A stretch of 37,068 nt of DNA from an uncultured Clostridia bacterium (lineage in GTDB: Bacteria > Bacillota > Clostridia > Christensenellales > Borkfalkiaceae). The stretch is from positions 1 to 37,068 of the forward strand of contig CANRND010000022.1 in the NCBI GenBank assembly GCA_947631905.1, given 5' to 3'. A model generated the notes under the pieces. It was not told the origin of the DNA. It saw nothing but the letters and a program-made list of their open reading frames with translations, and searched no databases. Both the position numbers and the translations under genes were made by a program. Position 1 is the stretch's first letter; every line of letters starts with the position of its first letter. Of the stretch, positions 1 through 37,068 are shown in pieces.

Positions 1-3
1 GGC

Positions 4-68
4 TTAGGCGTGTGCCTGTCTCGCGCCGCGAAGCGGCGCGCTTGTTTTCAAGACAGGCACACGCCTAA
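4..68. repeat. Nested palindromic element (two stacked inverted repeats)
   Basis: The outer arms at 4-21 and 51-68 are perfect 18-bp reverse complements. Inside lies a second perfect 8-bp stem (22-29 and 33-40) with a GAA loop, and then CTTG-TTTT-CAAG. As RNA or single-stranded DNA this would form a very stable structure. It lies upstream of the first promoter and may be a terminator of a gene left of the window, a REP-like palindrome, or the end of a mobile element. There is no T-run after it, so a simple intrinsic terminator fits poorly. Confidence 0.75.
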
Positions 69-133
69 AAACCATTTTGTTTGAAGTTAACGATTAATGG
101 CGACTTAATTTTTATTTATTTTAATACAAACAC

Positions 134-162
134 TTGCAATTCTATAACAATTATGGTATCAT
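134..162 (+). promoter_or_regulatory. Sigma-A-type promoter for the aldolase gene cluster
   Basis: A TTGCAA -35 box (134-139) and a TATCAT -10 box (157-162) are separated by 17 bp. The predicted start is near 169, giving a leader of about 30 nt that contains the ribosome-binding site GAGG upstream of the ATG at 198. Confidence 0.6.
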
Positions 163-197
163 ATAAATAACTAATAATTAGTCTTGAGGAAATACAA

Positions 198-938
198 ATG
201 ACGGGAAAGAATTTGAGGCTAAACAGATTAACTCGCAATGGGAAAATGCTTTGTGTGCCATTAGACCATGGTATCACTATAAGCAATATTGGTCATTTAG
301 ACAAATTTCAAGAAATGGTTTCCACAATAGTTGATGCTGGCGCATCAGCAATCATTGTTCATAAGGGTATGGTAAGGTTCTTACCAGAATTAAAAAATAC
401 AGGTCTAATTGTACATTTATCTGCAAGCACATCACAATTTACGCCAGTTCATAAGGTGTTAGTTTGTGATGTCGAAGAGGCTATAAGCTTAGGTGCTGAT
501 GCTGTATCCGTTCATGTTAACTTGGGTAATAAATATGAAAAGCAAATGCTACAAGATCTATCAAAAGTTAGCAGGGATTGTGAAAAATTTGGTGTACCTC
601 TTTTTGCAATGATGTATATAAGAGACGATGAAAATATTGATATAAGTACACCAGAAGCTGCAAAACATTCTGTACGGATTGCAGCTGAACTTGGTGCGGA
701 TATTGTTAAAGTTGGTGCTAATTGGGATTCAGATCAATTAAAGAATATTGCCAAGTCGGCGCTTGTTCCTATTGTCGTTGCGGGCGGCGATGTGCTAAAT
801 TTAAAAACATTTATAGAATCGACTAAAAGAATTGTAACAACTGGCGTTTTAGGGGTTAGCTTTGGAAGAAATGTTTTTATGTCGGAATCTCCTTCTATTA
901 CTATGGAACAATTGGCACAGATTGTCTATAATTCGTAA
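198..938 (+). CDS. DhnA/ADH-synthase-type class I aldolase (aminodideoxyheptulosonate synthase-like)
   Basis: This 246-residue TIM-barrel aldolase belongs to the FbaB/LsrF/ADH-synthase family. The visible motifs are PLDHG (21-25, with the family's acidic residue D23), Y140 in an MMY segment typical of archaeal ADH synthase, the Schiff-base lysine K171 in ADIVKV, the phosphate-binding AGG (195-197) and SFGRNVF (221-227). Archaeal enzymes of this type join aspartate semialdehyde to a ketose phosphate on the alternative route to dehydroquinate, and Streptomyces GriI joins aspartate semialdehyde to dihydroxyacetone phosphate. Other members of the family cleave sugar phosphates, so the substrate here is uncertain. 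A convergent aspartate kinase gene 3 kb away could raise the aspartate semialdehyde supply, but this is inference. The start is supported by GAGG 8 nt upstream. Codons are AT-rich, unlike the core genes. Confidence 0.75.
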   Translation: MTGKNLRLNRLTRNGKMLCVPLDHGITISNIGHLDKFQEMVSTIVDAGASAIIVHKGMVRFLPELKNTGLIVHLSASTSQFTPVHKVLVCDVEEAISLGADAVSVHVNLGNKYEKQMLQDLSKVSRDCEKFGVPLFAMMYIRDDENIDISTPEAAKHSVRIAAELGADIVKVGANWDSDQLKNIAKSALVPIVVAGGDVLNLKTFIESTKRIVTTGVLGVSFGRNVFMSESPSITMEQLAQIVYNS

Positions 939-967
939 TTCAAATATATTAAAATTGGGAGTTATAT

Positions 968-1366
968 ATGTTAAAATTTGATCATGTGGCATTAAGTGTA
1001 ACAAATGTTGATGAAAGCGTTAAGTTTTATGAAAAACTTGAATTTTCGCTATCGCAGCGTTGGGATGATCCTCATGGGAATTTGTCTATCGTTCTTATGA
1101 AAAATAGTAATATGATTTTAGAAATGTTTTGTTATAAGAACTTTAAGGCATTGCCTGAATATAGACAAGAATTATCGTCAGATTTAGAAGTGATTGGAAC
1201 TAAACATTTCGGTTTATGTGTCGAAGATATAAATGTTGCAGCCAAAACATTATCTGAAAAAGAAATATGTATCAATCCCAAAATCGCACAAGGTCGTTTG
1301 GGTAGAGATTATTTCTTTATCAAAGATCCAGATGGCGTTTTAATAGAAATTATACAGGAACACTAA
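968..1366 (+). CDS. VOC superfamily (glyoxalase/bleomycin-resistance fold) protein
   Basis: This 132-residue protein has the paired beta-alpha-beta-beta-beta layout of the vicinal oxygen chelate fold. It opens with FDHVALSV and ends with DPDGVLIEII. Likely metal ligands are H6, E52, H80 and E127, the usual set for metal-using members such as lyases, isomerases and dioxygenases. It begins 29 nt after the aldolase stop with a GGGAG ribosome-binding site, so the two are probably co-transcribed, and it may act on the aldolase product or a toxic dicarbonyl. The specific reaction cannot be told from the sequence. Confidence 0.8.
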   Translation: MLKFDHVALSVTNVDESVKFYEKLEFSLSQRWDDPHGNLSIVLMKNSNMILEMFCYKNFKALPEYRQELSSDLEVIGTKHFGLCVEDINVAAKTLSEKEICINPKIAQGRLGRDYFFIKDPDGVLIEIIQEH

Positions 1367-1367
1367 A

Positions 1368-2912
1368 ATGTTAACAAATGCGGAATTTATATCGACTATA
1401 AAAATTTATGTCAATGAATACTTAGGCTCTCAAATCATCCAAATTAAACATTTGGATGATTTAGAGTCTTTTTCGTGTAATATTGAAAATGCGGTTGGTC
1501 ATATTATAAAGTCCGTAATATGTATGTATCCAGAGTCATTAATCGTAGATCACATTGCTGTGTGCGATGACTGCTCTCTTATAGATGATATGGGTACTAT
1601 TTATAAAATCAACATTTCGCCAGAAGTAACTGATTTTACGGTTTTAAACATTGCAATTATAAATAGCAGGGCAAGCAAACAAAATGTAAGCCAAACATAT
1701 AAATTTAGTAATGCGGGTAAATATAACAGTATACATTTTATCTTAACAAAATCTTTACGATTTAATATTGATATATTAAGACAAGCTGTTACTCAAATTT
1801 TAGACACGTGCTATACTTTTTATAAGATTAAATTACGAGAGTATATTACGTCGGATTTAGCCAATGTCTCCAAAAATGTTTATAATTACATTTTTGGTAT
1901 CATTTGTGATGATGAATTAAACAATGATTTTTGGCTTGCCATTGTTGGTAATGGCGTTGGATTTAGGCTCGTTAATCCATCCATTGTTGAAAGATTATTT
2001 ACTACATTTGCAAAGCATAAGCATAATGATGACGATGTCAGTATTAATGAACTGATTGCCAATCTCCTTGATACGAAACTTCCTTACGAAAAAATTTTAA
2101 TGAAAGCTGCTGTAGATTATAATCAATGTATTACTGTTGACTTGACTAATGCTGTTTATACTAAGGAAGGTTCTTTATATTCAAAAACCATGTATACCTT
2201 ATATGGTGGAGAGTCTTTCTCAATTTTTCCTGTTTACATAGGTGACATTAGTATTGTAGCCTTATATCCCGTGGAAAAGAGAGAAGCAATCGAGATGATT
2301 TTAAATACATATAAACCAAAAATATCTGAAATTATTGAACATGAAATGCAAAATATTGAGAAAGCTTTCACATTGTTTAGTGATTTCGATATAGAGTCAA
2401 GCAGAATTGGGTTAAGCACTTCATTATTTTCATATAGCACAGATAATATGCTTAGTGTCTTAAAAAAGTTTCTAGTGACGGATCGGAACGGAATACCGCA
2501 ATTTATTAGTAGTTCCTCTTTATCCCCAGATGAGCGTGTTATACACCTTTGGCTTGTCGATAAAGGGTTTTTAGAAGAATTTAATGGACTATATCGCATA
2601 ACTAATTTCGGGCTAAAATTAATTAATGGGGATAGCGGAATACAAAGTCAAGATACACAACAACTTGAAAGATTGCTTTTGCAGATTGATTCTCTTATTC
2701 ACGAAATTATTATTGAACTACCAAGACTTCAGGATGATGCCCCTATCCAATACTCAATATTTGACTTAAAAATAGCTGAGCTACTCAAGTTTAAGAGTAC
2801 TATAAATGGAATTTTAAATGGAACTTTTTCAGAAAGTTATAATATCGAAGAGTATATTAATAAAATCAATGAGATTAATACAGAATGGACAAACAGAAAC
2901 AGAAGAAATTAA
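1368..2912 (+). CDS. Unrecognised 514-residue protein with possible C-terminal winged-helix-like segment
   Basis: I do not recognise this gene. It starts one base after the stop of the VOC gene, so it is very likely translated from the same mRNA. The first two thirds look like a mixed alpha/beta soluble protein. A segment at about residues 270-310 (FSIFPVYIGDISIVALYPVEK) has the alternating strand-helix pattern seen in GAF/PAS sensor domains. Residues about 383-419 (rich in helix, then YRITNFGLKLIN) resemble a winged-helix 'reads as GLYRITxxG' segment. The last 80 residues are helical and charged and may form a coiled coil. No signal peptide or membrane helix is evident. Base composition is strongly AT-rich. 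A sensor or regulator role is a guess only. Confidence 0.6.
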   Translation: MLTNAEFISTIKIYVNEYLGSQIIQIKHLDDLESFSCNIENAVGHIIKSVICMYPESLIVDHIAVCDDCSLIDDMGTIYKINISPEVTDFTVLNIAIINSRASKQNVSQTYKFSNAGKYNSIHFILTKSLRFNIDILRQAVTQILDTCYTFYKIKLREYITSDLANVSKNVYNYIFGIICDDELNNDFWLAIVGNGVGFRLVNPSIVERLFTTFAKHKHNDDDVSINELIANLLDTKLPYEKILMKAAVDYNQCITVDLTNAVYTKEGSLYSKTMYTLYGGESFSIFPVYIGDISIVALYPVEKREAIEMILNTYKPKISEIIEHEMQNIEKAFTLFSDFDIESSRIGLSTSLFSYSTDNMLSVLKKFLVTDRNGIPQFISSSSLSPDERVIHLWLVDKGFLEEFNGLYRITNFGLKLINGDSGIQSQDTQQLERLLLQIDSLIHEIIIELPRLQDDAPIQYSIFDLKIAELLKFKSTINGILNGTFSESYNIEEYINKINEINTEWTNRNRRN

Positions 2913-3376
2913 AACATAAATTAAATGCGCCGACAAAAGAAGATTTGGTCGTTAAATTTAATAATTGTTCTCGTTTTGGATATTTAATTATTTATTTGAT
3001 CACTAAATTAAATGAGAATACATTTTCATTTATTAGTGGCTTAATCGCAAATATTCCTATATCTATTTTATTAAGCTTAACAACCATAAAGATTGAAAAT
3101 AGTTGTTATGGAATAGGCTTTACTATCTCTCTAATTGTTTCTGTAGTGTTTGCGGTTATTCTATTAATAGCTTCTTGTAAATTCGCTCTTAGACATATTG
3201 AAATAAACAAGATTGCAGATAGAGAACAAAATGAAGAAATTTATAATAACAAATTATTTGAATTGTGCTTTAAAAATTTAACCTATTTAAAGAAACAAAT
3301 AATAATAGGTATTGTATTTCTTATTTTATTATTAGGCTCATTGATATCTATGATAACATTTTTTAATTTAAAATAA
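2885..3376 (+). CDS. Small integral membrane protein with three predicted helices, function unknown
   Basis: The 163-residue product has a very basic N-terminus (KQKQKKLKHK), suggesting a cytoplasmic start, then hydrophobic segments at about residues 48-66, 77-99 and 138-160. A charged helix (about 105-135) lies between the second and third. It overlaps the end of the preceding gene by 28 nt, which implies translational coupling and a shared function with the 514-residue protein. There is no recognisable family signature. The overlap and the common low GC suggest the four genes from 198 to 3376 moved together. Confidence 0.6.
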   Translation: MDKQKQKKLKHKLNAPTKEDLVVKFNNCSRFGYLIIYLITKLNENTFSFISGLIANIPISILLSLTTIKIENSCYGIGFTISLIVSVVFAVILLIASCKFALRHIEINKIADREQNEEIYNNKLFELCFKNLTYLKKQIIIGIVFLILLLGSLISMITFFNLK

Positions 3377-3434
3377 TAAATTATTGTTATTGTATAGCAC
3401 AAGGAATAGTGCCTATCTAAATATGTAATATAAA

Positions 3435-3780
3435 GATGATATGCAAAAGGTAATGGTAAAAATAATTATAGCCGATGTTCTTGTGCTTGCAACACCCGTG
3501 TATTTTTATTCTATTTCGTCACAGCTAAAAACGGTGATAGATCGCATAGTTGCTCGCTAGAAAGAAATAAAACATAAAGAGATGTATTAACATAGTTGTT
3601 AGTGGCGAAAACGACAAGGATTATTGTAATACCACACTAACTTATCTGCGTCAATATGCAAAATGTGTTCAAGGCTCTTATGAACGGGGTGTTATATGTG
3701 CCGTTGGTGTTTATGATAAAGGTGGAATTAGAAACAAGAAAGTCATGATTGAAGCCTATAAAATGGGCAATAGAGCATAA
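3435..3780 (+). pseudogene. Remnant of a WrbA-like flavodoxin/NAD(P)H-dependent FMN reductase
   Basis: The readable frame begins with DDMQKVMVKIIIADVLVLATPVYF, continues SISSQLKTVIDRIVAR and then hits a TAG at about 3558. After stops and frame changes it resumes as NIVVSGENDKDYCNTTLTYLRQYA and ends with VGVYDKGGIRNKKVMIEAYKMGNRA before the TAA at 3778. These are the FMN-binding ATPVYFY loop and C-terminal signature of multimeric flavodoxins of the WrbA/iron-sulfur flavoprotein family. The N-terminal GSPRxxGNT phosphate loop is absent, so both the start and the middle are lost. It is non-functional. Confidence 0.8.
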
Positions 3781-3818
3781 TTTATTGATTAAATGGCGAA
3801 GAAATGCTCTAAATGCAT

Positions 3819-3863
3819 AAAACAAACGACAAGACCACATTCATAAGTCCTGTCGTTTGTTTT
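3819..3863. terminator. Bidirectional intrinsic terminator between the pseudogene and aspartate kinase
   Basis: Perfect 13-bp arms at 3819-3831 and 3851-3863 flank a 19-nt loop. The arms begin with AAAA and end with TTTT, so U-tracts appear in transcripts of both strands. It lies between the convergent flavodoxin remnant and the minus-strand aspartate kinase. Confidence 0.75.
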
Positions 3864-3895
3864 ACTCGTATTTAAGTTAAAGACATATCTAGGCT

Positions 3896-5203
3896 CTAAA
3901 AAAATTCCTTATAAATTGCTTTTATAATTCGATTGTAATCTCCATTGCGCATTACTAGCATAACTGTTGTCTTTGAGACGGCATGATCAAGCATATCGAG
4001 GTCGTCATCTGCATTGGCAGTTGCTACAAGGAGTCGGGAAATATTTTCTCTTGAGTCCATATTATGTCCTATGAGTGCAACAACCGAAACTTCGTCGTAG
4101 ACAACTATTTCTTCGGGACAAACTGCAATAGCTATTTCATCAAGAATTTGTGCTTTCACTGGGGTTTTCCATTTTTCTGTCTTGACAACAATAGAAATCG
4201 TGGCAATCCCACAAAACACATGCTCGAAGGTAAAATTGAATTTCTCAAAAATCGAAAAGATTTGCTTTATTTGAACAGGATCATTATTGATTTGATGATT
4301 TCGAATGCGTATTACAAGCAAGTCTTTTTTCCCTGCAATTCCTAAGGCTTTACTTTCACGGGAAGGCCACTCAATCTCAGGCATTATATCCGTTCCGTAG
4401 TCCTCAGGTCTCAAGTAATTTTTTATCTTAATGGGGATTCCAACCTCACGCACAGGAAAAATAGAATCACCATGTAAGACATCTGCCCCCGCATAGGCAA
4501 GTGAGCGGAGTTGCGCATATGAAAGATGTTTTATGCTTAACGGGTTATCTACAATTTGCGGATCGCATGCCAAAAATCCACTAACGTCCGTCCATTTTTC
4601 ATATAGATTTGCATTTATTGCACGGGCGACAATCGCGCCAGTAATGTCACTGCCACCACGGGAAAAAGTAACGATATTTCCCTTTTTGTCTGCGCCATAA
4701 AATCCTGCTATGACAGCACGTTCTTTATCTTGAAGCGCCTCGCTTGTAAGCGCATAAGTCGGTTCATTGTCAAGCTTACCACGAGAAAACCGTATAATGT
4801 CGCAAGAATCTATAAAGGGTACGTTTAAAAAAGACGCCACAATTTTCCCGGCAAGATATTCGCCACGCGAAGCGGTGAAATCCCTTTCCCTTTGGTAAAC
4901 AATTTCTTTTTCTGTGTCTACCAGGAGCTTTTCAATATCAATGGCCAAATCAAGTTCTTGTACAATTGTACGGCATCTAGCTTTAACTTCTTCAAACGCT
5001 GAACCGCATTTGCCTGTTTCAAGTAGTGTTTGATATGTATCATATAAGAGGTCTGTAACTTTGATGTCATCTTTGAAACGCTTACCAGGTGCCGAAACAA
5101 CAATATAACGACGTTCTGGATCGGTCTCTATTATTTTTTTTACCCGACGAATACTATCGCCGCTGGAGATGGCTGTTCCGCCAAACTTACAAACTTTAAT
5201 CAT
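3896..5203 (-). CDS. lysC: Aspartate kinase (aspartokinase) with C-terminal ACT domains
   Basis: The enzyme phosphorylates L-aspartate, the first step to aspartate semialdehyde, lysine, threonine and methionine. The N-terminal nucleotide-binding motif KFGGTA is at residues 6-11. The kinase domain carries SRGGSDITG, and the substrate region has TDVSGFLACDPQIV. The last 150 residues form ACT-type regulatory domains. I place the start at 5203 (435 residues) because AAGGAGAG lies 12 nt upstream. An in-frame ATG at 5230 would add nine residues but has no good ribosome-binding site. The gene is monocistronic, with its own promoter and a terminator shared with the convergent pseudogene. GC content is intermediate between the AT-rich cassette and the core. 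It may feed the aldolase at 198 (inference). Confidence 0.92.
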   Translation of the reverse strand: MIKVCKFGGTAISSGDSIRRVKKIIETDPERRYIVVSAPGKRFKDDIKVTDLLYDTYQTLLETGKCGSAFEEVKARCRTIVQELDLAIDIEKLLVDTEKEIVYQRERDFTASRGEYLAGKIVASFLNVPFIDSCDIIRFSRGKLDNEPTYALTSEALQDKERAVIAGFYGADKKGNIVTFSRGGSDITGAIVARAINANLYEKWTDVSGFLACDPQIVDNPLSIKHLSYAQLRSLAYAGADVLHGDSIFPVREVGIPIKIKNYLRPEDYGTDIMPEIEWPSRESKALGIAGKKDLLVIRIRNHQINNDPVQIKQIFSIFEKFNFTFEHVFCGIATISIVVKTEKWKTPVKAQILDEIAIAVCPEEIVVYDEVSVVALIGHNMDSRENISRLLVATANADDDLDMLDHAVSKTTVMLVMRNGDYNRIIKAIYKEFF

Positions 5204-5251
5204 AGGTAATATGATCTCTCCTTGGTTCATCTACCAAAAATCTTATATTCT

Positions 5252-5279
5252 ATTATAACAGAAAAAAATAGAATTGCAA
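5252..5279 (-). promoter_or_regulatory. Promoter for aspartate kinase
   Basis: Read on the minus strand, TTGCAA (5279-5274) and TATAAT (5257-5252) are separated by 16 bp. The predicted start near 5246 lies upstream of both candidate start codons (5230 and 5203). Confidence 0.7.
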
Positions 5280-5294
5280 CCGCCCATGTGTCTA

Positions 5295-5323
5295 TTGCAG
5301 AAATTCGTAAAATGTGTTATAAT
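5295..5323 (+). promoter_or_regulatory. Strong promoter upstream of the broken recombinase
   Basis: TTGCAG (5295-5300) and a perfect TATAAT (5318-5323) have a 17-bp spacer. The predicted transcript starts at about 5330, exactly at an ATG opening a 17-codon frame (MGRGYRIISVEAAEIYG). It diverges from the aspartate kinase promoter with only about 15 bp between the two -35 boxes. Confidence 0.7.
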
Positions 5324-5351
5324 TTAACTATGGGCAGAGGTTATCGAATTA

Positions 5352-5412
5352 TCTCCGTCGAGGCGGCGGAGATATATGGATAGGAATAAGACAACGGCCT
5401 TGTCTCTTTTTT
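5352..5412 (+). terminator. Two-hairpin attenuator-like leader before the recombinase remnant
   Basis: Hairpin 1 pairs TCTCCG (5352-5357) with CGGAGA (5367-5372). Hairpin 2 pairs AGACAA (5389-5394) with TTGTCT (5400-5405) and is followed within one base by six T (5407-5412), a standard intrinsic terminator shape. With a 17-codon frame starting at the predicted transcription start, this resembles a leader-peptide attenuator. No direct evidence of regulation can be seen. Confidence 0.55.
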
Positions 5413-5440
5413 CTGAGTAATACACTGTCCATAAAGATAT

Positions 5441-6769
5441 GTCACCGTCATCTATGCACGGTACAGTTCGCAGGGACAGAACGAGCAATCCATTGAAAGC
5501 CAAATCCGCACTTGTTCGGAGTTCGCGGAAGGTCAAGGCTACAATGTCATCGACACCTATTCGGACAAGGCAAGGACGGGAACGAACGACAGCCGCCCGT
5601 CTTTTCAGCGCATGATTAAAGACGCCGCGAGCGGCAAATTCGAGTATATCATCGTCTATATGTTTGACAGGTTCGCCCGCAACCGCCGCGACAGTATCAT
5701 GTATAAGGAAATGCTGAAACAGGACTACGGCATACGGGTACTTTCCGCGACCCATTTACGGGTACAAGCTCCGCATAGAGCCGACGGTCGGCAGGCGCAG
5801 GGCGCAGAGGTACGTCGAAATCGACGAGGAACAAGCCGAAGTTATCCGCTATATCTTCGCAGAGTACGACAAAGGCACAGATAAAAAGGGAATCGCCGCC
5901 GCTCTCAACGCGCAGGGGGCGCGTTTCAACGGCAAGCCGTTTTTGGGGAGGACGTTTGACAAGTGGCTTACAAACCCCAAATATACGGGCGAGTTCTATT
6001 TTGGCGGCAGACTTTGCACGAATACCTATCCCGCCATTATAGACAAAGCCTTGTTTGAGCGCGTACAAAAGCGGCTCGCCGCGAACAGGTATTTTGCGGG
6101 CGGCACGGCAACGGCGCGAGAGCCGTATTTATTGACGGGAAAGGCGTTTTGCGCCCATTGCGGCGCGGCGATGATTTCAGACGGAGGCACAAGCCGCACG
6201 GGGCAACAGCACCACTACTATATTTGCAAGGGCAAGAAAAAAGGCGTTTGCGAGAAACGCCGCGAGGACAAGGACAGTTTGGAAATGTTCGTGACACAGG
6301 TCGTCTATGACTTTTTGAGCGACGAGAACAACGCGAGAAAAGCCGTCCGCGATACTTTGGCATACTATAAAAAGCGCACGGGGATAGACAGTGTCAAGAG
6401 CATAGAGGGAAAAATCGCCAAAGTTCAGTGGGATATTGACGAAATGACGACCGCGTTTATCGAGGCGAAAAACGCACTTCTGCGGGCGAACATTGAAAAG
6501 CGCATGAACGACTACCGAATACTCATTGAGGACTTGCAGAGCCAAAAAGCGCAGTTAGAGCGCGAGCGCGGCAGACAGTTTACGGAAAAGGACATCATGG
6601 AGTTCATAGCCGATTTACTGAAAGGCAACCCCGCCGACAAGGATTACCAGCGCAAAATCATTGAAATCTTGTGACAAAGGTATTCGTGGGCGACGGTTAT
6701 ATCACGGCGCATTTCCGTTTGGGGAACGCGGCAGAGGTCGAGAACGTCAGACTTGAAGAAATGAAAACA
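5441..6769 (+). pseudogene. Large serine recombinase (resolvase/invertase family), disrupted
   Basis: The N-terminal catalytic domain reads VTVIYARYSSQGQNEQSIES from 5441, including the YARYSS motif that holds the nucleophilic serine, then YSDKARTGTNDSRPSFQRM and FDRFARNRRDS. No start codon precedes this frame. After RVLSA at about 5750 roughly 50-60 residues are missing and the frame shifts, resuming as IYGYKLRIEPTVGRRRAQRY. The Recombinase domain follows, then a zinc ribbon (FCAHCGAAM...YYICKGKKKGVC) and a coiled coil. A second frameshift occurs at 6671 (IIEIL to VTKVFVGDGYITAHF). This is the relic of a mobile element that probably delivered the AT-rich cassette on its left, though that link is inference. 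Confidence 0.88.
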
Positions 6770-6800
6770 GCGTTTGAACACATTTTCGGTGTTCAAACGC
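6770..6800 (-). terminator. Intrinsic terminator of the tRNA-Ser gene
   Basis: Perfect 12-bp arms at 6770-6781 and 6789-6800 enclose a 7-nt loop. On the minus strand the stem is followed by TGTTTTCATTTCTTC, a moderate U-tract, and it begins 10 nt after the CCA end of the tRNA. Confidence 0.7.
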
Positions 6801-6809
6801 TATCACCAT

Positions 6810-6900
6810 TGGCGCAGAGAAGAGGATTCGAACCTCCGGTAAGTTTTTGACCTACACACGATTTCCAATCGTGCTCCTTAAGCCTCTCGGACATCTCTGC
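6810..6900 (-). tRNA. tRNA-Ser, anticodon GGA
   Basis: Read on the minus strand, the acceptor arm GCAGAGA (6900-6894) pairs with TCTCTGC (6820-6814), followed by G and an encoded CCA (6812-6810). The anticodon stem CACGA/TCGTG frames the loop TTGGAAA, so the anticodon is GGA, reading UCC/UCU. There is a long class II variable arm and the T-loop GGTTCGAATCC. The length is 91 nt. It sits immediately beside the serine recombinase remnant. Confidence 0.95.
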
Positions 6901-6914
6901 AAAAGACAATCGTT

Positions 6915-6943
6915 ATTTTACACGAAATACGGAAAAATTGCAA
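6915..6943 (-). promoter_or_regulatory. Promoter of tRNA-Ser
   Basis: On the minus strand, TTGCAA (6943-6938) and TAAAAT (6920-6915) have a 17-bp spacer. The predicted start is about 8 nt before the tRNA 5' end. Confidence 0.65.
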
Positions 6944-7037
6944 GTGTTTTCTATGGAATTTTCCGATATTTTTTCTTCCCGTTCCGCTTTCTGCGTTCCC
7001 CGATGTTGCGCGGACCAAATAAATTTCGGAAAAACTC

Positions 7038-7066
7038 TTTACACCGCGACTTTTTTGGTATATAAT
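7038..7066 (+). promoter_or_regulatory. Promoter of the membrane protein pair
   Basis: TTTACA (7038-7043) and TATAAT (7061-7066) with a 17-bp spacer lie about 60 nt before the ATG at 7124. Confidence 0.65.
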
Positions 7067-7123
7067 ATATCGTAGAATATTCTGTGCAGAAATGCCCCGC
7101 CGAAAGGGGAGAGAGGTTGTACA

Positions 7124-7945
7124 ATGAAGACCGTGTTCGAACATTGGAAATACATCTTCAAAAATCTCTGGTTTGTGTTGCCGTTTGCGGTAATGCCGGC
7201 GGTTTTTCTCGCGCTCTCCGTCGATTTTTCGGGCATTCACGACCTTGCTTACAGTCTCTTTACGGGAAATCTCGGTCTCGAATACGCCCAGATTTTTTGC
7301 GCGTGGAGCTTTTTCCGCTTCGATTCCCCGCTCGGAGTGGTTTACAGCGTGCTTGCGCTGGTCTGCCTCGTGATCTTCACTTCGCTTCTGCTTGCCTTTG
7401 TGGAAAAGCATATGCGCATCGGAAAGCGCACGCTGAGCGGCGTCTTTTCCCAGTTCGGCGCGCACATTTGGGCGTTCGTGGGGATCACCCTCTTCTTCAC
7501 GGCGCTCTATGAACTCTGGGCGGCGGTCCTCTCCGCCGTGCTGTTCGCCGTATCCGCGATCAACGCAAAGGGCTTTGCCTGCTTTTTGTTCGTATTCGTC
7601 TCCCTCGTCTTTATCGGGGCGTTGCTCTATCTCGTCTCGCTGTGCTATCTGTGGTTGCCCTGTATGCAGATCACGGGCTTCCGCGCATACAGCGCCTTTC
7701 TATACTCCTACCGTCTCGCGGCGGGGGTGCGCTGGAAGCTCATCCTTTCTTTCCTCATCGCTTACGCGCCTTGCTTCGTCCTGCTCGTCGGGCTGTCGTT
7801 TGCACCCGTTTGGCTCGCGGGGTTCATCGCGTTCGGAATATTTATCTTCGCCTATTTGAGTTTTTGCGTCAGAATGGAATCTCTCTATTTCGAGAGAGAC
7901 AAGTTGGACAGGGAGGACCTGCTTCGCAGTTACAGGGAGCTTTAA
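7124..7945 (+). CDS. Multi-spanning membrane protein, function unknown (273 residues)
   Basis: Hydrophobic segments occur at about residues 15-35, 72-92, 105-145 (probably two helices), 150-180 and 200-245, giving about six transmembrane helices. The C-terminus is charged and probably cytoplasmic (ERDKLDREDLLRSYREL). No catalytic motif is seen. It starts after an AGAGAGG ribosome-binding site. The next gene, also a membrane protein, starts two bases after the stop, so the two are probably one transcript and may form a complex. I do not recognise the family. Confidence 0.75.
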   Translation: MKTVFEHWKYIFKNLWFVLPFAVMPAVFLALSVDFSGIHDLAYSLFTGNLGLEYAQIFCAWSFFRFDSPLGVVYSVLALVCLVIFTSLLLAFVEKHMRIGKRTLSGVFSQFGAHIWAFVGITLFFTALYELWAAVLSAVLFAVSAINAKGFACFLFVFVSLVFIGALLYLVSLCYLWLPCMQITGFRAYSAFLYSYRLAAGVRWKLILSFLIAYAPCFVLLVGLSFAPVWLAGFIAFGIFIFAYLSFCVRMESLYFERDKLDREDLLRSYREL

Positions 7946-7946
7946 C

Positions 7947-8903
7947 ATGAGATTTCGCAACGCATTCCGCATGGTGATAAACAACTTCGGCAACGTCTAT
8001 AAGCTGTTGCTCTTCCGTTTGGTCACCAATATTCTGTTCCTCAGTTTGTCTTACGCCGTCATTACGCTGGGGCTTCATGTGATTTTATACAGCACCGAGG
8101 CGCATAAGATTATCGAACTTCTCGGGGAGTTTTTCAAATCGCTCTCCTCGGGCGATACCGAATTTTTGTCGGGGTTCAGCACGGTTTTCAACCAAGCGAT
8201 CGCAGATTTTCTCGCTCTTTTGAGCGAACGCATCGGCGAGATCGTCGGGTCCGTGGTCGGCGTGGCGCTCTTGTATCTTGTTTCGCGGTTCGTGAGCGGC
8301 ACTTCCATGCTTGCGATGGGTACCATCCTCAACGACAAGATGGAAACCTACGGCAATACCCGTTTCGCGTCCGCGTACTTCAAAAATCTCACGCGCGCCA
8401 CCCTCTACCACCTTGCGTACGTTCCCGTGTCTTTCATCTACGATCTCGCGGCGCTCGTCGTTTGCTGGTTTTTCTTCTTATACACCCCGTCGTTCCTGCC
8501 GTCGTGGGGGTTCGTCACGGTATTTATCGGGCTTGCGCTCTCCATGACGGCGTTCATCTGTCTGCAAGCGCTCAAAATGACGTTTATCTCCGCGTGGATC
8601 CCCGGGATCGTTACGGACGGCAAGGGGGTATTTACCGCTTGCCGCGACAGTTTCCACATGGTGAAAGGGTTTGCAGGCAGGTTTTCGGGGTTCCTCATTG
8701 CGATCTATCTCATCGTCATCGTCAACATTCTGTGCGCGGCCTGCACGTTCGGAAGCTCCCTTCTCATCACCATTCCCGCGAGCTATCTGTTTCTTTTGAG
8801 TTTGCAGTTCGTCAACTATTACGAGGATACGGGGAAGAAGTATTTCCTCTCTTACCGTAAAATTTCGGGCGCGGACGGCAAACCAGAGGGAATGGGGGAC
8901 TGA
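7947..8903 (+). CDS. Multi-spanning membrane protein, function unknown (318 residues)
   Basis: The second of an adjacent pair of polytopic proteins. Helices are expected at about residues 18-48, 88-120, 150-180, 185-210 and 245-285. Between them lie amphipathic segments such as FGSSLLITIPASYLFLLSLQFVNYYED near the end, which recalls membrane proteins of the DUF975 or glycerophosphodiesterase-associated types only in general shape. The N-terminus MRFRNAFRMVINNFGNVYKLL is basic and amphipathic. The start codon follows GGGAGC. The short spacing to the upstream gene implies coupling. The specific role is unknown. Confidence 0.72.
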   Translation: MRFRNAFRMVINNFGNVYKLLLFRLVTNILFLSLSYAVITLGLHVILYSTEAHKIIELLGEFFKSLSSGDTEFLSGFSTVFNQAIADFLALLSERIGEIVGSVVGVALLYLVSRFVSGTSMLAMGTILNDKMETYGNTRFASAYFKNLTRATLYHLAYVPVSFIYDLAALVVCWFFFLYTPSFLPSWGFVTVFIGLALSMTAFICLQALKMTFISAWIPGIVTDGKGVFTACRDSFHMVKGFAGRFSGFLIAIYLIVIVNILCAACTFGSSLLITIPASYLFLLSLQFVNYYEDTGKKYFLSYRKISGADGKPEGMGD

Positions 8904-8957
8904 CCGCATTTTGAACGGAAAATTATAAGATCCTCTCAAAGGGGGGGAAGGAGAAAT

Positions 8958-10673
8958 ATGACATATCAGGAAAATTACGAAAAATGGCTGAACGATCCGA
9001 GGCTTCCCGCGGCGTGCAGAGAGAGCCTCGCGGCGATCGCGGACGACGAAAAGGAGAAAGAGTACCGTTTCGGCGGCGAACTCGAATTCGGCACGGCGGG
9101 CATGCGCGGGATCATCGGTTGCGGCATGAACATGATGAACGTGTTCACCGTCATGCGCGCCACGCAGGGGCTTTCGGAGTACGTCAAAACGCTAGGGAAA
9201 GAGGCGATGGACCGCGGGGTCGTCATCTCTTACGATACAAGAAGAAACAGCCGCCTGTTTGCGGAAAAGACCGCGGCGGTCCTCGCAAAGAACGGCATCA
9301 AGGCCTATCTCTTCGATGACGTTCATCCCGTTCCCATGCTCTCCTATGCGGTGCGCTATCTCGGCACGGTCGCGGGCGTCATGATCACCGCCTCCCACAA
9401 TCCCAAAGAGTATAACGGCTATAAAGTTTACGGCGAGGACGGGGCGCAGATGTCCCCCGAGGCGACCGCGATCGTGGTGGACTACATCAAGAAGATCGGC
9501 GACTATCTCTCCGTCTCGGGCGACGAAAACAGCCCGCTCATCCAACCCGTTCCCGCCGAGGTGGACGACACCTACATTGCGGCGCTCTCCAAGCTCACGC
9601 TGTCGCGCGAGGCGGTGGAAAAGTGCGGGAAGGACTTGAAACTCGTCTATACTCCCGTCCACGGTTCGGGGTACGTTCCCGTCATGCGCATTTTGAAAAA
9701 GCTCGGCATCAACGTGACGGTGGTGGAAGAACAGACGACGAAAGATCCCGAGTTCTCCACCGTGAAAGTGCCGAATCCCGAGTTCAAAGAGACGCTTTCA
9801 ATGGGCATCGCGCTCGCTAACAAGATCCATGCGGACGTCGTATTCGGCACCGACCCCGATTCCGACCGTTTAGGCGTTGCCGTCAAAAACGGGCAGGGCG
9901 AGTTTGTCGCGCTCTCGGGCAACCAGGTGGGCATTCTGCTCCTCGATTACATCCTCACGAGGCTGAAAGAGGAAAACGCTCTCCCCGAAAATGCCGCGGT
10001 CGTCAAATCGTTCGTCTCTACGGGCATGGCAAGGGCGATCTGCGAGGAATTCGGCGTGGCGCTCTTTGAAACGCCCGTCGGCTTCAAGTTCATCGGGGAA
10101 AAGATCAAGCAGTGGGAGCAGGACGGCTCGCATACCTATGTGTTCGGGTTTGAGGAGAGCTGCGGGTATCTGCGCGGCACCCATGCGCGCGATAAGGATG
10201 CGGTCGTCGCCTCCATGCTCTGCGCCGAAATGGTGTGTTATTACACCTATATCGGCAAGACGGTGTACCAAAGATTGCAGGAGATCTACAAAAAGTACGG
10301 CTATGTTCTCGATCTGAATATCTCCGTCCAGTATTCGGGCCTCAACGCAATGAAAGAGATGAACGCGGTAGTGGACGCGCTCAAAACCGTGAATGTGGAA
10401 AAATTCGGCTCTTTCGCGGTAGAAGCGGTGCGCGACTATTCCAAAGACGTGCGCAGGGCAAAGGACGGCACGGAGTCGGCGCTCAACATTCCGAAGTGCA
10501 ACTGCGTCTATTACGAGCTTGCGGGCGGCAGTTTCGTGTGCGTGCGCCCGAGCGGCACCGAACCAAAACTGAAAATTTATTTCTCCATCCGCGCAAAGGA
10601 CGAGGCGGCGGCGAACGCCGAACTTGCCCTCGTCAGGGCGGATGTGGAAAAATTGCTCGCCTCTGTCAAGTAA
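8958..10673 (+). CDS. pgcA: Phosphoglucomutase/phosphomannomutase (alpha-D-phosphohexomutase family)
   Basis: This 571-residue cytoplasmic enzyme interconverts hexose 1- and 6-phosphates, feeding UDP-glucose and cell-wall or glycolipid precursors. The catalytic serine loop TASHNPK is at residues 144-150 (phosphoserine S146). The magnesium loop DPDSDR is at 299-304, the sugar-binding loop GFEESCGY is near 394, and the phosphate-binding RPSGTEPK is near the C-terminus. The domain order and length match PgcA/YhxB-type enzymes of Firmicutes. AAGGAG lies 4 nt before the ATG. The 3' end overlaps the first of two palindromes that precede the next gene. Confidence 0.95.
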   Translation: MTYQENYEKWLNDPRLPAACRESLAAIADDEKEKEYRFGGELEFGTAGMRGIIGCGMNMMNVFTVMRATQGLSEYVKTLGKEAMDRGVVISYDTRRNSRLFAEKTAAVLAKNGIKAYLFDDVHPVPMLSYAVRYLGTVAGVMITASHNPKEYNGYKVYGEDGAQMSPEATAIVVDYIKKIGDYLSVSGDENSPLIQPVPAEVDDTYIAALSKLTLSREAVEKCGKDLKLVYTPVHGSGYVPVMRILKKLGINVTVVEEQTTKDPEFSTVKVPNPEFKETLSMGIALANKIHADVVFGTDPDSDRLGVAVKNGQGEFVALSGNQVGILLLDYILTRLKEENALPENAAVVKSFVSTGMARAICEEFGVALFETPVGFKFIGEKIKQWEQDGSHTYVFGFEESCGYLRGTHARDKDAVVASMLCAEMVCYYTYIGKTVYQRLQEIYKKYGYVLDLNISVQYSGLNAMKEMNAVVDALKTVNVEKFGSFAVEAVRDYSKDVRRAKDGTESALNIPKCNCVYYELAGGSFVCVRPSGTEPKLKIYFSIRAKDEAAANAELALVRADVEKLLASVK

Positions 10674-10718
10674 AATATCTTGACAAATAGAAAGGTTGTC
10701 AAGTGAAACCACTTGACA
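10664..10718. promoter_or_regulatory. Two tandem 22-bp palindromes at the pgcA/egsA junction
   Basis: TGTCAAG-N8-CTTGACA occurs at 10664-10685 and again at 10697-10718, exactly 33 bp apart. The first contains the end of the mutase gene and its stop codon. The second contains the GTG start candidate at 10703, and its arms extend to 9 bp (10697-10705 with 10710-10718). The arm at 10696-10703 can also pair with 10679-10686, so alternative RNA hairpins are possible. It could be a pair of operator sites for a dimeric regulator on one face of the DNA, or an RNA switch over the start of the next gene. Confidence 0.6.
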
Positions 10719-11851
10719 GGGACACTATGGACATTCGGTTATTATCGCAAAAATTCGGCGTGAATGCGGAAGCGGGGGAAAAGGGAAACTTTCCCCGCTT
10801 TTTGCAGTCGGTCAAAGGCAAGCGCGTTCTTGTCGTCACCGACGAAAATACTTTGCCGCTCTCACGGGACGTCGTGTCTGCGCTAAGGGAAAACGGAGCT
10901 ACGGCGCTGCCGCTCTCTTTCCCCGAACGCGAACCCGTGGCGGACGAAAAGACGGTGGAAGCCGCAAGAAAGGCGGGGGAGAGCGCGGACTATCTGCTCG
11001 CTGTCGGCGCGGGGACCCTCAACGACGTCTGCAAGCGCGCGGGATTTCTGCTCAATAAGCCGAGCGGCGTGTTTGCCACCGCTCCCTCTATGGACGGCTT
11101 TACTTCGGGCGTGACCCCGCTCATCGAAAACGGGTTCAAGATCACGCGCAGCGCGCAGGTCGCAAAGGACGTTCTCATCGACCGTTCCGTTCTGAAAGCC
11201 GCGCCCCGCCCGATGATCGGCGCGGGCGTGGGGGACATCCTCGCAAAGTACTGTTGCCTTACCGATTGGCGGATCTCCTCCTATCTCACGGGAGAAGAGT
11301 ACAACAAAGAGGCGGCGGATCTCATGTACGAGGCGGTGAGGGCGTGCGACAAGAGCGTTCCCGCCCTGATAGACGGCGAAGAGAGCGGCGTTATGCGGCT
11401 CATGGAGGCATTGCTCATCTCGGGATACGCGATGGTGATCGCGGGCAATTCCCGCCCCGCCTCGGGCGCGGAACATCACATGAGCCACTTTCTCGAAATG
11501 GACTTTTTGCGCCGCGGAGAGCGCATCCCCCTGCACGGGATCAAGGTCGGTCTCGGCACGGCGGTCTCCCTCTGGCTGTATCGCCATCTCAAAGAGTTCC
11601 CCGCGTTCGGCGGGTGCGAAAAAGTGTATGCCGAGGCGGAAAAACTGCCCGAGCCGCAGTACGTTCTGCAAATTCTGGGAAGTCTGGGCTGTCCTACCCG
11701 CTTTTCGGAGCTGGGCGTTTCCCGCGAGACGGTAAGGCGCATGCTCTTTGAGGCCTACAAGATCCGCGACCGCTTCACGATCCTTACCCTCTATTGCACA
11801 AAGGGCTTTATGGACGAAGCCGCGCCTGCCATTCTCGACGCGTTTTATTGA
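10703..11851 (+). CDS. egsA: sn-Glycerol-1-phosphate dehydrogenase (EgsA/AraM family)
   Basis: This iron-containing-alcohol-dehydrogenase-fold enzyme reduces dihydroxyacetone phosphate to sn-glycerol 1-phosphate with NAD(P)H. The visible family signatures are VGAGTLNDVCKRAG (dinucleotide-binding), PSMDGFTSGVTPLI, GAGVGDILAKYCCLTDWR (with the metal ligand D), and the metal-binding histidines in GAEHHMSHFLE and LHGIKVGLGTAVS. In B. subtilis AraM makes G1P for heptaprenylglyceryl phosphate. The bacterial product's fate here is unknown. The start is either GTG 10703 (AAAGG 7 nt upstream, 382 residues) or ATG 10727 (374 residues). The GTG lies inside a perfect hairpin. It sits 29 nt after the sugar-phosphate mutase. 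Confidence 0.88.
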   Translation: MKPLDRDTMDIRLLSQKFGVNAEAGEKGNFPRFLQSVKGKRVLVVTDENTLPLSRDVVSALRENGATALPLSFPEREPVADEKTVEAARKAGESADYLLAVGAGTLNDVCKRAGFLLNKPSGVFATAPSMDGFTSGVTPLIENGFKITRSAQVAKDVLIDRSVLKAAPRPMIGAGVGDILAKYCCLTDWRISSYLTGEEYNKEAADLMYEAVRACDKSVPALIDGEESGVMRLMEALLISGYAMVIAGNSRPASGAEHHMSHFLEMDFLRRGERIPLHGIKVGLGTAVSLWLYRHLKEFPAFGGCEKVYAEAEKLPEPQYVLQILGSLGCPTRFSELGVSRETVRRMLFEAYKIRDRFTILTLYCTKGFMDEAAPAILDAFY

Positions 11852-11940
11852 GCAGTCCTTTTCCGCAACGCGCTTTTGGCGGGAGAGGGAGGAGGCTACA
11901 AAAAAATTTGGAAAAAGCGTAAAAATACGGGTGAAAAAAA

Positions 11941-11969
11941 TTGACAAGCGCGGCGGCGTTTGCTATAAT
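11941..11969 (+). promoter_or_regulatory. Perfect consensus promoter of rpsU
   Basis: TTGACA (11941-11946), a 17-bp spacer and TATAAT (11964-11969) match the housekeeping consensus at every position, preceded by an A-rich UP-like stretch. The predicted start is near 11976. Confidence 0.9.
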
Positions 11970-12012
11970 AACCGAGTGAATAAGTGCTTCGGCGAAGGAG
12001 GGTTGAGAAAGG

Positions 12013-12189
12013 ATGTCCACGATCAAAGTCGGTGATAACGAAAATTTGGAGAGCGCTCTGCGCCGTTTCAAGAGAAAGTGTTCCCGCGACGGCATCATCG
12101 GAGATCTCCGTAAAAAAGAGTTCTACGAGAAACCTTCCGTCAAAAAGAGAAAGAAGTCCGAGGCGGCAAGAAAGAGAAGCAGAAACTGA
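12013..12189 (+). CDS. rpsU: 30S ribosomal protein S21
   Basis: This 58-residue basic protein starts [20 protein letters not shown] and ends in a lysine/arginine-rich tail ([15 protein letters not shown]), the normal layout and length of bS21 in Firmicutes. It binds the small subunit near the anti-Shine-Dalgarno end of 16S rRNA. The ATG follows AAGGAGGG by 10 nt. It is monocistronic, with a perfect consensus promoter and a strong terminator, and has no detectable partner genes such as yqeY next to it. Confidence 0.95.
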
Positions 12190-12195
12190 AACAAG

Positions 12196-12227
12196 TTCCG
12201 TAACATTTCCGTTACGGAATTTTTTTT
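12196..12227 (+). terminator. Intrinsic terminator of rpsU
   Basis: TTCCGTAAC (12196-12204) pairs perfectly with GTTACGGAA (12211-12219) across a 6-nt loop and is followed by eight T (12220-12227). Confidence 0.93.
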
Positions 12228-12271
12228 GCGGATCTTGTCGAAAAAGGGAGAAACCCGAAAAAGGAGACGTT

Positions 12272-12664
12272 ATGGAACGTACTTGGAAAACACTTGCCAA
12301 AGAAGCAAAAGCGCGCATGAAGAAAGGATTTTGGCAAGAGTTCGGGGCGAAGCTCGACAGCGAGCGCTCCCATGCCAAAGAGCAGGGCATCAACGAGGGC
12401 AAGATGGAGCGCTATTTCCGCGAAAAAGTGGAGACCGAGATCCGCGGGGAAACGCCCGACGAATTTTATCTCAAAGTCCGCGACCTGCTCCTCAAAGAGG
12501 GAGAGGTGTCCGACGCGATCGGACGGCTCACCGACAAGGAGTATTACGCCACCCTCTCCTACGCGGAAAAACAGCGCTATACCCTCGAACTCTCGGAAAA
12601 ATATCTGCGCGCCCTCGAACGGTTCAAGCGGGAGTATGAGTTCGAGCTGAAAGGGCGGACATAA
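12272..12664 (+). CDS. Small charged helical protein, function unknown (130 residues)
   Basis: I do not recognise this protein. It is almost entirely helical and rich in Lys, Glu and Arg, with heptad-like spacing in MERTWKTLAKEAKARMKKGF and again at the C-terminus (YLRALERFKREYEFELKGRT), so coiled-coil contacts are likely. It has no signal peptide or membrane segment. The start is supported by AAGGAG 6 nt before the ATG. It lies between the rpsU terminator and the pcrA promoter, so it may be read by rpsU readthrough or by a promoter not identified here. Confidence 0.7.
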   Translation: MERTWKTLAKEAKARMKKGFWQEFGAKLDSERSHAKEQGINEGKMERYFREKVETEIRGETPDEFYLKVRDLLLKEGEVSDAIGRLTDKEYYATLSYAEKQRYTLELSEKYLRALERFKREYEFELKGRT

Positions 12665-12688
12665 AGCGGTTTTTCCGCGGGAAGATAC

Positions 12689-12717
12689 TTGCCTTTTGCG
12701 GGGACAGGTGGTATAAT
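12689..12717 (+). promoter_or_regulatory. Promoter of pcrA, placed for a leaderless mRNA
   Basis: TTGCCT (12689-12694), a 17-bp spacer and TATAAT (12712-12717) end only 8 nt before the ATG at 12726. A normal start 6-8 nt after the -10 box would fall at or within two bases of the initiation codon, and no Shine-Dalgarno sequence is present. Confidence 0.75.
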
Positions 12718-12725
12718 AAAAGAGT

Positions 12726-14993
12726 ATGAAACTCTTTGAAGAACTCAATGAAGAACAGAGATTGCCCGTAGAGGATACCGAGGGCGCCGTACTCGTTCTG
12801 GCGGGCGCGGGGAGCGGGAAAACGCGCGTACTCACCGCCCGTATCGCCCATCTGGTGGGCGACCTCGGCGTATCTCCCTCCAACATTCTTGCGATCACGT
12901 TCACGAACAAAGCCGCCGACGAAATGAAAGAGCGGCTTTTTGCAATTACCGAGATCGGCGGCATGTGGGTGTGTACCATCCACTCCATGTGCGTGAAAAT
13001 TTTGCGCATGTACGCCGAACGGAGAGGCTTGAACGAAAATTTTTCCATCTATTCCGAACAGGAGCGCGCCGCCGTCATCAAGCAGGCGGTCAAGGAATGC
13101 GGCTACGACGAGGAAAGTATTCTCAAAAGCGCGAAATATCATATTTCCAATGCGAAAATGCTCGGGCTTTCTCCCGAACAATACGGCGAGCGGTTCGCCC
13201 ATGAGCGCAATATCGACGCCGCGATGAAAGCGTTCGCGCTGTATAACCGTCATCTCAAACAGAACAACGCGCTCGACTTCGACGATCTTCTCATCGAGGC
13301 GCGCGATCTCCTCGCCGCCGACGCGGAGGCGCGGGAGTACCTTTCGGGGAAGTTCCGCTACATCCATGTGGACGAGTTCCAGGACACCAACGCCGTGCAG
13401 TTCGACATCATCAAAATGCTTGCGAGCGTACACGGAAATCTCTTTGTCGTGGGCGACGACGACCAGTCTATCTACGGCTGGCGGGGGGCGGAGATCACGA
13501 ATATTTTGCACTTCGAGCGCTCTTTCCCCGCGGCAAAGACGTATAAACTGCAACGCAATTACCGCTCCACGGGGTCTATCCTCGCGCTTGCGAACGCGTC
13601 GATCTCGCACAATTCCATGCGGAAGGGCAAAAAGCTCTGGACGGACAAAGGCGAGGGGGAAAAACCCGTGTTCTTCGAGGCGGACGAGGAGGCGGGCGAA
13701 GCGGGCTACTGCGCCCGCATCATCGCGGAATACCGCAACAAGGGGTACCGCCTTTCCGATTTCGCCGTTCTCATGCGCATCAACGCGCTCACCCGTTCGT
13801 TCGAGCAGGAATTTACCAAGTACAACCTCTCCTATAAAGTGTTCGGCGGCTTCCGCTTCTTTGAGCGCAAGGAGATCAAGGACGTTCTCGCCTATCTGCG
13901 CATCGTGTCGAACCCGTTCGACAGCGAGGCGGTGCAACGCGTGATCAACGTGCCGCGGCGGGGGATCGGGGAAAAGACGATCTCCACTTTGCAAGCCTAT
14001 GCGGACGCGGAGGAACTCTCCCTCTATGACGCCGTACTCGCCTGCGACGAACTGCCGCTGAACGAGGGAACGAGAGGGAAATTGCGGGCGTTCGGCAATT
14101 TTATCAAGGACCTTGTGATCCGCTCCGAGGAGTTGCCCCTCGACAAGCTCGTTTCCTATCTTATCAAGACGTCGGGCATCTACGATATGTATCTCGACGG
14201 CACGGATGAGGGGGCCGCAAAGCGCGCCAACCTCGACGAATTTCTCAACTCCGTGGAGGAGTTCGTGCGCATGAACGAGGGGGGGACCCTTTCGGACTAT
14301 TTGCAACAGATTACCCTTTACTCGGATACCGACGAGATGGACGACGGCGACTACATCACGCTTGCCACTATCCACGCCGTCAAAGGACTGGAATTTCGCT
14401 GTGTGTTCCTCTGCGGGCTTGAAGAGAACATCATGCCCGCTTCTCGCGCGTTCGACGATCCCAAGTCGTTTGAAGAGGAGCGGCGGCTCATGTATGTCGC
14501 CATCACCCGCGCGAAAGAAAAACTCTGGCTCACACGGAGCCGCAGCCGCTATCTCTATGGGAGACGGGAACCCACCATGCGCTCCCGCTTTGTGGAGGAA
14601 CTTCGGGGCGAATTAAATCTTTACGACCCGCGGGCGCGCTATACGGGCGATTTCGGCTACGAGAGGCGGGGCGGCTACGGGGGCTACCGCGGAGCGTTCC
14701 AACGCATGGACGACGACGGGAGTTTTGCCTACGGAAGCGCGGCAAAACGTCCGCCCGCGGGACCGCCGCAAAGGCCGCAACCCTCCCCGGCGGGACCCGC
14801 GGCGAGGTCCTCGTCGGGCGTGGACCTTTCCCGCCTGGCGGTGGGAACGAAAGTTAGCCATCCCCGCTTCGGGACGGGAGTGATCGTGGCAAGGCGCAAC
14901 GAGTCGGTCAATCTCATCGTCACCGTAAAGTTCGAGGCGGCGGGCAACAAGGATTTGGCGGCCGCGCTTGCGCCGCTCACCGTTTTGGAATAG
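12726..14993 (+). CDS. pcrA: ATP-dependent 3'-5' DNA helicase PcrA/UvrD
   Basis: This superfamily 1A helicase acts in DNA repair, rolling-circle replication and removal of stalled RNA polymerase. Walker A AGAGSGKT is at residues 26-33. ITFTNKAADEMKER (motif Ia), DEFQDTN (Walker B), DDDQSIYGWRGA (motif III), LQRNYRS (motif IV), ATIHAVKGLEFRCVFLCGL (motif V) and ERRLMYVAITRAK (motif VI) follow in the correct order. The C-terminus has a long Gly/Arg/Pro linker (about 640-695) and a Tudor-like RNA-polymerase-binding domain containing VGTKVSHPRFGTGVIV. The 755-residue length is normal. ligA starts 20 nt downstream and is probably co-transcribed, as in B. subtilis. Confidence 0.96.
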   Translation: MKLFEELNEEQRLPVEDTEGAVLVLAGAGSGKTRVLTARIAHLVGDLGVSPSNILAITFTNKAADEMKERLFAITEIGGMWVCTIHSMCVKILRMYAERRGLNENFSIYSEQERAAVIKQAVKECGYDEESILKSAKYHISNAKMLGLSPEQYGERFAHERNIDAAMKAFALYNRHLKQNNALDFDDLLIEARDLLAADAEAREYLSGKFRYIHVDEFQDTNAVQFDIIKMLASVHGNLFVVGDDDQSIYGWRGAEITNILHFERSFPAAKTYKLQRNYRSTGSILALANASISHNSMRKGKKLWTDKGEGEKPVFFEADEEAGEAGYCARIIAEYRNKGYRLSDFAVLMRINALTRSFEQEFTKYNLSYKVFGGFRFFERKEIKDVLAYLRIVSNPFDSEAVQRVINVPRRGIGEKTISTLQAYADAEELSLYDAVLACDELPLNEGTRGKLRAFGNFIKDLVIRSEELPLDKLVSYLIKTSGIYDMYLDGTDEGAAKRANLDEFLNSVEEFVRMNEGGTLSDYLQQITLYSDTDEMDDGDYITLATIHAVKGLEFRCVFLCGLEENIMPASRAFDDPKSFEEERRLMYVAITRAKEKLWLTRSRSRYLYGRREPTMRSRFVEELRGELNLYDPRARYTGDFGYERRGGYGGYRGAFQRMDDDGSFAYGSAAKRPPAGPPQRPQPSPAGPAARSSSGVDLSRLAVGTKVSHPRFGTGVIVARRNESVNLIVTVKFEAAGNKDLAAALAPLTVLE

Positions 14994-15000
14994 TTTGTAA

Positions 15001-16953
<1,953 letters not shown>

Positions 16954-16964
16954 GCGCAAAAAAC

Positions 16965-16993
16965 TTGCGTGTTCGCGGGGAATGTGCTATAAT
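16965..16993 (+). promoter_or_regulatory. Promoter of the yicC-gmk-rpoZ operon
   Basis: TTGCGT (16965-16970) and TATAAT (16988-16993) have a 17-bp spacer. The start near 17000 gives a leader of about 42 nt with AGGGTGAT before the ATG at 17042. Confidence 0.75.
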
Positions 16994-17041
16994 GATCGCA
17001 CGGGGCGGTTTGCGCCCCAGACAAAAGCAGGGTGATAAGAC

Positions 17042-17914
17042 ATGTACAGCATGACAGGGTTCGGCAAGGGAGATTTCCGCGAGGGCGGGTTGGAGATCGG
17101 CGTGGAGTTGAAGTCGGTCAACAACCGCTTTTTGGACGTCTCCGTCAAATGTCCGCACATTCTCAATCCCTATGAAGAGACGGTCCGCACCCTCGTCAGG
17201 GAGAGCCTCTCCCGCGGACATGTGGACGTGTTCGTGAGCGTACTCGACAAGCGGGAAAAGGAGCGCAAACTCTATGTCGATCTCGCGGCGGCGCGCGCCT
17301 ATGCGGAAGCGGCGAAGCGTTTGAAAGAGACCTTTCCCGATCTCGTGGACGATACCACCGTCACCTTTCTTCTCAAATCGCCCGACGTGGTGCGTACGGA
17401 AGAGCCTACGGAGGCGGACGAGGCGCTTGCAGAGGGGTTGAAACGCGCCCTCGGCGCGGCGCTTGCCGCCCTCAAAGCCATGCGGCTGAAAGAGGGGGAA
17501 CGGCTGAAAGCCGATCTTCTGTCCCGCATGGAGACGATCGCGGAACTGCGCGCAAAGATCGCGGAGCGCGCCCCGCTCGTTTCGGAGGAGTACCGCAAAA
17601 AACTCACCGAGCGCGTGACGGAATTTTTGGGCGGAAAAGTGGACGAAAGCCGCATTCTGACCGAGGCCGCCGTGTTTGCGGATAAGTGCAATATCGACGA
17701 GGAACTTACCCGCCTTGCCTCCCATATTACAGAGTTCCGGAAGATCTGCGAAGAACCCATCGTGGGCAGGAAGCTCGACTTCCTCGTGCAGGAATTTAAC
17801 CGCGAATGCAACACGGTTTGCAGTAAAAGCAACGACGCGCGTATTACGGCGTTCGCCCTTGAAATGAAAAACGAAATCGAAAAAGTGCGGGAGCAAATCC
17901 AGAATCTCGAATGA
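17042..17914 (+). CDS. yicC: YicC/YloC family endoribonuclease
   Basis: This 290-residue protein has the family's N-terminal MYSMTGFGKG and the C-terminal DUF1732 segment ending FLVQEFNRECNTVCSKSND. A central charged coiled region covers about residues 90-190. E. coli YicC cleaves RNA and takes part in small-RNA decay, and the B. subtilis homologue is YloC. It heads the same neighbourhood as in Bacillus. Its stop overlaps the gmk start by ATGA, so the two are coupled. The remA gene that sits between them in B. subtilis is absent. Confidence 0.92.
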   Translation: MYSMTGFGKGDFREGGLEIGVELKSVNNRFLDVSVKCPHILNPYEETVRTLVRESLSRGHVDVFVSVLDKREKERKLYVDLAAARAYAEAAKRLKETFPDLVDDTTVTFLLKSPDVVRTEEPTEADEALAEGLKRALGAALAALKAMRLKEGERLKADLLSRMETIAELRAKIAERAPLVSEEYRKKLTERVTEFLGGKVDESRILTEAAVFADKCNIDEELTRLASHITEFRKICEEPIVGRKLDFLVQEFNRECNTVCSKSNDARITAFALEMKNEIEKVREQIQNLE

Positions 17915-18468
17915 AAAACATCTTATTTGTGATCTCCGGGCCTTCGGGCGTGGGAAAAGGTACGATGGTGAAGCGGCTTGCAAGCAAGGGGGAACTCGCG
18001 TTCTCCGTTTCCTGCACCACGCGCGCTCCCAGAGAGGGAGAGGCCGACGGCGTGCATTACTTTTTTCTCTCGGAGGAGGAGTTCTTAAAGCGCGTCGCAA
18101 ACAACGAATTTCTCGAATATGACAACCATTTCGGCAACTATTACGGGACCCTCCGTTCGTTTGTCGAAGAAAAACTCAAAAACGAATCGGTGATCCTCGA
18201 TCTCGACGTGGTGGGGGCGCTGAACTTGAAGCGGGTCTATCCCGAAGCGGTCCTCGTGATGCTTCTCCCGCCCGACAAAGAAGCGCTCAAAGAGCGGCTC
18301 ATCCACCGCCATTCCGAGACCCCGGAACAGATCGACGACAGGCTTGCCCGCGTCGACTACGAGCTTTCCCTGAAAGACCGTTTCGATTACACCGTGCTGA
18401 ACGATAAAGCGGACGAAGCCGAGCAACAGCTCCGTGAAATATATCTTCAAGAAAAAAACAAAGCGTAA
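17911..18468 (+). CDS. gmk: Guanylate kinase
   Basis: It phosphorylates GMP to GDP with ATP. The P-loop SGPSGVGKGT is at residues 9-18. The GMP-binding segment includes SCTTRAPREGEADGVHYFF, and the lid and C-terminal parts carry DLDVVGALNLK and RLIHRHSETPEQIDDR. The 185-residue length is at the short end of normal. It overlaps yicC by 4 nt and is followed 15 nt later by rpoZ, the usual Firmicutes order. Confidence 0.96.
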   Translation: MKNILFVISGPSGVGKGTMVKRLASKGELAFSVSCTTRAPREGEADGVHYFFLSEEEFLKRVANNEFLEYDNHFGNYYGTLRSFVEEKLKNESVILDLDVVGALNLKRVYPEAVLVMLLPPDKEALKERLIHRHSETPEQIDDRLARVDYELSLKDRFDYTVLNDKADEAEQQLREIYLQEKNKA

Positions 18469-18483
18469 ATAAGGAGACAGACC

Positions 18484-18705
18484 ATGATAAACGAACCCTC
18501 GGTAGACGCGCTCGTGAGAAAACTGGGCGCGGAAGAAGAACCGATTTCCCGCTATGAACTGTGCGTCGTCGTTGCAAAGCGCACCCGCCAGATCATCGAA
18601 CAGATGCAGTCCACGGGGACCCTGGAACTGCCCGGGAAGCAGAAAGAGATCGTGCTTGCTTGTAGAGAGATCATGAGCGGCAAGGTCAAGTGTTCAAAAG
18701 ACTGA
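18484..18705 (+). CDS. rpoZ: RNA polymerase omega subunit
   Basis: This 73-residue protein has the omega signature SRYELCVVVAKRTRQI at about 20-35, followed by helices that hold the beta-prime subunit during assembly. Position directly after gmk and the AAGGAGAC ribosome-binding site support the call. A terminator-like hairpin follows within 10 nt, so omega may be made in excess over the downstream priA cluster. Confidence 0.93.
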   Translation: MINEPSVDALVRKLGAEEEPISRYELCVVVAKRTRQIIEQMQSTGTLELPGKQKEIVLACREIMSGKVKCSKD

Positions 18706-18710
18706 AAGAT

Positions 18711-18739
18711 ACGCCCCGCTTTCACGGGGTGTGTTTTTT
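18711..18739 (+). terminator. Terminator/attenuator between rpoZ and priA
   Basis: ACGCCCCG (18711-18718) pairs with CGGGGTGT (18725-18732, one G-U pair) across a 6-nt loop, followed by six T (18734-18739). The priA start lies 13 nt further on, so partial readthrough probably feeds the downstream genes. Confidence 0.85.
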
Positions 18740-18751
18740 AAGAGGAGAACA

Positions 18752-20917
18752 ATGGTCGCGGAAGTCATCGTAGACATCGCGCACAGCGATGTAGACAAGA
18801 TCTTCGATTACGCCTGCGAGGATACGGTCGCGGCGGGAATGCGCGTCGCCGTACCGTTCGGAAGAAGCGCGGCGACGGGTTTTGTCATGCGCGTAAAAGA
18901 GAGCAGCGACGTTCCGCCCGAAAAGCTCAAAAAAATTTACCGCGCGGAGGAGGACTTTCCCGCGCTGAACAAAGAATGCCTTGCGCTGGCGGAAAAGCTC
19001 AAAAACCGCTACCGTTGCCCGATGGCGCTCGTTTTGCGGCTCTTTTTGCCCGCCGAAATGCGTACGGGGAAAGTGGGGGAGGCAAGCCGCAACTTCGCGC
19101 GGCTCACGAGCGGGCCTTTCGAAATTCCCGCCCGCGCCAGACAGCAGCTCGCCCTCGCGGAGTTCCTCAAAGACAACGGCGAAGCGGATACCGCCTTTTT
19201 GCGGGAGCGTTTCGGCGGCGCGCTCAAAGCGCTTACGGACAAAGGGATCGTTCTGATCGAGAAGCGGAGAGTGTTCCGCGATCCCTACCGCGGCGTGGAG
19301 GGGGAGGCCGCCGAACGGACGCTCACCCCCGCGCAGGAAGAGGCGCTCAAAAGGATCGGAACAACGCAAAAGACGGTTACCCTTCTGCACGGCGTGACGG
19401 GGAGCGGAAAGACGGAGGTCTATCTCAGGCTCATTGCCGAACAGCTCAAACTCGGAAAGACGGCGATCTTTCTCGTCCCCGAAATTTCCTTGACGCCGCA
19501 GATGCTCTCCCAGCTCCGCGCGCGCTTCGGCCGAAAAGCCGCCATTTTACATAGCGGGCTGTCGGCGGGGGAGCGGTTCGACGAATGGCGGAGGCTCAGG
19601 GAGGGGAGCGCCCGTATCGCCATCGGCGCGCGGTCGGCGATCTTCGCGCCCGTCGAAAACGTCGGCGTGATCGTCATCGACGAGGAACACGACGGCAGTT
19701 ATTCCTCCGAGAACGCGCCCCGCTACAATACGTTCGACATCGCCTGGCTTCGGGCGATTTACAATAAGTGCAAACTCGTCCTCGGGAGCGCAACCCCCTC
19801 CGTGGAGACCTATAAACGCGCGAAAGACGGGGAATTTGAACTTGTGCGCCTGCCCGAGCGCATCAACCGCCGTCCTCTCCCCGAGGTACAGCTGGTGGAT
19901 ATGCGCAGGGAAGTGCGCCGCGGCAATCCGTCTCCCTTTTCGCTCGTTCTCCGCGAGAAGCTCAAATCCTGCCTCGGCGGGGGCAACCAGGCTATTCTTT
20001 TCCTCAACAGGCGGGGATATTCCCAGACCGTTCTCTGCCGCGATTGCGGATACGTGGCAAAATGCGAACACTGCGACGTGGCGCTCACTTACCACAGCGA
20101 GGAGAACTGTCTCAAATGCCACTATTGCGGTGCGCGCTATCATATGCTGAAAGGCTGTCCCGCCTGCGGGAGCGTCCACATCGGCTATGTCGGCACGGGA
20201 ACGCAGCGCGTGGTGGGGGAACTCAAAAAACTCTATCCCGCGGCGCGCATTTTGCGCATGGACAACGACACCACGAGCGGGAAAGAGGGGCATTATAAAA
20301 TTCTCAAACAATTCGCGGACAGGCAGGCGGATATTCTGGTCGGCACGCAGATGGTCGCCAAAGGCCACGATTTTCCCTCCGTCACGCTTGTCGGCATCCT
20401 CGACGCGGATATGAGCCTGCACTTTCCCGATTACCGAAGCGGCGAGCGCACCTTTCAGCTCGTCACGCAGGTCGCGGGCAGGAGCGGCAGGGCGGAGGAA
20501 CGCGGCGAGGTCGTTTTGCAGACCTACGAACCCGAAAATTTCATTCTGCGGTTTGCGGCAAAGTACGACTACGAGGGTTTTTACGAGCATGAGATCGCCA
20601 TGCGCGCGGGGATGTTTCCGCCCTATGCCAAGATCGTGCGGGTGATGGTCGTCGGCGAGGACGAGACAGAGGCGCTCGGGGCGCTCAAAGAAATTTACGG
20701 CAAACTCGAAGCGGTCTACGCCGCTCAGCCCGAAAAATTTCTCTTCTTCAACAAAATGCACTCGCCCATCAAGCGTATCAAAGAAAAGTTCCGCTATCAG
20801 GTCCTCATGCGGCTCACCGACGGGTCGCCTTTGAAAGAAATTTACGCGATCTGTTCCGCGGCGGCCTATAAAAAAACGGTCGTCTATGTGGAAGAGAACC
20901 CGAGCAATTTAAGTTGA
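18752..20917 (+). CDS. priA: Primosomal protein N' (replication restart helicase)
   Basis: PriA restarts collapsed forks by loading the replicative helicase. The N-terminal 3' DNA-binding domain starts VAEVIVDIAHSDVDKIFDYA. Walker A is HGVTGSGKTEVY, Walker B is DEEHDGSYSSE, and SATPS follows. Two zinc clusters are formed by CRDCGYVAKCEHC, then CLKCHYCG and CPACGS. Helicase motif V-VI contains GTQMVAKGHDFP and QVAGRSGR. I use ATG 18752 (721 residues), which has AGAGGAG 6 nt upstream. A GTG at 18731 in the same frame lies inside the terminator hairpin and is unlikely. Confidence 0.96.
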   Translation: MVAEVIVDIAHSDVDKIFDYACEDTVAAGMRVAVPFGRSAATGFVMRVKESSDVPPEKLKKIYRAEEDFPALNKECLALAEKLKNRYRCPMALVLRLFLPAEMRTGKVGEASRNFARLTSGPFEIPARARQQLALAEFLKDNGEADTAFLRERFGGALKALTDKGIVLIEKRRVFRDPYRGVEGEAAERTLTPAQEEALKRIGTTQKTVTLLHGVTGSGKTEVYLRLIAEQLKLGKTAIFLVPEISLTPQMLSQLRARFGRKAAILHSGLSAGERFDEWRRLREGSARIAIGARSAIFAPVENVGVIVIDEEHDGSYSSENAPRYNTFDIAWLRAIYNKCKLVLGSATPSVETYKRAKDGEFELVRLPERINRRPLPEVQLVDMRREVRRGNPSPFSLVLREKLKSCLGGGNQAILFLNRRGYSQTVLCRDCGYVAKCEHCDVALTYHSEENCLKCHYCGARYHMLKGCPACGSVHIGYVGTGTQRVVGELKKLYPAARILRMDNDTTSGKEGHYKILKQFADRQADILVGTQMVAKGHDFPSVTLVGILDADMSLHFPDYRSGERTFQLVTQVAGRSGRAEERGEVVLQTYEPENFILRFAAKYDYEGFYEHEIAMRAGMFPPYAKIVRVMVVGEDETEALGALKEIYGKLEAVYAAQPEKFLFFNKMHSPIKRIKEKFRYQVLMRLTDGSPLKEIYAICSAAAYKKTVVYVEENPSNLS

Positions 20918-20933
20918 AACACAGAGGTGGATC

Positions 20934-21389
20934 ATGATCTTAAATATCGTACAAGTCGGCGATCCCGTTCTGCGGGAGAAGTGTAAGCCCGTTAAAAAGT
21001 TCGACGGGGAGCTTTGCAAACTTCTCGACGACATGAAAGACACACTGAAAAACGCCGAGGGGGCGGGGCTTGCCGCTCCGCAGGTCGGCGTTCCCATCCG
21101 CGCCGTCGCGGTGGACGTGGAAGAGGGGTATTTCGAACTCATCAACCCTGTTTTTGTCTGGCAGAAAGGGGAACAGGTCGGCCCCGAGGGGTGCCTTTCC
21201 GTGCGCGGGAAGTTGGGCGACGTCGTCCGTCCGTCCAAAGTGAAAGTTGTTTTCCAGGACAGAAAGGGGGACAAATATTCTTTGGTCGCGCGGGATTTCT
21301 TCGCCCGCGCCGTCTGCCACGAACTCGATCATCTCGACGGCGTGATCTACACCGACAAGGCGACCCATGTGCGCGATTCGGAGGATTAA
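20934..21389 (+). CDS. def: Peptide deformylase
   Basis: It removes the formyl group from nascent N-terminal methionine, using Fe2+ or Zn2+. All three family motifs are present: GAGLAAPQVG (residues about 43-52), EGCLS (metal-ligand Cys) and HELDHLDG (two metal-ligand His with catalytic Glu). At 151 residues it is of the short type 1 class. AGAGGTGG precedes the ATG. fmt starts right after its TAA, so the enzymes that add and remove formyl groups are made together. Confidence 0.97.
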   Translation: MILNIVQVGDPVLREKCKPVKKFDGELCKLLDDMKDTLKNAEGAGLAAPQVGVPIRAVAVDVEEGYFELINPVFVWQKGEQVGPEGCLSVRGKLGDVVRPSKVKVVFQDRKGDKYSLVARDFFARAVCHELDHLDGVIYTDKATHVRDSED

Positions 21390-22313
21390 ATGAAGATCGT
21401 ATTTGCGGGAACTCCTGACTTTGCGGTGGAGCCTCTCTTAAAATTGCACGAGATATACGGGATTTCCGCGGTCGTCACCCAGCCCGATAAGCCGCAGGGA
21501 AGAAAGGGAATTTTGACGCCGCCGCCCGTGAAAGTTGCGGCGGAGAAATGCGGCATTCCCGTCTTTCAGCCCGAAAAGATCAAAAACGACACAAAAACGC
21601 TGAAAAGTTTGCATGCGGACCTCATGGTGACTTGCGCCTACGGGCAAATTTTGACGCAGGAGGTTTTGGACGCGTTTCCGCTGGGGGTATGGAACATCCA
21701 TGCTTCTCTGCTCCCCGCCTACCGCGGGGCGGCGCCCATCGCGCGCGCGCTCATCGACGGTTGCCGCGAGACGGGCGTTACCGTCATGAAAACCGAACTC
21801 GGCCTCGACACGGGGGACATGCTCCTTGCGGAGAAATGCCCCATTTACGACAGCGACGACCTCGGCACCCTTGAAAACAGGCTCTCCCGCCTTTCGGGCG
21901 AACTCATCGTAAAGGCGGTGGATATGATCGCGCGCGGCGGATATACTCTTCAAAAGCAGGGAGAGGGGTTTACCTGCAAAAAAGTCAGCCGCACCGAGGT
22001 GGACTTTTCAAAGTCCGCGCGGGAGGTGAGCTGCCTTATTCGCGGCCTTTCGCCCGCGCCCTTTGCCTATGCGCGCATGGGGGATCTTACCCTGAATTTT
22101 TGGTTTGCGGAGGAAGTTTCCTGCAACGCGGACGTTCCCGCAGGCACCGTGCTTTCCGCTTCGCCCAAAGAGGGACTCGTCGTCAAGTGCGGCAAAGGAG
22201 CCGTGGAGATTGTTGAATTGCAACCCGCGGGCGGGAGAAGAATGTCCGCGGCGGACTTTCTGAACGGAAGAAAAATACAGGCAGGACAGCGTTTTGACAA
22301 ACCCGTTTTATGA
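21390..22313 (+). CDS. fmt: Methionyl-tRNA formyltransferase
   Basis: It transfers formyl from 10-formyltetrahydrofolate to Met-tRNA(fMet). The N-terminal Rossmann domain opens KIVFAGTPDFAVEPL. The catalytic region has NIHASLLPAYRGAAPIARAL and GLDTGDML (catalytic Asp). The C-terminal OB-like domain is complete (total 307 residues). Its ATG abuts the def stop codon, and the end overlaps the TTG start of rsmB by 20 nt. Confidence 0.97.
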   Translation: MKIVFAGTPDFAVEPLLKLHEIYGISAVVTQPDKPQGRKGILTPPPVKVAAEKCGIPVFQPEKIKNDTKTLKSLHADLMVTCAYGQILTQEVLDAFPLGVWNIHASLLPAYRGAAPIARALIDGCRETGVTVMKTELGLDTGDMLLAEKCPIYDSDDLGTLENRLSRLSGELIVKAVDMIARGGYTLQKQGEGFTCKKVSRTEVDFSKSAREVSCLIRGLSPAPFAYARMGDLTLNFWFAEEVSCNADVPAGTVLSASPKEGLVVKCGKGAVEIVELQPAGGRRMSAADFLNGRKIQAGQRFDKPVL

Positions 22314-23514
22314 CCCGTACCGTGTTTTAACGAAAATTTACGCCGAGGGGGCGCATCTTAAAATCGCGCTTGCGGAGACCGACCTCGAAGAGCTTCACCG
22401 CGCCCGCACGGTAAAAACGGTGTACGGCGTGCTGGAAAACGACGGCTATCTCTCCCTCTGTATCAGAACGTTCGCCCCAAAAAGCCCCAAACAGGCGGTG
22501 CGGGTCCTGTTGAAGATCGCCCTTTATACCCTCGTCTTTCTTAAAAAGCCCCGCTATATGGTGACGGACACCGCCGTAGACCTCTTGAAGAGAATGGGGA
22601 AAGGCGGCATGGCGGGGTTCGTTAACGCCTTTTTGCGGGGGTTCGACGAGCGCAAAGTGGAGCTCCCCGCAGGGGACGAGGGGCTTTCCGTCAAATACAA
22701 CTTCCCGCTTTTCGCAGTGAAAAAGCTCAAAGAGCAGTACGGAGAACGGGCCGAAGCGATCATGGCGGCAAGGAGCCGCGGCCTCTGCGTGCGCTTTGTG
22801 CGCGGCGAGGAAAACTATCTTTCCCGTCCGCACGAGGAGACGCCGTTTGAACATCTCTTTGTCTTTCCGAATTTTGTCCGCGACGACGGGTTTTTCGCGG
22901 GGGACTATACCTTTCAATCGGTGGGGAGCGTGGCGGTCTGCTCGGTGGTGGAACCGTGCGAAAACTTCCTCGATTCCTGCGCCGCACCGGGCGGAAAGAG
23001 CGTTCTGCTCGCGGAAAAATGCGCCCATATCACGGCCTCGGAACTTCACGCGCACCGCGTTTCGCTCATCGAGAGCTACCTCTCCCGCATGGGCGTAAAG
23101 AACGTGACGGCGATACAGGCCGATTCCACCCTCTTCCGCCCCGAGTGGGAGGAAGCGTTCGGCGGCGTGTTGTGCGACGTTCCCTGCTCGGGACTGGGGA
23201 CGGTCGCCGAAAATCCCGATCTGCCGCTGAGAAAGACGGAGGAGAATTTCGAAGAACTGCAAAAGACCCAGTTTGCAATTCTCAAAAACTGTTCCCGCTA
23301 TGTCAAGCAAGGCGGCGCGCTCTATTATTCCACCTGTTCTGTTCTCAGGGAGGAGAATGACGACGTGGTAGGGGCGTTTTTGAAAGAGGGGGGCTTTGAA
23401 GCGGAGAGGGCGGACTGTCCGCTCGTCCATGAAAAAACGCGCTTCGGGTTGCAGTTTTTGCCCGATATCGCCTATGGCGCGGGATTTTACGTCGCCAAAC
23501 TGAGGAAATTATGA
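22294..23514 (+). CDS. rsmB: 16S rRNA (cytosine-967-C5)-methyltransferase
   Basis: The N-terminal NusB-like RNA-binding domain (about 1-140) precedes a Rossmann SAM domain with DSCAAPGGKSVLLAE (motif I). DVPCSGLG (motif IV cysteine) and YYSTCSVLREEND (motif VI catalytic cysteine) follow, the two-Cys arrangement of m5C rRNA enzymes. I read a TTG start at 22294, with AGGCAGGA about 8 nt upstream, which overlaps fmt by 20 nt. The length of 406 residues is slightly short for the family. It modifies h31 of 16S rRNA. rlmN overlaps its stop codon. Confidence 0.93.
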   Translation: MTNPFYDPYRVLTKIYAEGAHLKIALAETDLEELHRARTVKTVYGVLENDGYLSLCIRTFAPKSPKQAVRVLLKIALYTLVFLKKPRYMVTDTAVDLLKRMGKGGMAGFVNAFLRGFDERKVELPAGDEGLSVKYNFPLFAVKKLKEQYGERAEAIMAARSRGLCVRFVRGEENYLSRPHEETPFEHLFVFPNFVRDDGFFAGDYTFQSVGSVAVCSVVEPCENFLDSCAAPGGKSVLLAEKCAHITASELHAHRVSLIESYLSRMGVKNVTAIQADSTLFRPEWEEAFGGVLCDVPCSGLGTVAENPDLPLRKTEENFEELQKTQFAILKNCSRYVKQGGALYYSTCSVLREENDDVVGAFLKEGGFEAERADCPLVHEKTRFGLQFLPDIAYGAGFYVAKLRKL

Positions 23515-24575
23515 AGCAAATTTTGCAAGATTTGTCCCGCGATGAGCTAAATGCGCTCGTCGAAGAACTCGGGGAAAAGAAATTCCGCGCCGGGCAAATT
23601 TACCTCGGGTTGATGCAGGGCAAAAAAATTTCCGAATTGAATATCCCCGCCCCGCTCCGCTCCGCCCTTATAGAGCGGTTCGAGGACGAACCCGTGCGGA
23701 TCGTCAAAACGTTGACGTCCCAAGAGGACGGCGCCAAAAAGTATCTGTTTGCCCTTGCGGACGGCAACCTCATCGAGGGCGTGTTTATGAAATATAAATA
23801 CGGCAACACGCAGTGCGTCTCCACGCAGGTCGGTTGCCGCATGGGGTGCAAGTTTTGCGCGTCTACCCTGAACGGGCGGTTGCGCGATCTCACGGCGGGG
23901 GAAATTTTATCCGAAATTTTAGCCGTCAACCGCAGCGAGGGGGGGAACTTAAAGGACCGCGCCGTGACGAACGTCGTCCTCATGGGCAGCGGGGAGCCGT
24001 TCGATAATTACGGAAACGTGGTGCGTTTTTTGCGGAACGTTACCGCCGAGGGCGGGATCGCAATCAGCGCGCGGAACATCAGTCTCTCCACGTGCGGGTT
24101 GGTTCCCGAAATGCGGAAATTCGCAGAAGAGGGCATTCCGCTCAATCTCACGGTATCTCTTCACGCTACGACGGACGAAGAGCGCGCCCGCACCATGCCG
24201 ATCGCCAACAAATATCAAATTTCCGAAATTTTAGAGGCGTGCGCGTACTATTTTGAAAAGACGGGGCGGCGGTACATCTTCGAATACACCCTCATTTCGG
24301 GGGAGAATGCGGACGAAAAGCACGCGTTGGCGCTTGCCAAGCTGTTGAAAGGGAGGCCTTGCCACGTCAATCTGATCCGCCTCAACGAGGTAAAGGAGCG
24401 GCCGCTCCGCGCCGCGGAGGAAAGGACCGCCCGCAAATTTTTGGAAGTTTTGGAGGCGCAGGGCATTTCGGCGACGTTACGGCGCAGCATGGGCAGCGAC
24501 ATCGGAGGGGCGTGCGGACAACTGAGAGCGAGCTATATATGTTCACAAAATTTTCCTGACGGAAAATTTTCGTGA
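23511..24575 (+). CDS. rlmN: Dual-specificity 23S rRNA/tRNA adenine-C2 methyltransferase
   Basis: This radical-SAM enzyme makes m2A2503 in 23S rRNA and m2A37 in tRNA. The [4Fe-4S] cysteines are C109, C113 and C116 in CRMGCKFC. The downstream NVVLMGSGEPFDNY (GGE-like motif) and SVSLHATTDEERARTMPI are typical, and the methyl-carrying C-terminal cysteine is in SDIGGACGQL. Its ATG overlaps the rsmB stop (ATGA). The last 12 codons encode the first copy of a palindromic repeat (24541 onward), so the C-terminal tail (CSQNFPDGKFS) may be a recent addition. Confidence 0.95.
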   Translation: MKQILQDLSRDELNALVEELGEKKFRAGQIYLGLMQGKKISELNIPAPLRSALIERFEDEPVRIVKTLTSQEDGAKKYLFALADGNLIEGVFMKYKYGNTQCVSTQVGCRMGCKFCASTLNGRLRDLTAGEILSEILAVNRSEGGNLKDRAVTNVVLMGSGEPFDNYGNVVRFLRNVTAEGGIAISARNISLSTCGLVPEMRKFAEEGIPLNLTVSLHATTDEERARTMPIANKYQISEILEACAYYFEKTGRRYIFEYTLISGENADEKHALALAKLLKGRPCHVNLIRLNEVKERPLRAAEERTARKFLEVLEAQGISATLRRSMGSDIGGACGQLRASYICSQNFPDGKFS

Positions 24576-24756
24576 GGAAACAGGCTGTTGCGGTTTAACA
24601 GGCTGAACCTCTTTATCGTGTTGACGAGCAAGAGGTTGCAAGGATGCAACAAATGCTGTCGCGCACGGCGGAAGTCAATTCCGCCTAACGCAAGCTTTAT
24701 AAGTTCACAAAATTTTCCTGACGGAAAATTTTCGTGAGGAAATAGGCGAACGCTTT
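24541..24756 (+). repeat. Duplicated hairpin unit after rlmN
   Basis: A 44-nt block is repeated at 24541-24584 and 24713-24756 with one difference. Each copy has an AAAATTTTCC/GGAAAATTTT stem with a TGAC loop. Similarity continues after each copy into TTTATCGYGTTG-CG. Copy 1 overlaps the end of rlmN and copy 2 is just before the 202-residue gene. Between them are two more inverted repeats: AACCTCTT/AAGAGGTT and GGCGGAA/TTCCGCC (24667-24685). The set looks like a duplicated structured RNA segment or a processed/terminating intergenic region. Confidence 0.75.
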
Positions 24757-24785
24757 TATCGCGTTGTCGGATAAAGGAGCAAAAG

Positions 24786-25394
24786 ATGGCGAAGAAGAAA
24801 AAATCGGTTTGGATCGGCGTGGGAGCAGGGATAGGGATCGGCCTGCTGCTTGTTGCCGCATGGGTTGGGTTTCTCGCCCTGTTCGTTGCGCGGAGTTATG
24901 AGTTCGTCACGTCCGAGGACGGCAGAATGTCTTTCGGCGTATGCAAATTCCGGAAAGACGCGTTCTGTATCGGCCCCGAATGGGACGGCGGCGATCTGTC
25001 CTTTGAGATCCCCGACGAGTTCATGGGGCTTCCCGTCACCAAGCTCGGCGGCTACACGGGGCGGGGGTATCCCTGTCCGTTTGCGGCGCGCATGAATACG
25101 GAGGAGGCCGATTTTGTCTGCGGCGATGAGTTCTTCGAACTTCATCATAGCGAGGGCGACGGCTACGAAACGATTGTCTTTTCCCTGCACATGGGGAAGA
25201 ACGTCCGCTCGTTCGACGGCGTGGATGGGAAAATGTATTACGGGAAGAATCTCGAAAACGGCGAACACGACTTCCTCTATAAGATCGCTTATTCCTTTAC
25301 GGTGGACGGGGAAAACGAGACATTTTACGCCGAGGACGGTAGATTATATAAGAAAGCGAGCAGCGAACTCGTAGAGGAGTTCTTTTACGAATAA
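24786..25394 (+). CDS. Single-pass membrane-anchored protein, function unknown (202 residues)
   Basis: A short basic start (MAKKKK) is followed by one strongly hydrophobic segment (about residues 8-35), which is either an uncleaved anchor or a signal sequence. The remaining 165 residues are acidic and probably outside the membrane. They contain beta-rich, Tyr/Phe/Glu-rich stretches (e.g. VTSEDGRMSFGVCKFRKDAF) but no known motif. AAGGAG lies 7 nt before the ATG. It occupies the place where prpC, prkC and rsgA lie in B. subtilis and is followed by rpe after 9 nt, so it is probably part of the operon. Confidence 0.7.
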   Translation: MAKKKKSVWIGVGAGIGIGLLLVAAWVGFLALFVARSYEFVTSEDGRMSFGVCKFRKDAFCIGPEWDGGDLSFEIPDEFMGLPVTKLGGYTGRGYPCPFAARMNTEEADFVCGDEFFELHHSEGDGYETIVFSLHMGKNVRSFDGVDGKMYYGKNLENGEHDFLYKIAYSFTVDGENETFYAEDGRLYKKASSELVEEFFYE

Positions 25395-25403
25395 GGAGAA
25401 CGT

Positions 25404-26051
25404 ATGAAAATCAAAATTGCGCCGAGTATTCTGGCAAGCGATTTTTCAAAAGTCGGGGAAGAGGTGGGGCGGCTCGAAAAAAGCGGCGCGGACCTCATTC
25501 ATTGCGACGTGATGGACGGGAATTTTGTTCCACCCATTACCTTCGGCGCGCAGATGGTGAAAGCTCTCCGCCCGCACACGAAGCTCCCGCTCGATTGCCA
25601 CCTCATGGTGCTTCATCCCGAAACGCACATCGAAGATTTTGCAAAGGCGGGCGTGGACATTATCACCGTGCATGCGGAAGCGTGCAACATTGCCGAACTT
25701 TTTAAGCAAATCGAGGGCTACGGAATAAAAAAGAGCGCGGTCGTCAATCCCGAAACGGACGTGGAAAAGCTCTTCCCCGCCGCGGAGACCGCCGATATGC
25801 TCCTTTTGATGAGCGTACACCCCGGCTGGGGCGGGCAGAAGTTCATTCCCGAGACTTTGCAAAAAATCGAAAAACTTCGCAACTACTGCGTGAAGATCGG
25901 GCGTCCCGACCTCGACATCGAGGTGGACGGCGGCGTCACCGAGACGAACGTGAAAGACGTGATCGCGGCGGGCGCGAACGTGATCGTCGCGGGCAGTACG
26001 GTGTTTCAAGCCCCCGATATGGCGGCGATGATAAAGAGGTTGCGCGGATGA
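25404..26051 (+). CDS. rpe: Ribulose-phosphate 3-epimerase
   Basis: It interconverts ribulose 5-phosphate and xylulose 5-phosphate in the pentose phosphate pathway. The TIM-barrel signatures are SILASDFSKVGEEV, HCDVMDGNFVPPITFG (metal and catalytic Asp), DCHLMV, MSVHPGWGGQKFIPE, DIEVDGGV (second catalytic Asp) and ANVIVAGSTVF. The 215-residue length is standard. AAGGAGAACGT precedes the ATG. Its stop codon overlaps thiN by 4 nt, matching the B. subtilis order rpe-thiN. Confidence 0.97.
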   Translation: MKIKIAPSILASDFSKVGEEVGRLEKSGADLIHCDVMDGNFVPPITFGAQMVKALRPHTKLPLDCHLMVLHPETHIEDFAKAGVDIITVHAEACNIAELFKQIEGYGIKKSAVVNPETDVEKLFPAAETADMLLLMSVHPGWGGQKFIPETLQKIEKLRNYCVKIGRPDLDIEVDGGVTETNVKDVIAAGANVIVAGSTVFQAPDMAAMIKRLRG

Positions 26052-26686
26052 GCGGCGAAAGGCCCGCGCAGAGCAAAACGGCGGTCATTCTCCTCAACGG
26101 CGAGCCGCACCGCGGGGGAATTTCCACGGAAAACGCCTACGTCATCTGTTGCGACGGGGCGTATTCCTGGGCGAAAGGAAAGGTGCGTATCGACGAGAAT
26201 TTGGGAGATTTCGACTCCCTTTCGGAGCCGCCCGTTCCCGCGCCCCGCATGAAATTTCCCTCCGAGAAAAACGAGACGGACGGCGAACTTGCCGTGGAAA
26301 GAGCTATCGAACTCGGCGCGACCCATATCCTCTTTTATGGGGGAGGCGGGAAGCGGGAGGACCATTTCCTCGGCAATCTTCATCTTCTTTATAAGGCATT
26401 GCGGGCGGGCGTTTTTGCGGAGCTTGTCACCAACGGCGCGAAGATCGTCTCCGTCGGAAAGGGGGAGCATTGTTTCGGATGCGAAAGCGGGACGACAATT
26501 TCCCTGTTACCTTTTGGCGGTGGCGCGCATATTATGGAGAGTAGCGGACTCAAATATCCCTTAAACGGTCTGCGGCTCAGCTACGGCACTACGCGCGGGA
26601 TCTCCAACATCGTGACGGGGAACGCGTTTTCCTTTACCGTGGACGAGGGATATGTCCTCTGCGTGATAAACAGGGAGGGAACATGA
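26048..26686 (+). CDS. thiN: Thiamine pyrophosphokinase
   Basis: It makes thiamine pyrophosphate from thiamine and ATP. The motifs are CCDGAYSWA, NLGDFDSL, KNETDGELAVERAIELGA (Mg2+/ATP site) and GGGGKREDHFLGNL, and the C-terminal beta domain ends FSFTVDEGYVLCVINREG. The length of 212 residues is normal. It starts within the rpe stop (ATGA) and ends within the start codon of the spoVM microgene (ATGA), giving a tight translational chain rpe-thiN-spoVM. Confidence 0.93.
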   Translation: MSGERPAQSKTAVILLNGEPHRGGISTENAYVICCDGAYSWAKGKVRIDENLGDFDSLSEPPVPAPRMKFPSEKNETDGELAVERAIELGATHILFYGGGGKREDHFLGNLHLLYKALRAGVFAELVTNGAKIVSVGKGEHCFGCESGTTISLLPFGGGAHIMESSGLKYPLNGLRLSYGTTRGISNIVTGNAFSFTVDEGYVLCVINREGT

Positions 26687-26748
26687 TCGTTTGTATCAAG
26701 CTACCGCGCATTGTCGGTTGCATCGTGCGGCTGTTCTACAAGGGATGA
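26683..26748 (+). CDS. spoVM: Stage V sporulation protein SpoVM (21-residue membrane-curvature peptide)
   Basis: The reading frame gives 21 residues: M-IVC-IKLPRIVG-C-IVR-LFYKG. It aligns with B. subtilis SpoVM as I recall it, matching IKLP-[KR]-x-[LV]-G-x-IVR, including the proline and glycine of the amphipathic helix that lies in the convex forespore membrane and recruits SpoIVA to build the coat. It lies immediately after thiN, exactly where spoVM lies in B. subtilis. GGGAGG lies 4-5 nt before the ATG. The start overlaps the thiN stop and the stop overlaps the next gene's ATG. It is short enough to be missed by automatic gene callers. Confidence 0.9.
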   Translation: MIVCIKLPRIVGCIVRLFYKG

Positions 26749-27632
26749 AATATATCGATCTGCATTGCGACGCCCTCACAAACGAGGGCGTTTTGCAAGT
26801 CACAAGCGAAAATTTGCGGCGGGGCGGCTGTCTGTTACAGTGCTTCGCCGCTTTTGTCGATGTGAGAAAAATCCCCCGCGCGGGGCGGTTTGCGCGGGCG
26901 GTTTCCCTCTGCGAAAATTTCGCCGCGATGTGCAAAAGAGAGAGCTATCGCGTTGTGCGGAAGTTTTCGGAGATCGAAGAGGGGAGCCTCAACGCCATGC
27001 TCACGGTGGAGGAGGGGGGAACCATAGAGGGGAGCCTTGAAAAGCTGGAAAAGCTCTTTTCTCTCGGGGTGCGCATGATGACGCTCACGTGGAATTTCAA
27101 AAACGAGATCGGCGCGCCGAACGGGGAAGAGGGCGGGCTGACCCCGTTCGGGCGGGAATGCGTGGAGCGCATGAAAGAGCTTGGCATGCTTGCAGACGTT
27201 TCGCACGGGAGCGACCGCCTCGTAAACGACGTGGCGGAGATCATGCAAAACACGCCCTTTGTTGCGAGCCACTCGAACGCGCGCGAAGTGTTTTTTCACC
27301 CGCGCAACCTCGGGGACGGGGAAATACGGCGCATTGCGGACAGCGGCGGGGTGATCGGCCTGAATTTTTTCGACGGGTTCCTCTCGGCGGATAAAAGCGC
27401 GGCGGGGCAGAAAGCGGCGCTCATCGCGCATGCCGAACATCTCATAAAGGTCGGCGGGGAAAACGTTTTGGCGCTCGGAAGCGATTTCGACGGCATCCCG
27501 CAAAACCCCTGTTTGAAAAACCCCGCATTTATGCCGCGGTTTATAGAGGCGTTGCAAAAAAAATTCGGCGCGCGCACCGCCGAAAAAATTTGCCGCACAA
27601 ACGCCCTGCGCGTGATGAGCGCCTTGGAATAA
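26745..27632 (+). CDS. Membrane dipeptidase-family protein (peptidase M19)
   Basis: This 295-residue TIM-barrel metallopeptidase of the renal dipeptidase family cleaves dipeptides, including those with a D-residue at the C-terminus. Zn ligands are in DLHCDAL (His/Asp) near the start, the bridging glutamate is in TVEEGG, His is in DVSHGSDR and SHSNAR, and Asp is in LGSDFDG. No signal peptide is present, so it is probably cytoplasmic. I choose ATG 26745, which forms ATGA with the spoVM stop. An upstream TTG at 26691 in this frame would overlap spoVM and has no support. Translational coupling to spoVM is unusual. It could supply recycled dipeptide amino acids during sporulation or wall turnover (speculation). 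Confidence 0.9.
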   Translation: MKYIDLHCDALTNEGVLQVTSENLRRGGCLLQCFAAFVDVRKIPRAGRFARAVSLCENFAAMCKRESYRVVRKFSEIEEGSLNAMLTVEEGGTIEGSLEKLEKLFSLGVRMMTLTWNFKNEIGAPNGEEGGLTPFGRECVERMKELGMLADVSHGSDRLVNDVAEIMQNTPFVASHSNAREVFFHPRNLGDGEIRRIADSGGVIGLNFFDGFLSADKSAAGQKAALIAHAEHLIKVGGENVLALGSDFDGIPQNPCLKNPAFMPRFIEALQKKFGARTAEKICRTNALRVMSALE

Positions 27633-27645
27633 TTTCAAAAAATAC

Positions 27646-27674
27646 TTGTAATTTTTCAGCCCCTGTGCTATACT
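27646..27674 (+). promoter_or_regulatory. Promoter of the structured leader RNA
   Basis: TTGTAA (27646-27651) and TATACT (27669-27674) have a 17-bp spacer. The predicted start at about 27681 coincides with the first base of an 11-bp stem. Confidence 0.75.
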
Positions 27675-27680
27675 GATTGC

Positions 27681-27836
27681 GTCACACAAGTATATAAATT
27701 TAGCGAAGCGGGAACACAATCTAAGGCATTGTGTATCTCTTTTTTCCCGCTTGCTAAAATATTCGAGAAAAACTTGTGTGACAACAATCGGGGATACCAA
27801 CGCAGTGTGTCTTCGGTTGGAGGCACACTTTTTTTA
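27681..27836 (+). ncRNA. Unassigned structured RNA or leader with terminator
   Basis: Starting at the predicted transcription start, a long interrupted hairpin spans 102 nt. Stem 1 is an 11-bp perfect pairing (27681-27691 with 27772-27782). Stem 2 is 15 bp with one bulged G (27699-27714 with 27744-27758). Stem 3 is 7 bp (27714-27720 with 27728-27734) capped by CTAAGGC. Internal loops are asymmetric, with a U/C-rich one on the 3' side (27735-27743). Twenty nt later a 9-bp hairpin (27804-27812 with 27821-27829) is followed by a T run to 27835. It may be a stand-alone small RNA about 155 nt long or a regulated leader of the gene at 27852. It has no match to classes I know. Confidence 0.6.
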
Positions 27837-27837
27837 T

Positions 27838-28012
27838 AAGGAGAAATACAAATGAACAAATGTCCCAAATGCGGCACAAAATTGATTGGCAGTGCAAAAT
27901 TTTGTCCCATGTGCGTAAAAAAATGGAAAGAAATAAAGCCTGTCACGATCCCGACGAAAGAAATTCAAGAAAAAGGAGAAATACAAATGAACAAATGTCC
28001 CAAATGCGGCAC
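27838..28012 (+). repeat. Direct repeat of ribosome-binding site plus start region
   Basis: A 40-nt sequence containing AAGGAGAAATACAA, the ATG and the first nine codons occurs identically at 27838-27877 and 27973-28012, 135 bp apart and in the same frame. It arose by tandem duplication and creates two complete translation starts for the zinc-ribbon/LRR protein. Confidence 0.9.
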
Positions 28013-29462
28013 GGAGTTCGAGGGCAAGTTCTGCCCCGAATGCGGAAGTTCGCCCACGGGCGAACGCCTCTGCCCGAATTGCAAAGCTCTTGTCCCGAGC
28101 GACGCCAAATTCTGCAAAGAATGCGGTTTTACGCTCACCCCGCAGGTACAGCCGCCCGTAAAAAAACGGCGGAACAACGCGGCGGCTGTCTGGATCAAAG
28201 CGCATAAAAAGCTCATCGGGTGGGGCGCGGCGGTTTTGGCGCTCGTCCTTATCCTGTCCATCGTCATTCCCGTTTCCGTCATCAACCGCCATAACGGCAC
28301 CTACTATCTGTATTCAAACGAAGAATATAATTACGAAAAGTATTTCATTTTTAAGGGCAACACCTACACGGACGAAACGGGCTATTCGTGCGACGTAAAG
28401 TTCCACGGCGAGAATGTGGAACTGTACGCCGAACTGTTCGGCATGAAAGATGTATTTATGAGCGGCACGATCAACGGCGACGTATTAAAGCTCGAAGATC
28501 CCTCCGGGAAAAAGATGGTATACGCTAAGAAAGGGCATAAACATAAACTGAAAGAGGAGGTAATCAAAGAAGCGACCTGCACCGAAACAGGCTTGCGGGA
28601 AAAGTATTGTACCGTCTGCGGGCAGGATTTTTCCGAAATAATTGAAAAGATACCGCACACAGTGTTGTGGGATTTCGATAAAACAAGGCATTGGCAGATA
28701 TGTTCCGTTTGCGGGCAAAAAATTACATCCGAAGAAACCGCACATCAATATTCGACGGAAAAGCAGTGCGATATTTGCGGGTACGAATACGGCTCTACCA
28801 TAGGGCTTACTTACTCCGTCGGCAAGGAGAGTTGCACCGTAACAGGGCTTGGCATTGCGACCGACACGGAAATTGTGATTCCAAACCAATACAACGGCAA
28901 GCCTGTGATTTCGATTGGCTCTAAAGCGTTCATGAATTTTAGCGGGTTGATTTCGGTCATCATTCCAAACAGCGTGACCGAGATCGGAGTGGACGCGTTC
29001 TGGGGTTGTACTAAGTTGACTTCGGTTTCCATTCCTAATAGCGTGAACGAGATCGGACAGAGGGCGTTCGAGGGTTGCAGCGGGTTGACAAAAATAAAAG
29101 TAGATGAAAATAATGAAACCTATCATTCGCAGGGGAATTGCCTGATCGAAACGAAGAGCAAGACTTTGATTTTAGGTTGTAATACGAGCAAAATCCCCGA
29201 TGACGGGAGCGTGACCGCGATAGGGAAGAGAGCATTCTATAAGTGTAGTGGGTTGACTTCGGTCACCATTCCCGACAGCGTGACCTCGATTGGAAATTAC
29301 GCGTTCGATGGTTGCGACGGGTTGAAAGAAGTGTATTTCAAAAAACCGAACGGGTGGAAAACGGAGAGTGGAAGGTCTCTTTCGGGGCTTGATAACCCCG
29401 CAACAGCCGCACGGTATTTGACGGATACTTATTGCGGATATATTTGGAAACGCGAGGGGTGA
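27852..29462 (+). CDS. Zinc-ribbon, transmembrane, BspA-type leucine-rich-repeat protein
   Basis: The 536-residue product has three CxxC zinc ribbons at residues 4-21, 49-64 and 74-91. A single transmembrane helix spans about 121-143 after a basic [11 protein letters not shown] segment. Extracellular cysteine-pair repeats follow ([36 protein letters not shown]), then several BspA/LRR_5 repeats such as ITSIGSKAF-like [16 protein letters not shown] and [16 protein letters not shown]. This suggests a cytoplasmic zinc domain and an outside surface-binding domain. A second in-frame start at 27987 with its own identical ribosome-binding site would give 491 residues and lacks the first zinc ribbon. 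The ligand and role are unknown. Confidence 0.85.
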
Positions 29463-29487
29463 GTGAAAATAAGGCCCCCTTTCCTGC

Positions 29488-29513
29488 CCTCCCCCCAACG
29501 CGTTGGGGGGAGG
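29488..29513. repeat. 26-bp perfect GC-rich palindrome after the LRR gene
   Basis: Thirteen bp (29488-29500) are the exact reverse complement of the next thirteen (29501-29513), with no loop. Only a weak T-rich stretch follows, so it is either a weak terminator of the LRR gene or the first of the intergenic repeats that follow up to 30165. Confidence 0.75.
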
Positions 29514-29631
29514 CATTTTACGTCATGTTGAGCGGAGGCGTAAGCCGAAGTCGCCCCGCGCGAAGTTCTGATTCTCCAAGCGCGGCACGAGGAGCGGTAG
29601 CGACGAAGTAAACATGTCCTTATGATAATGC

Positions 29632-30126
29632 GGACACCCTTCGACAGGCTCAGGGTGACGTGTTGAGAGGGGACACCCTTCGACAGGCTCAGGGTGACGT
29701 GTTTTGGATCCGCCCCACCCCCTACCCCCCTCCCACGGAGGGGGTAATACAGAACAGCGTTCCCAAAATTGTCATGTCGACCGTAGTGGAGACATCTCTA
29801 CCGCTCGTCGCCGCACGCACGCTTTTCACGCTTTTCTTTACGAAAAGCTCCTTTTGCGTGCGGTGGCTCCTCTTCCCGAAAAATCTTGCTATGCAATCTT
29901 TTTCGGGAGCCCTATTAAAGTGAGATTTCTCGACTTCACTTCGTTCCGCTCGAAATGACATATTAAAAACAGCAAACGCCCCACCTTCTACCCCCTCCCA
30001 CGGAGGGGGTAAAGAGGTTGAGATTTCTCCACTTCGCTCGCTTTGCTCGCTACGGTCGAAATGACAAATTGGGCAGGGTGACGTGTTGAGAGGGGACACC
30101 CTTCGACAGGCTCAGGGTGACGTATT
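29632..30126. repeat. Dispersed intergenic repeat family (three full copies)
   Basis: A 33-nt unit, GGACACCCTTCGACAGGCTC followed by AGGGTGACGTGTT, occurs at 29632-29664, 29671-29703 and 30094-30126 (last copy with one change). Partial copies lie at about 30074-30087 and 30139-30160. Each unit has CACCCT/AGGGTG arms. A second family, CCCCTCCCACGGAGGGGG-like with a stem, appears near 29726 and 29994. I see no gene from 29463 to 30189, and the whole stretch is intergenic repeat DNA. Confidence 0.85.
29771..29959. mobile_element. MITE-like element with imperfect terminal inverted repeats
   Basis: The left end begins GTCATGTCGACCGTAGTGGA (29771) and the right end, read in reverse, begins GTCATTTCGAGCGGAACGAA (from 29959). 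These are related inverted termini of about 30-38 bp. The interior folds into two hairpins: CCGCACGC/GCGTGCGG (29811-29818 with 29856-29863, with GCTTTTC/GAAAAGC inside) and CCCGAAAAA/TTTTTCGGG (29875-29883 with 29899-29907). No coding sequence is present. A further end-like copy lies at 30018-30065. It is a candidate non-autonomous element, and its transposase, if any, is outside the window. Confidence 0.6.
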
Positions 30127-30189
30127 GAGAGAGGATTGGCTCAGAGTGACGTATTGAGAGAGGAGAGCCAAACGGGGCGGGTTTTCCGC

Positions 30190-30218
30190 TTGATTTTTTT
30201 CAAAAGATATGATATAAT
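30190..30218 (+). promoter_or_regulatory. Promoter of the lipoprotein gene
   Basis: TTGATT (30190-30195) and TATAAT (30213-30218) with a 17-bp spacer precede the ATG at 30256, with AAAGG at a normal distance. Confidence 0.75.
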
Positions 30219-30255
30219 CCGTTTGCAAAGATCATAGAGTTACAAAGGAAAAAGT

Positions 30256-30921
30256 ATGAAAAGTGCGGGTAGAAAGAGAGAAAGAGGACTGTGCGTTCTT
30301 TTTCTCCTGCTGTTTACGGCCGTTTTCTTTACCGCTTGCGGCGAGGCGGAGCCGCGGAGAGTGAAACAAGAGGAGAACGCGGTCGCTTCCGTCACCGTGT
30401 TCGCAAGCTCGGGAGACGGGGAACGCGTGTTCGGGCTGTTCAATTTCGGCCATGCCTTTCTTCTCCTCACAAACGAGAGCGACGGGACGATCGATCTGTG
30501 CGGCTATCCGCTGAAAGCGGGCGAGAGCGCCACCATCAGCACCTGGTCCCTCACAAAACGGTTCGGAGTCTGGTTCAACGTGGAGAGCGCGTTTGTGAAA
30601 CAGCGCGTGAAGTATACGGACAGGCTCTCCGTCACCTGCCCCGTTACCGAAGAACGGCTTGCGGGCGCAAACGAATATCTTACCGCTTGCAACCGCTGGT
30701 CGGTGACCACAAATTGCACGGCGTTCACGCTCGGGCTTTATAACCTGTTGGCGGGAGAGGAGAACCGCATCGAGATTTCGGGGCTTCGCACCCCCAAAAA
30801 ACTCAAAGACGAGATCGCCCGCTTCGCGGAACACCGCGCCGTGCAGGAGATCGTAACGCAGGGCGAGATCGGGTTTCTCGGCGCAGACGGCAAGTTCGTC
30901 GGCGGATTTGTAATGGAGTGA
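30256..30921 (+). CDS. Predicted lipoprotein of unknown function (221 residues)
   Basis: A basic start (MKSAGRKRERG) is followed by a hydrophobic segment (about 11-24) and the lipobox FTAC (residues 25-28), so C28 would be lipidated and the protein anchored to the outer face of the membrane. The mature part has beta-rich patterns (VFGLFNFGHAFLLLTNESDG, ITTWSLTKRF-like) without a known domain. A short N-terminal charged zone (EAEPRRVKQEENAV) forms a linker. It has its own promoter after the repeat cluster and is followed by a small membrane protein 4 nt downstream, probably co-transcribed. Confidence 0.78.
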   Translation: MKSAGRKRERGLCVLFLLLFTAVFFTACGEAEPRRVKQEENAVASVTVFASSGDGERVFGLFNFGHAFLLLTNESDGTIDLCGYPLKAGESATISTWSLTKRFGVWFNVESAFVKQRVKYTDRLSVTCPVTEERLAGANEYLTACNRWSVTTNCTAFTLGLYNLLAGEENRIEISGLRTPKKLKDEIARFAEHRAVQEIVTQGEIGFLGADGKFVGGFVME

Positions 30922-30925
30922 GCGT

Positions 30926-31210
30926 ATGAAACGGAAATGGATGATCGTAGCGGCTGTGGTTTTGGCGCTTCTTGCGGCATACGCCCTGTATAGTGTGATC
31001 GGTTATACGGTGATCGAACTGCAATATCCCGTGCTTCGTTCGCAAGAGGGGACCGCGTACTTCGGCGGAAATCTCATCATGCTCGGGATCGCGGCGGGGG
31101 TGTTCCTCCTTTCGGCGGGAGGTTTTTCCGCCCTCATGGTCTTGCTGTTGCGAAAGAAAAAGAGCGCCTACGAAGCGGCCTCGGAAGAGGAGGCGCAAAA
31201 AGCGGCATAA
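30926..31210 (+). CDS. Small two-helix membrane protein, function unknown (94 residues)
   Basis: Two hydrophobic segments (about residues 6-27 and 46-70) flank a short polar loop, and the C-terminus is charged (RKKKSAYEAASEEEAQKAA) and probably cytoplasmic. It starts 4 nt after the lipoprotein stop, with GGAG 7 nt before the ATG. No family signature is recognised. Tight spacing suggests it works with the lipoprotein. A bidirectional terminator ends the unit. Confidence 0.7.
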   Translation: MKRKWMIVAAVVLALLAAYALYSVIGYTVIELQYPVLRSQEGTAYFGGNLIMLGIAAGVFLLSAGGFSALMVLLLRKKKSAYEAASEEEAQKAA

Positions 31211-31241
31211 AAAAAGGGACTGCCGGTTGCAGTCCCTTTTT
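31211..31241. terminator. Bidirectional terminator between the small membrane gene and rpmB
   Basis: AAAAAGGGACTG (31211-31222) and CAGTCCCTTTTT (31230-31241) pair perfectly over 12 bp with a 7-nt loop. The A and T runs serve both convergent genes. Confidence 0.9.
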
Positions 31242-31252
31242 CAGATGAGTTT

Positions 31253-31441
31253 TTATACGCGCTCTACTTTATCGCTTTTGAGGCAACGCGCGCAGATATA
31301 GCCGGTCTCTACCTTGCCGTCCGCCTTATACGTCACTTTCTGGACGTTGGCGTTGAACGCCCGTTTCGTCTTGCGGTTGGAGTGGCTCACATTGTTGCCG
31401 CTCGCGCGGCCCTTCCCGCAGACGCTGCATACTCTCGACAT
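31253..31441 (-). CDS. rpmB: 50S ribosomal protein L28
   Basis: This 62-residue bL28 starts [20 protein letters not shown] and includes [15 protein letters not shown] and a CARCLKSDK segment. The four cysteines (CSVC and CARC) indicate a zinc-binding 'C+' paralogue form. It is on the minus strand, with GGAGGTGAAGAT before the ATG, and lies divergent from the Asp23-family gene, as I recall for Firmicutes. It ends at the bidirectional terminator. Confidence 0.97.
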
Positions 31442-31510
31442 ATCTTCACCTCCGAAATAGGTATTTCCTTATTTTTTCCGCAAGGAAAAACCCATACGGA
31501 AATCTTTAAT

Positions 31511-31539
31511 ATCATAGCATTTCTTTTGGGAAAATGCAA
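31511..31539 (-). promoter_or_regulatory. Promoter of rpmB
   Basis: On the minus strand, TTGCAT (31539-31534) and TATGAT (31516-31511) have a 17-bp spacer. The leader of about 60 nt contains a 7-bp hairpin (TTTTTCC/GGAAAAA), possibly a site for ribosomal-protein feedback, though that is not shown. Confidence 0.75.
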
Positions 31540-31600
31540 TTAAAAAGGGGGGGCGATTTTGAAAAATTTCCGATTTTTCGGGAAAAAATTTATAAAACGC

Positions 31601-31629
31601 TTGCAAAAAAAGGAATAATAGGATAGAAT
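31601..31629 (+). promoter_or_regulatory. Promoter of the Asp23-family gene
   Basis: TTGCAA (31601-31606) and TAGAAT (31624-31629) with a 17-bp spacer lie about 58 nt before the ATG at 31687. Between the two divergent promoters (31540-31600) only AT-rich DNA with no clear site is seen. Confidence 0.65.
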
Positions 31630-31686
31630 AGGTAATAGCGGGCAACCGAAAAGCCGCTTTTTTGGGTTGCAGTTACGGGAGAACTT

Positions 31687-32037
31687 ATGTCGGTCAGCAC
31701 AAGCAACGCTTACGGAAAAATTTCGATCTCCGAACTCGCTATCGCTAAGGTAGCGTCTCAGGCCGCGATGGAGAGCTATGGCATCGTGGATACCGTTGCG
31801 CGCCGTTTTACCGACACCCTTGCCGAACTGCTCAAAAAAGACGCGGGCGGAAAAGGCGTAAAAGTGACGACGCAGGGAAACCGTATCTTTATCGACGTAT
31901 ACGTTCTCATCAAATACGGCGTCTCGATCGAAGCGGTTGCGGAATCGTTAAAAGAAGCAATCAAATATAAAGTTGAAAATTTCACGGGGATGATCGTAGA
32001 CACCGTGAACGTCAACGTCATGGGCTTGAAACTTTGA
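31687..32037 (+). CDS. Asp23/Gls24 family envelope stress-response protein (YloU-like)
   Basis: This 116-residue alpha/beta protein shows the Asp23 pattern: ISISELAIAKVASQAAMESYGIVDT at the N-terminus, FIDVYVLIKYGVSIEAVAESLKEAI in the core and VDTVNVNVMGLKL at the end. Members are cytoplasmic, often membrane-associated, and linked to cell-envelope homeostasis. It lies directly upstream of fakA, the conserved yloU-yloV pair. A nested terminator-like hairpin overlaps its last codons, so the downstream gene may be partly uncoupled. Confidence 0.9.
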   Translation: MSVSTSNAYGKISISELAIAKVASQAAMESYGIVDTVARRFTDTLAELLKKDAGGKGVKVTTQGNRIFIDVYVLIKYGVSIEAVAESLKEAIKYKVENFTGMIVDTVNVNVMGLKL

Positions 32038-32085
32038 CCGCAAATTTGCGGGCATTCCTTTGCAAAGTGCGGCAAGCCCTTTTTT
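32022..32085 (+). terminator. Nested terminator-like structure at the end of the asp23 gene
   Basis: GGGCTTG (32022-32028) pairs with CAAGCCC (32073-32079). Inside it ACTTTG (32031-32036) pairs with CAAAGT (32063-32068), and CCGCAAATTTGCGG (32038-32051) is self-complementary. Six T follow (32080-32085). The stem begins within the coding sequence. It probably reduces transcription into fakA. Confidence 0.6.
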
Positions 32086-32120
32086 CATGAAAAATCGGCT
32101 GAGAAGTCAAGGAGTATCTC

Positions 32121-33773
32121 ATGCAGAAAACCATCAACTGCGCGACATTCCGTAAAATGGTGTTGGTCGGCGCAAAAATGCTGGATAATAACCGGGCTAA
32201 GGTAGACGCGCTCAATGTGTTCCCCGTTCCAGACGGCGACACAGGCACCAATATGTCTCTTACCATGCAGTCCGCCGTAAAAGAGCTTTCCAATACCACT
32301 TCCAACAACTTTATGGAAGTCTGCGACTGCGTTTCCAAAGGCGCGCTCAAAGGCGCGCGCGGCAACTCCGGCGTGATCCTTTCGCAAATTTTCCGCGGCA
32401 TTTGTTCCGTACTCCGCGTAGGCAAACCCGAAGTGGATACCCGTGCTTTTGCAAAGGCGCTCGAAGCGGGGACGAAAGTCGCCTATAACGCCGTTGCAAT
32501 CCCGAAAGAAGGCACCATTCTCACGGTCATGCGGCTCATGAGCGAGTTCGCCGCAAAGAACGCGGGCAAGTACCGCGAATTTGAAAATTTCATTCCCGCC
32601 ATCATCGAAGAGGGGGACAGGGCGCTCGCAAAGACTCCCGAACTTCTCCCCGTTTTGAAGAAAGCGGGCGTTGTAGACTCGGGCGGTGTGGGACTTATGA
32701 CCATCATGCGCGGCTTCCAGGCGGCGGTCATGGGGGACGAGATCGTCTCCGAAGTGCAGACGGAAGCGGCGAACGCGGCGCAGAGCCTCGACGCGGACTT
32801 CGGCGACAACTCCGACATCATCAACATGGACCTCGGCGAGATCCAGTTTGCCTATTGCACCGAGTTCTTCGTCATCAACTTAAAAAAGAGTACCACCCTT
32901 GCCGACATCGATAAACTGCGAGAAAATCTCATGAACATCGGGGATTCCGTCATCTGCATCGGCGACCTCGAAATGATCAAGGTGCATGTGCATACCAACT
33001 GCCCCGGCGTGGCGCTCACGTATGCGCTCGAACTCGGCGAGCTGGACCGCCCCAAGATCGAAAACATGCTCGAACAGAACCGCGCGCTCAAAGCCAAGAT
33101 TGCCGCGGAGAAAAAAGAGCAGGGGATGCTCGCCATCTGCACGGGAGACGGCATTTCGGATATTTTCAAAGACCTGTTCGTGGACCGCGTGATCGAGGGC
33201 GGGCAGACGATGAACCCCTCCGCTTCGGACATTGCAACAGCGGTGCAAAAGATCAACGCGGACAACGTGTTCGTGTTCCCCAACAATAAAAACATCATTC
33301 TTGCGGCGGAGCAGGCGAAAGCGCTTGTGGATAACCGCACCATTCACGTGATCCCCACCCGCAACGTCCCGCAGGGCTTTGCCGCCGCGCTCTCGTTCTC
33401 GCCCGAGGCGAGCGTGGAGGAGAACAAGACGAACATGATCCACGCGCTCGACAACGTGAAAGCGGGCAGCGTCACTCATGCCGTCCGCACCACGAGCGTG
33501 AACGGGTTCAACATCAAGGAAGGGGACATCATCGGGCTGGACGACAAAAAGATCCTCGCCAAGAGCGACAATGTGGACGACGCCGTGTTGAAGCTCCTCG
33601 ATAAACTCAAAGAGGACCAGCACGAGGTGATCACCCTCTACTACGGCGACGAGATCAAGGAAGAGGACGCCGCGGCGCTTGCCGGAAAGGTGGGGGAGGC
33701 TTTCCCCGACTGCGACGTGGATTACCACAGCGGCGGCCAGCCCGTCTATTACTATCTGGTATCGTTAGAGTAA
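32121..33773 (+). CDS. fakA: Fatty acid kinase/DAK2 domain protein (YloV, FakA family)
   Basis: FakA-type proteins phosphorylate FakB-bound fatty acids for phospholipid synthesis. The N-terminal DhaL (DAK2) domain has NVFPVPDGDTGTNMS (residues 33-47, nucleotide and Mg2+ site) and GARGNSGVILSQIFRG. The middle domain and a C-terminal DegV-like domain end in the characteristic SGGQPVYYYLVSLE. The length of 550 residues is normal. The fatty-acid-binding partner FakB is not in the window. The gene begins with AAGGAG 10 nt before the ATG and is followed by a hairpin before recG. Confidence 0.93.
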   Translation: MQKTINCATFRKMVLVGAKMLDNNRAKVDALNVFPVPDGDTGTNMSLTMQSAVKELSNTTSNNFMEVCDCVSKGALKGARGNSGVILSQIFRGICSVLRVGKPEVDTRAFAKALEAGTKVAYNAVAIPKEGTILTVMRLMSEFAAKNAGKYREFENFIPAIIEEGDRALAKTPELLPVLKKAGVVDSGGVGLMTIMRGFQAAVMGDEIVSEVQTEAANAAQSLDADFGDNSDIINMDLGEIQFAYCTEFFVINLKKSTTLADIDKLRENLMNIGDSVICIGDLEMIKVHVHTNCPGVALTYALELGELDRPKIENMLEQNRALKAKIAAEKKEQGMLAICTGDGISDIFKDLFVDRVIEGGQTMNPSASDIATAVQKINADNVFVFPNNKNIILAAEQAKALVDNRTIHVIPTRNVPQGFAAALSFSPEASVEENKTNMIHALDNVKAGSVTHAVRTTSVNGFNIKEGDIIGLDDKKILAKSDNVDDAVLKLLDKLKEDQHEVITLYYGDEIKEEDAAALAGKVGEAFPDCDVDYHSGGQPVYYYLVSLE

Positions 33774-33776
33774 ACG

Positions 33777-33798
33777 TAAGCGGGTGAAAGCCCGCTTA
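33777..33798 (+). terminator. Hairpin between fakA and recG (weak terminator)
   Basis: TAAGCGGG (33777-33784) pairs with CCCGCTTA (33791-33798) over a 6-nt loop, followed by TTGCTTATT, a poor U-tract. A GTG in the recG frame at 33784 falls inside this stem, which argues against that start. Confidence 0.6.
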
Positions 33799-33828
33799 TT
33801 GCTTATTCGGGGCAAACGGCATTATAAT

Positions 33829-35832
33829 ATGGAGCTTACTTCGGTCCGCGGGATCTCGGACAAGCGCGCCAAAGATCTCGCAAAACTCAATATCACCGAT
33901 ACGGCGGAACTTGTCCGCTACTTTCCGCGCGCCTATCTCGATATGACGAACCGCGTCTCCGTGCGCGAAGTCTACCACAACGATATGGCGCTTCTTGCCT
34001 GCACCCTCGTCTCGGTGGAACCTGTCCGCTATACGGGCAGACGGAAAGTGGTGCGCGCCCTCCTCGCGCAGGGGAGGGATAACTTCACCGCCGTGTGGTT
34101 CAATATGCCCTACATCGCCCAAAAACTCAAACCGGGCGAGTATCTCTTTTACGGTCGGGTGCAGAACTATTACGACCGCATCTCCCTCGTCAATCCCTCT
34201 TTCGAACCCCTCGAAAAGAACAACCGCCTCAAAGGGCTTGTGCCTGTATATCCCCTCAAAGGGTCGCTCACCCAGCGCGTTTTGCGGGACTGTATCGCAA
34301 ACGCCCTCAAAACGGAGCCGATCAAAACGGTCATTCCCGAAGAACTCATCCGCAAATACAAGCTGTCACCTCTTCGGCAGGCGTATCTCGACGTGCATCT
34401 GCCCGAATCGCAGACGCGGCTGAAAAACGCCTCCGAGCGCATCGCCCTCGAAGAGTATTTTACCCTCATTTCGGCGTTCAAACTCATCAAGGGGGACAAA
34501 AACGAGGCGCGGCTCAACCGCTATACCGTCACCGAGCGGGAGGTTGCCGCATTTGAAAAACGCTTCCCGTTCACGTTTACGGCGGGGCAACAGGGCGCGG
34601 TGCGGGCGATCTACGACAATTTGACCTCGCCCGTCCGCATGAACCGCCTCTTGCAGGGAGACGTGGGAAGCGGCAAGACCGCCGTCGCGCTCACGGGCAT
34701 CTTTATGGCGGTGAAGAGCGGCTTCCAGGCCGTCTACCTCTCCCCGACCGAAGTGCTTGCGGCGCAAAATTATCAGGTATTGTGCAAAATATTCCCCGAT
34801 TACCGCGTGGGATACCTTGCGGGCGGTTCCACCGCCAAAGAAAAGCGGGAGATCAAAGCAGCGCTCGAAGCGGGGGAGATCGACATTCTCTGCGGCACGC
34901 ATGCCGTTTTGCAGGGGGACGTCAGGTTTCAAAACCTCGCCTTTTGCGTCTGCGACGAACAGCACCGTTTCGGCGTCTCCCAGCGCAACACGCTGAGCGA
35001 AAAGGGGAACGGCGCAGATGTGCTTGTCATGTCCGCAACGCCCATCCCGAGAACGCTCTCGCTCATCTTCTACGGCGATCTCGACGTCACCACCATTCCC
35101 GATAAACCCAAAGAGCGGCAGGAGATCTCGACCTCGGTCATTCCCTCTTACAAATATGAGGACATGCTCGCCTATATCCGCCGCGAGACGAAAGCGGGCA
35201 GGCAGGCGTATTTCGTCTGCCCCAAGATCGACGATGACGAGGGGCAGGTGACTTCCGTCACCGAGCTTTACGAGGAATTAAAGGGAAAACTCTTCGACGT
35301 GCGCTTTGCCCTACTCCACGGCAAAATGAAAGAGCGGGAAAAGACGGAGATCATGACGGCGTTCAAGAACGGGGAGTACGATTGCCTCGTTTCGACGACC
35401 GTCATCGAGGTGGGCGTAGACGTGCCGAACGCCACCATCATGGTGGTGTATAACGCCGAACGGTTCGGGCTTTCGCAACTCCACCAGCTCCGCGGCAGAG
35501 TGGGGCGGGGGAGCGAAAAGAGCTATTGCTTCCTGCTCGTCGGGAGCGAGAGCGAGACCGCAATGGAGCGGCTGAATATTTTGAAAACGACGACGGACGG
35601 GTTCGAACTTGCCGAAAAGGATCTGGAACTGCGCGGCAGCGGGGACTTTTTCGGCACCCGCCAGAGCGGAAAATTTTTGAGCGATATTAAAAACTTGCGC
35701 TATACCACCAGCGCGATCTTTGCGGCGAAAAAGCTTTCGGACGAGGCGTTTGAAAAGCGGCTCAATTTCGAGGAGATCAAAGAGGCCGCCATGAAAAAGT
35801 ACGACAGCCTGAAAGACGTGGTGTTGAATTGA
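33829..35832 (+). CDS. recG: ATP-dependent DNA helicase RecG
   Basis: RecG remodels stalled forks and Holliday junctions. The N-terminal wedge/OB domain is at about 1-160 (MELTSVRGISDKRAKDLAKL...). Walker A is GDVGSGKTAVA, the DEQH-type Walker B is CDEQHRFGV, and SATPIPRTLSL (motif III) and STTVIEVGVDVPNATIMVV (motif V) lead to QLHQLRGRVGRG (motif VI). A typical C-terminal hook with GSGDFFGTRQSGK follows. I use ATG 33829 (667 residues), because its sequence matches the family's start. The region before it has only a weak ribosome-binding site, and a TATAAT directly abuts the ATG. Confidence 0.95.
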   Translation: MELTSVRGISDKRAKDLAKLNITDTAELVRYFPRAYLDMTNRVSVREVYHNDMALLACTLVSVEPVRYTGRRKVVRALLAQGRDNFTAVWFNMPYIAQKLKPGEYLFYGRVQNYYDRISLVNPSFEPLEKNNRLKGLVPVYPLKGSLTQRVLRDCIANALKTEPIKTVIPEELIRKYKLSPLRQAYLDVHLPESQTRLKNASERIALEEYFTLISAFKLIKGDKNEARLNRYTVTEREVAAFEKRFPFTFTAGQQGAVRAIYDNLTSPVRMNRLLQGDVGSGKTAVALTGIFMAVKSGFQAVYLSPTEVLAAQNYQVLCKIFPDYRVGYLAGGSTAKEKREIKAALEAGEIDILCGTHAVLQGDVRFQNLAFCVCDEQHRFGVSQRNTLSEKGNGADVLVMSATPIPRTLSLIFYGDLDVTTIPDKPKERQEISTSVIPSYKYEDMLAYIRRETKAGRQAYFVCPKIDDDEGQVTSVTELYEELKGKLFDVRFALLHGKMKEREKTEIMTAFKNGEYDCLVSTTVIEVGVDVPNATIMVVYNAERFGLSQLHQLRGRVGRGSEKSYCFLLVGSESETAMERLNILKTTTDGFELAEKDLELRGSGDFFGTRQSGKFLSDIKNLRYTTSAIFAAKKLSDEAFEKRLNFEEIKEAAMKKYDSLKDVVLN

Positions 35833-35840
35833 AAATGAAT

Positions 35841-35875
35841 GCCGCGCGGCGCTTGATTTTCAAGCGCCGCGCGGC
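35841..35875. repeat. Perfect 15-bp GC-rich palindrome after recG
   Basis: Arms at 35841-35855 and 35861-35875 are exact reverse complements with a 5-nt ATTTT loop. The core GCGCTTG-A-TTTTCAAG resembles the inner part of the palindrome at the left edge of the window (4-68). No T-run follows, so it probably slows or processes transcripts, or is a REP-like element. Confidence 0.75.
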
Positions 35876-35885
35876 TGTGTAAAAG

Positions 35886-35908
35886 CGTGGTTTTAAGCTC
35901 AAACCACG
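35886..35908 (-). terminator. Terminator-like hairpin overlapping the end of the minus-strand zinc-ribbon gene
   Basis: CGTGGTTT (35886-35893) and AAACCACG (35901-35908) pair with a 7-nt loop. On the minus strand it overlaps the TGA stop and is followed by CTTTTAC, a weak U-tract. Confidence 0.55.
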
Positions 35909-36228
35909 GAACTTATCGCCGACCCCATCATAACGAGAAGGATCACGATATAGAGCAATGTGATTGCCATCGAGATCGCACTGATGATGATCCCCGCAAG
36001 CGCAAGTCCTTTTCCTTTCCCGCCAAATTCGGGTGCGCGCTTATAGCCGATGATGGAGCAGACCAAACCGGCAATCGCAATAAAGAAAGAGAGAATGAAC
36101 CCGACGATTGCCAAGGCGTTCGTCGCTTCTTGCTGTCGCGGTTTTTCGCTTTCGGACGTTGAAACCCCGCAGTAAAGGCAAATTGCCGCTTTGTCGTCGA
36201 TCTCTTTTCCACAATTTTTGCAAAACAT
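35899..36228 (-). CDS. Zinc-ribbon DUF4190-type membrane protein
   Basis: The 109-residue product opens MFCKNCGKEIDDKAAICLYCG, a four-cysteine zinc ribbon (C3, C6, C17, C20), followed by a linker (about 22-36) and two transmembrane helices (about 38-62 and 77-100) separated by a GYKRAPEFGGKGKG loop. This matches small DUF4190-like membrane proteins, whose function is not established. I choose ATG 36228 because AAAGGAGAA lies 7 nt upstream. A longer frame reaching 36312 has no ribosome-binding site and crosses the regulatory region. It is divergent from the Xre regulator. Confidence 0.82.
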   Translation of the reverse strand: MFCKNCGKEIDDKAAICLYCGVSTSESEKPRQQEATNALAIVGFILSFFIAIAGLVCSIIGYKRAPEFGGKGKGLALAGIIISAISMAITLLYIVILLVMMGSAISSVV

Positions 36229-36264
36229 AACAAGTTCTCCTTTGTTTTTCCAAAATTTTACAAC

Positions 36265-36297
36265 TTTACTTGTTTGAAATATGGTGTTACAAGTAAA
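36265..36297. promoter_or_regulatory. Candidate operator between the zinc-ribbon gene and the Xre regulator
   Basis: TTTACTTGT (36265-36273) is inverted at 36289-36297 (ACAAGTAAA), perfect 9-bp arms with a 15-bp spacer. It sits just upstream of the regulator's -10 box and in the promoter region of the divergent gene, so it could let the regulator control both genes (inference). Confidence 0.6.
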
Positions 36298-36301
36298 ATT
36301 G

Positions 36302-36307
36302 TATAAT
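36302..36307 (+). promoter_or_regulatory. -10 box of the Xre-type regulator, placed for a leaderless mRNA
   Basis: TATAAT at 36302-36307 ends 8 nt before the ATG at 36316. No Shine-Dalgarno sequence is present. The -35 region at 36279-36284 (ATATGG) is a poor match, consistent with a regulated or weak promoter. Confidence 0.55.
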
Positions 36308-36315
36308 TGCACTAA

Positions 36316-36525
36316 ATGGAAAGTAGTTTCGCGGAGAATTTAAGAACGCTTCGCACCGAACAGAAATTTTCGCAGGCGGCACTTGCGAAAGCGATAGGGG
36401 TCACGCAACAGTGCGTAAGCGAGTGGGAGCAAAAGAGAACGGAACCCACGCTCTCCTATCTGTGGCTTCTTGCCGATCTGTTTTCCGTTTCCATCGACGT
36501 CCTTTGCGGAAGAGAGGAATGGTAA
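36316..36525 (+). CDS. Small Xre/Cro-family helix-turn-helix regulator
   Basis: The 69-residue protein is nearly all HTH_3 domain: FAENLRTLRTEQKFSQAALAKAIGVTQQCVSEWEQKRTEPTLSYLWLLADLF. Helix 2 and recognition helix 3 (TQQCVSEWEQ) are clear, and it ends SIDVLCGREEW, as many short Xre proteins do. It probably binds as a dimer. The inverted repeat at 36265-36297 upstream of its own gene and of the divergent zinc-ribbon gene is the obvious candidate operator. Confidence 0.88.
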   Translation: MESSFAENLRTLRTEQKFSQAALAKAIGVTQQCVSEWEQKRTEPTLSYLWLLADLFSVSIDVLCGREEW

Positions 36526-36570
36526 ATTATTCCGCTAAACCGTTCGGGCTTTTTCTTTTTTGAAAAACGC

Positions 36571-36599
36571 TTGACATTTGCTTGAAAATCATATAAGAT
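36571..36599 (+). promoter_or_regulatory. Promoter of ssrA
   Basis: TTGACA (36571-36576), a 17-bp spacer and TAAGAT (36594-36599) lie about 21 nt before the mature tmRNA 5' end. Confidence 0.75.
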
Positions 36600-36620
36600 A
36601 AAAAAGCAGACGACATGTAT

Positions 36621-36998
36621 GGGCCTGTTTCGGATTCGATTGCAAGCGGATTTCGTCGGACGCACGCCGGAGGCTCGGCTCCGTAAAAACGGAAAAATTT
36701 TAATTGCTGATCATAGCGAAATCGCCACCCGGAGAGCTTCGGCTTCCCGTTTGGCACTTGCGGCGTAACTTTTACGCTCCGTTCTGCCCCGAAACCTACG
36801 GTCGGGAACAGAGCGTCATTTGAGTAGGGAACGTTGTTCTTTGGCTGGCTTCCCCCAAAGAGCGATGAATTTCGGAGGCATGCCCGCCGGACGCTTGTCT
36901 GTGGACCGACGGCGGGCGAGATTTGACCACAGACTAAGCGTGTAGTGTCCGCGGAGGAACCTTGTAAGACCGCAGTTCAACTCTGCGCAGGTCCACCA
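36621..36998 (+). ncRNA. ssrA: Transfer-messenger RNA (tmRNA)
   Basis: The 5' end GGGCCTGTTTCGGATTCGAT pairs in the acceptor arm (GGGCCTG, 36621-36627) with CAGGTCC (36988-36994), followed by A and encoded CCA (36996-36998). The T-arm GCAGTTCAACTCTGC is at 36972-36986. The tag reading frame ends LALAA and TAA at 36766-36768, the standard degradation signal. Counting back to the GCT at 36706 gives a 20-residue tag (ADHSEIATRRASASRLALAA), though the exact resume codon is not certain. The length, about 378 nt, is normal. It rescues ribosomes stalled on broken mRNAs. Confidence 0.95.
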
Positions 36999-37002
36999 AA
37001 TC

Positions 37003-37060
37003 AAAATAATCCGAACTCAACAAGGGTGATTGTAACCCACGATTGGTTCGGATTTATTTT
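37003..37060 (+). terminator. Terminator after ssrA (long interrupted stem)
   Basis: AAAATAATCCGAAC (37003-37016) pairs with GTTCGGATTTATTTT (37046-37060), with one bulged T. The loop contains a smaller GGGT/ACCC stem. The 3' arm is T-rich. Confidence 0.65.
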
Positions 37061-37068
37061 GTATCTCG

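Follow-up and report, generated by a model that had tools for sequence, protein, structure and literature searches.

The stretch of DNA analysed here (the window, 37,068 nucleotides from an uncultured gut bacterium) holds, between thiN and a dipeptidase gene, a frame of 21 codons that is missing from the annotation. We asked whether this frame is spoVM, the gene of a very small peptide by which the spore coat is anchored, as a first-pass annotation had proposed, and what the presence or absence of its product in relatives tells us about SpoIVA. As far as can be judged from sequence, the frame is very probably spoVM and would encode a shortened SpoVM. By itself, a spoVM gene is a modest find; the apparent decay of the SpoIVA tip in most relatives where SpoVM is not found adds weight to it.

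The frame and its neighbours

The frame lies on the plus strand at 26683..26748 and translates into 21 residues, MIVCIKLPRIVGCIVRLFYKG. Its 5' neighbour is thiN, the gene for thiamine diphosphokinase (26048..26686, plus strand; TIGR01378, 144.9 bits), which follows rpe, the gene for ribulose-phosphate 3-epimerase (25404..26051, plus strand; TIGR01163, 251 bits). On the 3' side lies the gene of an M19 membrane dipeptidase (26745..27632, plus strand; PF01244, 233 bits). The four bases ATGA are shared at both junctions: the stop codon of thiN overlaps the ATG of the frame, and the TGA of the frame overlaps the start of the dipeptidase gene. A GGAGG ribosome-binding site (26674..26678, plus strand) is found within thiN, 5-9 bases upstream of the start; in 54 loci of the genus type its four G are invariant and its A is kept in 53. 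The window has 494 start codons that open frames of 18-32 codons, with nested starts taken separately; among them this was the sole match to a loose SpoVM pattern that we wrote ourselves. When the window was replaced by 40 first-order Markov copies, the same pattern was never matched.

It had also been claimed that the frame takes the place which SpoVM has in B. subtilis, and the wider gene order bears this out. On the 5' side the window reads yicC-gmk-priA-def-fmt-rsmB-rlmN, one unnamed frame, and then rpe-thiN-spoVM. On the 3' side, beyond the dipeptidase gene and other genes, there follow rpmB, encoding L28 (31253..31441, minus strand, about 4.5 kb from spoVM; recognised by eye from its motif), an asp23-family gene in the yloU position (31687..32037, plus strand; PF03780, 97 bits), a fakA/DAK2-family gene in the yloV position (32121..33773, plus strand; PF13684, 268 bits) and recG (33784..35832, plus strand; PF17191, 75 bits, plus helicase domains). 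We take this to be the order of B. subtilis as well, and rpmB to be the usual downstream neighbour of spoVM. Together with the dipeptidase gene, a region coding for zinc ribbons and BspA-type leucine-rich repeats (27852-29462) lies between spoVM and rpmB. The closeness of spoVM and rpmB is described as conserved in the parts of PMC5607322 consulted.

In relatives, too, the peptide is found next to genes of this set. We inspected 11 loci, ten of them from genomes without a ThiN match, and recognised the neighbours by eye; in nine the peptide either follows an rpe-like frame (six loci: L151, L156, L160, L163, L165 and L167) or lies 5' of rpmB- or DAK2-like genes (three loci: L159, L162 and L164), and L161 and L166 were assigned neither placement.

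Synonymous conservation within thiN peaks about 140-185 nt 5' of spoVM (z up to 2.5 in 52 loci of the genus type), where a stretch GCATAT[ACT]AT is conserved about 150 nt 5' of the gene. In the window the highest values fall at 26505-26545, around the conserved CATAT. A hidden sigma-E promoter was considered for this stretch. We claim no promoter, because no -35 partner was recognised and because the stretch is also kept in three g5 genomes that have no spoVM there (L005-L007).

Identity and conservation of the peptide

Curated models do not accept the peptide. The NCBIfam model SpoVM_broad scores it at 20.8 bits (E 2.8e-4), under its cut-off of 31 bits, and the Pfam model PF08183 gives no match to the frame, so that a SpoVM of 21 residues escapes both models at their cut-offs. 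Searched across the whole 1.99 Mb genome, SpoVM_broad found the frame as its one match at E<=10 (18 bits, E 0.0095); at the same threshold it also matches six of 14 control genomes, namely B. subtilis and five non-sporulating ones. The third NCBIfam match of the peptide is to the Fst type of small membrane toxin (NF033608, 15.9 bits, E 0.0087, cut-off 26). That the frame encodes such a toxin we consider improbable to the point of being negligible, as this match is weaker than that to SpoVM_broad, and the position of the gene and its coupling to SpoIVA (see below) argue otherwise.

A more sensitive profile, A1, was made from an alignment of 21 peptides of relatives, which were picked by eye and with patterns that demanded the proline and, mostly, the cysteine; it has 24 positions. 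When we allowed C, T, A, V or S at the cysteine site, all five peptides listed still had cysteine. Against the 177,635 distinct sequences of the PDB the single match of A1 at E<=10 was SpoVM of B. subtilis (2mvh, E 0.014), over an alignment that spans IKLPKFLGGIVRAM. Taken with the exact translation and the sole match of SpoVM_broad in the genome, this upholds the proposed identity of the frame.

The residues agree in part with those known to matter in B. subtilis. Pro8 of the window peptide lies at the place of Pro9, which is the sole residue invariant over SpoVM homologues according to the consulted parts of PMC5607322; its invariance among our relatives is no independent test, since the search patterns required it. 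Ile5 is at the place of Ile6, the SpoIVA contact, and is hydrophobic, as are the residues of the relatives at this place (I, F, L or V, an alphabet set by the search pattern). Position 2 is Ile and not Lys, and several other genera have MK; in B. subtilis, changing lysine 2 to alanine (K2A) blocks cortex formation (PMC5607322, parts consulted). The helix past the proline is amphipathic, with a moment of 0.77 against 0.39 for shuffled sequences in 49 KLP peptides and of 0.75 against 0.41 in ten KPP peptides. At 21 residues the peptide is shorter than the approximately 26 expected (relatives have 20-29). The difference of five residues had been noticed before and stands; placing all of it at the C-terminus does not, as one residue is missing before the aligned core and four after it.

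The frame was expected to be conserved in close relatives, and this is what we see. A SpoVM-like peptide with an ATG start occurs in 64 of the 72 loci scanned, and in 59 of these it has the form of the genus, MI[IVF]C... (the 59 include three contigs counted twice, L002/L070, L003/L082 and L004/L093, and one more distant genome, L114). No peptide was found with the search pattern in the other eight loci, one of which, L104, has a peptide with a GTG start. Comparing 45 distinct 21-codon KLP DNA sequences, we obtained a median dN/dS of 0.22 (963 of 990 pairs) and found codon position 2 to be the least variable.

Could the frame nevertheless be a chance or leftover overlapping frame without a product? 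It is very short, shares four bases with each of its neighbours and is missed by the standard models. On the other hand, the low dN/dS, the bias between codon positions and the conserved start and ribosome-binding site argue against this, and the peptide turns up in genomes where different genes flank it, 16 of the 33 genomes with a match being unrepresented in A1. We therefore consider a frame without product highly improbable, and continue to treat the frame as spoVM.

The spread of SpoVM over the family was assessed with A1. SpoVM was found in 33 of the 61 family genomes (E<=6.4e-5, the weakest accepted matches having 24-27 bits); the next match had an E of 0.011, and from there on matches were counted as none. 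The 28 other genomes had no SpoVM match by this profile, and members of the family can therefore do without it. Most of the relatives that have a name are uncultured Clostridia with isolate names starting in 'Lapin', which we read as rabbit; the named ones also include Candidatus Gallimonas and Scatosoma. The M19 gene comes directly after thiN, without an intervening spoVM, in four sampled g5 genomes as well as in L096 and L098-L101 (L101 being Candidatus Gallimonas), and in three g11 genomes we saw by eye no candidate in some 140-240 bases after thiN. One control did not come out as expected: no SpoVM-like frame was found from 0.7 kb 5' to 1.5 kb 3' of a weak Paenibacillus thiN match (L113).

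Positions 7 and 12 of the peptide change together. Among the 59 loci, 48 have Leu-Gly, one has Leu-Ser and ten have Pro-Arg; there is no mixed form, which the pattern permitted, albeit with only L or P at position 7 and G, R, S or K at position 12. In other genera of the family KPP...R is commoner, instead of KLP...G. The swap between Leu7-Gly12 and Pro7-Arg12 is scattered over the SpoIVA tree, with eight changes, five of them forced, and a pair test gave five pairs, all in the same direction (p 0.0625). We looked at SpoIVA as a possible driver and rejected it, as the two forms are not told apart by any column of SpoIVA (the best difference was 0.63, in variable columns). The swap may be a recurrent paired substitution or an exchange of two alleles.

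The SpoIVA tail and the presence of SpoVM

The genetic contact between the two proteins in B. subtilis is that of SpoVM Ile6 with SpoIVA Gly486 (PMC5607322, parts consulted). By homology, the amphipathic peptide of the window would insert, in the mother cell, into the positively curved outer membrane of the forespore, its proline providing a kink for the sensing of curvature. Ile5 would then dock on the C-terminal tip of SpoIVA, and the docked SpoIVA would polymerise to form the coat's basement layer. We wanted to know whether the SpoIVA tip differs between genomes with and without SpoVM.

The SpoIVA tail could be read in 56 of the 61 genomes; G003, G010 and G037, in which no SpoIVA was found, and G004 and G014, in which it is cut at the contig end, were dropped. 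In genomes with SpoVM the tail reads NE[GNS][KRD]GG[VI][IL]CILL. The C-terminal Gly-Gly, in the region of Gly486 of B. subtilis, is intact in 31 of 31 genomes with SpoVM and in five of 25 without (G015, G017, G021, G050 and G054, with a completeness of 57, 79, 87, 91 and 92%). In the remaining 20 of the 25 it is replaced by YR, NN, SN, SS, SA, SG and others. When only genomes of at least 90% completeness are taken, Gly-Gly is intact in 25 of 25 with SpoVM and in two of 19 without. Fisher's test for Gly-Gly against SpoVM gives 6.8e-11, a value that ignores relatedness.

We therefore turned to a SpoIVA tree, made without the last 20 residues. On this tree the presence of SpoVM changes nine times, seven of the changes being forced by well-supported branches. 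In a tree-based likelihood comparison, a model of dependent evolution is better than an independent one (LR 27.5, p 1.5e-5), also when only genomes at least 90% complete are used (LR 29.2, p 7e-6), and its fitted rates have the loss of SpoVM first and the decay of the tail after it. The sign test on independent pairs, which is more conservative, was not significant (seven pairs, p 0.06-0.5); on average, the tail differed in the expected way in 3.7 pairs, in the opposite way in 0 and did not differ in 3.3.

Where in SpoIVA does the difference lie? Over 498 columns, the two Gly and the last Leu show the largest drop, in genomes without SpoVM, of the residue common in those with it. Scored by mutual information, and among the columns listed, the tail (0.62) is equalled by a column 117 residues before the C-terminus (0.63). 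Likelihood scoring, which covered the 38 columns conserved in genomes with SpoVM, put the Gly (28.7), the last Leu (26.0) and the second Gly (19.9) on top, followed by a column 28 residues from the end (19.7), with a median of 6.7. Of the nine top columns, seven belong to the 14 C-terminal residues, and one of the others is a Trp (13.6) located 52 residues from the end. Leaving out genus g10, the likeness to the consensus in the last 12 residues is 0.517 in genomes without SpoVM and 0.917 in those with it, compared with 0.572 and 0.625 outside the tail. In a predicted structure of SpoIVA (mean pLDDT 83.7), the last ten residues come after the final helix. As a side observation, genus g10 (L121, L122, L123) has a SpoIVA P-loop that is degenerate or was not seen, together with an intact tail and a spoVM that has been kept.

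A different reading of the same data would be that the relatives counted as lacking SpoVM carry a diverged SpoVM that fits a diverged SpoIVA tip, i.e. that both proteins diverged together and nothing was lost. The profile, with its 24 positions and its weakest accepted matches at 24-27 bits, is of limited reach, and a copy of SpoVM elsewhere in these genomes is excluded only to that reach, the Gallimonas-like genomes lying outside the search. Against this stands the thiN junction, at which no frame is left in the sampled g5 genomes and in L096 and L098-L101, nor any candidate, by eye, in the three g11 genomes. We regard this common divergence as possible, if somewhat unlikely.

One reading, which we consider slightly more probable than not, is that nature has run an experiment on the basement of the coat in this family: where SpoVM is gone, about the last 14 residues of SpoIVA decay, first of all the final Leu and the Gly-Gly, and a Trp/Thr patch some 50 residues upstream may decay with them. 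The decayed columns would map the surface on which SpoVM docks, and the coat programme is kept without detectable SASPs or GPR. That the presence of SpoVM tracks the state of the SpoIVA tip argues for a genuine contact of the two proteins, maintained by selection in those clostridia that have kept SpoVM. The co-decay names residues to mutate and makes this contact directly testable. We found no report of it in the literature consulted, which included parts of PMC3533761, PMC3416734, PMC11536998, PMC7549369 and PMC7911427, the nearest being PMC5607322, in the parts consulted.

In L098-L101 there is no spoVM at thiN, yet the SpoIVA of these genomes keeps its Gly-Gly; their spoVM is either elsewhere or was recently lost. 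SpoIVA in the genome of L096 ends in ..GKAGLICILI.

Sporulation genes and known systems

The first-pass annotation had named two findings that would speak against spoVM, a frame not conserved in close relatives and a genome without any sporulation genes. Neither holds, because the frame is conserved and the genome has spo0A, spoIVA, spoIIR and sigF- and sigG-like genes. Spo0A (252 bits, NCBI cut-off 200) and SpoIVA (557 bits, cut-off 460) are over their cut-offs. The SigG-like protein scores just below the cut-off of one SigG model (369, cut-off 372) and further below that of the other (348, cut-off 457), the SigF-like protein has 271 bits (SigF cut-off 321), and both are over the NCBI cut-off for the SigBFG subfamily. 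SpoIIR is over the Pfam cut-off and under that of NCBI (139 vs 152). A protein with a SipL domain is present (PF12673, 31.5 bits, cut-off 23.6), with no NCBIfam model match at E<=1e-20. A second SpoIVA of 636 bits lies on another contig of this genome, L118 (C31, 7972-8676); the contig is possibly a contaminant, and this SpoIVA was left out of the analysis. In the parts of PMC11536998 consulted, Borkfalkiaceae-like MAGs with sporulation genes are described; the family of the window may be Borkfalkiaceae. On the question raised in the first-pass annotation, whether a SpoIVA-based coat is still built, the genes of the window's genome speak in favour.

Across the family, SpoIVA and Spo0A_C are each found in 58 of the 61 genomes and SipL in 40 (E<=0.001). 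Every one of the 61 has a match to the SigG model, though none over the strict cut-off of 457 bits. The alpha/beta-SASP model (PF00269) has no match in any of the 61 genomes and that of the GPR protease (PF03418) has matches in two; both models do match B. subtilis. As SASPs are undetected and GPR is nearly so, the spores may not be ordinary, and one has to ask what spore, if any, is inside such a coat.

Potentially, the SpoVM is a true one and there is no ordinary spore at all: SASPs and GPR would have been lost, and the mother-cell programme with SpoIVA would serve some other engulfed or encased form of cell. Their scarcity, despite SpoIVA and Spo0A_C being so widespread, is what speaks for this. 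On the other hand, the SigG-model match is general, below the strict cut-off as it is, SpoIIR is present in the genome of the window, the SpoVM-SpoIVA contact looks selected, and a divergent SASP or GPR could be past the reach of Pfam. We consider such a use of the programme rather unlikely. A programme of this kind is described for Epulopiscium, in which sporulation is turned to live offspring and the late set is reduced while spoIVA is kept (PMC3416734, parts consulted). The family of the window resembles it in retaining spoIVA; it differs in having no detected SASP and almost no GPR, as Epulopiscium keeps SASP and gpr according to the same parts of PMC3416734.

The closest likeness is to SpoVM of B. 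subtilis (2mvh) and of C. difficile. In common with these, the gene of the window lies near rpe/thiN and rpmB, and the peptide has the IKLP[KR]xxGxIVR core, the proline and the amphipathic helix. Unlike them, it has 21 and not 26 residues, lacks Lys2, has Cys at position 4, falls under the curated cut-offs and is encoded in overlap with thiN and the M19 peptidase gene. As in B. subtilis, its partner SpoIVA has a matching Gly-Gly tail. In C. difficile and C. perfringens the place of Gly486 is taken by Asn, and SpoVM of C. difficile still binds SpoIVA and is largely dispensable (PMC5607322, parts consulted). This would fit the co-decay trend and also shows its limits. The genome of the window thus resembles C. 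difficile in that all three members of its SpoIVA-SpoVM-SipL coat basement are represented (SipL by the protein with its domain), and differs from it at the Gly486 place: here the genomes with SpoVM keep the Gly-Gly, and most of those without SpoVM lose it.
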